A stretch of DNA of 64,000 nucleotides, taken from contig NZ_BPIM01000001.1 in the NCBI RefSeq assembly GCF_026004115.1, forward strand, positions 930,001 to 994,000. The letters are read 5' to 3'. A program made the position numbers and the translations under genes. This stretch comes from Meiothermus sp. (GTDB lineage Bacteria; Deinococcota; Deinococci; Deinococcales; Thermaceae). The notes under the pieces were generated by a model. It saw only the letters and a list, made by a program, of their open reading frames with translations, was not told the DNA's origin and made no database searches. Below are positions 1-64,000 of the stretch, piece after piece. Each line of letters opens with the position of its first letter. The stretch's first letter is position 1.

Positions 1-519
1 CCAGGTGAAGGTCACGGCGGGTATATCGGCGGACTGGTAGGCCAGCTCGGTGGTCTGACGGTTCATGGCTTCGCTGAAATCAATTACGATCTTGACGTTC
101 TTGTTCACACCAATCGAACCGTTGTTGGGGGTAATGGAGACGATGCTGGGTGGGGTGGTGTCACCGGGCGGCGGTGGGGGCGGCGGTGCATCGCCCTGCG
201 TAACGTTGAGGTTAGCCGAGCCGCTTACCGCGCCAGTCGTGGCAGTGATGGTGGTGGTGCCCACCGATATGGCGCTGGCTACACCGGTAGCGCCGATGGT
301 AGCGACCGCGGTGTCGCTGGAAGTCCAGGTGAAGCTGGCGTTCACCACGTTGCCACTGGCATCTTTGGCTACTGCAGTGAAGGTCTGCGTCCCGCCAACC
401 CGCACCGTAGCGGGGCTGGGTGAGACCGACACACTGGCAATGGTGGGTGCGCCGGGAGCGCAACCGGCCATCAGGGTCAGAACCATCAGAGCGGAGATGA
501 AGAAGAACCGTTTTTTCAT
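1..519 (-). CDS. Ig-like domain lipoprotein (3' end outside window)
   Basis: This is the N-terminal 173 codons of a secreted lipoprotein that runs off the window edge. It begins MKKRFFF, has a hydrophobic stretch and then a lipobox-like TLMAGC, so Cys20 should be lipidated. Residues about 25-105 read as a BIG2-type Ig fold (SVSVSPSPATVRVGG, then ATIGATGVASAISVGTTTI). A linker of seven prolines follows, then a second Ig-like module of the SbsA/Big_5 kind (PSIVSITPNN, FSEAMN). A good Shine-Dalgarno (GGAGGTAG) lies just before the ATG. The frame stays open upstream to position 843, so a longer product is possible. The ligand is unknown; a surface or adhesion role is inference. Confidence 0.8.
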   Translation of the reverse strand, partial: MKKRFFFISALMVLTLMAGCAPGAPTIASVSVSPSPATVRVGGTQTFTAVAKDASGNVVNASFTWTSSDTAVATIGATGVASAISVGTTTITATTGAVSGSANLNVTQGDAPPPPPPPGDTTPPSIVSITPNNGSIGVNKNVKIVIDFSEAMNRQTTELAYQSADIPAVTFTW

Positions 520-843
520 ACCTACCTCCATGACCTGCAAGCTTGCGGGCCGACCCAAAGCGGGCCGATGCTGCTTTGGCAGCCTAGCTTGGTTCAAGTC
601 TTCCCGTTTGGGGTTACCTGGTTGGCGCTGGCGGGGCAGCGCTTGAACAAAGCGATAGAGATTGATGGGCAACAGCAGCGTGTGCAGTAGCAGCACCGGG
701 ACAATGTCGGCCAGCACTGCGTAGCCGATAAAGGCCAGGTTGCTGGCTATGGCTACCAGGCGCAGCGTGGACATGTCGCGCATGCAGAATGTGGCCAGCA
801 CCAACAACGAAGCCAGATAGCCGGTGGGTTCGTGGACGTTCAT
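520..843 (-). CDS. Small membrane-hairpin ORF, in frame with the lipoprotein and lacking its own stop
   Basis: An ATG at 843 preceded by AAGGAGA opens 108 codons that run without a stop into the ATG of the lipoprotein at 519. The first 60 residues look like two membrane segments (LASLLVLATFC, then LRLVAIASNLAFIGYAVLA and IVPVLLLHTLLLPINLYRF). Similar hydrophobic N-terminal units occur in some bacterial cyclic-nucleotide-binding membrane proteins, which is family recall only. The last 45 codons are charged and low in hydrophobicity. It may be an old gene that lost its stop codon, or the lipoprotein may really start at 843. The lipobox would then be buried near residue 128, so I prefer two starts. 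Confidence 0.45.
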
Positions 844-899
844 ACCAGTCTCCTTTCTATTGGAAATTCCTGCTGCAGTCAGGAAATATTCCCTATATG

Positions 900-1463
900 T
901 CACAGACCGATTAAGGCGGCCACCTCAGGCAAACCTTGCTCATGCAGGTCAAAGTGCAAGGTGTAGGTGTTGCGTAGATTCAGACTCTTCTCAAGGGCAC
1001 CCTGCTCGATAAAAGCCACTGGTGCAGCGCCAGGGCGATAGCCTACGAAGCCAAAGCACCCGGCAGCCGAGCAGGCCTCGCCCAAAAGCACGGCTGCGCC
1101 CTGGGCAGTAAAGCCCCTGGCTTGCACTACCCTGGCCGCTATCTGGAGGGTCTGGGGGTGGCGCTCGCTGCGACCCAACAAAAAACCTTCTATGGCTTGT
1201 CCATCGGCCAACCTGCCCTTGTAGCGGTAGAGTTGTAGCTCTGCCAGAGCAATGGGACTGCGGATAGCCAGGTGTTGGACGGGTTCAGTCTGGATAATCT
1301 GTATGCGGGCCTCGGTATAAATCTGGCCCCGCGCGTCAGCCAGAGCCATGAATGCAGCCATGCTTTCGTTGCGGCCCAGCGAGCCTGATCCCATCCACCA
1401 GGCCCCCAGGCTCAGACCCAGAACCAAAACTGTTGCTTGCGAGCCAGTGCTAAAGCCTGTCAT
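900..1463 (-). CDS. Hypothetical exported or membrane-anchored protein
   Basis: I do not recognise this protein of 187 residues. The start at 1463 is chosen because AGGAGG lies six bases upstream; a start seven codons earlier has no ribosome site. The N-terminus (TGFSTGSQATVLVLGLSLGAWWMG) is a signal peptide or single anchor. The rest is mixed alpha/beta with a small cysteine cluster (GEACSAAGCFGF) near residue 140. It is divergent from the SARP-type regulator gene at 1561, so both may respond to the repeats between them. It precedes the membrane-hairpin and lipoprotein ORFs on the same strand with a gap of 56 bases. Confidence 0.6.
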   Translation of the reverse strand: MTGFSTGSQATVLVLGLSLGAWWMGSGSLGRNESMAAFMALADARGQIYTEARIQIIQTEPVQHLAIRSPIALAELQLYRYKGRLADGQAIEGFLLGRSERHPQTLQIAARVVQARGFTAQGAAVLLGEACSAAGCFGFVGYRPGAAPVAFIEQGALEKSLNLRNTYTLHFDLHEQGLPEVAALIGL

Positions 1464-1501
1464 TGCGAACCTCCTGATGCGCATAGCCTGCCAGGGGGTT
1501 C

Positions 1502-1554
1502 TTGACGCACCCTTGACGAACCCTTAACAAGGACATCCGAACGGGGAGTACAAT
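1502..1554 (+). promoter_or_regulatory. Three heptamers at 11-bp pitch and leaderless promoter of the SARP gene
   Basis: TTGACGC (1502-1508), TTGACGA (1513-1519) and TTAACAA (1524-1530) follow each other at exactly 11 bp, separated by ACCC each time. A -10 element TACAAT (1549-1554) ends six bases before the ATG at 1561, so the transcript is probably leaderless. TTAACA at 1524 can act as a -35 with a 19-bp spacer. Direct heptamers at 11-bp pitch are the known binding mode of SARP regulators, so autoregulation is likely but inferred. Confidence 0.6.
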
Positions 1555-1560
1555 GGGCAA

Positions 1561-3663
1561 ATGCGGCTCATCAGCCTTGGCCAGGTGAGCTTGGAGGGTA
1601 CTGCCTTCTCCCGGCCCAAGCCCCTGCTGTTGCTGGCCTACCTGACTCTGGAGGGCCCGCAGGATCGCCGCCGGCTGGCCGAACTGTTCTGGAACGAGGT
1701 CGGCTCCAAGGCCCTCAGCAACCTCTCGGTGGTGCTGGCCCAGTTCAAAAAAGAGGGAGCCGCTGAGGCTTTCCCCGATAAACCGGGGGTCAACCCCCTC
1801 TCGAGCCAGGTCGGCTGCGATGCCCTGGATTTCCTCGAGGCCCTGGAAAACCAAGACCTCGAGCGGGCCATTCATCTGTACGAAGGGCCGTTTTTGCGGG
1901 ACCTGGGCAAGCCCCTGGAGACCCTGGAAGTCTCCGACGAAATCCTCGATTGGGTGCTGGAGAAGCGAGAGTCCTTTGCCCAGAAAGCCCAGATGGCGAT
2001 GCTCGAGCAGGCCGAGGAACTCGCAGAGCAGCAACGGGCCAGGGAGGCTCGAGTGCTGGCCGAGCGGGCGTACTCGCTGGCTGAAGCCCCGGAGATGGAA
2101 CCGGCCCTGCTGGCCCGCCTTCAGCGCTTGCTGGTGCAGACCGGAAGCGATCTAAGTCGACGGGCAGGCTCGGCGGCAAAGGCCAGCCTCGACGACCTGC
2201 CCGAGTCCGCTCGTAAAGTGTTTCTGGCCCTGGCCTTGCAGGATCAGCCCAACCTCACCATCGTGCGTAGCGCCCTCGAGACCTCCCTGGGCGAACTCTC
2301 CCAGGCCCAGGAAACCCTGATCCTTTCAGGGTTGGTGGATGCCAATAACCGGGTGTTGGCTGAAGAAACCGCCCGCGGCTGGCTCGAGGCCCACCCCGGC
2401 GAGCGCCTTACACTCCTGCTGGCCCTGGCCCGCAACACCCCACCCGAGATAGCTTTTACTCTATATCGCCAAATCCTCGAGCACACCCAGGGCGTGGGCG
2501 GTGTGGGCGATTTTCCTCGCGCTCGAGCGGCCTTCGCCGTTCGGGCTAAAGCCCTCATAGACGGGCTCAAGTTTGCCGAGGCGGCAGCCCTCCTGGGGCA
2601 AATTCGCGCCGTCGAGCGGGTGCTGGAAACCTACCCCGACACCGAAAGTCGCTTTCTGGAAGCCTATGCACTGGAGCGACTCGGGCGCTTCAAGGAGGCC
2701 CTGGAGCTGCTCCAAACCCTACCAGAGAAACTTCACACCCCCAGCACTACCGCCCTTAAATCGGTGCTGCTATGGCGCCGGGGGATGCCCCAGCAAGCCC
2801 AGGAGGCTGCCCTGAGCGTCCTGGAGAGCGGCGTAAGCTGGCTGTGGGCCAAGGCCATTGCCAACAATACGCTGGGCTATCTAGCTGGTTCGGAGGGGGA
2901 TTTTCTACTGGCTGCTTCACATTTCAAAAAGGCCGCGGCTTTGTTCCAGGCAGCAGGGGCCAGGGATCGCTGGGTGGGAAGCCTAAACAATTACGCCATA
3001 GAACTGGATAAAATTGCCAGAGAAGCTGAAAAGAAGGGCATGGATGCTATAGCCCTCGAGTCTGCCAGAGCCGAAGCTGAGCAAGCCTACCATCAGGCGC
3101 TGGAAGCCTTAGATCAATCGGGCGAGAATGCCCTTCTTCGGGCAAGAATTCTGCTCAACCTGGGCATTCTTTGGGAGCGCCGCAAAGACTGGGTGAGGGC
3201 TGAAGCGCATTACCTGGAGGCCGTTCCTTTTGCCGAGACAGCAGGGGCCTTAGAAATCATGGCCCGGCTGTACCTGAACCTAGGATATGTCCATTCTGCG
3301 CAGCATGATGCTTCTAAAGCCAGGTCACACTTCGGCAGCGCCCTGGACTTTGCCTCCAGGGCAGGTGAGTTGTTGACGCAGGGAGTAGCCATGGCCCACC
3401 TGGCCGACCTGGATGATGATCCGGATGTACTGGAAGTTGCTTTATCGCTGATGGAACAGAGCGGGCATCTGGATGAGGTCAGGGATTTCCTGGTGAATTA
3501 CGAGGGTGTGCTCAAACGGTTGATCAACAAGGCCCACGCCCTCGAACATCATGAAAAGGCACGGCGACTCGAGGGTCGGCTGGTGGCTTTGTACCAACAA
3601 TACCGCAAAGACGATGGTTCGGTAGGTGGCCCCGTTCAACCAGCCCCACCCCGGCGAAACTGA
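1561..3663 (+). CDS. SARP-type transcriptional regulator with BTAD and TPR region
   Basis: A 700-residue cytoplasmic regulator. Residues 1-75 form a winged-helix OmpR-like domain in the SARP style (MRLISLGQVSLEG, then LLAYLTLEGPQDRRRLAELFW). Residues about 90-200 match a bacterial transcriptional activation domain built from helical repeats. The rest, to about 690, is a run of TPR-like helices (for example NNTLGYLAGSEGDFLLAASH and LNLGILWERRKDWVRAEAHY). There is no ATPase motif. A paralogous architecture is encoded at 19148-21421. The gene has 11-bp-pitch heptamers in its own promoter, and the next gene downstream has them too, so it probably activates neighbouring lipoprotein genes. The signal it senses cannot be read from sequence. 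Confidence 0.85.
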   Translation: MRLISLGQVSLEGTAFSRPKPLLLLAYLTLEGPQDRRRLAELFWNEVGSKALSNLSVVLAQFKKEGAAEAFPDKPGVNPLSSQVGCDALDFLEALENQDLERAIHLYEGPFLRDLGKPLETLEVSDEILDWVLEKRESFAQKAQMAMLEQAEELAEQQRAREARVLAERAYSLAEAPEMEPALLARLQRLLVQTGSDLSRRAGSAAKASLDDLPESARKVFLALALQDQPNLTIVRSALETSLGELSQAQETLILSGLVDANNRVLAEETARGWLEAHPGERLTLLLALARNTPPEIAFTLYRQILEHTQGVGGVGDFPRARAAFAVRAKALIDGLKFAEAAALLGQIRAVERVLETYPDTESRFLEAYALERLGRFKEALELLQTLPEKLHTPSTTALKSVLLWRRGMPQQAQEAALSVLESGVSWLWAKAIANNTLGYLAGSEGDFLLAASHFKKAAALFQAAGARDRWVGSLNNYAIELDKIAREAEKKGMDAIALESARAEAEQAYHQALEALDQSGENALLRARILLNLGILWERRKDWVRAEAHYLEAVPFAETAGALEIMARLYLNLGYVHSAQHDASKARSHFGSALDFASRAGELLTQGVAMAHLADLDDDPDVLEVALSLMEQSGHLDEVRDFLVNYEGVLKRLINKAHALEHHEKARRLEGRLVALYQQYRKDDGSVGGPVQPAPPRRN

Positions 3664-3700
3664 CCCGCAAAAATGCGGATAATCTGAGCCCACACCTGCT

Positions 3701-3733
3701 GTTAAGAGCCCGTTAAGACCTCCCCTCTAATTT
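3701..3733 (+). promoter_or_regulatory. Putative SARP box and -10 element before the subtilisin-like gene
   Basis: GTTAAGA occurs at 3701-3707 and 3712-3718, an exact 11-bp pitch with GCCC between. After nine bases a -10 element TAATTT (3728-3733) follows. There is no usual -35, as expected where an activator replaces it. The geometry (heptamer, 4, heptamer, 9, -10) is identical to that at 18847-18879. Confidence 0.6.
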
Positions 3734-3784
3734 TGGGATCAGGAATGCTCGACCACCCGTCCGCATTCCTGCGAGGTGACGAGG

Positions 3785-5368
3785 ATGAGTCGAACCGTAT
3801 TATTGTCGCTTATACCATGGGCCCTGATGGCATGTAACGTGTCCATCCTGTCGGAAGAGACAACCCTGGGCCACGAGGTGGTTGGGGCCTCCACCTCCTC
3901 CGATCCCACCGCCCGCCCGGCCTGGGGGCAGCGGGTGGGGGTTGGCGTGGGGAACCAATCCATCACCAGGGTCGAGATCAACGATGAGGCGGTGGCCTGG
4001 ACGAAGGTAGGAAGCCAGGTGGTGTTCGACCTGCCCAGTCCACCTCCCCTGCCCTCCAGTCTGCCCGGCTCACCTGCCCAGTACTCCGACCGGGCTACCG
4101 TCAAGGTTGAAGTGTTTGGTAACAATCCTAGCAATCCTTTTCTGACGAGGAACTGGACGCCCTACGGCTCGGCGGTGACCGGGGAAGTGAATGTGTTGCT
4201 GCTAACCAGCAACTGCCCTTCCCAGGACGCAAGCTTCATGGGCATGACCGTGGTCAATCGTTTTGCCGTGGAGCAGTTGTGTTTTTTTACCCTGAACATC
4301 GGCCAGCGCGACACCGTCACCACCATTCAGAACCTCAAGAACAGCTTGAGTGAACTTGCGGTAAGCCGGAACGTTTTCTTCAGCATGGATCAGGGCGGGG
4401 GGCTCAACTCCTACGACCCTACCTGTGGTCAGACCTACCACCACCTGGATCCCAATTCCTTGAACTTCCAACTTATACAGGGAAACAGCCTCAAATCGTT
4501 GGTCGGGGCCAATTTTTCCTCGGTGGGCGGCCCCACCGGCCAGGGGGTCACGGTGGCCGTGATCGGGGGTGGGGTCAACCCGGCCTGGCTGGGCAACCCC
4601 TCCCAGCTGGTGAGCGGCTACAACTTCGTCAACCCGGGCCAACCCACCACCGAGACCTTCGCCTGCGACTTCGACCGCGACGGCACCAGCGACCTGGCCG
4701 GTCACGACACCCATGTGGCTGCCATTCTTCATACCATTGCACCCCAGGCCCAGATCGTGCCGCTCAAGGTTTGCAACGGCGCAGGCGACTGCCGCTCGGC
4801 CTACATTGCCATGGCCCTGATGTACCTGATGAACCCGCCTTACAGCGGGAGGGTCATTGCCAACGCGAGCAACGGTGGCCCTTTGCCCGACGACACCATA
4901 TTTGAAATCCTTCAGCGGCCCCAGCTTAGCGACCCCACTCGTTTTTTGCTCATCGCCTCGGCGGGCAATCAAAAAGAAGCGGTCTTGCATTATCCAGGTG
5001 GTTATGCGCCTGGGGCGGCCCCTCCGGGCAGCCTGCCCAATGTGGTGTCGGTCGGGGCTTTTGGTATCAAGAGCTCGAGCGGAGCCTACGAACCTGCCGT
5101 CTTCAACACGGCTTTGAACTACGAGATACTGGCACCCGGCATTAACGTCTGCACCGATCCCGTCACCCAGTTCCGCTGCACCGCAGGGGCGGCCTACCCC
5201 GACCACCTCGGCCTGAGCGGAACCTCTTACGCAACCCCCCTCACCGCTGGGGTAGCTGCGCTTTATGCCCAGGCTAAACCCGGCCAAAACCTGCGGAACC
5301 TGCTCTTAACAAATGCAATCGCAGATGTTACCGGAACCACCCTGGGCCGCGTACAGTACAAACCTTAA
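3785..5368 (+). CDS. Subtilisin-like (S8) lipoprotein lacking the catalytic Asp motif
   Basis: The start ATG at 3785 follows GAGGTGACGAGG. The N-terminus ends in ALMAC, a lipobox, so the product of 527 residues is probably anchored outside the cell membrane. Residues about 250-500 are an S8 peptidase fold. The His motif is GHDTHVAAI near residue 306, the oxyanion Asn lies in ASAGN, and the Ser motif is SGTSYATP near residue 478. The first motif, normally VIDTGV, reads VAVIGGGV near residue 256, so the expected catalytic Asp is a glycine. It may be an inactive, binding-only member or use another carboxylate. Several cysteine pairs suit an exported protein. Its promoter carries a SARP-like box. 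Confidence 0.85.
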   Translation: MSRTVLLSLIPWALMACNVSILSEETTLGHEVVGASTSSDPTARPAWGQRVGVGVGNQSITRVEINDEAVAWTKVGSQVVFDLPSPPPLPSSLPGSPAQYSDRATVKVEVFGNNPSNPFLTRNWTPYGSAVTGEVNVLLLTSNCPSQDASFMGMTVVNRFAVEQLCFFTLNIGQRDTVTTIQNLKNSLSELAVSRNVFFSMDQGGGLNSYDPTCGQTYHHLDPNSLNFQLIQGNSLKSLVGANFSSVGGPTGQGVTVAVIGGGVNPAWLGNPSQLVSGYNFVNPGQPTTETFACDFDRDGTSDLAGHDTHVAAILHTIAPQAQIVPLKVCNGAGDCRSAYIAMALMYLMNPPYSGRVIANASNGGPLPDDTIFEILQRPQLSDPTRFLLIASAGNQKEAVLHYPGGYAPGAAPPGSLPNVVSVGAFGIKSSSGAYEPAVFNTALNYEILAPGINVCTDPVTQFRCTAGAAYPDHLGLSGTSYATPLTAGVAALYAQAKPGQNLRNLLLTNAIADVTGTTLGRVQYKP

Positions 5369-5480
5369 TTGCTCCCACTGTGTGTGGGTCACTGCGTCCA
5401 ACATGGCACATTGGAATACTGCGCCTTTGACCATGCTGCCCGGCAAAAGGTCTTCAAGGATTTGACCAACTCCATGTAGA

Positions 5481-7046
5481 TTAGAGCGCGGCCAAATCCA
5501 CCCGCTCGAGCACATCCAGGCCCCGCAGGGCCTCCAGCACCGCCTCACTGGGGCGCTCGTCAATGGCCAGCACAAACAGCGCCTTTCCGCCGGGGTTGTC
5601 GCGGCCTAGCTGCATGCCCGCAATGTTGATTCCGTTCTCGCCCAAGAGCGTACCCACCTTACCCACCACCCCCGGCCGGTCGCGGTTGACGCAGACCAGC
5701 ATGTGCCCGCTGGGCACGGCCTCCACCATGTGGTCATCAATGCCCACAATGCGCGGTTTGCCGCCCAGCACCGCGCCGCGGGCCTTGCGGGTCTCCTTGT
5801 CGGTCTCGAGGCGCACCTCCAGCACCTGCCGGTAGTCGAGCGACTGCTCGACCTGGCGGGTAACGAGCGAGATGCCTCGGTCGCGCAGGAGGGGTCGGGC
5901 CGAAACCAGGTTGGCCGCACCTGCTTCCAACACCTGATCCAGCAGCCCCTTGGCCACCGCCGAAGCGATGGGGTCGGGGTTTTTCTCGAACTCGCCATAA
6001 TACGAAACCTCGACCGTCTGGGGGCGGCCCTGGGTAACCTGGGCCAGCAGCTTACCCAGCGCTTCGCCCAGGGGCAGCCAGGCCGAGAACATCTGCAAGC
6101 CTTCTGCATCGAAGCCGGTGTTGAGGGCGTGGGCCAGGTTGCCCTGAAGGGTCTCGATGACCCGCTCCAGAACAGCCTCGCCCACCCGCTCCTGGGCTTC
6201 TTGGGTATTGGCCCCCAGGTGAGCGGTATGTACTACCCTGGGGTGGTGCACCAGGGGGTGCTCGGCGTTGGGCGGCTCATCCACAAACACGTCCAGTCCG
6301 GCCCCCCACAGGTGCCCCTCGTTCAGCACCTCCACCAGGGCCTTTTCGTCCACGATGCCGCCGCGTGCGGCGTTCACCACCACCGCCCCTTTGGGCAGCA
6401 AGTAAAGCTCACGGCGACCAATCATGCCCCGGGTTTCGCTCGTGAGCGGGGTGTGAACGGTCAGGAAGTGGCACTGGCGCAGCATATCGGCCAGGTCGTC
6501 GAAAAGCTCCACCCCCAGGGTCTGGGCCCGGCTGCGGGGAATATAGGGGTCGTAGGCCAGCACCCGCATATCAAAGCCCTTGGCAAACTGGGCCACCTGC
6601 CCCCCAATGCGCCCCAGGCCCACTATGCCGATGGTCTTGTGGTTCAGCTCCAAGCCCAGGTACTTGCGATCCCACTGGCCCTGGCGAATCTTCTGATCCG
6701 ACTCCACCAGGCCCCGTGCCACAGCCAGCAACAGGGCCCAGGCCAGCTCCGCTGCCGAGCGAGTGTTGGCCTCGGGAACGTTCACCACCAGGATGCCCCG
6801 GCGGGAGGCGGCCTCGAGGTCCACGTTGTCTACCCCCACCCCACCCCGGCCCACCACCTTGAGGTTGACTCCGGCCTCGAGTAGCCTGGCATCCACCTGG
6901 GTACGGCTGCGCGTAATGAGAGCATCGTACTGCCCGATTACCTCTAGGACCTCTTCTCGAGCCATTCCGGGCCGATAATCGAGCCGAAGGTCTGGGTGCT
7001 TCACCTCACCCAGCCGCATTTCATCGGTTACAAGCACTTTCCACAT
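5481..7046 (-). CDS. serA: D-3-phosphoglycerate dehydrogenase
   Basis: This catalyses the NAD-dependent oxidation of 3-phosphoglycerate, the first step of serine synthesis, in the cytosol. The 521 residues show the long SerA layout. It has an N-terminal substrate half with VVGRGGVGVDNVD, a Rossmann domain with GLGRIGGQVAQFAKGFDM, and the signatures NAARGGIVDE and HTAHLGANT. An intervening domain follows, and a C-terminal ACT domain (MLVCVNRDRPGVVGKVGTLL) for probable serine control. The gene is monocistronic and convergent with the S8 gene. A -10-like TATACC lies about 22 bases before the start. Confidence 0.95.
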   Translation of the reverse strand: MWKVLVTDEMRLGEVKHPDLRLDYRPGMAREEVLEVIGQYDALITRSRTQVDARLLEAGVNLKVVGRGGVGVDNVDLEAASRRGILVVNVPEANTRSAAELAWALLLAVARGLVESDQKIRQGQWDRKYLGLELNHKTIGIVGLGRIGGQVAQFAKGFDMRVLAYDPYIPRSRAQTLGVELFDDLADMLRQCHFLTVHTPLTSETRGMIGRRELYLLPKGAVVVNAARGGIVDEKALVEVLNEGHLWGAGLDVFVDEPPNAEHPLVHHPRVVHTAHLGANTQEAQERVGEAVLERVIETLQGNLAHALNTGFDAEGLQMFSAWLPLGEALGKLLAQVTQGRPQTVEVSYYGEFEKNPDPIASAVAKGLLDQVLEAGAANLVSARPLLRDRGISLVTRQVEQSLDYRQVLEVRLETDKETRKARGAVLGGKPRIVGIDDHMVEAVPSGHMLVCVNRDRPGVVGKVGTLLGENGINIAGMQLGRDNPGGKALFVLAIDERPSEAVLEALRGLDVLERVDLAAL

Positions 7047-7253
7047 AGTTTTGTCCTGGGAGCCAGCCGGTATACCCCGGCATTCGCCCCAACCTTATCA
7101 CCTTGTCCCAGATGGCACAAGCTCCAGGAGAAGGCAGCAGGCTTTCATTCTCATGGCTGAGGTAGAGTTCCAGACAATAAAACAGGGCTCCAACAAACGT
7201 GTGGTGTCGCCCCCTCGCCTACCGTGGGGAGAGGAAAAAGGCAAACGATAACA

Positions 7254-7336
7254 CCAAGTCCAATCCCGTACCGTTGAGATAGAACCAAGTTCAATCCCGT
7301 ACCGTGAGGCCCACAAAACAAACCCTGTGCTAGACT
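7254..7336 (+). promoter_or_regulatory. Direct repeat and -10 element upstream of degV
   Basis: The spacer 7047-7409 holds two near-identical copies of CCAAGTYCAATCCCGTACCG at 7254 and 7285, a 31-bp pitch (three helical turns). A -10-like TAGACT lies at 7331-7336 with a poor -35. The start codon at 7410 has a separate AAAGGAG site. The repeats may be an operator; nothing else stands out in this spacer. Confidence 0.35.
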
Positions 7337-7409
7337 TACGGAACAGGTGTGACCTAACCCAAAGACCCTGGTGACGGGCTAATAGCCCGAACCACAAAGG
7401 AGAGAACGC

Positions 7410-8249
7410 ATGAAAATAGCCATCGTAACCGACTCGACCTCCGACCTGCAGGCCCGCGCCGCCGAGATGGGCGTAGAGGTAGTACCCCTCTACGTCAACT
7501 TCCAGGGCAAAATCCACAAAGACTGGGTGGAAATCACCCCTGCCGACATCTTTGCAGGGGTAGCCGCCGGAGCGGGAATGCCCAGCACCAGCCAGCCCTC
7601 CCCCGCCGACTTCAAGGCCGCCTACGAACGCGCCCTGCAAAAAGCCGACCACGTACTCTCGATTCATATCTCCTCCAAGCTTTCCGGCACGGTGGGTTCG
7701 GCCAACCTGGCCGCGCAGGAGTTCCCCGGCAAAGTCACGGTTTTTGACTCACTGGCCGCCAGCATGGGCATCGGGATGATGGTCGAACGAGCCAAGGAGC
7801 TCCTGGACCAGGGGGCCGACCTGAAGCAGGTACTTGTCGAGCTCGAGCGCATCCGCGCCGACCACATCGTGCGCTTCACCCTGGCCACCCTGGACTACCT
7901 GAAGAAAAATGGGCGCATTGGGGGGGCTCAGGCCCTGCTGGGAGGCCTGTTGGGCATCAAGCCCATCCTGACCGTTAAGGAAGGCAAGGTCGAGGCCGCA
8001 GGCCGGGCCCGGGGCGAAAAAAAAGCCCTGGCCGAGATGGTCGAATCCCTCAAGACCTGGGCCGCAGGCCGCCAGAAAATCCGTATCTACTACCTCTACA
8101 ACGCTGAAGAAAGCGATGTAGCCGCATTCAAAGCCGCCGTACAAGCCACCGGGCTGCCCCTGGAAGAGCGCATCACCAGTAGCATTGGGGGCGTGATTTC
8201 CACCCACACCGGGCCGGGGCTTTACGGGTATTATGCCTACAGCCTGTGA
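7410..8249 (+). CDS. DegV family fatty-acid-binding protein
   Basis: DegV proteins bind a fatty acid and, in Firmicutes, act as the FakB subunit presenting it to a fatty acid kinase; the role in Thermales is inferred. The 279 residues have the family N-terminus (IAIVTDSTSDLQ), the MPSTSQPSPADF motif, HISSKLSGTVGSA, and the C-terminal HTGPGLYGYYAYS. A good Shine-Dalgarno AAAGGAG precedes the ATG. A second degV follows 194 bases downstream on the same strand. No FakA-like kinase is seen nearby. Confidence 0.92.
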   Translation: MKIAIVTDSTSDLQARAAEMGVEVVPLYVNFQGKIHKDWVEITPADIFAGVAAGAGMPSTSQPSPADFKAAYERALQKADHVLSIHISSKLSGTVGSANLAAQEFPGKVTVFDSLAASMGIGMMVERAKELLDQGADLKQVLVELERIRADHIVRFTLATLDYLKKNGRIGGAQALLGGLLGIKPILTVKEGKVEAAGRARGEKKALAEMVESLKTWAAGRQKIRIYYLYNAEESDVAAFKAAVQATGLPLEERITSSIGGVISTHTGPGLYGYYAYSL

Positions 8250-8442
8250 AATCCAGAGTGGGTAGCCCAGATATCCGACCTGCGACAAAGAGCTGGCATC
8301 TTCGAGGTGCGGCCACACATAACCCGGCCTCCCTTGAAAGCTGTTGGGGCCAGTAGCGCCCATCACGTAACGCCTGCGATCAATACAACATCAGCTATAC
8401 TCGGCTGAATCGGGTTTCTGGAAATACAGCAGGGAGGTGAAG

Positions 8443-9273
8443 ATGGAACGTACCGCGTTTGTTGCCGATTCAACCCTGGGTTTGAGCCCCCAGGAGGCCC
8501 TCAAGCGGGATGTATACGTAATCCCGCAGCAGGTCATCATCGAAGGCAAGAGCTACCGCGACTATGTGGAGATGACCCCGGACGAGGTGATAAAGGCCCA
8601 ACTCGCCGGCAAAAAGGTCAGCACCAGCCAGATTTCTGCGGTGGATCTGGAGGCTTTGTACAGGAATCTGCTCGAGAAGTTCGACCGCATTGTTTCGGTA
8701 CATGTCTCGAGCAAACTTTCGGGTACCTGCTCCACAGCCCGTATGGTAGCCGAGAAGTTTGGCAACCGCGTCAAGGTGATAGACGGCCTGACCCTGAACG
8801 GCGGGCTTTCTTTTGTGATCGAGGAGGCACAGCGCAAGCTCTCGGCAGGGGTGCCCTGGGACAAGCTGGAGGAGGCCATTGCCCCACTGGTAGAGCGGGT
8901 GCGTGGCTTCGTGCTACCGGCCACGCTGGAATACCTGCACCGAGGTGGGCGCATTGGCGGCTTGCAGCACTTCATTGGTTCCCTGCTCAAACTGCTGCCG
9001 GTGCTAGAGGTGCGGGATGGGCTGGTGAGGCCCCTCGAGCGGGCCCGGGGCTGGCACAAGGGCTTACAGCAACTCGCCCAGGCTTTTCACCAGGCCTTCC
9101 CCGAGGGGGCCCGGGTCATCCTGGCCCACGCCTACAACCCTCAGGGCATCGAAGAGCTCCGCAAGCTGATTAGCCAGGAGGGTGTGGTGATTGAAGGCGT
9201 GCGGGAGTGCGGCCCCGCTGTGGCCGCCCACACCGGCCCCGGCACGGTCGCGCTGTTTGCGGCACCAAGGTAG
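8443..9273 (+). CDS. DegV family protein, second copy
   Basis: A 276-residue paralogue of the preceding gene and probably also a fatty-acid carrier. It shows TAFVADSTLGLSPQEA at the N-terminus, KVSTSQISAVDLEALY, HVSSKLSGTCSTA and AAHTGPGTVALF at the C-terminus. The ATG at 8443 is preferred because GGGAGGTGAAG lies directly before it. The two copies differ widely, so this is an old duplication or separate acquisition. The 224-base spacer that follows holds nothing clear apart from the dtd promoter. Confidence 0.92.
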   Translation: MERTAFVADSTLGLSPQEALKRDVYVIPQQVIIEGKSYRDYVEMTPDEVIKAQLAGKKVSTSQISAVDLEALYRNLLEKFDRIVSVHVSSKLSGTCSTARMVAEKFGNRVKVIDGLTLNGGLSFVIEEAQRKLSAGVPWDKLEEAIAPLVERVRGFVLPATLEYLHRGGRIGGLQHFIGSLLKLLPVLEVRDGLVRPLERARGWHKGLQQLAQAFHQAFPEGARVILAHAYNPQGIEELRKLISQEGVVIEGVRECGPAVAAHTGPGTVALFAAPR

Positions 9274-9497
9274 GTTCACACACCAGAGCAAAGCTCGAGG
9301 GCCTCTACGCTGCGCCCTATGGCATTGGTCAAACCCAGGTTGCCTGTCTTCAGAGCGGCCTGGTCAAAGGCGCGATACCTAGAGCTATCCCGATTTGGAT
9401 GTAAAAACACGATCGAAACACTTCGGCGTTCGCCCATTGGCCTCAGGCGTTCAGCTTTCGGCTGACAACACCCCCCCTTCCCTGTTATGGTCTGGAC

Positions 9498-9962
9498 GTG
9501 CGTGCCGTTGTGCAAAGAGTTAGCCAGGCCCAGGTGGTCGTAGGGGGTAAGGTTGTGGGCCAGATTGGACAGGGGTTGCTGGTGTTGCTGGGCGTGGGAA
9601 GGGGCGACACCCTGGACGATGCCGCCTACCTGGCCCGAAAAATTGCGGGGCTGCGGGTTTTTGCCGACGCCGATGGCAAGATGAATTTATCCCTGGCCGA
9701 TGTGGGGGGCGAGGTGTTGGCCGTGTCGCAGTTCACCCTGTTTGGCGATACCCGCAAGGGCAACCGGCCCAGCTTTATCGAGGCAGCAGCACCCGATGAA
9801 GGTCGGCGGCTCTACGAGGGTTTTTGCGACCTGATGACCCAGCAGGGGCTTCACGTCGAGACCGGGGTTTTCCAGGCTCATATGGAGGTACACCTGATCA
9901 ACGATGGCCCTGTAACACTCTGGCTCGACTCCGCCGAACGGTTCCAGCACCGACGTAGCTAG
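9498..9962 (+). CDS. dtd: D-aminoacyl-tRNA deacylase
   Basis: This cytosolic enzyme hydrolyses D-amino acids from tRNA and protects translation from D-Tyr and similar charging errors. The 154 residues fit the usual DTD length of about 145-150. Key motifs are [17 protein letters not shown], which carries the active-site loop, and NDGPVT, the cis-Gly-Pro motif (often NSGPVT). The start is a GTG. TATGGT at 9486-9491 sits six bases before it, so the mRNA is probably leaderless. Confidence 0.95.
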
Positions 9963-9973
9963 CCCCCAGGCAG

Positions 9974-10026
9974 TTGACAGGCCGCAATCGGATGGGATAT
10001 AGTTCGTTCGCTGAACTTACTAAGTT
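9974..10026 (+). promoter_or_regulatory. Promoter and palindromic operator of the ROK/glucose operon
   Basis: TTGACA (9974-9979), an 18-bp spacer and TATAGT (9998-10003) make one of the best promoters in the window. The palindrome AACTTACTAAGTT (10014-10026) covers the expected transcription start region. ROK repressors bind such A/T-rich palindromes, so autorepression by the next gene is a reasonable inference. Confidence 0.6.
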
Positions 10027-10046
10027 AACGCTTTATTTGAGGTGCC

Positions 10047-11261
10047 ATGGCCCGCAACGCACCCCTTGACCAGCAGGCCATCAAGCGGCAGAACCGCCGC
10101 CTGATTCTGGAGGCCCTGCGCCGAAACGGCCCCTCGAGCCGGGCGACGCTGGCCCGCGCGGTAGGCCTTACCAAAAGCACGGTCTCTTCGCTGGTTCAGG
10201 AGATGCTTGAAGAAGGCCTGCTGGATGAAGGCAACCAGCACAAGCCGGGTGTGGGCCGCCCCGGCACCGAGCTCGAGTTCTCCCCCGAGCATACCCTGGC
10301 CTTGGGGGCCGAGCTGGGCGTGGAGAATACCCAAATTGTGCTGCTCGACCTGAACAACAAAATCCACGGCGAGTGGGACTGGGTCGAAAGCCCCTACACC
10401 CCGCTGGCCGAGCGGATATCCAAACTGGCCGAACAGATCAGAATCCGGCTGGCGGATCCCACACATCTGCTGGGGGTGGGGCTCGCCGTCCCCGGCGTGG
10501 TCAGCGGACGAAACCTTATCTATGCACCGGGCCCGGGCTGGCGCAACGAGCGGCCTGCCGATTTGCTCGAGGCCCTGCTAAAAGTCCCCGCAAACGTCGA
10601 AAACGACGCCAACGCTGCCGCCCTGGGCGAAACCTTCTGGGGCGAGAATCAAAGCCCGCTGGTCTACGTGGTCATGACTACGGGCCTGGGAACGGGGTTG
10701 GTGGTGGAGGGGCAGGTTTACCGGGGCCGCCTGGGGGCTGCTGGCGAACTGGGCCACTGGCTCACCGGCCAACCCAAAAGCCGCAGCGGCGGCGGGGATG
10801 TCGAAGACACCCTTTCGCTGCGCGCCATGGTGCGGCACTACCAGGCTGCCAGTGGCCGGCAGGAAGGCTTTTGGGGCATCCTGCAACGGGCCGAGCAGCA
10901 AGACCCCTATGCCCTGCAGGCCCTGCAAAACCTGGCCTACGAGTTGGGGCGTTTTGTGGTTAACCTATGTGTCACCTTTGACCCCGCTGTGGTGGTGCTG
11001 GGCGGGGCCGGGGCCGAGGCCTGGAAGTGGCTCGAGGCCCCCCTGCGACAGACCATCCGCAACCTGGCTTTTATCCCCGAACACGGCGAAATACCCGTCA
11101 AGCCCAGCGCGTTCGGACATCTGGCCCCGGCTATGGGCGCCGCTGCCTTGGTGCTGCAGCGCTTTCTAGCAAATGGTGGAACCAGGGAGTGGAGCCCGCC
11201 AATCTCCGCCCTGGGGACTCGGCCAACCATTGGCGCCCCATCTATGTCGAGGAGGACATAA
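10047..11261 (+). CDS. ROK family transcriptional repressor
   Basis: A sugar-responsive DNA-binding repressor. Residues about 10-75 are a winged helix of the Mlc/NagC/XylR type ([39 protein letters not shown]). The remainder is a ROK sugar-kinase-like fold ([45 protein letters not shown]). The usual zinc motif CxCGxxGC after GELGH is absent, replaced by [12 protein letters not shown], so metal use differs from Mlc. The stop codon overlaps the Shine-Dalgarno region of the binding-protein gene one base downstream, giving one operon. It is probably the repressor of this sugar transporter. Confidence 0.9.
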
Positions 11262-11262
11262 T

Positions 11263-12501
11263 ATGCGAAAGTTTCTCTTAGCCCTGGTAGCCGCAGCCCT
11301 TGGCTCGCTGGCAGTGGCCCAGTCGGGGAGGTTGGAAATCTTCTCCTGGTGGGCCGGAGACGAAGGCCCCGCTCTACAAGCCCTCATTGATTTGTACAAG
11401 AAGCGCTACCCCAACGTGGAAGTCATCAACGCCACCGTGACCGGCGGCTCCGGGGTGAATGCCCGGGCCGTCCTCAAGACCCGCATGCTGGGCGGCGATC
11501 CCCCCGATAGCTTCCAGGTACACGCAGGTCAAGAACTCACCGGCACCTGGGTGGTCGCCGACCGCATGGAAGACCTGACCCCCCTCTTCAACCAGGAAGG
11601 CTGGATGAACCGCTTCCCCAAAGGGCTCATTGACCTGATTTCCTACAAAGGCAAGATTTACAGCGTACCCGTCAACATCCACCGCTCCAACGTAATGTGG
11701 TATAACCCTGCCAAGCTGCGGGAGTGGGGGGTACAGCCACCCAAAACCTGGGCCGAGTTCCTGACCACTTGCCAGACCCTCAAAGGCAAGGGACTGGAAG
11801 CGCCCTTGGCCCTTGGTGAAAACTGGACCCAGCAGCACCTGTGGGAGTCGGTGGCCCTGGGGGTGCTCGGTGCCAACGACTACACCAACCTCTGGAACGG
11901 CAAGCTACGTTTCAACGACCCCAAGGTAGTGGCGGTGTGGAACACCTTTGGCCGGGTGCTCGACTGCGCCAACAAAGACGCCTCGGGCCTCTCCTGGCAG
12001 CAGGCAGTAGACCGCGTACTGGATGGCACTTCGGCTTTCAACATCATGGGTGACTGGGCTGCCGGCTACATGACCACCACCAAGGGCCTCAAACCCGGCG
12101 AAGGCTTCGGCTGGGCCCCGGCACCCGGTACGGCCGGCGTGTTCATGATGCTCTCCGACTCCTTCGGCCTGCCCAAGGGCGTTAAGAACCGCGCCAACGT
12201 GCTCAACTGGCTGCGGCTGGTCGGCTCCAAAGAAGGCCAGGACGCTTTCAACCCGCTCAAGGGTTCGATTGCTGCCCGCACCGACTCCGACCCCAGCAAG
12301 TACAACGCCTACCTGCAATCGGCCATGCGTGACTGGCGCAACAACCGCATTGTGGGCTCGCTGGTGCACGGTGCTGTGGCCCCCGAGTCCTTCATGAGCC
12401 AGTTTGGCACCGTGATGGAAATCTACCTCTCGGGCCGCAACGCCCAGGCTGCCTCCAATGCAGCCCAGGCCATTGCCACCCAGGTTCGTCTGGGCCAGTA
12501 G
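11263..12501 (+). CDS. Glucose-type ABC transporter substrate-binding protein
   Basis: This exported protein captures sugar for the two permeases that follow. The start ATG at 11263 has GGAGGA upstream. A signal peptide ([19 protein letters not shown]) precedes the mature protein of about 393 residues. The sequence ([70 protein letters not shown]) closely matches my memory of the Thermus thermophilus glucose/galactose-binding protein. Glucose is therefore the likely ligand. A strong terminator follows, which should raise the level of this protein relative to the permeases. Confidence 0.93.
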
Positions 12502-12507
12502 TTCACC

Positions 12508-12548
12508 TGGAGGGGCAGGTACACAAACCTGCCCCTCTATCTTTTTTT
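12508..12548 (+). terminator. Intrinsic terminator/attenuator between binding protein and permeases
   Basis: GAGGGGCAGGT at 12510-12520 pairs perfectly with ACCTGCCCCTC at 12527-12537 around a six-base loop. A run of T follows to 12548. Partial termination here is the usual way to make more binding protein than permease. The remaining spacer to 12714 shows no other clear signal. Confidence 0.85.
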
Positions 12549-12713
12549 CGCACAACCGCCCCCTCGAAAACGCTCATCCAATCAGTCCAAAGCGGCGTAG
12601 TCGACGAAGAATCTGCACCGCTCGGAATGAACCCGGCGAAATAACCCACCACGCTGCCACGCAAACAAAGAACTGCCTTTATAACTAGCGAGGCGCCAAC
12701 CCCAGAGGTAAAG

Positions 12714-13838
12714 ATGAACTGGCTCAAGAATAAAGACACCCTCTACGGCTTCCTGGTCATCCTGCCCTCGCTGGTGCTGCTGGGCATTTTCGTCTATGGT
12801 TTTATCCTTCAGACCTTTTATACCTCCCTCACCGACTGGGGTCGAGACCCGGCCCAGGCCCTCTCGGCCAACCCTCAGATTCGCTTTATCGGCTTTGAAA
12901 ACTACCGCGAGCTTTTCACCGGGTTTGTGGATGCGCGGTTTCGTCAGGATCTGGTCAACACCTTCTTCTTCACGCTGTTCTTCATTCTGGGCTGCCTGGG
13001 GGTGGGGCTGGGGCTGGCCATTGTGCTGGATCGAAGCCCCAAGGGCGAGGGTTTTTTCCGCACCATCTTCTTGTTTCCTATGTCGCTGTCGTTCATCGTG
13101 ACCGGAACCATCTGGCGCTGGATGCTGCAACCGCAGGGCGGTGTCAACCAGCTCCCCACCCTGGTGGGGCTGCCCAAGGGCGATTTCGCCTGGCTCACCA
13201 GCCGCGAGCAGATCTGGCAGGTAAGCTGGAACGACCTGCCCTTCCTCACCGCCCTGGTAGTGAGCGCAGTGCTGGTGTTCATCGCCCTGGGGGCTTTCCG
13301 GAGCGGTGAGCGCCGGCGGGGCTTTATCGCCTCCGGCTCGGCGGCTTTGCTGCTCCTGTGGGCCTTCACACTGGGCCGCACCCTGCAACCCCTCCCCTAC
13401 GACGAACCCCACGGCTTTAACCTGGCCTTTATCGGCATTATCCTGGCCGCCGTCTGGCAGATGTCGGGCTACACCATGGCCCTGTACCTGGCCGGGCTGC
13501 GCGGCATCCCCGAGGAGCTGCGGGAGGCCGCCCGGGTAGATGGCGCCTCGGAGTGGCAGCTTTACCAGCGCATTATCTTTCCCCTACTGGCCCCCATCAC
13601 GCTTTCGGCCATGATCATCCTGGGCCACATCAGCCTAAAAATTTTCGACCTGATTTTTGCCATGGCCGGGGCCGACAACGCCCCCACCGACGTGCCCGCC
13701 CTCTTGATGTACCTGACCACCTTCCGGGCCAACCAAATTGCCAAAGGGGCGGCCATCGGGATGATTCTGCTCTTGCTGGTGGCTGCGGTGATTGTGCCCT
13801 ACCTGTACAGCCAGCTCAAAAGCGAGGTGCGGCGATGA
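12714..13838 (+). CDS. Sugar ABC transporter permease (MalF-type)
   Basis: An integral membrane subunit of 374 residues with about six to eight hydrophobic segments ([58 protein letters not shown]). The ABC-permease EAA loop reads [22 protein letters not shown] periplasmic-side insertion around residues 160-230 makes it longer than the minimal family member. It pairs with the permease at 13917. No ATPase gene is in the operon, so a shared MsmK/UgpC-like ATPase encoded elsewhere is expected. Its TGA overlaps an ATG (ATGA at 13835-13838). Confidence 0.92.
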
Positions 13839-13879
13839 CCCTCGAAATTCACAAAACCCAACGCGAGGTACGGCGATGA
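13835..13879 (+). CDS. 14-residue mini-ORF, first copy
   Basis: [14 protein letters not shown], starting at the ATGA that ends the first permease and ending at the next ATGA. A ribosome site (GAGGTGCGGCG) precedes it. It may simply relay ribosomes between the permease genes; a function for the peptide is not implied. Confidence 0.4.
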
Positions 13880-13920
13880 CCCTCGAAATTCACAAAACCC
13901 AACGTGAGGTACGGCGATGA
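13876..13920 (+). CDS. 14-residue mini-ORF, second copy
   Basis: It encodes the same peptide as the preceding mini-[17 protein letters not shown]. Its TGA overlaps the ATG of the second permease at 13917. Together the two mini-ORFs form a chain of three coupled stop/start overlaps. Confidence 0.4.
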
Positions 13921-14729
13921 TGGGTCGGATTGTGCAGTATGGGGTTTTGTTCCTGGCCACGCTGTTCTTTTTGCTGCCGGTTTATCTGGTCATCATCACT
14001 GCGCTCAAAGAACCCTCCGCCATCACCCTGAAAGACACCTGGCGGCTCCCCGAGCGCTGGTACTGGGAGAGTTTTGCCCAGGCCTGGACGGCTTTTTTGC
14101 CCAAGCTGCAAAACAGCTTTTTCCTGACCATCATGGCCACCATTCTTTCGGCCTTGCTGGGTTCGCTGAATGGCTATGTGCTGGCTAAATGGAAATTCCC
14201 TGGGGCCAGTATCGTTTTTCCCCTGATGCTTTTTGGCATGTTCATCCCCTACCAGGCTGTGCTGATTCCGCTGTTCCAGTTTGTGCGCGAGATTGGGCTG
14301 GGTGGTACGTTATGGGGGCTTATTCTGGTACACGTGGTGTACGGGCTGCCCATCACCACCCTTATTTTCCGCAACTACTACGCTGAAATCCCCGACGAGA
14401 TGATCGAGGCGGGGCGCATAGACGGTGCGGGGTTCTTTGGCATCTACAGCCGCATCGTATTCCCGCTCTCGGTACCGGGGTTTGTGGTGGTGGTCATCTG
14501 GCAGTTCACCCAGATCTGGAATGAGTTTTTGTTTGCCGTGACGCTGGTGAGCAGCCCGGCCAACCAGCCCATCACGGTGGCCCTGGCCCAGCTTGCGGGC
14601 GGCGAGGCGGTGAAGTGGAACCTGCCCATGGCGGGTGCCCTGCTGGCCGCCTTGCCAACGCTCCTGGTCTACATCTTCCTGGGGCGCTACTTCATTCGGG
14701 GGCTGTTGGCGGGGTCGGTGAAGGGGTAG
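13917..14729 (+). CDS. Sugar ABC transporter permease (MalG-type)
   Basis: The second membrane subunit of the glucose-type importer, 270 residues with about six membrane segments ([57 protein letters not shown]). The cytoplasmic coupling loop is [23 protein letters not shown], which fits the EAA motif for ATPase docking. Length and order match the binding protein, MalF, MalG pattern. Translation is probably coupled to the upstream mini-ORFs through the ATGA overlap. The 121-base convergent spacer after it shows no strong terminator. Confidence 0.93.
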
Positions 14730-14850
14730 AACCCCAGTGATCTGGCACAAAGAATTCGGCATACACAGCGGTTCCCCCCATCAGCCGAACATCGCAATTT
14801 TGAGCAATCAATGTGCTTCAAAACATAACTGAAAGCGATTTACCAGAGCA

Positions 14851-16446
14851 CTAAGGTGCGGTGCTGAAGTTTCGGAGCACCGAGCTGGCCTGGAAAAACG
14901 ACATATCCCAGCCAAACGCGGGGTAGCCTGCAGCCCAGGCAGGGCCTGCAAAGGCGTTGACGTTCTCGAAGGGGCCGTAGCATTGCACAAACCAGTTGTA
15001 GGTGCGGTTCGCCTCGAGCCCCGGAACCACCGTGGTGCGGTCGGTATAGAAGGTGCGGGTGGGCTGGCCTGCGCTGCTCAGGAACAAAAGGCAGGTGCTA
15101 TCGGCCGGCCGCGACCACTGCAAGGGGGTGTTGAGGGGGAGGCCGCTTTGGCCCTGGTTGGGGCTCGAGAGTCCGGGGGCTACAGGCAGCACGCGGTCAA
15201 TAAAGCCGCTGGATCCCAGGCCATTTTGCTGGAAGCTGAGGGTGCGGCCATCGGGGGCGTCGGCATAGGCGGCGAAGGTGAGGGTTTTACCCGGAATCAC
15301 CGGGGTGGCCCAGGACAGGTTTAGCGGGCTTTCGGCGTTGTTGGAGGCAATCAGGAAGAGCGAGCGGGCCTCGAGGTTCACGTAAAGCTGCCTCGAGCGC
15401 AGGGTCAGGCCGCTGGGGTTGGTCAGGTTCACGCTCAAGGCCCCGGTGCTGATGGGGGCTACGCCCACGTTCAGGCTGGCGCTCTCCCCAGGGTCGAGCG
15501 AGACCACCCGGCTGCCGTAGGCCAGAAAGGCCTCGGGGGTGCCGGGCAGGTCGGGCACGTACCGCCACTGCAGGACATACACCCGGCCCTGCACACTGCC
15601 GCTGCCGTTCCAGGCCGCGGTCAGGGTGTAGGCCGGACCCTGGCCAGGAAAGAGGGTCTGCAGGTTGTAACCGGGGGGCACAAACTGGGTCAGCCTGGCC
15701 TGGGGCGCCCCAAACACCACCTGCACCCCGGTGTTGGCGGGGTTGGGGAAGGTGATGCCGCTGCCCGATTGGGGCAGAAGGCTACCGCTCAGGCCGGCGG
15801 TCTGCTCGGCAGAAGCCCCGCCCAGGCTGGTGAAGAGCAACAAAAGGGGGTCGGGCCGGCTCAGGCCCAAAAAGATGTGCTCCTGGGTAGCAGCAGGCCG
15901 CACGGTGAGGTCGTAGGGGGGTGTGATGCCAGACAGGCTAAAGCGGCCCTCGGCGTCGGTGTTCACACACCGGCTACCCTGGCAGACCGGCACACCTGCC
16001 AGCGGCTGCCCAAAGCGGTTCTTGGCCTGGCCGCTCACGGTCATCTGGCTGCTGGCCGAAACCCCCAGGGTGAGGGTGCGCTCACGCTTGAGCACCTGGC
16101 CGTTTACGCTGGCAGTAGCCCGCACCAGCAGAGTGTACTCGCCTGCGGCCAGCTCACCGGAGGGGTTCAGGGTCAGGGTGCTGCTGCTCTGGATGGGGTT
16201 CTGGCTGAAGCTGGCACTGACGCCCAGGGTGCTGGGGATACGAACCAGCGAAAGCTGCACCTGGGCGCTGAAGCCGCCGGTTTTTTCCAGCGTGACCTCG
16301 AGGCTTCCAGTAGTACCGGCCTCGAGGTTTAGGGTGCCGGTCGAAAGGGCAATCTGAAAGTCGCCTTCCACGGGCGGGGATGGGGGGGTGGGGTTTCCAC
16401 CCGCACAACCCGCAATCAGCAGCAAAGAAAGCAAGCAGTAGCGCAT
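14851..16446 (-). CDS. Large lipoprotein with Ig-like and carboxypeptidase-regulatory-like domains
   Basis: The 531-residue product has a short signal with lipobox LLLIAGC, so it is a secreted lipoprotein. Residues about 28-125 form an Ig-like module (LSTGTLNLEAGTTGSLEVTL, NPSGELAAGEYTLLVRA). Residues about 133-190 match the carboxypeptidase regulatory-like fold (VSGQAKNRFGQPLAGVPVC, NTDAEGRFSLSGITPPYDLT). The C-terminal part has further beta-rich repeats ending in a fibronectin-like unit (QGQSGLPLNTPLQWSRPADS, RTYNWFVQCYG). It follows the next lipoprotein with a 9-base gap, in one operon started by the small gene at 18839. The ligand is unknown. Confidence 0.85.
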   Translation of the reverse strand: MRYCLLSLLLIAGCAGGNPTPPSPPVEGDFQIALSTGTLNLEAGTTGSLEVTLEKTGGFSAQVQLSLVRIPSTLGVSASFSQNPIQSSSTLTLNPSGELAAGEYTLLVRATASVNGQVLKRERTLTLGVSASSQMTVSGQAKNRFGQPLAGVPVCQGSRCVNTDAEGRFSLSGITPPYDLTVRPAATQEHIFLGLSRPDPLLLLFTSLGGASAEQTAGLSGSLLPQSGSGITFPNPANTGVQVVFGAPQARLTQFVPPGYNLQTLFPGQGPAYTLTAAWNGSGSVQGRVYVLQWRYVPDLPGTPEAFLAYGSRVVSLDPGESASLNVGVAPISTGALSVNLTNPSGLTLRSRQLYVNLEARSLFLIASNNAESPLNLSWATPVIPGKTLTFAAYADAPDGRTLSFQQNGLGSSGFIDRVLPVAPGLSSPNQGQSGLPLNTPLQWSRPADSTCLLFLSSAGQPTRTFYTDRTTVVPGLEANRTYNWFVQCYGPFENVNAFAGPAWAAGYPAFGWDMSFFQASSVLRNFSTAP

Positions 16447-16455
16447 CGGTACCTC

Positions 16456-18678
16456 CTAGTTGATGCAGGCCGGCAGCCGGAAGTCCTGGGTGGCGACCGT
16501 GGGGCGGGCCGGGGGGCCGGCATTGCCATCGGTGACCTCGAGGGTCAGCCGAAAGCGAAAACCACAGGTAGCCCCGGGATAGAGCGAGGTCAGGTTGGCG
16601 ATCATCACCGTGGGCAGGTCGGTGCCGCCGCTGGTAAAGAAAATGTTCCCCGAACCGCCCGGTACGTTCTGCTGCGTGCCGGAGATAGGGTTGCCGCTGC
16701 CGTCCAGCCGCTGGATTTTCCAGGTGTAGGTAAGCATCTGGTTCTCGTTGTCCTGCACCCAGCCCTTGAGGGCAATCTGGGTGGAGCCGATCTCGGGGTT
16801 GACCCCGGCGGGCTGGGTGATGAGGGCGCTCGGCGGGTAGTTGGCGGGGGCCGGGCTTACATTGACGTTCACCGTGGCGCTGCCCTTCTTGCCCCGGGCG
16901 TTGCTGACCTCCAGGGTCAGGGTGCGGGAGGCCGTGCTGCTGCTAAGGGTTATGGTGGGGGTACCGCAGGCGTTGGCGGGCAGGGTGTCGGCGGCCACAC
17001 TGCTCTTCCAGACCGCATTGGCGCAATTCTGGGTGCTAAGGCTGGGGTCGAGCCAGCTCCCCTGCAGGAGCACGGTCTGGCCGGCATAGAAGCCCTGACC
17101 CTGCTTGGGGTTCAGGATCTGGACGCTGGGCGGGGGGTCTTGCACGTTCAGGCTCAGGGTGGCGCTGCTGTTTAGCCCCGCGCTGTTGCTGGCGCTGGCG
17201 GTAATGGTGTGGGGGCCTTCGGTGGTGAAGGTATAGGTTAGGCAAGGCGGGTTGGCATTGGCAGCAATGCTGCCCAGGCTGCCCTCCACGCTGCTACTCA
17301 GGCTCACTGCCTTGGGCCCGTCCTGCGGATCGTAGGCGGTGGCGCAAAGGCTAAAGGGCTTGAGGAGCTGCGGCGATCCCACGCCTCCCTGCGAGAGCTT
17401 CACGCTGGACGGCTGAGGGGTGGCCTGGGCGATGGTACCCAGGTTTTTGTCGTAGACCTTCAGGTCGTAGTCCAGGCGGAACTCGATCACCTCCAGATCA
17501 ATGCCCAGATGAAAACCCAGATAGGCCTCTACCCCGGCGGAAAGCCGCCAAACGGGATTGCGCGGCACCACCGCGTCCATCTCGAGGTAGCCCCCCAGCT
17601 TGGCGTAGGGCCCCACAATGCCATAAAGCAGTACATCGGCCTTACCCAGCAGGCTCCCCCGAACCTGAGCGCCGGTGTTGGCCCCGCTCAGACCGGCGTT
17701 AAAGCTCTCGTCAAAGCTGCTGCAGTTGTTGAAACCGCTCTTGTACTCCAGACAGGCCTGGGCGTTAAGGCTCTGGGTAGCGCCAAAGCTTAGGCCCGCG
17801 CTCACCTGCCCGGTGGCGCTCACCACCATCTTCAGGCTGGGCACAAATACCAGCGGCACCGGCCCCACAAACACCGTGATGGGCGTAAAGTTGAAGCTGG
17901 CCAGTTCCTTTTCCTTATTGATGCTGTAGCCCAGCCCGGAGCTCACCTTAACCTCGGCGCTTTGCTTTATGCCGTAGGCTGCCTTGAAGTAGACCCCGTT
18001 GGGGTAGGCGGGCACCCCAAAGACCTTCTTCCAGCTTACCCCGGCGCTAAAACCGTTCTGCACGTCGAAGAAGACCTTGCCCGAGACCCGCACCTGGTCG
18101 TTTGTGGTGGACGGGTTGTTGTCCTGGTCGTAGAGCACCTCGTCGAAGCTAAAGTCCAGGGTGGCCATGGGCCTGACCCCACCCTGGGCGCTGTAGGAGG
18201 TGAGGCCGCCGGCAAAGCGCACGCTCTGGGCCAGGGCCTGGGCCGATTGCAGGTCGGAGGGGGTGAGGGTCTTCTGGAACTCGGCCTCGCCTTGCTCGAG
18301 GGCCTCGCCAAGGTCGGCTTCCTCGGTCTGCACGGTTACGGTGTTGCCCGCGCGGCTGATGCCCTTGACCTTTTGCAGGAGGCCGTAGGGGGCCGCTGGG
18401 GTGGGCTCGCTCACCAGCACCTGTCCGACCTCGAGGGCCTGGAGCTGGGGGTTGTCGGCGCTAAAGATGAGGGTGGCCTGGCAGAGCGGGCGGTTCTGGT
18501 TGGTGTAGTCCAGGCAGGCCGGGGCGTTGGTGAGGGCGAAGCTGGACAAAGACGCCTGGCTCTGGGGGTTTAGCACCCGGGTATCGGGGTCGATTTTGGG
18601 CTCAATCCGGCTGGGGGGGCCACCCCCACAGGCCGCGAGCAGCAGGGCTAGGGCTGCGATTTTAGCTGGGTAGCGCAT
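16456..18678 (-). CDS. Large lipoprotein with PKD/Ig-like repeats
   Basis: The 740-residue product has a lipobox (LALLLAACGGG). Residues about 170-420 are a beta-rich region with no family I recognise, containing many aromatic and glycine-rich strands (VFFDVQNGFSAGVSWKKVFG, GPYAKLGGYLEMDAVV). Residues about 430-740 hold three PKD/Ig-like modules (EGPHTITASASNSAGLNSSA, RTLTLEVSNARGKKGSATVN, LTLEVTDGNAG). The start lies inside the upstream 63-residue gene (31-base overlap), so translation is probably coupled. A surface structural or binding role is inferred. Confidence 0.85.
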   Translation of the reverse strand: MRYPAKIAALALLLAACGGGPPSRIEPKIDPDTRVLNPQSQASLSSFALTNAPACLDYTNQNRPLCQATLIFSADNPQLQALEVGQVLVSEPTPAAPYGLLQKVKGISRAGNTVTVQTEEADLGEALEQGEAEFQKTLTPSDLQSAQALAQSVRFAGGLTSYSAQGGVRPMATLDFSFDEVLYDQDNNPSTTNDQVRVSGKVFFDVQNGFSAGVSWKKVFGVPAYPNGVYFKAAYGIKQSAEVKVSSGLGYSINKEKELASFNFTPITVFVGPVPLVFVPSLKMVVSATGQVSAGLSFGATQSLNAQACLEYKSGFNNCSSFDESFNAGLSGANTGAQVRGSLLGKADVLLYGIVGPYAKLGGYLEMDAVVPRNPVWRLSAGVEAYLGFHLGIDLEVIEFRLDYDLKVYDKNLGTIAQATPQPSSVKLSQGGVGSPQLLKPFSLCATAYDPQDGPKAVSLSSSVEGSLGSIAANANPPCLTYTFTTEGPHTITASASNSAGLNSSATLSLNVQDPPPSVQILNPKQGQGFYAGQTVLLQGSWLDPSLSTQNCANAVWKSSVAADTLPANACGTPTITLSSSTASRTLTLEVSNARGKKGSATVNVNVSPAPANYPPSALITQPAGVNPEIGSTQIALKGWVQDNENQMLTYTWKIQRLDGSGNPISGTQQNVPGGSGNIFFTSGGTDLPTVMIANLTSLYPGATCGFRFRLTLEVTDGNAGPPARPTVATQDFRLPACIN

Positions 18679-18839
18679 GCTTCCTCCTTTGCACGCTCGA
18701 GGGCTGCCACCAGATCTTCCAGGCGGGCAAAGTTGTACCGGGCTCCGCCCCGCAAGGGTTCAAGGCTGAAGCGCCACTGCTGCTCGCCGTCGCTCCACAT
18801 GCGGAGCACATAGCACTGTTCCTGGTGGCCCTCTGGCAT
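18648..18839 (-). CDS. Small conserved protein leading the lipoprotein operon
   Basis: A 63-residue protein without signal sequence, with the pattern CYVLRMWSDGEQQWRFSLE followed by an acidic amphipathic helix (RLEDLVAALERAKEEAC). Similar small proteins (a W-R-x-SLE core, then a FxxLEdLvaaLe helix) are, from memory, widespread in Deinococcus-Thermus and Chloroflexi and of unknown function. It starts seven bases after a -10 element TACGCT, so it is probably leaderless, and it overlaps the next lipoprotein gene by 31 bases. It may be a cytosolic partner or regulator of the operon. Confidence 0.75.
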   Translation of the reverse strand: MPEGHQEQCYVLRMWSDGEQQWRFSLEPLRGGARYNFARLEDLVAALERAKEEACATQLKSQP

Positions 18840-18846
18840 GGCAACC

Positions 18847-18879
18847 AGCGTAGAAGGGGGGGCGTCAATTGAGCGTCAA
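18847..18879 (-). promoter_or_regulatory. Putative SARP box and leaderless promoter of the lipoprotein operon
   Basis: On the minus strand TTGACGC occurs at 18879-18873 and again at 18868-18862, an exact 11-bp pitch with TCAA between. Nine bases later the -10 element TACGCT (18852-18847) follows, and seven bases after that the ATG at 18839. The heptamer is identical to the first one before the SARP gene at 1561. Confidence 0.65.
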
Positions 18880-19147
18880 GTGGGGGCACGGGCGTATCGC
18901 CAAGTCATACCAAAACCACGTTAACCCCTTGCCTTCTCCCCTGGCGGGTGAAGGTGGCAACACCCCGACCGCGCTATTTACAAACAGTTACGCAAACGCA
19001 GTTGACTGCACCTGGGGTGTCGCCGAATGAGGAAGCTGGGAACGACCCTCAAAGCCACCTCTACAGGTAAATTTGGTAACAAACCCCCTTGCTTGCTCAA
19101 GGCAGAAGTGAACCACAACAAGGGCAATCCAGGCTTGCTGCTTGACC
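18880..19147. other. Spacer between lipoprotein operon and second SARP-like gene
   Basis: About 270 bases lie between the SARP-box promoter and the 3' end of the regulator gene. I see no gene, terminator or repeat in it beyond scattered short hairpins. Confidence 0.5.
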
Positions 19148-21421
19148 CTAGCGCAGGCTCCGAGGTAACCCTTCGAGCTGGCTTTGCCAGAGTTCCTGAG
19201 CCCTCCGCACCGCGGCAGTAGCCTGGAGGTGTTGCCCCAGGTGGGCATGGGCCTCGCCCAGCAGGCGGTGGGCGGGCACGCTCAGGCAGAGGGTTTCCAG
19301 GGCCAAGGCCCGGGCCAGCGGCTCGGGATCGGGAGAACTCCGCAGGAGCGAAAGCCGCAAAGCACCCATCTGCCAGGCCAGGTGCTGCACCGGGGTCTGG
19401 GGCCGGCAGCAGGCGAGAAGGCGCTCGAGTAAGTTTTCCTTTCGGCCAAGCGCCAGCAGGTCGAACTCGGCGCCCATGGCCAGGTCGTCCAAGCGGGCTT
19501 CCCGCAAGCTGGGTAGCAGGGTCTCGATGGGCCCGGTTTCCTCTGGGCAGCGCCAGAGACCCAGCAAGGCCCGGTTGTAGCGGCAGGCCCACAAAAGCCG
19601 CTCGTCCTGGGCCGCCTGGGCCAGCCTCGAGGCCTCTTCCAGCCGGCCTTCGGCCTCCGGGTAGACCGCCAAATAGCTCAGCAGCTCGACCTGCACCAAC
19701 AAGACCTGGGCCTGCAAACCGGGGCCCAGGGGCCGGGCCAGCTCGAGGGCTTCCTCGAGGGTGTTCCAGGCCGGGCCGAACTGCCCCTGCAAAAAGTACA
19801 GGTAGCCCAGGTTGCGATAGCTGGTGGTCTCGGTACGGGCATCACCCAAACTACGCGACAGCTCGATGGCCTCGGTAAAGCGTTTTGTGGCCTGGGCGTA
19901 GCGGCCCAAGCGCAAGGTAGTGGCGGCCAGGTTTTGTAGCAGACTTCCTGCCAAGGCCAGCTGTCCCTCCCGCCGGGCCAGGGTCAGGGCTTCTTCAAAA
20001 GAGGCCTCGGAAGCCTCGTACTCACCTCGCAGACCGAACAAGGCCCCCAGGTTGCTCAGCGCCCGCAGGCGGGTCTGGGAGCTTTGGGCCCGTGCGGCGG
20101 CCTCCAGATGGGGCCTGGCCTCCTCCAACGCCCCAGCTACCAGATGGGCCGCCCCTAAAGAAAGCCGGGCCAAAGAGATTCGCTCCCCATCGCACAACCG
20201 CCGGGCTACTTCCAGGGCTTCCAGCGCCTCCAGGGCGGACTCCTGGGGTCTGCCCTGCCGCAGCCGAAGCCCGGCCCTACGCTGGTGGTGTTCGAAGTAG
20301 ATCGAATCGCTCTGCGTGCACCTTGCCAGTACGCCCAGCCGCTCCACCAGGGCGTCCAGTAGGGCCAGGTTGCTCTGCTGCTCGGCGAGCTGGCTCAGGT
20401 GTAAAAGGGCTTCCACAGCCTCCGCTTCGCCGCTCACCCAGAGGGCCTGAAAGAAAGCGAGTTGGGCCTCATTCGGCTTGCCCCGCTGCAACGCCAGCCG
20501 GCCTGCGGCCAACAAGTGGGGGTAGGCCCGCTCCGGCTCCAAAGCCCACAACCAGTAGCGAGCTGTGGCACTGGGCTCTCCCCTCTGCGCTTCCAGGGCC
20601 AGCGCAATCCGGCGGCATAGATGCTGGCGCAGGGCCTTGGGCAAAAGGAGTGGGGGCGGGGCGGCCTCGAGCTCTGCCCACGCCCGCGCTACTGCGTAGG
20701 GCTCCTCTTCCAGCACCATAGCCCAGAACTCGGGACGAACCTCCTCCGCATAAAGGCTTCGGGCCTCCCAGAGGCGCTGGGCCAATGGATCCAAGACCGC
20801 GGACTGGAGTAAGGCCGCCTGGGCCTGGGTGGCCGCCAGGGGCTCCATACCCAGCTCCTGCCAGAGGGACTGGCGCAGGTTCTCGTAAAGCTGCCAGGCT
20901 GCCTGCACCCGCCCAGCCCTGGACTCCAGGCGCATGGCCTCGCGCACCGCGCTCTCGTGCAGGGGATCGAGCTGGATAAGCTCATAAAGGTACCCCAGCG
21001 CTTGCTCCGGCTGGTTCTGCGCGGCCTGCCAGAGCCGCTCGCGGCGCAGCTCCTCCAGCCTTTGGCGCTCGAGGGCCAGCCACTCCCAAAACGCAGGGGG
21101 CAGATCATCCGGCAGACCCCGCAAAAGCGGCTCGCGCAAAGCCTCCAGGGTGGGTGCCTGCGCGTCTACCTCGGCGTACAGCGCGGGCTGCTCCCCGTCT
21201 AGCAACCACGTCCCGGCCCCTGGCAGCCGACGCAGCAGGTACAGGGCCTGCCGCAGGTTTTGCGCTGCGTTTTTGGCCCACAGCAGCTCGGCCACCTCGC
21301 GCCGGCTGAGACCCCCGCCCAGCGCCAGCACCCCCAGCAAGGCCCACTGGCGGCCCTTAAGGGAGAGAGCTTCACCCTGCCAGAGGGCTTCGGGCGAGCC
21401 CAGGAGCCTGAGGCGCAGCAT
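19148..21421 (-). CDS. SARP/BTAD-type regulator with long TPR region
   Basis: A 757-residue cytoplasmic regulator. Residues 1-80 are a SARP winged helix (MLRLRLLGSPEALWQGEALS, RQWALLGVLALGGGLSRREVAELLW). Residues about 100-220 are a BTAD helical domain (YLYELIQLDPLHESAVREAMRL). The rest is TPR-like (SLLQNLAATTLRLGRYAQAT, SYRNLGYLYFLQGQFGPAWN). No NB-ARC ATPase is present. The start at 21421 begins directly at the conserved winged-helix sequence; an ATG at 21430 is equally possible. Lying 309 bases downstream of the operon at 18839, it is a candidate activator for those lipoprotein genes. Confidence 0.85.
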   Translation of the reverse strand: MLRLRLLGSPEALWQGEALSLKGRQWALLGVLALGGGLSRREVAELLWAKNAAQNLRQALYLLRRLPGAGTWLLDGEQPALYAEVDAQAPTLEALREPLLRGLPDDLPPAFWEWLALERQRLEELRRERLWQAAQNQPEQALGYLYELIQLDPLHESAVREAMRLESRAGRVQAAWQLYENLRQSLWQELGMEPLAATQAQAALLQSAVLDPLAQRLWEARSLYAEEVRPEFWAMVLEEEPYAVARAWAELEAAPPPLLLPKALRQHLCRRIALALEAQRGEPSATARYWLWALEPERAYPHLLAAGRLALQRGKPNEAQLAFFQALWVSGEAEAVEALLHLSQLAEQQSNLALLDALVERLGVLARCTQSDSIYFEHHQRRAGLRLRQGRPQESALEALEALEVARRLCDGERISLARLSLGAAHLVAGALEEARPHLEAAARAQSSQTRLRALSNLGALFGLRGEYEASEASFEEALTLARREGQLALAGSLLQNLAATTLRLGRYAQATKRFTEAIELSRSLGDARTETTSYRNLGYLYFLQGQFGPAWNTLEEALELARPLGPGLQAQVLLVQVELLSYLAVYPEAEGRLEEASRLAQAAQDERLLWACRYNRALLGLWRCPEETGPIETLLPSLREARLDDLAMGAEFDLLALGRKENLLERLLACCRPQTPVQHLAWQMGALRLSLLRSSPDPEPLARALALETLCLSVPAHRLLGEAHAHLGQHLQATAAVRRAQELWQSQLEGLPRSLR

Positions 21422-21476
21422 GGCTTTCATCCTACTGGTGTTTGGCCATAGTACCACAAAGCCAGAGCTCGAGGGG

Positions 21477-21893
21477 CTAAAAAAAGCGTTGTACGCTCCG
21501 GGAGAGCTCAAAACCCCGCTTATCTTTGTTGATGCAGCGCAGCCGGGCCTGGGTCACGTCGCAGCGAAAACCGCCTTCGCTCCAGACCTTGCCGTAGGCC
21601 AGCACCGGCAGGCGGGGGTCGGCCACGGTATCCCCTACACAGAGCCGGGTGGCCTGGCCCCGCTCGCTCAGGCCAAAGGCATTACCCCAGTCCAGCGAGC
21701 AGTCTTTGGGCTTGGCCGGTAGGCGGGCCTGGTTTTGCAACAGGTCGCAGCGCAGCACCGCCTCATCCGCTACCCGGTCCACATAAGCAAAGCAGTGAAT
21801 GTTGCCCGAGGGGGTCTTAAAGCCCCCCAGCTCAAAGTAGCCCTGGGCCAGGGCCGGAAACAGCAAAAACGCCAGGAAAATCAGGTTTTTCAT
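21477..21893 (-). CDS. Secreted DUF6636-like protein
   Basis: A 138-residue exported protein with a signal peptide (MKNLIFLAFLLFPALAQG) and then FKTPSGNIHCFAYVD, the hallmark I associate with DUF6636. Six cysteines after the signal region (for example LRCDLLQ, RLCVGDT, FRCDVTQARLRC) suggest disulfides. It ends an apparent three-gene operon (22925 to 21477) with gaps of only three bases. Function is unknown. Confidence 0.75.
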   Translation of the reverse strand: MKNLIFLAFLLFPALAQGYFELGGFKTPSGNIHCFAYVDRVADEAVLRCDLLQNQARLPAKPKDCSLDWGNAFGLSERGQATRLCVGDTVADPRLPVLAYGKVWSEGGFRCDVTQARLRCINKDKRGFELSRSVQRFF

Positions 21894-21896
21894 CGG

Positions 21897-22340
21897 TTAC
21901 CTCCGCAGCCTAAGCGAGTCCACAATGGGCTTGATGAGGGGGTCGTAGGTGGCCTTTTCGGCGGTGGGGTACTCGAGGTACACGGTGAAAAATACCCCGT
22001 CCCTGAGCTTTTTATACTCGTAGACCACCAAATTGCCCTTAAACCCCGAGACCGCGTAATAGTCTGGCTTCAGCACCTTGTAGGTTACACGCAGGTTCTT
22101 CTGGGCCTGCGCGTAGTACTCGGGCAGGGTCAACACGTAAGCATCCAGGGCTCCCGAAACCACCAGCCGGGCCGCTCCCCGACGAAAGGACTGACCATCG
22201 CCGTTCTCGGGTGGGGGTTCGGCGGTCATGAAAGCCGGGCGCTGGATGCAAAAAGCAAAGCGGGCGTTGCAGTAGTTGGCCCACTCTGGCGCAGCCCAGG
22301 CCAGGCCCGTTAGCAACACCAGCAAAAACCAACGCAGCAT
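21897..22340 (-). CDS. Hypothetical secreted protein
   Basis: 147 residues with a signal peptide (MLRWFLLVLLTGLAWA) and an early NARFAFCIQRP segment. The rest is alternating beta and charged residues (NLVVYEYKKLRDGVFFTVYL). I do not recognise a family with certainty. It sits three bases from its neighbours on both sides, so it is co-transcribed with a peptidoglycan-binding protein and a DUF6636-like protein, suggesting an envelope role. Confidence 0.7.
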   Translation of the reverse strand: MLRWFLLVLLTGLAWAAPEWANYCNARFAFCIQRPAFMTAEPPPENGDGQSFRRGAARLVVSGALDAYVLTLPEYYAQAQKNLRVTYKVLKPDYYAVSGFKGNLVVYEYKKLRDGVFFTVYLEYPTAEKATYDPLIKPIVDSLRLRR

Positions 22341-22343
22341 GGC

Positions 22344-22925
22344 CTACTTCTTCTCCGGGGCAAAGTCGCTGAAGAGGTTAGCCCAGGTAACCCCGTCCAT
22401 CACCCCATCGGTACGCACCTTCAGCCCGCTCACGTTGGCCAGACGCTTCTGAAAGGCACTGACCGCAGCCTGGGTCTTGGGGCCAAAAAAGCCGTCGGCC
22501 TCACCCACCTCGCGGTAGCCGAGCTCCAGAAGCCGCTGTTGCAGGCTACGCACCTGCACCCCGCTCAGGCGAGGGTTTTGCAGTTGCAAAGCACGCGAGA
22601 AGATGGGGGCCTGGATGCGGCCACTGTAAAACATGGCCACCCAGGTATTGGGCCCCACGGTACCTTTTTCATCGCCCTTGATTCCCTGCATCTCCTGAAA
22701 GTTAATCACCGCCTGCCAGGTGCGGGGGCCATAGATGCGGTCGAGCTCGCCAACCTCGGGGTAGCCCGCATTGAGGAGGTAGCTCTGCACGCTGTAGACG
22801 TCCTCGCCTTTCATTCGGCTGGTTTGCAGGCCCAGGGGCCGGGCGTAGAAACTGGCCTGAGCTAGGGCTTGCGAAAGCACCAGAAGGCTCAGGGCAACTA
22901 GAAAAAAAAGAATGTTTTTTCGCAC
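22344..22925 (-). CDS. Secreted protein with two peptidoglycan-binding domains
   Basis: 193 residues with a signal peptide ending in QALA. Two PGBD-type repeats follow. The first covers about residues 40-95 (VYSVQSYLLNAGYPEVGELD, IYGPRTWQAVINFQ) and the second about 120-180 (VRSLQQRLLELGYREVGEAD, FFGPKTQAAVSAFQ). No catalytic domain is visible, so it probably anchors itself or partners to the cell wall. It is the first gene of the three-gene secreted-protein operon and is divergent from the dppB-like gene at 23033. Confidence 0.88.
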   Translation of the reverse strand: MRKNILFFLVALSLLVLSQALAQASFYARPLGLQTSRMKGEDVYSVQSYLLNAGYPEVGELDRIYGPRTWQAVINFQEMQGIKGDEKGTVGPNTWVAMFYSGRIQAPIFSRALQLQNPRLSGVQVRSLQQRLLELGYREVGEADGFFGPKTQAAVSAFQKRLANVSGLKVRTDGVMDGVTWANLFSDFAPEKK

Positions 22926-23032
22926 AGAACTCCTCCTTGTCCGAGGTTAGCAAACCGGCGAAGTAGCCTCAGGTCATTTGCTCCTTCTTCGGCCCACAAA
23001 CGCTAAAAGGCGATATACTCGGGCTACTCGTT

Positions 23033-23983
23033 ATGGTCGGCTATGTGGTTAATCGTCTTCTTGCGGCCATCCCCACCCTCTTAGGGGTGGCCATCATCAC
23101 CTTTTTGCTCATGCGGGCCGTGCCGGGCGATGTGGTCACCAGCCTGGTGGGCCTCGAGGCCAACGTCAACCCCGAGCGCATGGCCGAGCTACGCCGCCTG
23201 TTTGGGCTCGACCTGCCCCTGCATGTGCAGTTCGGACAGTGGCTGGGGGCTGTCCTGCAGGGCGATTTTGGCAGCAGCCTGCGCACCGGGCGCGAGGTAG
23301 CCCAGGACCTGGCCCTGCGTTTTCCGGTCACGCTCCAGCTCACCCTGATGGGCCTCTTGACCGCCCTCCTGATTGCGGTACCCCTGGGGGTGCTGGCGGC
23401 CATCCGGCGGGGGGGCTTTGTGGACTACTTTGCCTCGTTCTTTGCCATTCTGGGCCTCTCGGTGCCGGGGTTTTTCCTGGCCTTGCTGCTCATTCTGCTC
23501 TTCGCCCTGGCCTTGGGCTGGCTGCCCCCGGCGGGTTTTGTGCCCCTGGCCGAAAACCCCGCGCAAAACTTTCGGCACATGGTTCTGCCGGCCCTCTCGC
23601 TGGGCCTGATTCTGGCCGGAGCCGTCACGCGCATCCTGCGCAGCTCGATGCTCGAGGTGCTCTCGCGCGACTATATCCGCACCGCCCGGGCCAAGGGGCT
23701 CTCCGAGCGGGTGGTGATCTTCCGCCATGCCCTGCGCAACGCCCTGATTCCGGTGGTCACCGTGATCGGCATCCAGTTTGGCTCGTTGCTGGGCGGAGCG
23801 GTCATTATCGAGCAGGTTTTCAGCCTGCCGGGGGTGGGGCGCTTTGCCCTCGAGGGCATCAACCTGCGCGACTACCCGGTGGTGCAGGGCACGGTGCTCT
23901 TCGTGGCCACCGCGGCAGTGCTGGTCAACCTTTGGGTGGACTTGCTCTACTCGCTCATAGACCCTAGGATTCGGTATGAGTAA
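23033..23983 (+). CDS. Peptide/nickel-type ABC transporter permease (DppB-like)
   Basis: 316 residues with the DppB N-terminus (VVNRLLAAIPTLLGVAIITF) and about six membrane segments. The family's RAVPGD motif follows the first helix. The coupling loop is RTARAKGLSERVVIFRHALRNAL, and the C-terminus ends LLYSLIDPRIRY as in most DppB proteins. It pairs with the DppC-like permease at 24100 and the binding protein at 25035. No DppD/F ATPases are in the window. A -10-like TATACT lies 13 bases before the start. Confidence 0.93.
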   Translation: MVGYVVNRLLAAIPTLLGVAIITFLLMRAVPGDVVTSLVGLEANVNPERMAELRRLFGLDLPLHVQFGQWLGAVLQGDFGSSLRTGREVAQDLALRFPVTLQLTLMGLLTALLIAVPLGVLAAIRRGGFVDYFASFFAILGLSVPGFFLALLLILLFALALGWLPPAGFVPLAENPAQNFRHMVLPALSLGLILAGAVTRILRSSMLEVLSRDYIRTARAKGLSERVVIFRHALRNALIPVVTVIGIQFGSLLGGAVIIEQVFSLPGVGRFALEGINLRDYPVVQGTVLFVATAAVLVNLWVDLLYSLIDPRIRYE

Positions 23984-24099
23984 ACCAGCGAGAGGCCTGC
24001 GGGCTTCCCAGTGCTTCAATCCACCACAGGGTTTGAACCTGGCCGCTCGAGTCAGCTTCTTTTCGCCATGACACCAGCTCCCCACTCCGGAGGACAACC

Positions 24100-24966
24100 G
24101 TGACCACCCCCGCTTCGGCCAGCCCATCGAACTGGGCCCTGACACTCAGGGCCCTCCTGCGCAACCGCTCGGCGGTCATTGGCGGCACCATTACCCTGGT
24201 GGTGCTGCTGGGTGCACTCCTGGCCCCCCTCATTGCCCCCTGGGATCCCCTCAAGTTCGACCCCCCCAACCGCCTCTCGGGCCCTTCCGCAGAACACTGG
24301 CTGGGCACCGACCAGTACGGGCGCGACTTGCTCTCGAGGGTGCTCTACGGCGCCCGCTTCTCGCTCTCGGTGGCGGCGGTCTCGGTGCTGGCCGGGCTGC
24401 TGGTAGGCGGAACCCTGGGCCTGCTGGCCGGCTACTTTCGGGGCTGGCTCGACCTCACCATCTCGCGCCTGGCCGACATCCTGATTGCCTACCCCGCCAT
24501 CCTGCTGGCCATTGCTTTCCTGGCCTTTCTGGGGGGCAGTTTCATCAACCTGGTTCTGGCCATCTCGGTGGTGTTTGTGGGGCCTTTCATCCGGGTGGCC
24601 CGGGCCGCCGTGCTGACCGTGCGGGAAGAACTATACGTGGAGGCCGGGCGGGCCATGGGGGCTTCGGACGGGCGGATGATTTTCCGTACCATCCTGCCCA
24701 ACGCAGCGGCCCCACTGATTGTGGAGGTCACCCTGCGTTTCGCCTATGCCGTGCTGGCCGAAGCAGCGCTGTCGTTTCTGGGGCTGGGCATCCAGCCACC
24801 CTTTCCGGCCCTGGGCTCTATGGTCTCGGAGGGCCGGGCTTTTCTTTCGCTCTCACCCTGGGGCTCGCTGGTGCCCGGTTCTGCCATCGTGCTGATGGTG
24901 CTGGGTTTCAACCTGCTGGGCGACGGTCTGCGCGACGCTCTCGACCCCCGGCTGCGGCAACGGTAG
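24100..24966 (+). CDS. Peptide/nickel-type ABC transporter permease (DppC-like)
   Basis: 288 residues beginning with GTG after a strong GGAGG site. Typical DppC features are a cytosolic N-terminus with LRNRSAVIGGTITLVVLLGA, then LGTDQYGRDLLSRVLYGAR and GLLVGGTLGLLAGYFRGWLD. The coupling loop EAGRAMGASDGRMIFRTILP is followed by the C-terminus GDGLRDALDPRLRQR. It forms the second half of the membrane pore for oligopeptides, inferred from the family. Confidence 0.93.
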   Translation: MTTPASASPSNWALTLRALLRNRSAVIGGTITLVVLLGALLAPLIAPWDPLKFDPPNRLSGPSAEHWLGTDQYGRDLLSRVLYGARFSLSVAAVSVLAGLLVGGTLGLLAGYFRGWLDLTISRLADILIAYPAILLAIAFLAFLGGSFINLVLAISVVFVGPFIRVARAAVLTVREELYVEAGRAMGASDGRMIFRTILPNAAAPLIVEVTLRFAYAVLAEAALSFLGLGIQPPFPALGSMVSEGRAFLSLSPWGSLVPGSAIVLMVLGFNLLGDGLRDALDPRLRQR

Positions 24967-24980
24967 GCCTCACTTCTCAG

Positions 24981-25011
24981 CGGTACAATTGTGGTTATGT
25001 ACCGGTATAAT
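24981..25011 (+). promoter_or_regulatory. Inverted repeat and -10 element before the peptide-binding protein
   Basis: CGGTACA (24981-24987) and TGTACCG (24998-25004) are a perfect 7-bp inverted repeat with a 10-base centre. TATAAT (25006-25011) follows directly, so the repeat covers the -35 region. This fits an operator controlling separate, higher expression of the binding protein. The usual -35 hexamer is missing. Confidence 0.5.
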
Positions 25012-25034
25012 CAGTTGCTACACAAGGAGGCGCG

Positions 25035-26552
25035 ATGAAAAAACTGATGGTTCTGTTGGTTCTGGCCCTGGCTGCGGTATCGCTGGCGCAAAAGTCGGGC
25101 GGCATCCTGCGGGCCGGCATGCAAACCGACCCGGTAGGGCTCGACCCCCACACCACCAACGCCACCGCCAGCCGCAACGTGCTGGAAAACATCTACGACA
25201 CCCTGGTGATGCTCGACAGCAAAGGTCGCATCGTGCCCGGTCTAGCCCAGTCCTGGACGGTCTCGCAGGACGGCCTGACCTGGACCTTCCGCCTGCGGCC
25301 AGGTGTGACCTTCCACAACGGCGATCCCCTCAAGGCCTCCGATGTGGCCTTCTCCATCAACCGTATCAAAGACCCGGCCACCAAGAGCCCCCGCGCCAAC
25401 GACTTTGCGGTGGTGCGCTCGGTCACGGCGCCCAACGACAGCACCGTGGTCATCACCCTTTCCCAGCCTTTTACGCCGCTGCTGGCCAAGCTGGCCTTCA
25501 GCACCAACGTAATTGTTTCGGAGAAGGTAACCAGGGAAAACAACAACGACCTGAACAAAGCGGTTATCGGGACTGGCCCTTTCCGCTTCGTGGAGTACAT
25601 CCCCCAGACCCGGCTGGTAGTGCGTAAGTGGGACAAGTACTGGCAAAAGGACAACCAGGGCCGCCCCTTGCCCTACCTCGATGGCATCACCTACACCTTC
25701 TACCCCGACCCCGCCGCCCGCTCCACTGCCCTGCGGGCCGGGGCGGTGGACTGGATCGAGTACGTCACTGCTGCCGATGTGCGCCCGCTTAAGGCCGACC
25801 GCAACCTGACCGTGGTGGGCGGCCCCTCGGCCAACTTCCGGGCCCTTTATTTCAACACCACCAAAGAACCCTACAACAACCCCAAGGTGCGCCAGGCCAT
25901 CGCCTATGCCATTGACAAAAAGGCCATTGTGGATCTGGCTCTCTTTGGTACCGGCGGCATTGTGGCCCGGGGCACCACCATCCCCGCAGGGGCCTACGCC
26001 TACACCAACAGCCCCTACAACACCCGCGATGTGGCCAGAGCCAAGCAGCTTCTGGCCGAAGCCGGCCTGGCCAACGGCTTCACCATGAACCTCTACGTCA
26101 CCTCCACCTACGACTTCCTGCGCACTCCGGCAGACGTCATCCGCGACAACCTGGCCGAGGTGGGCATCCGGGTCAACATCCAGGCCGAAGACTGGAACGT
26201 CTATCTGCCCAAAGCCCTGCGCAGCGAGTTCGATGTTACCCTCCTGGGCACCTCGGGGCAGGCCGACCCCGACGACTACCTCTTCAATACCTTCCACCCC
26301 ACCTCGGCCCTGAACCTCTCCAAGTACAAGAACGACCGCGTTACCCAGCTTCTGGAGCAGGGCCGCCGCGTAGCCAGCCAGGCCGAGCGCCAGCGCATCT
26401 ACACCCAGGTGCAGGAGCTGGTCTTGCAGGACAGCCCCATGGCCTTCCTGTTCCACTCGGCCCAGTACGAGGCCATGAACCGCCGCGTGCAGGGCTTTTT
26501 GCATTTCCCCAACACCAGCTACCTGGCCTTCCGCTACACCTGGCTACAGTAG
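25035..26552 (+). CDS. Peptide ABC transporter substrate-binding protein (DppA-like)
   Basis: 505 residues with a signal peptide (MKKLMVLLVLALAAVSLA) and no lipobox, followed by the family-5 extracellular solute-binding fold. Signatures are LAQSWTVSQDGLTWTFRLRP and FHNGDPLKASDVAFSINRI, typical of the SBP_bac_5 motif. The TNATASRNVLENIYDTLV segment suits oligopeptide binding. The ribosome site is AAGGAGG. It is transcribed from its own promoter and ends at a strong terminator. Confidence 0.94.
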   Translation: MKKLMVLLVLALAAVSLAQKSGGILRAGMQTDPVGLDPHTTNATASRNVLENIYDTLVMLDSKGRIVPGLAQSWTVSQDGLTWTFRLRPGVTFHNGDPLKASDVAFSINRIKDPATKSPRANDFAVVRSVTAPNDSTVVITLSQPFTPLLAKLAFSTNVIVSEKVTRENNNDLNKAVIGTGPFRFVEYIPQTRLVVRKWDKYWQKDNQGRPLPYLDGITYTFYPDPAARSTALRAGAVDWIEYVTAADVRPLKADRNLTVVGGPSANFRALYFNTTKEPYNNPKVRQAIAYAIDKKAIVDLALFGTGGIVARGTTIPAGAYAYTNSPYNTRDVARAKQLLAEAGLANGFTMNLYVTSTYDFLRTPADVIRDNLAEVGIRVNIQAEDWNVYLPKALRSEFDVTLLGTSGQADPDDYLFNTFHPTSALNLSKYKNDRVTQLLEQGRRVASQAERQRIYTQVQELVLQDSPMAFLFHSAQYEAMNRRVQGFLHFPNTSYLAFRYTWLQ

Positions 26553-26568
26553 CATCTGATAGACGCTG

Positions 26569-26597
26569 GGGCGAACCCTCGAGTTCGCCCTTTTTTT
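26569..26597 (+). terminator. Intrinsic terminator after the peptide transporter
   Basis: GGGCGAA (26569-26575) pairs with TTCGCCC (26584-26590) across an 8-base loop, followed by seven T. Confidence 0.92.
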
Positions 26598-26647
26598 GCG
26601 CTCTTCGCACCACATTTGCCGAGCAATTCCTCAGAGATAATCGGGCC

Positions 26648-30345
<3,698 letters not shown>

Positions 30346-30553
30346 TTAATCCAGAGCAATTCGGAGGGTCTTAAGGTGGCATAAAAGCTCTAAATGGGTT
30401 ACGGGTAAGCACTTTTACCTGTCTGGTACAAATTTCTACAAGGTGCTACAAATCGTGCACTCTGTTCTAATTCCGATAGAAGCGAACTGGGATGTATCGT
30501 TTTTTATTGCAATCCTCAGAATTCTGCGTAGTCTTTGGGAGAAAGGGGTTGCT

Positions 30554-31030
30554 ATGTCCATGAGAATCATTGTTATTGTTGCAGGGCTGTTGGGGGTCGG
30601 GCTGCTGGGGGCTTGTTCGCAGATTGTGGGGGGTTTCAGTGCCTTCAACCTCACCACGCCCAAAGAACCCTGCACCCTCACGGGCAGCGTGCGCGAACTC
30701 AACCTTTCCTTCAACTACACCGGAACCCTCAAGGGCGTGAACCTGCTCTTTACCCCCAACGGCAAGTCGTCTGTTGCGGTCAATATCGCCGATTTGAGTG
30801 CCCCACCCACCGGCCTGCGGGTCAACACCCTGACCGCTGGGGAAGCCCGGCTCTTCATTAACCTCGCCACCCTCGAGCCCAGCGCTGCCTCGTCCCAGGC
30901 CATCCCGCAACCCAACCCCCGCCAGATCTACCCGATGGATATCGAACTACAGGCCATCGGCAGCAACGGGGAGCGCCCGGGTGTACTCAAGCTGCCCAAT
31001 GTGGACGTAGCGAATTGTTACGTGCCCTAA
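30554..31030 (+). CDS. Small hypothetical lipoprotein
   Basis: 158 residues starting at the ATG after GAAAGGGG. The signal peptide ends LLGAC, a lipobox, so it is a secreted lipoprotein. The mature part is beta-rich (ELNLSFNYTGTLKGVNLLFT, LTAGEARLFINLATLEP) with two further cysteines, one early and one at the C-terminus (NVDVANCYVP), possibly disulfide-bonded. I do not recognise a family. The 270-base divergent spacer to gyrB is AT-richer than its surroundings and holds the gyrB promoter. Confidence 0.7.
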   Translation: MSMRIIVIVAGLLGVGLLGACSQIVGGFSAFNLTTPKEPCTLTGSVRELNLSFNYTGTLKGVNLLFTPNGKSSVAVNIADLSAPPTGLRVNTLTAGEARLFINLATLEPSAASSQAIPQPNPRQIYPMDIELQAIGSNGERPGVLKLPNVDVANCYVP

Positions 31031-31948
31031 TCAGCGCTTGACCGATCCCACAGCGCTAATGGCGTGCTCGCTCGAGCTGGTGCTAAGCCGGAGGCGCCGG
31101 CCCAGTTCGCGCCACCAGATATAGGCGGGGCTATCCAGGCGTTTGATGTGCTCGAGGTCGGCTTCCTTGCGCCAGCTTTTCAGGCGCAGCAAAAAAAGGT
31201 TCAAGAACAGATCGCGGTACTCGGCGCTCGCTCGATCCATGTGAAAATGGAAACGCAGCCCCCGTTGCTGGGAGAAAGAAACGAGGATGGGCACTCCTTC
31301 GGGGCCTTCTACGGGTATCTCCACGGTGCTATCCGGGAAGGTCGAGGAGGTGAACTCGTACTCTTCTTGAATCATGCCGAGCTCGAGCAAAATCAGGGCA
31401 AAAGCCCGCATCTCGAGGCCATTGATCTCGCGGTAGATCCGGTCAAAAAGGTCGTAGGTAGAGCTATAGTGAAACAGCTCACCAGGCGCTTGGGCCCACC
31501 ACATCGCATACTGCCCTTTGGGCGCAGAGAGCGCAGCCTGGATGTAGAGGCGGTCGCGGCGGGTGACGGGCTCGAGGGTTTCGGGGTAAATGGCCAGCAA
31601 ATCGTCGGTGCTGTAAAAAACCGGGCGAATACGCCCCCACTTCTGGGCCAGCTCGTGCACCGCCACATAGTGGGCGGCTGCTTTTTCATCGGCGATGGGG
31701 TAGAAAAACAGGTCGTATTCGCCGTCCTCGGCCCGCACCCGCAGGGGAATTTCCAGCACCCCCTCGCGAGTCAGGCGCAGCACATCGGCCTCCAGCACCT
31801 GAATACCCGACTTACGAAAAACGGTCTCTACCGTGGTCGCGAACAACAGACGATTGGCCGCTTTCACCTCGGGGGCACTGCTTTCAATCAGGCCCTCGAT
31901 ATGAACCTTGGGCCAGTGCGCGGGAGCGTTGGAGAAAAGTTCTTGCAT
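31031..31948 (-). CDS. Hypothetical cytoplasmic protein
   Basis: 305 residues without signal or membrane segments; no family recognised. It is mixed alpha/beta, rich in aromatic and acidic residues (VRAEDGEYDLFFYPIADEKA, YAMWWAQAPGELFHYSSTYD), with a histidine-bearing strand (RGLRFHFHMDRASAEYRDLF). Its stop abuts the stop of the convergent lipoprotein gene with no gap. No ribosome site or leaderless -10 is obvious at the start. Confidence 0.65.
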   Translation of the reverse strand: MQELFSNAPAHWPKVHIEGLIESSAPEVKAANRLLFATTVETVFRKSGIQVLEADVLRLTREGVLEIPLRVRAEDGEYDLFFYPIADEKAAAHYVAVHELAQKWGRIRPVFYSTDDLLAIYPETLEPVTRRDRLYIQAALSAPKGQYAMWWAQAPGELFHYSSTYDLFDRIYREINGLEMRAFALILLELGMIQEEYEFTSSTFPDSTVEIPVEGPEGVPILVSFSQQRGLRFHFHMDRASAEYRDLFLNLFLLRLKSWRKEADLEHIKRLDSPAYIWWRELGRRLRLSTSSSEHAISAVGSVKR

Positions 31949-32158
31949 AAGAATCCAAAAGGTGCAGAGCTACCCAAACCAAGGGTAGCGAGGTTTTCAT
32001 GAGCGCCCTGTGATATTTAAGCTGGAGCGGCGTTACGTGGCAGATGAGGCCCAGGTGCAGGTCTGTGGGTTGCCTTCAGGACGGGTTATTCCTTCACTAC
32101 ACCCCCAAATGGGGGTATCCACTTATCGGGGGGTTGGGTTGCTGCCATACTGAACCCT

Positions 32159-33787
32159 ATGCCCAGAAGGCTACAACTGTTCTCGGCCCTGGTTTTCCTG
32201 GGTTTGGGGCTGGTAGTGTGGTGGGCGATGAGCCAGGCTGCCGAAAAACGTCTGAATCCGAATAAACGCGACTGGGAAAGCTTTGTGGCCCGTCAGGTGG
32301 CCGAACAAACTGCCGAGCACAGCTATCCACTGCGGCGGCCCCTGGACTTTGGCCCCTTCGAGGCGGCGCTGGCGCAGCTTGAGACACCCCTGCTCGAGCA
32401 TTTGCAAACCCTGACCCAGCAGGCCACCATCCCAGAACTTCAGGCCGAAATGCAGGCCGGACGCCTCACCTCTGAGCAGCTCACGCTGTTTTACCTGTGG
32501 CGCATCCGGCGCTACAACGACCGGTTGCGGGCTTATCTGGAACTGAACCCGGCGGTGCTCGAGGAAGCCCGCGCCCGCGACGCAGAGCGTCGGCAGGGAA
32601 AGCTGCGCGGGGTGCTCCACGGCATTCCCCTCAGCCTCAAGGACAACATCTCCACGGTAGGCCCCCTGCACACCACCGCGGGCGCTGCCGTGCTGGCCGA
32701 GCACATGGCCGACCAGGATGCCTTTATTGTGCAGAAGTTGCGGGCTGCCGGGGCAGTGATTCTGGGCAAGAACAACCTTTCGGAGTGGGCCAACTTCATG
32801 ACCAGCCAGTCGGTAAACGGCTACAGCACCCTGGGCGGTCATACCCGCAACCCCTACGGCCCCTTTGACGTGGGGGGCAGCAGCAGCGGCACCGCCGTAG
32901 CAGTGGCGGCCAACCTGGCCGTGGCCGGCATCGGCTCCGAAACCTCCGGCTCGCTCATCTACCCCGCCGCCCAAAACAGCGTGTTCACCCTCAAACCCAC
33001 CCTGGGCCTGGTCAGCCGCGATCGCATCATCCCCATCACTGCCGCCCAGGACACCGCCGGCCCCATGACCAAAAGCGCCGCCGACCTGGCCGTGCTGATG
33101 TCGGTGATAGCAGGCCACGACCCTACCGATACCACCACAGAAATTGCCGCCCGATTCTCTTTCCCTGCCACCCCGCCCGCTTTCTCCCTGCCCCTTCGGG
33201 TGGGCTGGGTACAGCACACCCAGCGCAAGGGCGATGCGGAAGCCCTGGCGCAGGTGGCCCAGGTGCTCTCTACGCTGGGCGTAGAGGTGGTGGAAGTGCC
33301 TTTTTCGGAAAGCTCCATCCAGATGATGCCGGTGTTGCACGCCGGCATGCGGCGCGATCTGGCCCGGTATCTGCAAACCACCGGGGCAGCCATTCGGGGT
33401 CTGCAAGAGGTGATCGAGTACAACCGCCAGCACCCCGAGGCCATGCGCTATGGGCAGGATTTGCTCGAGGCCTCGCTCGCCCACCCGTTTTCCGAGGCCG
33501 AGTACGAAGCCCTGGTTTCCAAGAACCACCTGCAGGGCAGCGAACGTCTTCTGGACATGATGCAAACGAGCCAGGTGGAGGTGCTGCTGACGGTGAGCAA
33601 CAGCCTGAGCGTGCTCACCTCCACCTCGGGTTTCCCGGTCGTGAACCTACCGGCAGGTTACCGCGAAAGCGGTGAACCGGTCGGGGCCTCACTGGTAGCA
33701 CAACCCCTGCAAGATCCGCTGCTCATCGGGCTGGCCCAGGCAGTAGCAGACCAGCTTAACATCCACAAACCCCCTGTTCTTCCGTAA
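32159..33787 (+). CDS. Amidase signature family hydrolase, membrane-anchored
   Basis: 542 residues. An N-terminal hydrophobic segment (LFSALVFLGLGLVVWWAMSQA) suggests a signal anchor. The amidase-signature domain has the catalytic Lys in PLSLKDNI near residue 160, the Ser-rich motif GGSSSGTAVA near 240, and the nucleophile region GSETSGSLIYPAA near 262. The Ser-cisSer-Lys triad is therefore intact. The substrate is unknown; peptide amides or other carboxamides are possible, and it is not GatA because of the anchor and context. CATACT seven bases before the ATG implies a leaderless transcript. Confidence 0.88.
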   Translation: MPRRLQLFSALVFLGLGLVVWWAMSQAAEKRLNPNKRDWESFVARQVAEQTAEHSYPLRRPLDFGPFEAALAQLETPLLEHLQTLTQQATIPELQAEMQAGRLTSEQLTLFYLWRIRRYNDRLRAYLELNPAVLEEARARDAERRQGKLRGVLHGIPLSLKDNISTVGPLHTTAGAAVLAEHMADQDAFIVQKLRAAGAVILGKNNLSEWANFMTSQSVNGYSTLGGHTRNPYGPFDVGGSSSGTAVAVAANLAVAGIGSETSGSLIYPAAQNSVFTLKPTLGLVSRDRIIPITAAQDTAGPMTKSAADLAVLMSVIAGHDPTDTTTEIAARFSFPATPPAFSLPLRVGWVQHTQRKGDAEALAQVAQVLSTLGVEVVEVPFSESSIQMMPVLHAGMRRDLARYLQTTGAAIRGLQEVIEYNRQHPEAMRYGQDLLEASLAHPFSEAEYEALVSKNHLQGSERLLDMMQTSQVEVLLTVSNSLSVLTSTSGFPVVNLPAGYRESGEPVGASLVAQPLQDPLLIGLAQAVADQLNIHKPPVLP

Positions 33788-33799
33788 ATTCTGGCTGGC

Positions 33800-34219
33800 A
33801 TGGAAATTCCCCTTCCGGTTTACATCATCGGGCTGCGCGGCCTGCTCAACCTGATTGCGCTGCTTTTAATTGGGGCCTCGTTGCTTTATAACCTGCCCCT
33901 GCTGGTGCGCGAACCCAACCCCAGGCAGTTGCGCTTTTTCAAGTTAACGGCGGGGTTTGCCGTAGTGGCCATTGGGCTGGAGCTGCTGGTGCGCACGCTC
34001 TTTATGGGCGGGGTAACCTGGCTGCACGCCGTGTATGGCCTCCTGGCCGCCAGCATTTTGTGGTTTGTGAGCGGCCTGGGGCCTGGGGGCTGGTTTCGCA
34101 AAAGCCTGGAAAAAGCGCCCGAGCAGGTGGGGCCTTATTTTTTCTGGGCCAGCCTGGTGGGCTTGCTCTTGTGGTGGCGTTTCATCGAGACGGGGATTGC
34201 CCTTGGCCCGAATCCGTAG
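33800..34219 (+). CDS. Hypothetical four-helix membrane protein
   Basis: 139 residues with four hydrophobic stretches (LLNLIALLLIGASLLYNLPL, FAVVAIGLELLVRTLFMGG, LHAVYGLLAASILWFVSGL, FFWASLVGLLLWWRFIETG). No family is recognised. It starts 12 bases after the amidase stop, so co-transcription is likely. Its 3' end overlaps the convergent LpxB-like gene by 38 bases, and both frames look coding up to their stops. Confidence 0.65.
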   Translation: MEIPLPVYIIGLRGLLNLIALLLIGASLLYNLPLLVREPNPRQLRFFKLTAGFAVVAIGLELLVRTLFMGGVTWLHAVYGLLAASILWFVSGLGPGGWFRKSLEKAPEQVGPYFFWASLVGLLLWWRFIETGIALGPNP

Positions 34220-35357
34220 CCTGCAACAGCCCGTGAATCTCCAGGGCAATTCGCCGGGCCGCCCCAGGCACGCCCATGGCGGCCTGTCCGTCGGCCCGGG
34301 CTTGCTTAAGGCGTTCGGGCGAGGCCAGCAACTGCCGTACACCCTGGGCAATGGCCTGGGGGTGGGGTTCTACCAGCAGCAGGGCTTCGCCCAACAAGCG
34401 CTTTTGCTGGGCCGCGAAGATCCTGGTGTACTGCGGCCCACCGGTGGGAAACCCCACCAGCGGCACCCCAAAGCCAGCGGCCTGTTCGGCGGCTGTGCCG
34501 CTGGTGGAAATACCGACGGCAGCCCCTTCCAGCACAGTTTTGAAGGCTTTTTGCGCCAGGTAGACCCCCGTGCCGTCGGGGTGCTGAAAGCGGTGGGTCA
34601 GGCCCACCTCTTTGCCGGTGCTTTCCAGCCACCACCCGGCCACGGCCTCCATAGGCAGGCCGGCCCAGGCCACCACCGGTGTGAGGCCCAGATCGTTCAA
34701 GAGACGAACCGCCTCGAGCATTTTGGGCAGGCTTTCGTAGGCATCGCTGCGCGAGCCCGGCAGGAGCAGTAAATAGGGTGGGGTCAGATCGAGCGGCCCC
34801 TGTTCTGGCGCATCGAGCATGGGGTTGCCCAGGTAGCGGGCGTGAGGCACCCCGTGGGCCCTGAGCCAGTGCTCGCCCTCCGGTTCGCGCGGATACACCC
34901 CCACCGCCCGGCGCATCAGAAAGCGCTCGAGGGCGCTATAAGGCCGGCTCCAGCCCTGCGGCTGCCAGGCCCGCAGCGAGGAGCGGCACTGCATCAAAAA
35001 AAGCGGAGGTCGACCCATAAAATGGCCCACCAGCAGGGCATAGATATCCCCCACTACCAACGTAGCCACTGCTTCCCGCGTAGCCTCCCTCACGGCGCGG
35101 TAGTGCGCCAGGCTCATCGAGACCCAGCCCGCTTTCAGGTCGGCCCAGATGGCCGCCAGGCTTTGCAGTGCGAAGCCGCCCGAGGGCATCTCCTGGCGCG
35201 GCCCCAGCACAGCAAAGCCCGCCTGCTCGTAGGCTTGGCCGCGGCCCACCAGCGGCACCGCCTGTAGCTCGTAGCCCAGCCTTTGCAGCTCCCAGGCCAG
35301 CACCGCCCCGATGATGTCCTCGCCGTGGCCATTGGAAACCACCACAATTTTTCTCAT
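34182..35357 (-). CDS. Lipid-A-disaccharide synthase-related glycosyltransferase
   Basis: 391 residues of a GT-B fold resembling LpxB but belonging to the related family found in Deinococcus-Thermus and cyanobacteria. Motifs are VVSNGHGEDIIGAVLAWEL at the N-terminus, LGNPMLDAPEQG, LLLPGSRSDAY, and the donor-site ISTSGTAAEQAAGFGVPLVG. Since these bacteria are thought to lack lipid A, another glycolipid product is likely. Its ATG overlaps the trpD stop by four bases, so it is translated with the trp operon. Confidence 0.85.
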   Translation of the reverse strand: MRKIVVVSNGHGEDIIGAVLAWELQRLGYELQAVPLVGRGQAYEQAGFAVLGPRQEMPSGGFALQSLAAIWADLKAGWVSMSLAHYRAVREATREAVATLVVGDIYALLVGHFMGRPPLFLMQCRSSLRAWQPQGWSRPYSALERFLMRRAVGVYPREPEGEHWLRAHGVPHARYLGNPMLDAPEQGPLDLTPPYLLLLPGSRSDAYESLPKMLEAVRLLNDLGLTPVVAWAGLPMEAVAGWWLESTGKEVGLTHRFQHPDGTGVYLAQKAFKTVLEGAAVGISTSGTAAEQAAGFGVPLVGFPTGGPQYTRIFAAQQKRLLGEALLLVEPHPQAIAQGVRQLLASPERLKQARADGQAAMGVPGAARRIALEIHGLLQATDSGQGQSPSR

Positions 35358-36379
35358 GCCTGGGTGAGCTTGACCAGGCGCTCGAGCACCTCGAGGCCCG
35401 CCCCACTGTCCAGCAAAGTCTGGGCCAGCACAACCCCCTCAGCGATGCCGGAGGCTTTACCTGCTAAGTAAAAAGCCGCTCCGGCATTTAAAGCCACTGC
35501 ATCGCGCTTGGGGCCTTTTTGTTGGCCGCCCAGAATGGCCCGTGCCTCCACAGCATTTTCGGCTGCGGTGCCTCCACCAATTGCGTCGTAGGGGGCCGGT
35601 GGCAGCCCCACTTCCTCAGGACGGAGCTCATACAGCCGAATCTGTCCGTCTTTCAGTTCAGCCACGATGTTTTCGCCCAGCACCAGTTCGTCGATGGCCT
35701 CGAGGCCCCCCCCGCGGGCCATCCGGCCATGCACCACCAGGGCCCGGCTCGAGCCCAGATCGCGTAGCACCCTGGCAAACGGTTCTACCAGCCCGGGGCT
35801 GCTCACACCCACCAGGTTCAGGCTGGCAAAAGCCGGGTTGGTCAGGGGGCCCAGCAGGTTAAAAACGGTGCGAACCCCCAGCTCGGCCCGCACCGGGGCC
35901 ACATAGCGCATAGCCGGGTGGTGGTTGCGGGCAAACAAGAAGCCCAGGCCCAAGGTCTCGATGGCCTCGGCTACTTTTTCAAGCGGAAGATCGATGCGCA
36001 CCCCCAGGGCCTCGAGCAAATCAAAAGACCCCGACCGGGAAGATGCGGCGCGATTGCCGTGCTTGGCCACCGCGACCCCGCCCGCAGCCACCACAAAGCA
36101 GGTGGTGGTGGAAATATTGAAGGCATCCGGGGCCACCCCCCCGGTGCCCACGATGTCCATAAGGGGCTTGCGCCGGGTTTCTACGCGCAGCGCTGCTTCG
36201 CGCATCCCCGCGGCAAATCCGGCAATTTCCTCAGCGGTTTCACCCCGGGTACGCAAGGCCATCAGCACCCCGGCGGTCTGCACCGGGGTTAGGTCACCCG
36301 ACATGATGCGCTGCATCAGGGCATGGGCCTCGGTCTGGGATAGGGGCTCGGCCAGTAGGGCTTTTTTAAGTTCGTCCAC
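35354..36379 (-). CDS. trpD: Anthranilate phosphoribosyltransferase
   Basis: This cytosolic enzyme transfers phosphoribose from PRPP to anthranilate in tryptophan synthesis. 341 residues. Motifs are DIVGTGGVAPDAFNIST (PRPP-binding), KHGNRAASSRSGS, and LGVRTVFNLLGPLTNPA. The GTG at 36379 is preferred because GGAGGA lies just upstream and the sequence VDELKKALL matches the usual family start; an ATG nine codons earlier overlaps that ribosome site. It is separated from trpG by three glycosyltransferase genes on the same strand. Confidence 0.95.
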   Translation of the reverse strand: MDELKKALLAEPLSQTEAHALMQRIMSGDLTPVQTAGVLMALRTRGETAEEIAGFAAGMREAALRVETRRKPLMDIVGTGGVAPDAFNISTTTCFVVAAGGVAVAKHGNRAASSRSGSFDLLEALGVRIDLPLEKVAEAIETLGLGFLFARNHHPAMRYVAPVRAELGVRTVFNLLGPLTNPAFASLNLVGVSSPGLVEPFARVLRDLGSSRALVVHGRMARGGGLEAIDELVLGENIVAELKDGQIRLYELRPEEVGLPPAPYDAIGGGTAAENAVEARAILGGQQKGPKRDAVALNAGAAFYLAGKASGIAEGVVLAQTLLDSGAGLEVLERLVKLTQA

Positions 36380-36412
36380 ATCTCCTCCAAAGGCATTTTT
36401 CTCCATAAAAGC

Positions 36413-37270
36413 TTATACCGAGAGCGGAAGCCGCCAGCCGCGCCTTAAGCCCCGCCACAAAGCCCCCACCCTGTCGAAGCGGCCCCGCAGGCTGAACTCA
36501 ACCAGCCAAAAGAAGGCATACCCTGCCACCGCCAGTCCAGGCCGGGGAGCGTGCTTACGAAACAGGCGAACGTTGTACGCAGCAAAGTGCTCGTCGGCCT
36601 TCAGGCTTCCATGCCAGGAAGTGCCTCCCTTGTGCCACACCCGCGCCTGGGGCGCCACGGCCAGCTTGAAACCGCTTTTCAGGAGCCGCAACCCCATATC
36701 AGCATCCTCGCCGTACATGAAAAAACCTTCGTCCAGCAAACCCACCCGCTCGAGCGCCTCCCGCCGCAGCAACAGGCTGGCCCCACTGATGTAGTTCAAC
36801 CGAGGGGTCTGCCCCGGATGGTTCAGCAAACGAATTAGACCCCAGGGCAGCACCACCTCGCCCCCACCCCAGGCCTGTACCTGTTCGGGCCTGTCCATCT
36901 CGTAGAGCACCGATCCCACCGCCCCGATCTGGACATCCTGCTGGGCTTGCTCAACCATGGCAGCGAGCGCCCGGGCGTCGGGCAGGGTATCCGGGTTTAG
37001 GAGCCAGACGTACGCGGCCCCTTCGGTCAGGGCCCGCCGGATCCCCACGTTGTTGCCGCCTGCATACCCCAGGTTGCGCCCCAGTTCCATGACCTCTACT
37101 TTTGGAAACGCCGCCCGGATCTGCGCCACCGAGTCGTTGTCGGAAGCGTTGTCCAGCACCAGCACTCGGTAGTTGGGGTACTCGAGTTTTTCCAAAGCCC
37201 CCAGGCAGGCCACCGTGTCGCGCCAGGCCCGGTAGTTGAGAATCAGAATGTAAATCAGAGGCTCAGCCAC
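36413..37270 (-). CDS. Glycosyltransferase family 2 (third of cluster)
   Basis: 285 residues with a GT-A fold. The nucleotide-sugar part is IYILILNYRAWRDTVACLGA, LVLDNASDNDSVAQI and NVGIRRALTEGAAYVWLLNP, followed by DT in place of the DxD motif. Acceptor-side signatures are ISGASLLLRREALERVG and GEDADMGLRLLKSGF. It resembles rhamnosyltransferase-type enzymes of exopolysaccharide synthesis. It overlaps the previous gene by eight bases and lies 33 bases before trpD. Confidence 0.9.
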   Translation of the reverse strand: MAEPLIYILILNYRAWRDTVACLGALEKLEYPNYRVLVLDNASDNDSVAQIRAAFPKVEVMELGRNLGYAGGNNVGIRRALTEGAAYVWLLNPDTLPDARALAAMVEQAQQDVQIGAVGSVLYEMDRPEQVQAWGGGEVVLPWGLIRLLNHPGQTPRLNYISGASLLLRREALERVGLLDEGFFMYGEDADMGLRLLKSGFKLAVAPQARVWHKGGTSWHGSLKADEHFAAYNVRLFRKHAPRPGLAVAGYAFFWLVEFSLRGRFDRVGALWRGLRRGWRLPLSV

Positions 37271-38144
37271 CCCTACCCTCCAGAAGCCCCTGGGTATAGG
37301 CGGCCTCGAGCAAAAACCGGTACCGCCTGAAAGCCCCCGCCCCCTGTTCCCAGCCGCGCTTTTCCAAAAGCCTCAGGGCCCTGTCCCACGGGTAAAGTCG
37401 GCGCTTCAGGGTCAGCGAGGCGGGATTAGCCCCGGTCCAGAGGGCCACCTGCGGGCTGGGGTGCATCCGGTAAAACTGCCAGGCCATGCGCCCCATGCTC
37501 CGCGCTTTTTTCATCATGGTTTCCAGGTTGACCCGGTCCTCGTGCGCGGCCCGTGCCCCCAAGGCCAGGCGGGGCCATAACCCTTTGCGCCAGAGCCGAA
37601 GACCCAGCTCATGTTCTTCCCAGCCATAGCCCCCAAAAGCAGCGAAGGGCTCGGCCAGCCCGCACGGCAGGGAGAGGCTGGCAAACCAGAACCCGCCCCA
37701 GCCTAAAGGCGAGCCGTTGGCCCTACCCCGCACCCCCGACTCGGCCCTCTCCCGCCAGAAACGGGTGAAGGGGTCTTGCCCCAGCGCTTCGGGTACATAG
37801 GTGCGGCTCACCGCTGCCGAGCGGGGATAGCGCTGGTGCAGTTCCAGATGGGCCCGCAAAAAGCCCTTTTCTGGCACCACGTCGTCGTCGTTGAAGAGCA
37901 CATACTGGGCCCGGGCCCGGGCCAGCCCCGCGTTGCGCGCAGCGGCCAGGCCTGCATTCGGCTGACGCAGCACGCGCAGCCGGGGGTCGCGGAGCGCACC
38001 CAATACCTGGGGGGTCTCGTCGGTAGAGCCGTCGTCCACCACGATTACCTCAAAATCGACCCCCTGCTGCGCCAGGAAAGCCGCCACCGTCCGGATGACC
38101 AGTTCAACCCGGTTGTGCGTGGGAATTACGACACTAAAGTCCAT
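37263..38144 (-). CDS. Glycosyltransferase family 2 (second of cluster)
   Basis: 293 residues with a GT-A fold: FSVVIPTHNRVELVIRTVAA, VDDGSTDETPQVL, NAGLARARAQYVLFNDDDVV (DxD) and GGYGWEEHELGLRLWRKG. The C-terminal third is basic and helical. It overlaps both neighbours, so the three glycosyltransferases are one translational unit. The product is probably a cell-surface glycan or glycoprotein sugar; the acceptor is unknown. Confidence 0.9.
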   Translation of the reverse strand: MDFSVVIPTHNRVELVIRTVAAFLAQQGVDFEVIVVDDGSTDETPQVLGALRDPRLRVLRQPNAGLAAARNAGLARARAQYVLFNDDDVVPEKGFLRAHLELHQRYPRSAAVSRTYVPEALGQDPFTRFWRERAESGVRGRANGSPLGWGGFWFASLSLPCGLAEPFAAFGGYGWEEHELGLRLWRKGLWPRLALGARAAHEDRVNLETMMKKARSMGRMAWQFYRMHPSPQVALWTGANPASLTLKRRLYPWDRALRLLEKRGWEQGAGAFRRYRFLLEAAYTQGLLEGRGG

Positions 38145-38980
38145 TAGGTTCGTGTGTTCTTGCTGGCCTCGAGGGCCTCCCAGGCCCCCCAGGCAAAGGC
38201 CAGCTCATAATCGCCCCGGCCTCCCAGCAGCCCTTTCAGGCTGGGCAACAAAGCCATCTTCACGGCCAGCAGGGTGGGATGTACGCCCAGGGCCCAGGCA
38301 ATCCGGGGGTCACCGTGCTTTTGCCAGACCCGCACATGGGCTGCACCCGCCTGCCGCGCTTTCTGGACAGCCCGGGTGCGGTGCTCGGGGGCTTCGTGCA
38401 ACGCTACCGCCTCCCGCACGAAAACCAGCCGCATCCCTGCTCTCATCAGACGGTAGCCCAGGTCGGAGTCCTCACCGCCATAGGCGCTGAAGGCGGGGTC
38501 GTAGCCGCCCACCTCCTCAAACAGCGCTTTGGGCATAGAGGTGTTGTTGCCGGTCACGTGCCACCAGAAGGCCTTTGGCCCCAGGAGCTCGGCGGCCCCG
38601 CTGCCACGCAGTTCGGGGGGCAGTATCAGCCGCCCTACCGCCACCGTGCGGGGGTGGGTATGGGCCCGCCGGTGGGCCTCGATCCAGCCCGCCTGGGGCA
38701 TCACGTCGTCATCGGAGAAGAGCAATAAGTTGCCCCGAGCAGCCTTGGCCCCCTGATTGCGGGCATTCGCGGCCCCAAGACCCTGCCCATAGCCCTGGCC
38801 GGTCTGAAGTACCTGCAGGGGATAGGGCGGATGGTAGCCCTGCAAAAAGGCCAGGGTGTCGTCGGTGCAGCCGTCGGCCACCACAATGACCTCGAGCTCG
38901 CCCGCCTGGGTTTCCAGGCCGCGCAGCTTTTTTTCCAGCAAGGTGCGCCGGTTGTGGGTCGGCACAATAACCGAAATCAT
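38144..38980 (-). CDS. Glycosyltransferase family 2 (first of cluster)
   Basis: 278 residues with ISVIVPTHNRRTLLEKKLRG, VVADGCTDDTLAF, NARNQGAKAARGNLLLFSDD with DDD, and GGEDSDLGYRLMRAGM. The ATG at 38980 is chosen; a TTG 11 codons upstream is unlikely. TATAAG lies nine bases before the ATG, so a second promoter inside the trp operon may start here. It is 39 bases from the trpG stop, and its last base overlaps the next gene. Confidence 0.9.
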   Translation of the reverse strand: MISVIVPTHNRRTLLEKKLRGLETQAGELEVIVVADGCTDDTLAFLQGYHPPYPLQVLQTGQGYGQGLGAANARNQGAKAARGNLLLFSDDDVMPQAGWIEAHRRAHTHPRTVAVGRLILPPELRGSGAAELLGPKAFWWHVTGNNTSMPKALFEEVGGYDPAFSAYGGEDSDLGYRLMRAGMRLVFVREAVALHEAPEHRTRAVQKARQAGAAHVRVWQKHGDPRIAWALGVHPTLLAVKMALLPSLKGLLGGRGDYELAFAWGAWEALEASKNTRT

Positions 38981-39019
38981 GTTAGATAGCTTATAGCGGA
39001 AAGATATCAGCAAAAAAAC

Positions 39020-39628
39020 TTATCGGCACACCTGCAGAAAATTGCCCAGCATCTGCTGGCCACCCTCGGTCAGCACGGACTCGGGGTGAAATTGCACGCC
39101 GTGGGTCGGGTAATGGCGGTGGCGCAGGCCCATCACGGTGCGGCCTCCGGCCTCCTCTACCCAGGCATTAACCTCGAGCTCCTCCGGCAAATCCTGCACC
39201 ACCAACGAGTGGTAGCGGGTGGCCGTCAGGGGGGTGGCAAGACCGGTAAATACCCCGCTGCCGTCGTGCTCGATGCGACTGGTTTTGCCATGCACGATGA
39301 CCCGATGTCGCAAAACCCGAGCCCCAAAGGCCTCGCCAATGCTCTGGTGGCCCAGACATACGCCCAGGATGGGATACTTGGGCGCGTACTGCTGTATCAG
39401 CGGCACCGACAGACCCGCCTCCCTGGGCGTACAGGGGCCAGGCGAAACCACGATACCGTCGGGGTCGAAGTCTTCCACGTCCTTCAGCTCGAAGCGGTCG
39501 TTCCGCCAGACCGTCAAATCTGCACCCAGCTCGCCCAGGTACTGCACCAGGTTGTAGGTAAAGGAGTCGTAGTTATCAATCATCAGAATTCGGGCTTGTG
39601 GCTCGTGGCCTGTTGCTTGTGGCTTCAT
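39020..39628 (-). CDS. trpG: Anthranilate synthase component II (glutamine amidotransferase)
   Basis: Supplies ammonia from glutamine to TrpE. 202 residues with the class-I triad: Cys in GVCLGHQSIGEAFG, and His and Glu in HPESVLTEGG. The core begins ILMIDNYDSFTYNLVQYLGE. The N-terminus carries about 12 additional residues (MKPQATGHEPQAR) encoded by the imperfect repeat that flanks the inserted four-helix-bundle gene. The start ATG overlaps that gene's stop (ATGA) and has GAGGTAGAAC upstream. The extension probably came with the insertion. Confidence 0.95.
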   Translation of the reverse strand: MKPQATGHEPQARILMIDNYDSFTYNLVQYLGELGADLTVWRNDRFELKDVEDFDPDGIVVSPGPCTPREAGLSVPLIQQYAPKYPILGVCLGHQSIGEAFGARVLRHRVIVHGKTSRIEHDGSGVFTGLATPLTATRYHSLVVQDLPEELEVNAWVEEAGGRTVMGLRHRHYPTHGVQFHPESVLTEGGQQMLGNFLQVCR

Positions 39629-40078
39629 GTTCTACCTCGAGGTTTGGGTTTTTTCAGATTGGGGTGGTTCTCCTGGTATCGAATAAAGCTGGATACCTGA
39701 CGGCATTGCTGAACTATTTTGGTTTGCAGAGGCGCTATTTCATCGGCTGTGCTGAACCCCAGCTCTCGGGCAATCTCGAGCAGGGTATCGAGCTCGTAAG
39801 CTGAACCTAAGGCCATCTGAACAAACCGCGCTGTGTCGCCCGGAGAGGCTCGGCCTACCCCCTCGGGGATGTTTGCAGGTATAGATATGGCTGCACGTCG
39901 AACCTGGGCTGTGAGACCGTAGGCTTCTTCTTTGGGCCAAGTTCGAGTGAGGCGGTAAATCTCCTTTACAAGCTGTATGCCTTCTTTCCATATTTCCAGG
40001 TTTTGTACGCTGGAGGGCCCCATAGCCTACCTCCTTCCCAACCGACTTCCACCCACCACTTGCCACGGGCCACAAGCC
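39593..40078. repeat. 17-bp inverted repeats flanking the four-helix-bundle gene
   Basis: GGCTTGTGGCTCGTGGC at 39593-39609 matches, at 16 of 17 positions, the reverse complement of 40062-40078. Both copies sit in a wider field of imperfect GTGGCTT-type repeats. They enclose the gene at 39625-40023 and form the junctions with trpG and trpE. Confidence 0.75.
39625..40023 (-). CDS. Four-helix-bundle protein (23S rRNA intervening-sequence type)
   Basis: 132 residues, alpha-helical, with the family signatures LEIWKEGIQLVKEIYRLT, EEAYGLTAQVRRAAISIPAN, IPEGVGRAS and FVQMALGSAYELDTLLEIA. Such proteins are encoded in intervening sequences within 23S rRNA genes and also as free genes; some (Avd) accompany diversity-generating retroelements. 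No reverse transcriptase is nearby. It lies between trpE and trpG, is flanked by inverted repeats, and its TGA overlaps the trpG ATG. It looks like an insertion that the operon has adopted. Molecular function is unknown. Confidence 0.88.
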   Translation of the reverse strand: MGPSSVQNLEIWKEGIQLVKEIYRLTRTWPKEEAYGLTAQVRRAAISIPANIPEGVGRASPGDTARFVQMALGSAYELDTLLEIARELGFSTADEIAPLQTKIVQQCRQVSSFIRYQENHPNLKKPKPRGRT

Positions 40079-40087
40079 ACATGCCCA

Positions 40088-41503
40088 CTAAAGCCCCTCC
40101 TCCGCCAGCCGCACCGCCTTAAGCATGGCCTGGGCTTTGTTCAAACACTCCTGGTACTCTGCCGAGGGGTTGGAGTCGTAGACCACCCCGGCCCCGGCCT
40201 GGATGTGCAGCTGCTCCTGGGCAATCACCATCGTGCGCAAGGTCAGGGCCACATCCATGTGCCCGTCGTAGGCCACATAGCCAAAAGCCCCGCCATAGGC
40301 GCCTCGACGCGAGGGCTCGAGCTCCTCGATAATCTCCATGGCCCGGATCTTGGGCGCTCCCGAGACGGTGCCCATCGGCAGCACCGAGGCCAGGGCATCG
40401 AGGGGGGTTTTATCCTCGCGCAGCTCGCCCTCTACCGTAGAAACGATGTGCATCACGTGCGAGTAGTGCTCCACCGCCATGAGCTGGGTGGGCCTGACGC
40501 TGCCATAGCGGCAGACCCGGCCCAAGTCGTTGCGCGAGAGGTCGACCAGCATCACATGTTCGGCCCGTTCTTTTTCGTCGGAGAGCAATTCCTCGGCCAG
40601 GGCCTGGTCTTCCGCTGCGTCTTTGCCCCGCCGGCGGGTGCCCGCAATGGGGCGGGTCACCACCCTCCGACCGTCCGAACGCAAGAGGCTTTCGGGGCTG
40701 CTGGAAATGAGCGTTACCTCTCCCAGATCCAGGAAACCCATGTAGGGGCTGGGGTTCACCGCGCGCAGCGCACGATAGACGGCAAAAGGGTGCACATTGA
40801 GGGGAGCCGATAGCCGCAAACTGGGCACCACCTGGAAAATGTCGCCCGCCCGGATGTACTCCAGCGCCCGCTCCACCATGCCCTCATACTCGGCCTGCGA
40901 AACGTTCTGGCTAAAGTCCAGGCGTCGCCCTGCCCGCTCACCGGGTACGCCGGGCAGGGGGCCGTGGAGCTTTTTCTCAGCCCAGGCGATGCGCTTCAGG
41001 GCCTCGGCCCGCTCTTCCTCCAGGGCAGGAGCCACGATGTGCATCTGCTGCTTAAACTGGTCGAAAACCACCACCACCTCGGGCTCGACAAATAAGAGGT
41101 CGGGGATCTCGAGCAAATCGGGCTTCTGGCTGGGTAGCTGCTCGTAATAGCGAATCAGGTCGTAGGCCGCATAGCCCACCGCGCCGCCCCAAAAAAGGGG
41201 CAGGTCGGGGTCGGGTACGATGGGCCGGTGGATGGCCTGGTAGAGGGTGCGCAGGGGGTCGGTGGTCTTTAGGGTTTGCCCATTCAGGGTAAACACCCCC
41301 TCCTTCAGCCGCCACACCTTGCGCGCTCCCACCCCCACAAAGCTCCACCTCGCCCAGGCCTTGCCCCCCTCCACCGACTCCAGCAGAAAGCTGGGGCTGC
41401 TTTTTTCGGAAAGCTTCAAGTAGGCCGTAACGGGGGTCTCGAGGTCGGCCAGCAGGGTTTTCTTGACCGGAACTGTGGGCATGGTTTTTGCCGAGGTTTG
41501 CAT
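40088..41503 (-). CDS. trpE: Anthranilate synthase component I
   Basis: Converts chorismate plus ammonia to anthranilate. 471 residues. The feedback motif LLES for tryptophan binding is at about residues 41-44. The chorismate-binding half carries RPIAGTRRRGKD, LVDLSRNDLGRVC, and GAPKIRAMEIIEELEPSRRG. The start ATG at 41503 follows AAAGGAGAAGCC. It is preceded by an attenuator with a Trp-rich leader peptide, so tryptophan probably controls the operon at both the RNA and enzyme levels. Confidence 0.96.
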   Translation of the reverse strand: MQTSAKTMPTVPVKKTLLADLETPVTAYLKLSEKSSPSFLLESVEGGKAWARWSFVGVGARKVWRLKEGVFTLNGQTLKTTDPLRTLYQAIHRPIVPDPDLPLFWGGAVGYAAYDLIRYYEQLPSQKPDLLEIPDLLFVEPEVVVVFDQFKQQMHIVAPALEEERAEALKRIAWAEKKLHGPLPGVPGERAGRRLDFSQNVSQAEYEGMVERALEYIRAGDIFQVVPSLRLSAPLNVHPFAVYRALRAVNPSPYMGFLDLGEVTLISSSPESLLRSDGRRVVTRPIAGTRRRGKDAAEDQALAEELLSDEKERAEHVMLVDLSRNDLGRVCRYGSVRPTQLMAVEHYSHVMHIVSTVEGELREDKTPLDALASVLPMGTVSGAPKIRAMEIIEELEPSRRGAYGGAFGYVAYDGHMDVALTLRTMVIAQEQLHIQAGAGVVYDSNPSAEYQECLNKAQAMLKAVRLAEEGL

Positions 41504-41521
41504 GGCTTCTCCTTTGAGTGC

Positions 41522-41555
41522 AATAAAAAATCCCCTGAGAAAAAAGCCCCAGGGG
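41522..41555 (-). terminator. trp attenuator terminator hairpin
   Basis: On the minus strand CCCCTG (41555-41550) pairs with CAGGGG (41537-41532), followed by ATTTTTTATT. An upstream segment, AGCCCTGGG (41580-41572), can instead pair with CCCTGGGGCT (41554-41545) to give an antiterminator of about nine pairs. This is the classical 2:3 versus 3:4 choice, judged by eye. Confidence 0.75.
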
Positions 41556-41581
41556 TACTGACCGCTACCGTCCCAGGGCTA

Positions 41582-41623
41582 TCAGGGCCACCACCAACCC
41601 TTGACTTGTGCAGTTCGTACCAT
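41582..41623 (-). CDS. trpL: trp operon leader peptide with three consecutive Trp codons
   Basis: The 13-residue ORF reads MVRTAQVKGWWWP and ends TGA. Three adjacent TGG codons lie three codons before its stop. A purine-rich TAAGGG lies about four bases before the ATG. Stalling at the Trp codons would mask the first part of the leader RNA, favour the antiterminator, and let transcription enter trpE, exactly as in enteric attenuation. It lies in the divergent spacer with the HAD gene at 41718. Confidence 0.8.
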   Translation of the reverse strand: MVRTAQVKGWWWP

Positions 41624-41717
41624 CTGGCCCTTAGTCTGCGGCATGGTGCCCCAGAATGCAAGCCACCTCTTTACGCTGTCCTGTACGCCGAACCACAAAC
41701 CCGATACGCTAGGGCCT

Positions 41718-42482
41718 ATGCGTTGGCTGACCTTCGACCTCGACGGCACCCTGGCCGACTGGCCCTTCCGTCATCTGATGCGGCCCCACATGGAGCCTTT
41801 GCTGGCCCAACCGACCATCCGAGCGGCCCTGCGCGAGGAGTACCTGAATCGGCTTGCCCAGGGTGACCCCACACGGGTCTACGACTGGGGCGACATTCAT
41901 CGCGCCGTGCAGGAAAAACTGGGACTACCGCCCATCTTTCCTAATCTCCTCGAGGTGCTGGCGGAGGCCAGGTTTGAACACGGGATGGTCTACCCCGATG
42001 TACCCGCTGGGCTGGCGGCGTTCCGCAGCCAGGGCTACCGCATTGCGGTAGCGACCAATGGCCTGGCCAAGTATCAACAAATTCTGGTAGACAAGCTGGC
42101 CATCCCCTACGACCGGATTCTGGCCCCGGATATTTCGCAAGCCCTCAAGCCCGACCCGGCTTTCTGGAACCCGGTGCGAAACGAACTGGCAGACACTATT
42201 GTGCACATCGGCGACCTGCTCAGTCAGGACATCTGGGGAGCCAACGAAGCGGGCCTGGTCGCGGTGTGGATCTGGCGCACCATGCCCCAGGACTGGCGAG
42301 CAACGCCCGTACATGAGCGCACCCGCCACCCAGATCTGAACGCCGTAATCGCAGCCAGGGTACAGAGTGAACTCGAGGAGCACGGCTTTGTGGGCCGCGT
42401 TCGCCCCGAGGCCCCGCCCCGGCCCGATTACATCTTGGCCGACCTGCACGAACTACAGGCCGTGCTTCAGCAGGCAGATTAG
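41718..42482 (+). CDS. HAD family hydrolase
   Basis: 254 residues with the HAD motifs. Motif I is TFDLDGTLADW (nucleophile Asp), motif II is VATNGLAKYQ, motif III Lys lies in ALKPDPAFW, and motif IV is HIGDLLSQDIWGANEAGL. A helical cap lies between motifs I and II. The substrate is unknown. TACGCT seven bases before the ATG indicates a leaderless transcript. It is divergent from the trp leader and has no close downstream partner. Confidence 0.88.
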   Translation: MRWLTFDLDGTLADWPFRHLMRPHMEPLLAQPTIRAALREEYLNRLAQGDPTRVYDWGDIHRAVQEKLGLPPIFPNLLEVLAEARFEHGMVYPDVPAGLAAFRSQGYRIAVATNGLAKYQQILVDKLAIPYDRILAPDISQALKPDPAFWNPVRNELADTIVHIGDLLSQDIWGANEAGLVAVWIWRTMPQDWRATPVHERTRHPDLNAVIAARVQSELEEHGFVGRVRPEAPPRPDYILADLHELQAVLQQAD

Positions 42483-42592
42483 CGCTCTTCACAAAAACTG
42501 AGCCATCCCGGATCAAGAATCTCTTTTCCTGCATAGAACCGTAGCCATCTGAATGGGCGGCCACGTCTGTGAAGGTCACCGATGGTCAGTCC

Positions 42593-43234
42593 TCAGGGCC
42601 ACCCCAGCCCAAACGTACCGTGCAGGCTGCGAAACCAGCCTTCGGCATAGCCTCCGGCAATGTTGAGGCGGCTATAGCCAATCGTGAGCTTGCCCTCGAG
42701 GCCCGGTGTCACCACCCAGGGGGCTTCCAGACCCACCGCCCACTGCCCACCCAGGCCCCCCAGGTGATACCAGCGAGGGTCGCCATCCACCCCCCAGCCC
42801 TGGCCGCGCACCACGGTCTCGGGGTGAACCACCAAGGCCCCCAGACCCACCCTGGGTACCACCCGCAGCGGCCCCGCTTCCAGCGCGTAGGCCAGGTTAA
42901 AGAGCACGTAGTTGAAGCCATCGGTCACGTTGAACTGCTCAAAAATGCCCCTGTTGCTCTCGGCTGCGGCAAAGTAGAGCTTCTGGTGGATGAGCTCGAG
43001 CTCATATCTAAGGCCCACCCTTTCGCCGTACCACAGCCGCACCGTGTAGTAGGGAAATCCTTCCAGGTCGCGCCCCTCAAAACGAACCCCCTCCACCACG
43101 GTGGAGGGATACCCCCGCTGCACGACGCGCAGATCGGTGGGCGCATTGCTGGTCAGGCCCAGGGAAATTTGCAGGCCCAGGCTCTGGGCCACGGCGGTTC
43201 CCAACAACACCAGCAGGGCAACACAACCGCGCAT
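42593..43234 (-). CDS. Hypothetical secreted beta-barrel-like protein
   Basis: 213 residues with a signal peptide (MRGCVALLVLLGTAVA) and then amphipathic alternating strands (LGLQISLGLTSNAPTDLRVV, YYTVRLWYGERVGLRYELEL, LEGKLTIGYSRLNIAGGYAE). It ends in FGLGWP, which suits an outer-membrane barrel. Thermus-group bacteria have an outer envelope layer where this could sit. TACCTT five bases before the ATG fits a leaderless mRNA. No specific family is recognised. Confidence 0.7.
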   Translation of the reverse strand: MRGCVALLVLLGTAVAQSLGLQISLGLTSNAPTDLRVVQRGYPSTVVEGVRFEGRDLEGFPYYTVRLWYGERVGLRYELELIHQKLYFAAAESNRGIFEQFNVTDGFNYVLFNLAYALEAGPLRVVPRVGLGALVVHPETVVRGQGWGVDGDPRWYHLGGLGGQWAVGLEAPWVVTPGLEGKLTIGYSRLNIAGGYAEGWFRSLHGTFGLGWP

Positions 43235-43302
43235 ACCCCAAGGTAGGGCCGCCTCATGAGGGGCTGCTGTTGAAAGGATAAACGGCTTGGGTTTGGGGGA
43301 AT

Positions 43303-43327
43303 AAAAAAAGGCGGCTTTTCTGCCGCT
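43303..43327 (-). terminator. Minus-strand intrinsic terminator
   Basis: On the minus strand GCGGC (43326-43322) pairs with GCCGC (43315-43311) around a short loop, followed by seven T. It would end transcripts coming from the PIG-L gene at 43655-44377 before they enter the gene at 43234. Confidence 0.7.
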
Positions 43328-43437
43328 GATAAAATAAATATATCATGCTATGCACTATGCGTCAAGCATATGCAGAGAACTCCCTCTAGAACGGCCATTC
43401 CGCCCATATCAAACCCCAAAACTCGAGACATTTCACC

Positions 43438-43600
43438 CAGGGCTGGTGCATAAAGTAAATCCACGCCTTCCTCCCCCAACGGGGGAGGCTAGGTGGGGGC
43501 ATAACACTCAGCCATCTCGCCTTGCTACGAGCATTTTTGCAACCCCAGGCGTCTGAAGCACCCCTGGCTGAGGTTTGTGAGGGTTCACGCACCGACCCTG
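43438..43600. repeat. Dispersed intergenic repeat, left copy (inverted to the copy at 46274)
   Basis: It begins GGGCTGGTGCATAAAG, contains the perfect hairpin CCTCCCCCAACGGGGGAGG, then CTAGGTGGGGGC, and ends near GAGGGTTCACGCACCGACC. The reverse complement of 46274-46386 shares both ends and the hairpin. The middle differs in length and sequence. The remaining bases of the spacer 43235-43654 show no gene. Confidence 0.75.
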
Positions 43601-43654
43601 ACATTTCACCCACTCTGACCCCTTTTTTACTTGAAGTCTGGGGGAGTGGACTGC

Positions 43655-44377
43655 CTACCGCCCGGCATACCAGAGCAGCTCGTGCTGCACAGGCCCCTCG
43701 TAGCCCGCCAGGTGAAAAGTCTCGCTGGCCAGACGGTGGCTGAAACGGTCCATGAAATTGAGCACTGAGAGCGCCTGGGTGCGGTGTTGGGCCATGGCCC
43801 GCAGTTTTTGCAGCAAGGCATCCATGGGCAATTGGCGCACATGGGTGGGGGGCAACCAACCCTCGAGGTACTCCGGCAGGGGTTGAGGCGGTGCATAAAA
43901 AAATAGTTTGATCTTTTGCCCCGACTTCCGGGCCGCTTGTACCACAAACTGGTGGGTGGCCACGTGGTCGGGGTGGCGGTTGGAGCCGTTGGGGGCAAAG
44001 GTAATAATGGCCCTGGGCCGCAATACTTCAAAGCGCCACAGCAGCAAGTCCACAATTTCAGGATGATCGGCCACCCCATTGGGGGTTGCAAAGCCGTGCC
44101 CCCTGGCCTCCCCTTCCAGCGAGCTATTGGGCCGCCCGTTGGGAAAATCGTGGAGTTCGAAGTGGCCCACCTTAAGGATGTCCACGGCGCGCTTCAGCTC
44201 CTCTGCACGAAAATCCCCCAGCCTCTCAGGCGCACACAGGCCCAGGGTTCGCCCTGCTTCGCCTTTGGTCAAAGTGATCAGGCCCGTTTCCAGACCCCAG
44301 TCGGCATATTGAATAAGCGTCCCCCCCGCACCAAACACTTCATCATCGGGATGGGGAACCACCACCAGCAAGTCCAT
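43655..44377 (-). CDS. PIG-L family deacetylase
   Basis: 240 residues of a zinc-dependent N-acetylglucosamine deacetylase fold: VVVPHPDDEVFGAGGTLIQY (PHPDDE zinc motif) and NRHPDHVATHQFV (second His ligand). Members include BshB, which deacetylates GlcNAc-malate in bacillithiol synthesis, and other sugar deacetylases. A bacilliredoxin-like gene at 51238 makes bacillithiol use in this organism plausible, but they are not adjacent. TAGTAT six bases before the ATG indicates a leaderless mRNA. Confidence 0.88.
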   Translation of the reverse strand: MDLLVVVPHPDDEVFGAGGTLIQYADWGLETGLITLTKGEAGRTLGLCAPERLGDFRAEELKRAVDILKVGHFELHDFPNGRPNSSLEGEARGHGFATPNGVADHPEIVDLLLWRFEVLRPRAIITFAPNGSNRHPDHVATHQFVVQAARKSGQKIKLFFYAPPQPLPEYLEGWLPPTHVRQLPMDALLQKLRAMAQHRTQALSVLNFMDRFSHRLASETFHLAGYEGPVQHELLWYAGR

Positions 44378-44482
44378 GCCTCTATACTACCCAGAGCAGC
44401 TCCCTGTATTTAGTGCGATGCTCCGCCAGGCCCTGAAGATCAGGCCAGTAAATGTCTTGGATAGTTCGGTAGTTCCTTCCTA

Positions 44483-44511
44483 TTGACAGAGCCTCAAGCA
44501 TTTGATACTCT
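44483..44511 (+). promoter_or_regulatory. 16S rRNA promoter
   Basis: TTGACA (44483-44488), a 17-bp spacer and TACTCT (44506-44511). A leader of about 130 bases follows, containing hairpins such as AACGTGG/CCACGT, before the mature 16S start. Confidence 0.75.
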
Positions 44512-44643
44512 CTTCTTTGCGTCGCCAAACGGTGAGGCGAGAATCTTGAAAGCGTAGGTTAGGAAATAAATACGACCACAACGTGGTTTTTGCCACGTCA
44601 AAACTTTTGAGCATAAGCTCAAACCCAAAGCTCGCAAGAGCAT

Positions 44644-46135
<1,492 letters not shown>

Positions 46136-46236
46136 GGAGTTTCATGCGCCGCTCGCGGCGCCAAGTCTGGCGGCCATCGTAGCCGAACCAGACCTTCGCG
46201 CAAGCGAAGACTCGCCTAACCTGCGCCAAGATTCGG

Positions 46237-46263
46237 CCCGCCCCGCAAGGGGCGGGTTTTTTT
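46237..46263 (+). terminator. 16S rRNA terminator
   Basis: CCCGCCCC (46237-46244), loop GCAA, GGGGCGGG (46249-46256) and seven T. Between the mature 16S end and this point lie two more hairpins (GTCTGG/CCAGAC and CTTCGC/GCGAAG) that may serve processing. Confidence 0.93.
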
Positions 46264-46273
46264 GCTTCTGAAA

Positions 46274-46386
46274 ACAGGGTCGGTGTGTGAACCCTCGCAA
46301 ATCGGCGACCTAGCTGGATATCGAAGCCCCCACCTAGCCTCCCCCGTTGGGGGAGGAAGGAGTAGTTTGCTTTATGCACCAGCCCC
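46274..46386. repeat. Dispersed intergenic repeat, right copy
   Basis: Inverted relative to 43438-43600 and shorter inside. It contains the same CCTCCCCC/GGGGGAGG hairpin and the same end sequences. It sits directly between the 16S terminator and a MITE-like element. Confidence 0.75.
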
Positions 46387-46393
46387 GCTTCTG

Positions 46394-46629
46394 ATACCAG
46401 ATTCGGTTAGTTCGGCGCCAAAGTGTGACGAACTAACAGGGCCGAAGTCATCCGCGTAGCGGAGGGCGATACCGCCCCTTGGAAGTTATCCGCGTAGCGG
46501 AGGGCGTAAGCCCCTTTGGAAGGGAGACGCTTTCTTCGCCGACCGTTCGGGAGGGGGGTGCTCTAGGATTCAAAAAGATAGCCTCTGGGGGATCTTTAGT
46601 TTGGATGATTATCTTTTTGAATCCGGTAT
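46394..46629. mobile_element. MITE-like element, copy 1
   Basis: 236 bp bounded by ATACCAGATTC and GAATCCGGTAT, imperfect terminal inverted repeats (10 of 11). Inside are a 9-bp hairpin (GTTAGTTCG/CGAACTAAC) and a 15-bp perfect inverted repeat (GGATTCAAAAAGATA at 46566 and its complement ending at 46624). It also has a tandemly doubled ATCCGCGTAGCGGAGGGCG unit. A second copy lies at 54679-54874 in the same orientation. No transposase is encoded, so it would be moved in trans. It ends 48 bases before the P450 gene. Confidence 0.75.
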
Positions 46630-46677
46630 GAAAAGGGGTTTTTCCCTCCTCCAGGAAGGCAGTAAACTCTTCTGAGG

Positions 46678-47973
46678 ATGATCCTCGACCCCACCGAGCT
46701 CGAGCTGCGCCAAGACCCCCTGGCTTTTTTTGTTCACCTCTCCCGCACCAGCCCCGACATTACCACCTTCCGCTTTGCCTCGGGCAAGGAGATTGTTTTT
46801 CTCAACCACCCTGACCCGATTCGCGAAGTGCTCATCGAGCGGGCCGAGCTGTTCCACAAATCCGACCTGACCCGCGCCTTTGCCGGGGGCATGGGCAACG
46901 GCATTTTGCTTTCCGAGGGCGAGTTCTGGAAGCAGCAGAGCCGGCTGATGCGTCCGGCCTTCCACTACAAGCGCCTGCAGGGCTACGCCGAGGTGATGCG
47001 CCGGTTTACCCTGGAGATGCTCGCGCACTGGCAAAACAGCGAAATTCGGCACATCGACGAGGACATGAACGCCCTCACGTTGCGGGTGGTGGCCAAGTGC
47101 ATGTTCGATGTGGAGGCCGGCGAAGACCGCGAGATCATGCACCGGGCCATCATGCTGGGGCAAAAGGTGGTGGGGCAGATGGTCTATGGCTGGCTCAACC
47201 TACCCGACTGGCACCCCGCCATGAACCGCGACGGCATCCGGGTGGTGCGGGCCCTGAACGAGATGGTGAGCCGTCACATCGCCTGGCGAAGGGAGCGCGG
47301 CGACCTGGGCGACGATCTGCTCTCCATGCTCCTGGAGGCCCAGAACCAGCCCGACGTAGAGCTTTCCGACCGGCAACTGCGCGACGAGGTGCTCACGGTA
47401 ATCACGGCGGGCCTCGAGACCACCGCCAACGCCCTGATCTGGACGTGGTACCTGCTCGACCAGCATCCAGAGGTGAAGGCCAGGCTAAGGGCCGAGGTGG
47501 ACAGCCTGGGCAAGCTGCCGGGCTTTGAAGGGGTGCAACGTCTGCCCTATCTGGATCAGGTCTTCAAGGAAAGCCTGCGGCTGTATCCGCCGGTCTGGAT
47601 TATCGGGCGTGAAAACGTGGAGGCGCTCGAGCTCGGCGGCCTGAAGCTAGCCCCCAAGACCCAGATGGTGATGAGCCAGTGGACCGCCCACCGCGACCCC
47701 CGCTTCTTCGAGCAACCCGACCTTTTCCGGCCCGAGCGCTGGACCCCCGAGTTCGAAAAATCGCTGCCCAAGGGAGCCTATTTCCCCTTTAGCCTGGGGC
47801 CCCGGGTATGTACAGGTCAGGGTTTTGCCACGGTGGAGTACAAGATAATTGTGGCCACAGTGCTGCAAAAGTTCGACCTCGAGCTCGCCCGCCCGGCCCC
47901 CATCCGCCCTGAGCCCAACTTCACCCTCTGCGCTCACGGGGGGCTGCCCATGCGGGTGCGCGAGCGGAAGTAG
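46678..47973 (+). CDS. Cytochrome P450 (CYP175-like)
   Basis: 431 residues, soluble. The I-helix oxygen-binding motif is ITAGLETTANALIW near residue 243, the ExxR motif is FKESLRLYPP near 298, and the heme loop is FSLGPRVCTGQGFA with the ligand Cys near 378. Length and sequence resemble Thermus CYP175A1, a beta-carotene hydroxylase, so carotenoid hydroxylation is a good guess. No carotenoid genes are adjacent. The spacer upstream is occupied by the MITE. TAAACT lies nine bases before the ATG and may be its -10. Confidence 0.93.
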   Translation: MILDPTELELRQDPLAFFVHLSRTSPDITTFRFASGKEIVFLNHPDPIREVLIERAELFHKSDLTRAFAGGMGNGILLSEGEFWKQQSRLMRPAFHYKRLQGYAEVMRRFTLEMLAHWQNSEIRHIDEDMNALTLRVVAKCMFDVEAGEDREIMHRAIMLGQKVVGQMVYGWLNLPDWHPAMNRDGIRVVRALNEMVSRHIAWRRERGDLGDDLLSMLLEAQNQPDVELSDRQLRDEVLTVITAGLETTANALIWTWYLLDQHPEVKARLRAEVDSLGKLPGFEGVQRLPYLDQVFKESLRLYPPVWIIGRENVEALELGGLKLAPKTQMVMSQWTAHRDPRFFEQPDLFRPERWTPEFEKSLPKGAYFPFSLGPRVCTGQGFATVEYKIIVATVLQKFDLELARPAPIRPEPNFTLCAHGGLPMRVRERK

Positions 47974-47985
47974 CCCCCAGCTTTG

Positions 47986-48597
47986 CTAATCTGACCGGGC
48001 TTTGAGCACCTGGATGGAGGGCCCTTCAATCTGGCTACCCACGCCGATACCCTGTTGGGCAAACCAGCCCCAAGCCACCTCTAGCCGCCCCCGGTAAGCC
48101 ACCTTGGGGAAGTAGCTGGGGCATCGGGCGCTACAGGGCTTTAGGTCAAGCACCTGCAAGATCACCCCATTGCGGTCGAAGAAAGCCACTGAGACCGGAG
48201 CGGTGTATGCACGGGCCTCGAGGGGCTGGTCGGTAACCTGCGGATGCAACCACATGAGCCCGCCGTGCTCGAGTACCATCCCCCGCAGTCGCTGCACTTT
48301 TTCGGGCTGTGCGGCCATGTCTACTATCTCCACGGTAAGGGCCACCGGCTGGGCATGCGGTGCTCTGAGGCTGATTCGCTCCTGGCCCAGGGCCCTGGAG
48401 GCAGTAACCGGGGAGGGGCGCCGGGCAGAAGCGGCCAGCAATACCATGGGCATTGCACCCAGAATCAGCAGCAGCACCATCAGGACTACCGAACTCCTGT
48501 ACTCCCGCATGTTCTTATTGAGCACCCTGGCTGGCAATGGGAATAGGACACGGCCCACCGAGCCAGACATCCCGACAGTAGGATGGCCGGAAGACAT
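47986..48597 (-). CDS. DUF192 family membrane-anchored protein
   Basis: 203 residues. A hydrophobic segment (SSVVLMVLLLILGAMPMVLL) at about 34-54 anchors a C-terminal DUF192 domain: VEIVDMAAQPEKVQRLRGMV, APVSVAFFDRNGVILQVLDL, PCSARCPSYFPKVAYRGRLE and GWFAQQGIGVGSQI. The family is widespread and of unknown function; the conserved CxxxCP is present. The true start is uncertain; an ATG at 48510 would still keep the anchor. TACTCG six bases before 48597 is a possible leaderless -10. Confidence 0.78.
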   Translation of the reverse strand: MSSGHPTVGMSGSVGRVLFPLPARVLNKNMREYRSSVVLMVLLLILGAMPMVLLAASARRPSPVTASRALGQERISLRAPHAQPVALTVEIVDMAAQPEKVQRLRGMVLEHGGLMWLHPQVTDQPLEARAYTAPVSVAFFDRNGVILQVLDLKPCSARCPSYFPKVAYRGRLEVAWGWFAQQGIGVGSQIEGPSIQVLKARSD

Positions 48598-48630
48598 CTT
48601 AAGCGAGTAAGAAAGCCAGGTTGTACTCGC

Positions 48631-48954
48631 CTAGGGCGTCACGGGCGGCACCTCCAGCCCAGGCGGCAGCAGGCCCAACTCGGCCCGGATGGGTTGCAGG
48701 CGTTCTAAAGCGGTTTGCAGCTCGGCTTGCGAAACCTCTACCGGCTTCAACACAAATGGGTTGACATTGAAGGGCCGGTCGGTTAGGGCACGAATTTTGC
48801 GAATCTCCTCGCCCAGCTTATCGGGCGGGAGCATGACCCCTGCCAGCGAGCCCAGTCCGCCCACGTTGGAAACAGCAGCCACCAGCTCGGGGGTGGTGGC
48901 CCCTCCCGCCATGGGGGCCTGAACGATGGGGTGGGGGGTCAGGTCAAAAGCCAT
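48631..48954 (-). pseudogene. Truncated nitronate monooxygenase N-terminus
   Basis: 107 codons that read as the start of a nitronate monooxygenase/2-nitropropane dioxygenase TIM barrel (HPIVQAPMAGGATTPELVAA, VSNVGGLGSLAGVMLPPDKL, RALTDRPFNVNPFVL). They then stop after PPVTP. The intact family is about 320-360 residues, so the FMN-phosphate half and catalytic His region are missing. No remainder is visible downstream before the DUF192 gene. TACAAT five bases before the ATG would still drive a leaderless transcript. Confidence 0.7.
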
Positions 48955-48966
48955 GCCGGATTGTAC

Positions 48967-49854
48967 TCACTTCCGCGCCACCGCGACCAGCGCCACCCCC
49001 AGCAAAATGATGGGCAGGGCGATAAAGGTGTAGATGTCCAGCTTTTCGTGGGCAATGAAAACCCCCAACAGCACCGCCACCACCGGGTTCACATAGGCGT
49101 AGCTGGTAGCCAGGGCGGGGCGCACGGTATCGAGCAGGTAGGTAAAAGCACTGTAGGCAATCAGGGAACCGAACACTGTGAGGTACAGCAGAGCCAGGAT
49201 GGCCCCCAGGCCCGGCATCTGGATCATGCGCTCACCCAGGAGGAGGCTCAGGCCCAGCAGAAAAAGCCCGCCGGTGAGCATCTGGGTAGCCGAGGTCATC
49301 AGCCCGCTGGGCAGAGGAAGGTGGCGGCTCCAGGCCGTACCAAAGGCCCAGCACAGAGGCGCACAGGCCAGAATGAGTGTGGCCACCAGGTTGGAGCGCA
49401 GGGAGCCCTCGAGCGAGAGCAATATCACCCCACCAAACCCCACCAGGAGCCCCACCCACTCCGTGCGGTGCGGCCAGCGGCCCCACAGACCCGAGAACAG
49501 CACCACCAGCAGGGGAGTTGCGGCAGGAAAGATGGCGGTGAGGCTCGAGGCCACCCCCAGCGAGGAAGCCAGCATCACCCCGCCCATACCACCCCCCATC
49601 AGCAGAATGCCCACCCGGGCTGCACCCCCCCACTCCGCAGGTGTGGGCATGGGCATCCCCCGTCCACGCAAAAACACATACAGCGCTCCACCCGCCACCA
49701 GGAAGCGAATCGCACTACCCAGAAATGGAGGAAACCCCTGTACGGCGTAGTGGATGGCCAGGTAGGTCGAGCCCCAGATAAAGTACAAAGCCAGCAACGA
49801 CAGCAGCACCAAGAGTGGGTTGTGGGGACGGAACAGGCTTGGCTGCACCGTCAC
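48967..49854 (-). CDS. EamA/DMT superfamily transporter
   Basis: 295 residues with about ten membrane helices in two EamA repeats (LLVLLSLLALYFIWGSTYLA; MLTGGLFLLGLSLLLGERM; LATSYAYVNPVVAVLLGVFI). The motif FIWGSTYLAI and the C-terminal Y-VNPVVA motif are typical. The GTG at 49854 is chosen since it overlaps the TGA of the upstream hydrolase (GTGA). The substrate is unknown; related proteins export amino acids or metabolites. Confidence 0.9.
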   Translation of the reverse strand: MTVQPSLFRPHNPLLVLLSLLALYFIWGSTYLAIHYAVQGFPPFLGSAIRFLVAGGALYVFLRGRGMPMPTPAEWGGAARVGILLMGGGMGGVMLASSLGVASSLTAIFPAATPLLVVLFSGLWGRWPHRTEWVGLLVGFGGVILLSLEGSLRSNLVATLILACAPLCWAFGTAWSRHLPLPSGLMTSATQMLTGGLFLLGLSLLLGERMIQMPGLGAILALLYLTVFGSLIAYSAFTYLLDTVRPALATSYAYVNPVVAVLLGVFIAHEKLDIYTFIALPIILLGVALVAVARK

Positions 49855-50405
49855 AACCACTTTCTCTCCAGGGCTTCCTGGGTGCTGACCACCGTGCAGA
49901 ACTCTCCCTCCAGGCTGGCCAGATGCACCCGGTGCACCTCGTCGGCCGGAATCATGCCCTCGGGGCTTTGCTTGGCAAAGGTAGCGCAGGCATCTCCCAC
50001 CAGCCACACCTCGAAGCCCAGGTTGCCGGCCATGCGCACGGTGGTGGAGACGCAGTGGTCGGTGGTCAGGCCCGCCACCACCAAGCGGGCGATGCCCTCC
50101 CGGTGCAGATAGGCCTCGAGGTCGGTGCCTATAAAGGCGCTGTTGACGGTCTTGGCGAAGACCGGCTCCCCTTCCAGGGGGCGGGCCTCGAGCTTGAAGT
50201 CGTGTCCGGGTTGACCGGGGCAGAGCGGCGAGGTAAGGCGAAGCGAGTGGTGCTGGACGTGAAGAACCGGCGCACCGGTCTGCCGAAACTTCTCCAGCAA
50301 GGCGGCCACGTTGCGTTCGAACAGGGGGTTGTTGCGAGGGCCAAAGTAGGCGGTATCGTCGAGCCCTTGTTGGATGTCAATAAGCAGCAAGGCGGTTCTG
50401 GACAT
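49851..50405 (-). CDS. Isochorismatase-like cysteine hydrolase
   Basis: 184 residues of the isochorismatase/nicotinamidase fold. The triad is Asp in LLLIDIQQG, Lys in FAKTVNSAFIGTDLE and Cys in GLTTDHCVSTTVRMAG. The ATG at 50405 has TGAGG about eight bases upstream. It is translationally coupled to the transporter that follows. The pair is divergent from an Lrp-type regulator, a common arrangement for amide catabolism with export, but the substrate is unknown. Confidence 0.9.
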   Translation of the reverse strand: MSRTALLLIDIQQGLDDTAYFGPRNNPLFERNVAALLEKFRQTGAPVLHVQHHSLRLTSPLCPGQPGHDFKLEARPLEGEPVFAKTVNSAFIGTDLEAYLHREGIARLVVAGLTTDHCVSTTVRMAGNLGFEVWLVGDACATFAKQSPEGMIPADEVHRVHLASLEGEFCTVVSTQEALERKWL

Positions 50406-50607
50406 GGCCGGCCTCATTAGAGCACAAACCCAGAAAAGCTCAACCTGAGCCGGGACGGGATTGGCTAAAGCTGGCCTGCGGAGGATGACAGGCATCGGCT
50501 CAGGCTGAGGGTCTGGAGGTATTCCCCAAGCGGGGAATAACCCAATGATATACACTTTATGGCACTTTTGTCCATACATGGTTTGATATTTTGTTATCAT
50601 ACCGAAT

Positions 50608-51090
50608 ATGGTTCAGCTAGATATGCGCGACAAGGCGATTTTGCTCGAGCTACAGCAAGAAAGCCGGCTTTCCTATGCCGAAATGGGCAGCCGGGTAGGG
50701 CTTTCTCCGGCAGCCGTGCACGACCGGGTAAAAAAACTCGAGCGCAAAGGCGTTATCCGGGCATACAAAATTCAGGTAGACCCCGAAGCCCTGGGCCTCA
50801 AGCTAACGGCCTTTGTGGCCATTCGGCTGGACAACAACTTCACCGGACGGGAAATCCAGCCCGGCCTCGAGCAATTCCACCAGATCGAGGAGATGCACAG
50901 CATCGCCGGAGAAAATGACCTGTTGCTCAAGGTGCGCACCAGCGATACCAAAGCCCTGGAAGCTCTTATTTACCGTATTAAGGCCGTGCCAGGCATCGCC
51001 CGTATCACCTCGACCATTGTGCTCTCGACGGCGCTGGAAGGCCGCCCATTGGTTCCTGGCGAAAGCGACGAATCCATCGAGTTGCGTTGA
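50608..51090 (+). CDS. Lrp/AsnC family transcriptional regulator
   Basis: 160 residues. Residues 1-60 are the helix-turn-helix (MRDKAILLELQQESRLSYAE, MGSRVGLSPAAVHDRVKKLE). Residues about 70-150 form the RAM effector domain (LTAFVAIRLDNNFTGREIQP, AGENDLLLKVRTSDTKALEA). It is divergent from the hydrolase/transporter pair and likely controls it. TATCAT seven bases before the ATG indicates a leaderless mRNA. Confidence 0.93.
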   Translation: MVQLDMRDKAILLELQQESRLSYAEMGSRVGLSPAAVHDRVKKLERKGVIRAYKIQVDPEALGLKLTAFVAIRLDNNFTGREIQPGLEQFHQIEEMHSIAGENDLLLKVRTSDTKALEALIYRIKAVPGIARITSTIVLSTALEGRPLVPGESDESIELR

Positions 51091-51097
51091 GCGGGTA

Positions 51098-51113
51098 TTG
51101 TAAGCGCTTACAA
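51098..51113. promoter_or_regulatory. Perfect cre/LacI-type operator
   Basis: TTGTAAGCGCTTACAA is a perfect 16-bp palindrome and fits the LacI/CcpA consensus TGNAANCGNTTNCA. It lies eight bases after the Lrp stop and 124 bases before the bacilliredoxin-like gene. Confidence 0.55.
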
Positions 51114-51237
51114 AAAAGTATGGCAGGTTAGCTTATGCCCAACTTTCTTTTGGAGTAGCAGGTATGTGCAAGCGGTGAAGAAGGGGAAGTGTCCCGGCTA
51201 ACGTTTGCCTAGAGCCCCTGCGGCTAGACTCAGAGCC

Positions 51238-51885
51238 ATGAGAGAGCGCATGTATGCCATTACCACCCCCGAAGAAGCCGACATATTTATCGACAGCCAG
51301 CCCGTTACCGCCATTTTCAAAGCCGGCACCTGCCACAAAACCATGCAGGGCTGGGGCAACGTAGAAAAAATACTGCGGGAACGACCCGAAATTCCGGTGG
51401 GCATTATCAAGGTGGTGGAGCACCGCCCGGCCTCCAACCGGGTGGCCGAGCGCACCGGCATTGTGCACCACTCACCCCAGATTATTCTTTTCCGCAACGG
51501 CCAGCCGCTCTTTGAGCTAAACAACTGGGACATTACCCTGGAAAACCTCGAGCCCCTCTTCAGCCAGCACCTGCCCGATGTGAAGGTAGAAAAACCACAG
51601 GAAGGTGGCACGAGCAACCTCGAGCCCTACAAGCGCCTGCTGGACGCTTACCTGAGTGGAGCTGTAAGTGAGTCACAGTTCACCTGGACGTATCTGAATA
51701 TGTTCCGCGAGGATGCCTCGCTGCGCTCGCAGGAAGAGTTTGCGCTGCTCAACTCGCTGTTTGGCAACCCCGACGAGCACCACATTCACCCCAGGGCCAT
51801 CATGCAATACGAGCAAGAAAACCCCCAGCCCACGCCTTTGCGCGAGCGGGTGCAGGCCCTGCGGGCTCAGCTCGAGACCCTGTAA
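51238..51885 (+). CDS. Bacilliredoxin/YtxJ-like thioredoxin-fold protein with helical C-terminus
   Basis: 215 residues. Residues 1-120 resemble BrxC/YtxJ monothiol bacilliredoxins, with the active-site region FKAGTCHKTMQGWGNVEKIL (a single Cys, TCH) and a cis-Pro-like SPQIILFRNG. The C-terminal 85 residues are helical and acidic, which is longer than YtxJ. It probably removes bacillithiol from proteins; this organism may use bacillithiol given the PIG-L deacetylase. TAGACT seven bases before the ATG implies a leaderless transcript. Confidence 0.82.
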   Translation: MRERMYAITTPEEADIFIDSQPVTAIFKAGTCHKTMQGWGNVEKILRERPEIPVGIIKVVEHRPASNRVAERTGIVHHSPQIILFRNGQPLFELNNWDITLENLEPLFSQHLPDVKVEKPQEGGTSNLEPYKRLLDAYLSGAVSESQFTWTYLNMFREDASLRSQEEFALLNSLFGNPDEHHIHPRAIMQYEQENPQPTPLRERVQALRAQLETL

Positions 51886-51982
51886 ACCCTGTCCGACGTG
51901 TTTTTGTCCCCGCCTTTAATGGTGGGGCTTCTCATTTCTCCCTGCATACTCAGCAATGCAAATAGGTCGAGCAGCCAACAAT

Positions 51983-52120
51983 AAAAACCCCCTCAGGGCA
52001 GGGGGGTTAATGCGTATCTGGCGCAGTACAGCAGAATTGACGAGCCAGGTAAGGTGCTTAGCCTCGAGGGGTTCCAATGGGAACCTTATGAGCAGGGGTG
52101 GCTCGAGGCTAAGCAATGTA
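51983..52120 (-). ncRNA. Candidate minus-strand small RNA with promoter and terminator
   Basis: On the minus strand TTGCAC (52143-52138), a 17-bp spacer and TACATT (52120-52115) form a promoter. An intrinsic terminator lies at 52005-51983 (CCCCCT/AGGGGG with five T). Between them are a 14-bp perfect inverted repeat (52055-52068 with 52102-52115) and a nested GGTTCC/GGAACC hairpin. No ORF fits. The predicted start at about 52108 would trim one arm, so the 5' end is uncertain. Both flanking genes point the other way. Confidence 0.4.
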
Positions 52121-52149
52121 AATGTTAGGGAATAGTTGTGCAAAAGATA

Positions 52150-52163
52150 TGGAAACGTTTACA
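52150..52163. promoter_or_regulatory. cre/LacI-type operator before the deacetylase-like gene
   Basis: TGGAAACGTTTACA fits TGNAANCGNTTNCA at every fixed position. It lies 78 bases before the ATG at 52242 and just upstream of the minus-strand RNA promoter. Confidence 0.5.
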
Positions 52164-52241
52164 AGATTAAGAATAGGCCTTACAGGAAGCCCCTACTCAA
52201 ACCACACAGCGCATTGGGCCAATGTGGCATCTTGAGGAAGC

Positions 52242-53123
52242 ATGTATCGGGCCTACTCCACCTCCCACTGCATCCTCGAGCTCCCTGAATATCACCCTTT
52301 CCCCAAGTACAAATACAGCGGGGTTGCCGAGGCGCTTAAGCAAGACCTGAACATCCAACCGGCCCCCGCCATTGCCTGGGAGACCCTGGCCCTGGCCCAT
52401 ACCCACGAGTACCTGCAAAAGCTCCGCACCGAGGGGCTGAGCCGCCAGGAGGCCCACAAGGTAGGGCTGCCCTGGACCCAAAGCCTGCTGACGCGGGCCT
52501 TACATGCTGCGGGCGGCACCCTGGCCGCCACCCAGGATGCCCTGCAAACCGGCCTGGGCCTCAACCTGGCCGGGGGCACCCACCATGCCTATCCAGGCCG
52601 GGCCGAGGGGTACTGCCTGTTCAACGACGTGGCCATAGCCATCGCCCAACTGCGGGCCCAAGGCTGGCGCGGACGGGCCCTGGTCGTAGACCTGGACGCC
52701 CACCAGGGCAACGGCACGGCGGTTTTTTTTCGGCATGACCCCCATGTGTTTACCCTCTCGATACACGCCGAGCGCAACTACCCCCTCAAAAAGGAGCAAA
52801 GCGACCTGGACGTGGGCTTGAGCGATGCCACCGGCGATGCCGAATATCTGGAAGCTCTGGAGCCCGCCCTGGAAAAAGCCTTCGCCTTCAGACCCGACCT
52901 GGTCTTCTTCAATGCGGGGGTAGATGTACTGCAAAACGACCGCTTTGGGCGGCTGGGCCTCAGTTTGTGGGGGCTGGCCGAGCGGGATCGGCGGGTGTTC
53001 GCAAAAGTGAAGCAGGCCCACGTGCCCCTGGTGGTGGTCATGGGCGGCGGCTACAACCGCGACCCCCACATCACGGTAACGGCCCATGCTCAGACCTACC
53101 GGCTGGCGCTCGAGGCCCGTTAG
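52242..53123 (+). CDS. Histone-deacetylase-like (AcuC/HDAC family) hydrolase
   Basis: 293 residues of the arginase/deacetylase fold. Residues match the zinc site: LVVDLDAHQGNGTAVFF (Asp and His ligands) and NAGVDVLQNDRFGRLGL (Asp ligand). The general base pair is in AGGTHHAYPG, and GYCLFNDVAIA is also conserved. Such enzymes deacetylate acetyl-lysine (AcuC) or small acylamides; which one is unknown. A GAGGAA site lies six bases before the ATG. The last codons (LEAR-stop) form the first bases of a 74-bp tandem repeat. Confidence 0.92.
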   Translation: MYRAYSTSHCILELPEYHPFPKYKYSGVAEALKQDLNIQPAPAIAWETLALAHTHEYLQKLRTEGLSRQEAHKVGLPWTQSLLTRALHAAGGTLAATQDALQTGLGLNLAGGTHHAYPGRAEGYCLFNDVAIAIAQLRAQGWRGRALVVDLDAHQGNGTAVFFRHDPHVFTLSIHAERNYPLKKEQSDLDVGLSDATGDAEYLEALEPALEKAFAFRPDLVFFNAGVDVLQNDRFGRLGLSLWGLAERDRRVFAKVKQAHVPLVVVMGGGYNRDPHITVTAHAQTYRLALEAR

Positions 53124-53477
53124 GGCGCGAGCCCACTGCGCAAAAGTGGGTGCACAACCCACTGCACACACCTCGTTTAGTGCTCGAGGCCCGCTAGGGC
53201 GCGAGCCCACTGCGTAAAAGTGGGTGCACAACCCACCACGCCGGCCTCGTCTTGCGCTCGAGGCCTGCTAGGGCGCGAGCCCACTGCGTAAAAGTGGGTG
53301 CACAACCCACCACGCCGGCCTCGTCTTGCGCTCGAGGCCCGCTAGGGCGCGAGCCCACTGCGTAAAAGTGGGTGCACAACCCACCACGCCGGCCTCGTCT
53401 TGCGCTCGAGGCCCGCTAGGGCGCGAGCCCACTGCGTAAAAGTGGGTGCACAACCCACTGCACACACCTCGTTTAGT
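53108..53477. repeat. Five tandem copies of a 74-bp unit
   Basis: Units start at 53108, 53182, 53256, 53330 and 53404, each GCTCGAGGCCCGYTAGGGCG at the start. Each holds the hairpin CCCACT/AGTGGG and a further ACCCAC. The last 20 bases are of two types: copies 1 and 5 end TGCACACACCTCGTTTAGT, while copies 2-4 end CACGCCGGCCTCGTCTTGC. The array begins inside the last codons of the preceding gene. As 74 is not a multiple of three, no continuous ORF is maintained. The spacer between the array and pdxY at 53633 shows only the pdxY promoter. Confidence 0.95.
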
Positions 53478-53632
53478 GCTCGAGGTTCAGGGCGCTCATT
53501 GAACCCAGAATGGCAGGGTGCTGATGGCCGATAAAGCGCCATACGTCCTGAGACCTGCGGCCTCTGCAGCAAAATACCAAAGACCCCCAGATAGGCTGGC
53601 AGTCTCTTAAGCCTTTCCCTTAGACTGCCTGC

Positions 53633-54514
<882 letters not shown>

Positions 54515-54678
54515 TCGTAGAAGTAGGCCCAGCCCGCCACACGTACTGCACTGTAATAGGCGTAAGCCGCCGAGTAGCAGGCCGCCCGGCTCAAAAAGCT
54601 TTTGGGGCGGCAAATGCTGTTCATGTTGACCAGGAAGTTGTCGTCGGCAACAAATTCCTGTCCGACAGATGGTGGCTC

Positions 54679-54874
54679 ATACCAGATTCGTTTAGTTCGG
54701 CGCCGGATGGCGGCGAACTAACAGGGCCGAATTTATCCGCGTAGCGGAGGGCGTAAGCCCCTTTGGAAGGGAGACGCTTTCTTCGCCGACCGTTCGGGAG
54801 GGTTGTGCTCTAGGATTCAAAAAGATAGCCTCTGGGGATCTTTGGTTTGGATGATTATCTTTTTGATCCGGTAT
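54679..54874. mobile_element. MITE-like element, copy 2
   Basis: 196 bp in the same orientation as 46394-46629, with the ends ATACCAGATTC and GATCCGGTAT. It lacks one copy of the ATCCGCGTAGCGGAGGGCG unit, which explains most of the 40-bp difference. The shared parts match at roughly nine positions in ten. It has broken the genes on both sides. Confidence 0.8.
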
Positions 54875-55168
54875 AACCTGCTTCCGGCGGCCTGGGTAGG
54901 CTTCGCGGTAGCGGCCCCCAGCGGCTTTTTGCTGCTGTTGCCCGAGGCACAGAGCATTGGGGTAAGCCCAATATTTCTGGCCAAGATGGCCCTGATTGGC
55001 CTGGCCGGGCTCAACGCCTGGGTCTTCCATGCCCGTGTGGGGCGCAACGTGCAGGAGTGGAACCAGAACGTGGACCCACCCCCTGCGGCCAAACTGACAG
55101 CCCTCCTCTCGCTTCTGGTCTGGGTCGCGGTCATTGCCCTGGGACGGCTAATCGCTTACCTGACATGA
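54803..55168 (+). pseudogene. 5'-truncated membrane protein gene, start supplied by the MITE
   Basis: The open frame of 121 codons starts at a GTG in the MITE; its first 24 codons are MITE sequence. From codon 25 it is a genuine membrane protein C-terminus with three hydrophobic segments (LPAAWVGFAVAAPSGFLLLL, FLAKMALIGLAGLNAWVFH, LTALLSLLVWVAVIALGRLI) and HARVGRNVQEWNQNVDPPPA. From memory this resembles DUF6644/DUF2214-type proteins of about 160-180 residues, which would leave the first helices missing. It is probably non-functional. Confidence 0.6.
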
Positions 55169-55181
55169 AGCACAAAAGGTA

Positions 55182-55326
55182 GGGGGTCAGGGCTCCCCTC
55201 GAGCCCCAACCCCCTGGCAGCTTCGGTGGCCGAACAATGGCTTCTAGGTGGTTTGGGCCTGAAGGTGATCTCCCCTCGAGATTCATCGGCCCATGGACCA
55301 CTGTCTCGCTCCGAAGTGGTTTTTTT
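55182..55326 (+). ncRNA. Structured RNA candidate with two CCCTC loops and a terminator
   Basis: Hairpin A pairs GGGGGT (55182) with ACCCCC (55209) and GGGCTC (55190) with GAGCCC (55201) across a symmetric CA/CA internal loop, with loop CCCTC. Hairpin B pairs GGGCC (55255) with GGCCC (55288) and GATCTC with GAGATT, again with loop CCCTC. A terminator follows (ACCACT at 55297, AGTGGT at 55315, then T). C-rich loops could pair with Shine-Dalgarno sequences. It could also be only the 3' end of the upstream transcript. The rest of the spacer to 55551 is AT-rich without a gene. Confidence 0.4.
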
Positions 55327-55551
55327 AGTATGCCCTTATGATGAGCAGTTCCACGGTAATTTGACCAAAAAAACTTTAGCCCCCAAAGACACCTCGTTTT
55401 AAAGCGAGTCAAAACGGGCTTGCAGTGCTTTCTTCTCCTTACAGCACGTGTGTTGCAAAATCGAACAACGGTTTGAGCGTTAAAATGCGCACCAAAGTAG
55501 AGGCTATTGCATTCTCTGATTAAGTGTGATAAAAACGAGGACATACAGAAC

Positions 55552-55650
55552 TGCAAACGATTGCAAAATAAGCTGGCACTATAAGAATATTATCACAAAA
55601 TATCTTATGGCAGTACGGTTTATAAGCAATCATTAGTGCAAACGATTGCA
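55552..55650. promoter_or_regulatory. Two identical LacI-type operators 85 bp apart
   Basis: TGCAAACGATTGCA occurs at 55552-55565 and 55637-55650. The distance of 85 bp is eight helical turns, which favours looping by a tetrameric repressor. The second copy ends four bases before the regulator's ATG and takes the place of a Shine-Dalgarno. A -10-like TATAAG lies at 55580 and another at 55621. Confidence 0.75.
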
Positions 55651-55654
55651 AATT

Positions 55655-56701
55655 ATGATTAGCCTCGACGATGTTGCCAAACTGGCCCAGGTCTCTCCTG
55701 CGACCGTTTCGCGCGCCCTATCCCGGCCCGAAATGGTCGCCGAGGCTACCCGCGAGCGCATTCTTCAGGCCGCCCGGGAGCTTGGTTACCAGCCCAACCA
55801 GCTTGCCCGAAGCCTGCGACAACGCAGCAGCCGTACCCTAGGCCTGATCATCACCGACATCCTCAACCCCTTTCACGCCACCCTGGCCAAAGGCGTGCAG
55901 GATGCCGCCGAGAAGCACAATTACACGGTTTTTCTCTTCAACACCGACGAAGACCCCGAAAAAGAGCAGCGTGCCCTCAACGCCCTGCGGGGTCATCTGC
56001 CCCAGGGGTTGCTAATCGTACCAACCCCTAAAGCCAAAGAAAACCTCAAGCTCGTACCCAAGCTGCCTACGGTAGAACTCGATCGCAGCAGCGGAACCCC
56101 CGGTGTACGCACAGTGATGGTTGACAACATTGGCGGAGCGCGCACCGCTGTGCAGCATCTGATTGAGCTGGGTCACCGACGTATCGGCATGATTGTCGGG
56201 CGTCTCGACATTTCCACCGCTGTCGAGCGTCTCCAGGGCTACCGAGAAGCCCTGACCGCAGCAGGTATCTCCTATTGCGAAAAACTGGTTCTTCCCGGCA
56301 ACCACCGTGAGGAAGACGGGCGCCAAGCAGCCCTCACCCTGCTCAACCTTCCACCCGAAGAACGCCCCACCGCCCTGTTTGTAGGCAACAACGAGATGAC
56401 CGTGGGCGCAGTGCTGGCGGTGCGTGAGCTGGGCCTGCGCATCCCCCAGGAACTCTCCATCGTAGGCTTCGACGACTCCCGCTGGGCGGCTACCATGCAC
56501 CCAGCGCTAACCGTTGTGGCCCAGCCCACCTACGAGTTGGGCTTCCTGGCTTGTGAGACCCTTCTGAGTTCGCTTAGCCGGGGCCAGCCGGCCCTGCCAA
56601 CCAGCATTCGGCTGGATGTGAGTTTCATTGTTCGAGAGTCCACCGCCCCACCGGACGGTTTTACCAATGGACTCAAGCGACGAAGGAGGCGGAAGCACTG
56701 A
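55655..56701 (+). CDS. LacI family transcriptional repressor
   Basis: 348 residues. The HTH and hinge are MISLDDVAKLAQVSPATVSR, ALSRPEMVAEATRERILQAA and RELGYQPNQLARSLRQ. The effector domain resembles ribose/fructose-type repressors (LGLIITDILNPFHATLAKGV, GMIVGRLDISTAVERLQGYR, LSIVGFDDSRWAATMHPALT). The ATG at 55655 is chosen over a TTG inside the operator. It leads an operon with a sugar ABC transporter and a kinase, and presumably controls them and itself through the paired operators. Confidence 0.93.
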   Translation: MISLDDVAKLAQVSPATVSRALSRPEMVAEATRERILQAARELGYQPNQLARSLRQRSSRTLGLIITDILNPFHATLAKGVQDAAEKHNYTVFLFNTDEDPEKEQRALNALRGHLPQGLLIVPTPKAKENLKLVPKLPTVELDRSSGTPGVRTVMVDNIGGARTAVQHLIELGHRRIGMIVGRLDISTAVERLQGYREALTAAGISYCEKLVLPGNHREEDGRQAALTLLNLPPEERPTALFVGNNEMTVGAVLAVRELGLRIPQELSIVGFDDSRWAATMHPALTVVAQPTYELGFLACETLLSSLSRGQPALPTSIRLDVSFIVRESTAPPDGFTNGLKRRRRRKH

Positions 56702-56760
56702 AGTATCAATGTCGGCGTCTGGCAATTAGGCTCTTTCTGGGTTGTTTGAGAGGGGTAACT

Positions 56761-57765
56761 ATGCGCAAGGTAGTAGGCATTACAGGTTCGTTGGTGTTGG
56801 CAGTTGCCATGCTGGGCTTGGTCACGGCCCAAAACAAGACCCCTTATGTGGGCTTGATTACCAAAACCGAGTCCAACCCGTTCTTTGTCAAAATGAAGGA
56901 AGGCGCTCAAAAGGAAGCGCAGAAGCTGGGTGCAAAATTCATCAGCGCTGCCGGAAAAATCGATGGAGACAACGCCGGACAGGTTGCGGCCATCGAGAAC
57001 ATGGTAGCCGCCGGCGTGAATACCATCCTGATCACCCCTAGCGATGCCAAGGCCATCATCCCGGCCATCAAGAAAGCCCAGGCTGCCGGGGTGCAGGTGA
57101 TTGCGCTGGATAGCCCCACCGACCCCGCCAGTGCGGTTGACGCCCTGTTTGCCACCAACAACTACCAGGCCGGCGTGCTGATTGGTAAATACGCTGCTGC
57201 CGCCATGAAAGGCAAGAAGCCGGTGATTGCTACCCTGGATCTGTTCCCCGGCCACCCCGTGGGGGCCCAGCGCCACAACGGCTTCCTGGCCGGGTTTGGG
57301 CTGAAAAGCCTTGGCGCTGAAAGCAACGAGCTGGCCAAGCCCGCCGAAGTAGTCTGCATGGCCGACACCTTCGGCGACCGGGCTAAGGGTCAGACCGCTA
57401 TGGAAAACTGCCTGCAGAAAAACCCCAACATCAACCTGGTCTACACCATCAACGAACCCGCAGCCGCTGGTGCCTATCAGGCTTTGAAGGCCGCCGGCAA
57501 GGAGAAGAGCGTAATTATCGTTTCGGTAGACGGTGGGTGTGAGGGAGTACGCAACGTGGAACAGGGCATCATTGCCGCCACCTCGCAGCAATACCCCTTG
57601 CGCATGGCAGCCATGGGGGTTCAGGCCGGGGTCGAGTATGTCAAAACCGGCAAGAAGGCCTCGGGCTACGTGGATACTGGGGTCGAGCTGATTGCCAAGG
57701 CGCCCGTGCCCGGTGTTGCCAGCAAAGACGTGAAGTACGGTCTGGCCAATTGCTGGGGCCAGTAG
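56761..57765 (+). CDS. Sugar ABC transporter substrate-binding protein (ribose/fructose class)
   Basis: 334 residues with a signal peptide (MRKVVGITGSLVLAVAMLGL, cut near TAQ). The periplasmic-binding-protein type I fold shows VGLITKTESNPFFVKMKEGA, VNTILITPSDAKAIIPAIKK, TIDEP-like YTINEPAAAGAYQAL and SVDGGCEGV. It is closest in feel to FrcB-type fructose binders, but ligand choice cannot be settled by eye. GAGGGG lies seven bases before the ATG. It is the first transporter gene after the repressor. Confidence 0.9.
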   Translation: MRKVVGITGSLVLAVAMLGLVTAQNKTPYVGLITKTESNPFFVKMKEGAQKEAQKLGAKFISAAGKIDGDNAGQVAAIENMVAAGVNTILITPSDAKAIIPAIKKAQAAGVQVIALDSPTDPASAVDALFATNNYQAGVLIGKYAAAAMKGKKPVIATLDLFPGHPVGAQRHNGFLAGFGLKSLGAESNELAKPAEVVCMADTFGDRAKGQTAMENCLQKNPNINLVYTINEPAAAGAYQALKAAGKEKSVIIVSVDGGCEGVRNVEQGIIAATSQQYPLRMAAMGVQAGVEYVKTGKKASGYVDTGVELIAKAPVPGVASKDVKYGLANCWGQ

Positions 57766-57882
57766 TCTGCTGTCACAGGGGGTGGTGTGGCAGAGCGTCC
57801 ACCACCCCCAAAATCAGAGCATGAACTCAAAAAGTGTAATATGGATCCGAAAAAAAAGTGAAGCCGCTATAGGGAAGAACGT

Positions 57883-58872
57883 ATGGCAGAGCAACCATCC
57901 GGCACCACCCAGTCTCCCAGAAGCATACTGGAGAGGCTACCGAGCCTCACCATCCTGGGCCCCCTGGTAGCGCTTTTGTTGGCCATTGTCTTTTTTAGCC
58001 TGCAATCGGAACGCTTTTTGACCGGGCAGAACTTTTCCCTGATTTTGCAGCAGGTCTCGGTAGTGGCGGTGCTGGCGATTGGGCAGACCCTAATTATCCT
58101 AACCGCTGGGATTGACCTCTCGGTAGGCTTTGTGATGGCCCTGGGAACCATGGTGATGGCCAAGTTCGCGGTGGATCTGGGGATGCCTCCGCTGTTGGCC
58201 ATTTTGTGTGGGATGGTCGTTACTACTGCTTTTGGCTTTTTGAACGGCTTTTTGATCACCCGCTTCAAGCTGCCCCCCTTTATTGTCACCCTGGGCACCA
58301 TGAACATCGCCTTTGCCCTCACCCAGATTTACTCGAGGGCCCAGACCGTGAGCAACCTGCCCGATGCCCACCTGTTCTGGGGCAATACCTTTCGCTTGGG
58401 CGAGACGGTCTTCACCTATGGGGTGGTACTGGTGATTGTGCTTTACCTGTTGGTCTGGTTTTTCCTAAGCGAGACCGCCCCAGGCCGCCACCTTTATGCC
58501 GTGGGCAACAACCCCGAGGCCGCCCGCTTGATGGGCATTCCCACCCAGCGGGTGCTGCTCCTGACCTACACCATCGCAGGATTATTCTACGGAATCGCCG
58601 GTTGGCTTCTGATTTCCCGTACCAGTGTGGCCGACCCCAACGCTGGGCAGACCGAGAATCTCGAGACCATCACCGCCGTGGTGCTGGGCGGAACCAGCCT
58701 ATTTGGGGGGCGGGGGATGATTCTGGGCACCCTGCTGGGGGCCATCATCGTGGGGGTTTTTCGCAACGGCCTGACCCTGATGGGGGTCTCCTCGGTCTAT
58801 CAAGTGCTCATTACCGGCATCCTGGTGATCCTGGCGGTAGTGGCTGACCAAATCTCCAAACGGAGGGGCTAA
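57883..58872 (+). CDS. Sugar ABC transporter permease (RbsC/FrcC class)
   Basis: 329 residues with about eight to ten membrane helices. Typical signatures are LIILTAGIDLSVGFVMALGT, NGFLITRFKLPPFIVTLGTM, RHLYAVGNNPEAARLMGIPT and VVLGGTSLFGGRGMILGTLL. The gene has GGGAAGAA as a weak ribosome site and is separated from the binding-protein gene by 117 bases. Its stop is followed after one base by the ATPase start. Confidence 0.93.
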   Translation: MAEQPSGTTQSPRSILERLPSLTILGPLVALLLAIVFFSLQSERFLTGQNFSLILQQVSVVAVLAIGQTLIILTAGIDLSVGFVMALGTMVMAKFAVDLGMPPLLAILCGMVVTTAFGFLNGFLITRFKLPPFIVTLGTMNIAFALTQIYSRAQTVSNLPDAHLFWGNTFRLGETVFTYGVVLVIVLYLLVWFFLSETAPGRHLYAVGNNPEAARLMGIPTQRVLLLTYTIAGLFYGIAGWLLISRTSVADPNAGQTENLETITAVVLGGTSLFGGRGMILGTLLGAIIVGVFRNGLTLMGVSSVYQVLITGILVILAVVADQISKRRG

Positions 58873-58873
58873 G

Positions 58874-59719
58874 ATGGAAGCGAATCCGGTGCAATCGACC
58901 CAGGCTAATCCAATCCCCGAACCCACATCCACCCTCCAGCCCAAGCTGGTACTCGAGGCCCGGGGTCTGGTCAAACGCTACGGGCATGTTACCGCCCTGG
59001 ACGGCGCCGACTTTGAACTGCGCGAGGGTGAGATTCTGGCAGTGATCGGGGACAACGGCGCGGGCAAGTCCACCCTGATCAAGGCCCTTTCGGGGGCCAT
59101 CGTTCCGGACTCGGGCGAAATATACCTGGACGGCAAACGGGTACACTTCAGAAGCCCTATCGACGCCCGCAAGAACGGCATCGAGACGGTCTACCAGGAT
59201 CTGGCGGTGGCCCCGGCCATGACCATTGCCGAGAACCTTTTTTTAGGCCGGGAGATTCTGCGTCCTGGCTGGTTTGCCCGCCTGATTCGCTGGGTCGATA
59301 AAAAGAAGATGCTTGAGGAAGCCATTACCGATATGCAAGACCTGAAGATCGGCATTCGCTCCATGAGCCAGGCCGTCGAGACCCTCTCGGGCGGTCAGCG
59401 GCAAGGGGTAGCAGTGGCCCGCAGTGCGGCTTTTGCCCGGCATGTGGTGATTATGGACGAGCCCACCGCAGCGCTGGGGGTAAAGGAGGGCAACATGGTG
59501 CTCGAGCTCATCCGGCGAGTACGCGACAGCGGGCTGCCGGTCATCATTATCAGCCACAACATGCCCCATGTTTTTGAAATTGCCAACCGCATTCACATTC
59601 AGCGCCTGGGCAAACGGGCCGCCGTGGTTAACCCCAAAAAAATCAGCATGTCCGACACGGTGGCGGTGATGACCGGCGCCAAAAGCCCCGCCGAGCTAAA
59701 CCCCGAGGCGCTGGCATAA
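58874..59719 (+). CDS. Sugar ABC transporter ATP-binding protein (FrcA-like, single domain)
   Basis: 281 residues with one nucleotide-binding domain, unlike the doubled RbsA/XylG. Walker A is GDNGAGKST, the signature is LSGGQRQGVAVAR, Walker B is VVIMDEPTAALG, and the switch His is in IIISHNM. An N-terminal extension of about 25 residues is Pro/Thr-rich. The single-domain form matches FrcA in fructose importers and works as a homodimer. Confidence 0.93.
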   Translation: MEANPVQSTQANPIPEPTSTLQPKLVLEARGLVKRYGHVTALDGADFELREGEILAVIGDNGAGKSTLIKALSGAIVPDSGEIYLDGKRVHFRSPIDARKNGIETVYQDLAVAPAMTIAENLFLGREILRPGWFARLIRWVDKKKMLEEAITDMQDLKIGIRSMSQAVETLSGGQRQGVAVARSAAFARHVVIMDEPTAALGVKEGNMVLELIRRVRDSGLPVIIISHNMPHVFEIANRIHIQRLGKRAAVVNPKKISMSDTVAVMTGAKSPAELNPEALA

Positions 59720-59773
59720 TTTCGACACCTGGGGTACTACACGACATATTCCCATACAGAGTAAGTTGGTGTT

Positions 59774-61201
59774 GTGTTTTTAGGCATCGATCTGGGCACC
59801 GGCTCCTGCAAGGCTTTGCTGCTCTCGAGCGGTGGAACCGTCGTTTCCGAGGCCAGCCAGGCCTATCCCGTAAACGCCCCCAAACCCGGCTGGGCCGAGT
59901 CCGACCCCGAAAACTGGTGGCAGGCGGTGGGTGAGGCTGCCCGCAGGGCTGTAAAGGGGCATGCCGACAAAGTACTGGCCGTTGGACTCTCGGGCCAGAT
60001 GCACGGCGTCGTGCTAGTAGATGCCAACGGCAGTCCCCTGCGACCGGCCATCCTCTGGGCAGATGGCCGCGCCACCCAGGAGCTACAGGCCCTGGAAGCC
60101 CTACCCGACAGGCTGCGGCATCGCCTGGCCAATCCCCCGGCAGTGGGCATGGCCGCCGCCAGCCTGCTCTGGTTGAAAACCCACGAAGAAGCGCTTTATC
60201 AAAAAGCCCGTTGGGCGCTCCAGCCCAAAGACTGGCTGCGCCTTTGGCTCACAGGAGAGGCCCACAGCGAGCCCTCCGATGCCTCGGGCACCTTTCTCTA
60301 CGACCTCCTGGCCGACACCTGGGCCTTTGAGGTCATGGAAGCCCTGGGCCTGCGCCCCGATCTCTTCCCCCCTTTGGTAGGCTCTGCCGAGATTGCCGGA
60401 TACCTGGGGCCGGAGGCGGCCCGGCATCTGGGCCTGCCGACCGGGATTCCGGTAGCCGCCGGGGCCGCCGATACTGCCGCGGCTCTTCTGGGCTGTGGTT
60501 TGAAACTAGGCGAGGCCCAGCTTACGGTGGGCTCCGGGGCGCAACTCACCGTGTTGCTGGCCGAAGCCAAAGTAGACCCCACCCTACGCACGCACCTCTT
60601 CCGGGCAGCCCTTCCCGGACAATGGTACGCCATGGCCGCCATACAGAACGCCGGGCTGGCCTTGGAGTGGGTACGAGCACTGCTCGGCCTGAACTGGGAG
60701 CAGGCTTACCAAGAGGCTCAATCGGTAGCGCCTGGGTGTGAAGGGCTTACCTTTCTCCCCTACCTGACCGGGGAACGCACCCCCCATCTCGACCCCCTGG
60801 CCCGGGGGGTCTGGGCTGGGCTGGGCCGACACCACCAGCGGGGCCATCTGATGCGGGCTGCCCTCGAGGGGGTGGCCTTCAGTCTGCGCGACGGCCTCGA
60901 GGCTTTAGGAGAGGCCGTCGCGCCCCATAGCCCCTTGCGGCTGGCCGGCGGGGGTAGCACCCATCCCTTCTGGCAACAGATGCTGGCCGATGTGCTGGGC
61001 TGCCCTTTACAACCCAACCCCATTCCCTCGGCATCTGGAAAGGGCGCAGCTGTGCTGGCAGCGCGGGCTATAGGAACCACAGTGCACACCCCCCCAAGCC
61101 CTTTGCCCACCAGCATGACCCCTTCTGGCATTAGCTACCATGAGCACTACCTCCGTTTCAAACATCTTTACAAGCAGTTAACCGATTGGTTCAGAATGTA
61201 A
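59774..61201 (+). CDS. FGGY family carbohydrate kinase, xylulokinase-like
   Basis: 475 residues. The phosphate-binding loop is FLGIDLGTGSCKALLL, the motif LSGQMHGVVLVD near residue 75 is the xylulokinase hallmark, and ILWADGRATQEL and VAAGAADTAAALLGCG are typical. The C-terminal adenosine motif is RLAGGGSTHPFWQQMLADVL. The start is GTG. Being last in a sugar-import operon it should phosphorylate the imported sugar or its isomerised ketose; xylulose is the best guess, but other ketoses are possible. Confidence 0.9.
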   Translation: MFLGIDLGTGSCKALLLSSGGTVVSEASQAYPVNAPKPGWAESDPENWWQAVGEAARRAVKGHADKVLAVGLSGQMHGVVLVDANGSPLRPAILWADGRATQELQALEALPDRLRHRLANPPAVGMAAASLLWLKTHEEALYQKARWALQPKDWLRLWLTGEAHSEPSDASGTFLYDLLADTWAFEVMEALGLRPDLFPPLVGSAEIAGYLGPEAARHLGLPTGIPVAAGAADTAAALLGCGLKLGEAQLTVGSGAQLTVLLAEAKVDPTLRTHLFRAALPGQWYAMAAIQNAGLALEWVRALLGLNWEQAYQEAQSVAPGCEGLTFLPYLTGERTPHLDPLARGVWAGLGRHHQRGHLMRAALEGVAFSLRDGLEALGEAVAPHSPLRLAGGGSTHPFWQQMLADVLGCPLQPNPIPSASGKGAAVLAARAIGTTVHTPPSPLPTSMTPSGISYHEHYLRFKHLYKQLTDWFRM

Positions 61202-61238
61202 AAAATAAATCGTGAATGTGCTTTCATGCAGTATTAGC

Positions 61239-61252
61239 TACAACCGCTTGCA
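61239..61252. promoter_or_regulatory. Weak third LacI-type operator candidate
   Basis: TACAACCGCTTGCA matches TGCAAACGATTGCA at 11 of 14 positions. It lies after the kinase gene and 30 bases before the YceH-like start, overlapping that promoter. Confidence 0.35.
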
Positions 61253-61282
61253 AAGGCATCTGCATAACATAAAATCCTATCC

Positions 61283-61903
61283 GTGAACCTTCTGAGTGAG
61301 GCCGAAGTGCGGGTGCTGGGCACCCTGATCGAAAAGCAGTACGCTACCCCCGACTACTACCCCATGACCGAGAACGCCATACGGCTGGGGGCCAACCAAA
61401 AAAACAACCGCAATCCGGTCACCCAGCTGAGCGAAGCCGAGGTGCGCGAAGCCCTGGACTCGCTACAGCGCAAGCGGCTGTGTGGCATGTTCCGCGAGCA
61501 CGGCGCGCGGGCACCCAAATACCGGCAGTTTCTGGATCGGGAGTACCGGCTCGAGGCCCCTGCCACCATCGTGATGGCCCTCCTGATGCTGCGTGGCCCG
61601 CAAACCCTGGGCGAACTGCGGGCCCGCGCCGAGAGCATGAACCACAAGTTTGCCTCGCTCCAGGAAGCCGAGGCGGTGCTGCAAACCCTGATTGGCCTGG
61701 CCCCCCAGCCGCTGGTGACACAATTGGAGCGCCAGCCCGGCGAGCGCGAGGTGCGCTATGCCCACCTCCTGGCCGGAACCCCGGCCCCCATCGTCCGGGT
61801 AGAGGAAAAAAGTGAGCTGGAAAGCCGGGTGGAAGCCCTGGAAGCGGAGGTGCGCGATTTGCGGAGGGCGGTGGAGGGGCTCAGGAAGGCGCTGGGAGGA
61901 TAA
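61283..61903 (+). CDS. YceH/UPF0502 (DUF480) family protein
   Basis: 206 residues of the YceH family, with two winged-helix units. The first includes LSEAEVRVLGTLIEKQYATP and YPMTENAIRLGANQKNNRNP; the second includes VMALLMLRGPQTLGELRAR. The C-terminal 30 residues are a coiled coil (ELESRVEALEAEVRDLRRAV). The fold suggests nucleic-acid binding, but the function is unknown. TAAAAT seven bases before the GTG indicates a leaderless mRNA. Confidence 0.9.
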   Translation: MNLLSEAEVRVLGTLIEKQYATPDYYPMTENAIRLGANQKNNRNPVTQLSEAEVREALDSLQRKRLCGMFREHGARAPKYRQFLDREYRLEAPATIVMALLMLRGPQTLGELRARAESMNHKFASLQEAEAVLQTLIGLAPQPLVTQLERQPGEREVRYAHLLAGTPAPIVRVEEKSELESRVEALEAEVRDLRRAVEGLRKALGG

Positions 61904-61910
61904 ATGCAAT

Positions 61911-61935
61911 AACCGAGACCTTTGTGGCCTCGGTT
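61911..61935. terminator. Possible bidirectional terminator hairpin
   Basis: AACCGAG (61911-61917) pairs with CTCGGTT (61929-61935). It lies between the YceH-like gene and the convergent tRNA. The T-runs on both sides are short, so termination strength is doubtful. Confidence 0.5.
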
Positions 61936-61942
61936 GCCCTCT

Positions 61943-62017
61943 TGGTGGGCGATGTAGGATTTGAACCTACGACCCCACGCGTGTGAAGCGTGTGCTCTCC
62001 CGCTGAGCTAATCGCCC
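61943..62017 (-). tRNA. tRNA-Val (anticodon CAC)
   Basis: A 75-base cloverleaf with the CCA end encoded. The acceptor stem is GGGCGAT/ATCGCCC, the D-arm contains AGCTCAGCGGGAGAGC, the anticodon stem-loop is CACGC-TTCACAC-GCGTG with anticodon CAC, and the T-arm is GTAGGTTCAAATCCTAC. It reads GTG, a very common codon in this GC-rich genome. Confidence 0.96.
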
Positions 62018-62117
62018 TTGTTTGCCGCTTACTCACGCAAGCGCATTCAAAAGGGTAACACCGGCCTCTGGACGTGTCAAGCCAAGCCAAAACCGCGCAC
62101 TGGGTATGATGGACGCC

Positions 62118-62870
62118 ATGGAACCGGCTTTGCTGGTAAAAATTGGGGGTAGCCTCAAGGAAGCAGGCGAGTTGCTGGATGAAATCGGGGGCTATCCCGG
62201 CCCGCTGGTGTTGGTGCATGGCGGCGGCCCCCGCATTGGCGAGTGGCTGAACCGCATGGGCTTCGAGACCCATTTTTACCAGGGGTTGCGAATTACCCCA
62301 CCCGAGCAGATGGAAGTGGTGGAGATGGTGCTCACCACCCTGGGTAAACAACTGGCCGAGGGTCTCTCGCGCCGCGGGCGGCCCAGCGTGGCCCTGACAG
62401 GGCGCGATGCAGGTCTGCTCGAGGCCCGCCCGCTAGACCCCATACTGGGCCGGGTGGGCGAGGTCACCCGTGTCAACACCCCGGTTCTGGAAAAACTGCT
62501 GCAAGCAGGCCTGACCCCCCTGATCGCCCCCATCGGCCTCGATGCCCAGGGCCCCCTCAACATCAATGCCGACACCGCCGCCGGGGCCATCGCCGGGGCG
62601 CTACACCTGCCGGCAGTCTTCCTGACCGATGTGGTGGGGGTGCTGCGCGACCCCAAAGACCCCAGCAGCCGCTTCGCCGAACTCAGCGCGTCGCAGGTAC
62701 AGGCCCTAATCCTGGACGGCACCATATCCGGCGGCATGATTCCCAAGGTCGAGGCCGCCCTGAATGCCCTCAGCAAAGGCGCTCCCTGGGCCACCATTGC
62801 CAGGGGAAGCCCGGGCATCTTGCAAGGGGTGCTGGAAGGCACAGCAGGCACGCGGGTTGCAGGCAGCTGA
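62118..62870 (+). CDS. argB: Acetylglutamate kinase
   Basis: Phosphorylates N-acetylglutamate in arginine synthesis. 250 residues of the amino-acid kinase fold: LLVKIGGSLKEAGELL, LVLVHGGGPRIGEWLNRMG, QGLRITPPEQMEVVEMVL, NINADTAAGAIAGALH, FLTDVVGVL and GTISGGMIPKVEAALNAL. The sequence is ArgB-like rather than the LysZ-type kinase of Thermus lysine synthesis. The ATG at 62118 is chosen because TATGAT lies seven bases upstream (leaderless); an earlier start would overlap the tRNA promoter region. Confidence 0.93.
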   Translation: MEPALLVKIGGSLKEAGELLDEIGGYPGPLVLVHGGGPRIGEWLNRMGFETHFYQGLRITPPEQMEVVEMVLTTLGKQLAEGLSRRGRPSVALTGRDAGLLEARPLDPILGRVGEVTRVNTPVLEKLLQAGLTPLIAPIGLDAQGPLNINADTAAGAIAGALHLPAVFLTDVVGVLRDPKDPSSRFAELSASQVQALILDGTISGGMIPKVEAALNALSKGAPWATIARGSPGILQGVLEGTAGTRVAGS

Positions 62871-62910
62871 GATTTGACGTTCTGTAGCATCCGGTGGCAC
62901 AATCGCCCCT

Positions 62911-63939
62911 ATGCGAGCGGTCTGGATGGAGGCCAGGGGCGGCCCGGAGGTTTTGCGCTTTGGTGAACTGGCCGAGCCGGCAGCAGAGGCCGGGCAGGTT
63001 CGCGTGGCTGTAAAAGCCGTGGCCCTCAACCACCTGGATCTCTGGGTGCGCAAGGGGGTGGCCAGCCCCAAACTGCCGCTTCCGCACATCCTGGGTGCCG
63101 ATGTGGCCGGGGTGGTGGAAGCCGTGGGGGCCGGTGTGGAGGGCCTGACGCCGGGGGATGCGGTGGTGCTGAACCCTGGGGTCTCCTGCGGCCGCTGCGA
63201 GCGCTGCTTAAGCGGGCAGGACAACCTTTGCCCCAAGTACCAAATTCTAGGCGAACACCGCTGGGGCGGCTATGCAGAGCTGGTGAGTGTACCGGCGGCC
63301 AACATCCTGCCCAAACCGGCCAACCTAAGCTGGGTCGAGGCCGCCTCGGTGCCCCTCACCTTCCTGACCGCCTGGCAGATGGTGGTGGACAAGCTCCAGG
63401 TCAGGCCAGGCGAGGACCTGCTGGTGATGGCTGCCGGTTCGGGGGTCTCGGTGGCCGCCATTCAGATTGCCAAGCTATATGGGGCACGGGTCATCGCCAC
63501 CGCCAGCAGCGAGGAGAAGCTGGCCCAGGCCAGGGCGCTGGGTGCGGACGAAACGGTCAGCTACGCTTATCCGGACTGGTTCAAAGAAGTCCGCCGACTC
63601 ACCGGCGGCAAGGGAGCCGACGCGGTGGTGGACCATACCGGGGTGCAGTACTGGGAAGGGGTGATCAAGGCTACCGCCTGGGGTGGGCGCATCTGCTTGG
63701 TGGGGGCTTCCTCGGGGTACGAAGCCACAACCCCCCTCGCTCATGTCTTTTACCGGCAGCTTTCCATTTTTGGCTCCACCATGGGTTCCAAGAGTCGCCT
63801 CTTCCCCATTCTCCGCTGGGTGGCCGAGGGCCGGCTCAAGCCCATCGTGGGGGCCACGCTGCCCCTCGCACAGGCCACCGAGGGACACCGGCTGCTGGAA
63901 GAGCGCCGGGTGTTTGGCAAGGTGGTTTTGGAAGTTTGA
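62911..63939 (+). CDS. Zinc-containing medium-chain alcohol dehydrogenase family protein
   Basis: 342 residues. The catalytic-domain motif GADVAGVVEAVGAGVEGLTP and the structural zinc cysteines in SCGRCERCLSGQDNLCP are intact. The Rossmann loop is VMAAGSGVSVAAIQIAKLYG, with the NADPH- or NADH-binding strand RVIATASSEEKL. The catalytic Cys is replaced by NHLDLWVRKG as in many quinone-reductase-like members, so the substrate is uncertain. CACAAT seven bases before the ATG implies a leaderless mRNA. The last 61 bases of the window show no further feature. Confidence 0.88.
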   Translation: MRAVWMEARGGPEVLRFGELAEPAAEAGQVRVAVKAVALNHLDLWVRKGVASPKLPLPHILGADVAGVVEAVGAGVEGLTPGDAVVLNPGVSCGRCERCLSGQDNLCPKYQILGEHRWGGYAELVSVPAANILPKPANLSWVEAASVPLTFLTAWQMVVDKLQVRPGEDLLVMAAGSGVSVAAIQIAKLYGARVIATASSEEKLAQARALGADETVSYAYPDWFKEVRRLTGGKGADAVVDHTGVQYWEGVIKATAWGGRICLVGASSGYEATTPLAHVFYRQLSIFGSTMGSKSRLFPILRWVAEGRLKPIVGATLPLAQATEGHRLLEERRVFGKVVLEV

Positions 63940-64000
63940 GGCAGCTTCCTCGAGATCAATCAAGCCCCTGGGAGTACCCTTCAAGCCGGCTGCATAACCT

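Follow-up and report, generated by a model that had tools for sequence, protein, structure and literature searches.

The window, i.e. the whole stretch of Meiothermus sp. DNA analysed here (64,000 nucleotides), carries on its minus strand a BTAD/TPR regulator gene, a short promoter region, and an operon encoding a small protein and two lipoproteins. A second regulator, a second promoter of the same geometry, and a subtilase-type lipoprotein lie on the plus strand. The coordinates of these features are summarized in Table 1.

Table 1. Features of the focal promoter, its neighbouring genes, and the second regulator locus, in window coordinates.
Feature	Position	Strand	Remarks
First heptamer, TTGACGC	18879-18873	-	
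Linker, TCAA	18872-18869	-	
Second heptamer, TTGACGC	18868-18862	-	
Predicted operator of adjacent BTAD regulator, paired TTGACGC-TCAA-TTGACGC	18862-18879	-	Basis: sequence, shuffles, genome search, five relatives
-10 element, TACGCT	18847-18852	-	9 bp from second heptamer, 7 bp before ATG (18839-18837); leaderless type; TANNNT conserved in relatives
BTAD/TPR regulator, proposed activator at 18862-18879	19148-21511	-	787 aa as listed; BTAD E=2.2e-10, TPR; orthologues adjoin same box
Small protein, first gene of operon	18648-18839	-	63 aa; no Pfam/NCBIfam family; predicted beta-beta-beta-alpha
Lipoprotein	16456-18678	-	740 aa; weak Ig/PKD-like domain matches; start overlaps end of small-protein gene
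Lipoprotein, next operon gene	14851-16446	-	531 aa
Second box, GTTAAGA-GCCC-GTTAAGA-N9-TAATTT	3701-3733	+	Same geometry
Second-class regulator, proposed activator at 3701	1561-3663	+	Helix NLSVVL
Subtilase-type lipoprotein, target of 3701 box	3785-5368	+	
Three repeats, TTGACGC/TTGACGA/TTAACAA, upstream of regulator 1561	1502-1530	+	11-bp pitch; conserved in G017 and L199

The focal promoter and its neighbours

Read on the minus strand from 18879 to 18837, the promoter region is TTGACGC TCAA TTGACGC CCCCCCTTC TACGCT GGTTGCC ATG, and the description given in the first-pass annotation (TTGACGC twice at 11-bp pitch, nine bases, TACGCT, seven bases, ATG) is exact for that strand. With up to three mismatches allowed, the window contains the full pattern a single time, and 100 dinucleotide shuffles do not produce it at all. 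Genome-wide tests took the form of pattern searches and of stretches of genome; the focal site is the only exact TTGACGC-N4-TTGACGC in the 3.35-Mb genome, and allowing one mismatch in the TTGACGC pair adds only that at 1502 to the one at 18862. A wider TTGACGC regulon was considered and rejected: matches with two mismatches number 16 versus 19 in a reversed control, and besides the focal site only pstS and a short membrane-protein gene have a -10 element in place.

The regulator gene at 19148-21511 is transcribed from the same strand as the box, ends 268 bp upstream of it, and probably has its true start near 21430-21421. Its BTAD (PF03704) scores 41.5 bits against a cut-off of 22.1, no NTPase domain was found in the domain search, and the Meiothermus genome holds 15 BTAD matches. 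As a lone query the protein retrieved TPR proteins only, with no AfsR match; its N-terminus aligns with class-A regulators, and the profile of class-A relatives matches AfsR residues 25-109 (E=0.00045-0.004), a weak homology of the DNA-binding domain. Downstream of the box, the gene for the 740-aa lipoprotein is preceded by an AAGGAGG site. A simple lipobox motif, which missed the subtilase lipoprotein at 3785, detected a lipobox protein within 4.5 kb downstream of the genome's own regulators at 11 of 15 loci, versus 2 of 9 segments taken from the window as controls.

At the second locus, the spacing of the 3701-3733 box is identical to that at 18847-18879, as had been noted previously. The accompanying claim that the focal heptamer also stands before the 1561 regulator holds for one of the three repeats there (TTGACGC, 1502-1508); TTGACGA and TTAACAA follow, and the last repeat is 18 bp, not 9, from TACAAT. 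The TTGACGC regulator may control this promoter, although the distance to the -10 does not fit. The 1561-3663 regulator has no PF03704 match at E=0.01 in Pfam, and its N-terminus aligns with class-A regulators in a comparison that is partly circular, the alignment having included this N-terminus.

Conservation of the box and its association with regulator class

Five other genomes of the genus have an orthologue of the 19148-21511 regulator, 69-94% identical across the matched portion, and in each the box lies directly behind the gene: a first heptamer TTGACGC or TTGACAC, a second heptamer TTGACGC, a run of C, TACNCT, and an ATG 6-7 bp further on. The box is nearly invariant, whereas the intergenic DNA upstream of it does not align between relatives and varies in length. 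The same spacing is found at a 42% identical homologue in G017 (TTGACGG-CCAA-TTGACAC-N9-TACCCT), and L175, distantly related and of a different family, has TTGACAC twice. Two genomes, G008 and G021, have the regulator orthologue split into two frames (L051/L056 and L052/L057) with the TTGACGC box intact behind it.

The general pattern ACGC-N7-ACGC-N9-TANNNT has 9 matches in the focal organism's own genome, versus none for the reversed pattern, and approximately 125 versus 11 in 50 genomes of the family. Paired heptamers lie near the target or the regulator gene at nearly every regulator locus of this genome (the BTAD matches plus 1561), and comprise GCCACGC, GCAACGC, GGAACGC, GTGACGC/GCGACAC, GAGACGC/GAAACGC, ATGACGT/GTGACGC, ATAACG pairs, GTCATCT/GTCATGC, CACTTAC repeats, TTGACGC, and GTTAAGA; these were read by eye, some with an imperfect -10 or a 10-bp pitch, and are weaker evidence than the scans. 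One regulator locus (L038) has four boxes (2615, 5314, 6961, and 9644) with three heptamers, namely ATAACGC before the regulator, GAAACGC/GAAACAC twice, and GCAACGC before the small protein. One entire regulator-small protein-secreted protein module is nearly duplicated between the chromosome (L036) and the 35.5-kb contig C3 (L039). Near-identical secreted-protein genes follow ATAACGC pairs and TATATT at C1:1686820 and C2:10834 (L064 and L066), the C1 copy having an early in-frame stop codon.

To score boxes independently of heptamer sequence, we assembled a set of 144 distinct regulators, recruited through homology or through a neighbouring small protein, and the 200 bp downstream of each were scanned for any heptamer repeat at 11 bp with TANNNT 9 bp later, the ACG core being ignored. 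Scores of at least 10 were obtained for 62 regulators versus 17 in the reversed control, and the top score of 12 for 16 versus none; many of the 144 have no convincing box within 200 bp downstream. Among the blind-scan boxes, an ACG core is present behind 35 of 43 regulators with an Arg at the third position of the recognition-helix NLR motif, which aligns with AfsR R87, and behind none of the 19 without it (Fisher 5e-10). After clustering at 60% identity the association persists (20/28 versus 0/7, p=0.001); at 45% it is not significant (16/23 versus 0/2, p=0.12), there being too few non-Arg clusters. Since AfsR R87 contacts phosphates rather than bases in the AfsR structure (PMC10936776), the helix Arg may mark a subfamily rather than read a base. 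A one-residue code, in which Tyr at the position of AfsR S91 would correspond to G at heptamer position 3, fits the focal genome, but was discarded on the counterexamples L145 (Tyr, GGAACG), L239 (Tyr, GCCACGC), and L241 (His, TTGACGC).

Behind the Thermaceae relatives of the 1561 regulator (helix NSLSVAL and similar) stand boxes of the GTTAAGA, GTTCAGG, or GTTAAGG type and no ACG boxes. A strict GTTMAGR pair with a -10 element has 4 matches in 50 genomes and none when reversed; three of these matches are immediately downstream of a 1561-class regulator. Given these class-specific heptamers, the identical spacing at the two loci points to a common mechanism, and the heptamer to the particular regulator.

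A proposed SARP-type operator and its alternatives

The focal site is a real, conserved SARP-type promoter, one among many parallel modules, and the neighbouring regulator most likely binds at the double TTGACGC, within a switch module repeated across Meiothermus and other Deinococcota. The earlier suggestion that paired heptamers mark a regulated promoter for surface lipoproteins is well supported by the conserved footprint, the genome-wide enrichment, and the lipoproteins found behind most such regulators. Like the protein proposed here, the SARPs of Streptomyces (AfsR, ActII-ORF4, and PimR) combine an N-terminal winged helix with a BTAD, often followed by NB-ARC and TPR regions, and their operators are paired or triple heptamers at 11 bp with a poor -35 (PMC10936776, PMC5930380). 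In such operators the last, 3' repeat is 8 bp from the -10 (PMC10936776); at the focal box the pitch is 11 bp and the distance to the -10 is 9 bp from TTGACGC, or 8 bp when the heptamer is shifted by one base towards the -10. Two AfsR protomers sit side by side on 11-bp-spaced repeats and hold on to sigma region 4, substituting for a -35 contact (PMC10936776). Unlike Streptomyces SARPs, the regulators described here have lipoproteins, secreted proteins, and the small protein as predicted targets rather than antibiotic clusters, several of their promoters are leaderless, and a genome may hold many such modules in parallel, built on several different heptamer cores, in Deinococcota and Chloroflexota. 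Leaderless promoters with a -10 element 6-7 bp before the start codon are common in Deinococcus-Thermus, and the focal -10, seven bases before the ATG, fits this type; such promoters have been described by the -10 alone (PMC12340547), to which the focal promoter adds a two-repeat operator upstream.

By analogy with AfsR and other SARPs, from which we infer binding, dimer arrangement, and activation, two protomers of the 19148-21511 regulator would lie side by side on the two TTGACGC heptamers, replacing a -35 element, and would bring RNA polymerase to the -10 element, TACGCT. The resulting message would be leaderless, its 5' end at or beside the ATG, and would extend through the 63-aa protein gene into the two lipoprotein genes. 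The 3701 box would work in parallel, under a separate regulator belonging to a different class. We regard this reading, a SARP-type operator-promoter served by the adjacent BTAD/TPR regulator with a parallel arrangement at 3701, as clearly probable.

OmpR/PhoB-family sites are also 11-bp direct repeats, and the main competing explanation is that the focal repeats form a Pho-type box bound by a PhoB/PhoP response regulator, which would make the operon phosphate-responsive. PhoB-type boxes have the same 11-bp geometry near the -10, overlapping the -35, and in this genome TTGACAA-GGCC-TTGACGC stands approximately 10 bp before TACTCT in the pstS promoter, the corresponding promoters of relatives having ATGACAC/ATGACAA or TTGACAA/ATGACTT, so that Pho boxes here would have the geometry and part of the sequence in common with the focal box. 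AfsR and PhoP moreover have a common site in Streptomyces (PMC10972967), and cross-talk between Pho and the focal box is possible. Pho boxes differ, however, in their response-regulator proteins, pst context, and heptamer ends, and have no linked BTAD regulator. The focal heptamers are TTGACGC, not (T/A)TGACAN, and end in GC in nearly all relatives, whereas pst sites mostly end in AN; the genes downstream encode lipoproteins; and the focal box travels with the adjacent BTAD regulator, while the heptamers of sister loci differ and track their own regulators. A Pho-type box is accordingly improbable.

More remote still are two further explanations, to both of which we give very little weight. 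One is the proposal of the first-pass annotation that a single regulator governs one surface-lipoprotein regulon including both loci. The identical geometry at 18847 and 3701 and the one TTGACGC upstream of the 1561 regulator would agree with it, but the two boxes differ in heptamer, each lies by a separate regulator, the two being of different classes, and the genome has no further TTGACGC pairs within one mismatch. Because regulator class predicts the heptamer across the phylum, and the boxes differ in both heptamer and regulator, parallel local regulator-operon pairs account for the loci better than one regulon. The other is an ordinary sigma-70 promoter with an incidental repeat, in which TTGACG, similar to the -35 consensus, would serve as the -35 hexamer; its copies are 21 bp (first) and 10 bp (second) from TACGCT, neither near 17, and sister boxes of the same geometry (GCCACGC, GGAACGC, ATAACGC) are unlike a -35.

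The pstS promoter repeats (L007 1501-1560, C1:523993-524052 of this genome) are themselves a candidate Pho box of Deinococcota.

The small-protein family and the wider module

SARP regulation is known as a switch of antibiotic clusters in actinomycetes, and the literature describes one SARP-type regulator in Deinococcus deserti, with targets unknown. Our literature search found no paper tying Deinococcota BTAD/SARP regulators to operators, and no description of a module consisting of regulator, paired-repeat promoter, tiny protein, and surface lipoproteins. Many surface-protein operons of thermophilic Deinococcota appear to use the same logic at their promoters, each regulator class having a readable operator and an uncharacterised small protein as its usual first gene. 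This offers predicted targets for regulators that are now without any, natural data on a DNA-recognition code, and a concrete uncharacterised protein family.

Eight small proteins beside regulators of the focal genome align as one family, which has 12 copies in this genome, is present in 56 of 111 Deinococcota genomes, and has no match at a useful score in Pfam or NCBIfam. In a single-sequence model (pLDDT 77) the protein is predicted to fold into three strands and one helix; a PDB fold search with the small protein gave no match below E=0.3, and a public-genome scan with one small protein as query gave no matches. Members often follow such a box closely: 29 of 99 Thermaceae family members have an exact-core box within 250 bp upstream, mostly at 7-45 bp, where 0.02 would be expected, and none has one on the opposite strand. 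Of 53 regions outside the focal genome picked by the small protein alone, 33 hold such a regulator, which in most of them ends just upstream of the small protein on the same strand. Named records carrying the module include Meiothermus, Calidithermus, Trueperaceae, Deinococcales, and one betaproteobacterial MAG (L327), and it is also present in Chloroflexota in a divergent arrangement (L332, L333, L340, and L341).

One tentative idea, which we think rather unlikely to be correct, is that the approximately 60-aa protein acts as a partner dedicated to its SARP-type regulator, e.g. an anti-activator binding to the TPR or to the NTPase part and so limiting its own operon. If true, this would constitute a widespread, undescribed feedback circuit controlling the cell surface in Deinococcota and Chloroflexota.

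In genus g4 of the family (G022-G048), the small protein is present in only 1 of 27 genomes and regulators of the 1561 class are still common; several of these genomes have a conserved site, ACGCCCCCGTAACGCCCC...TTAGGGT, in common.
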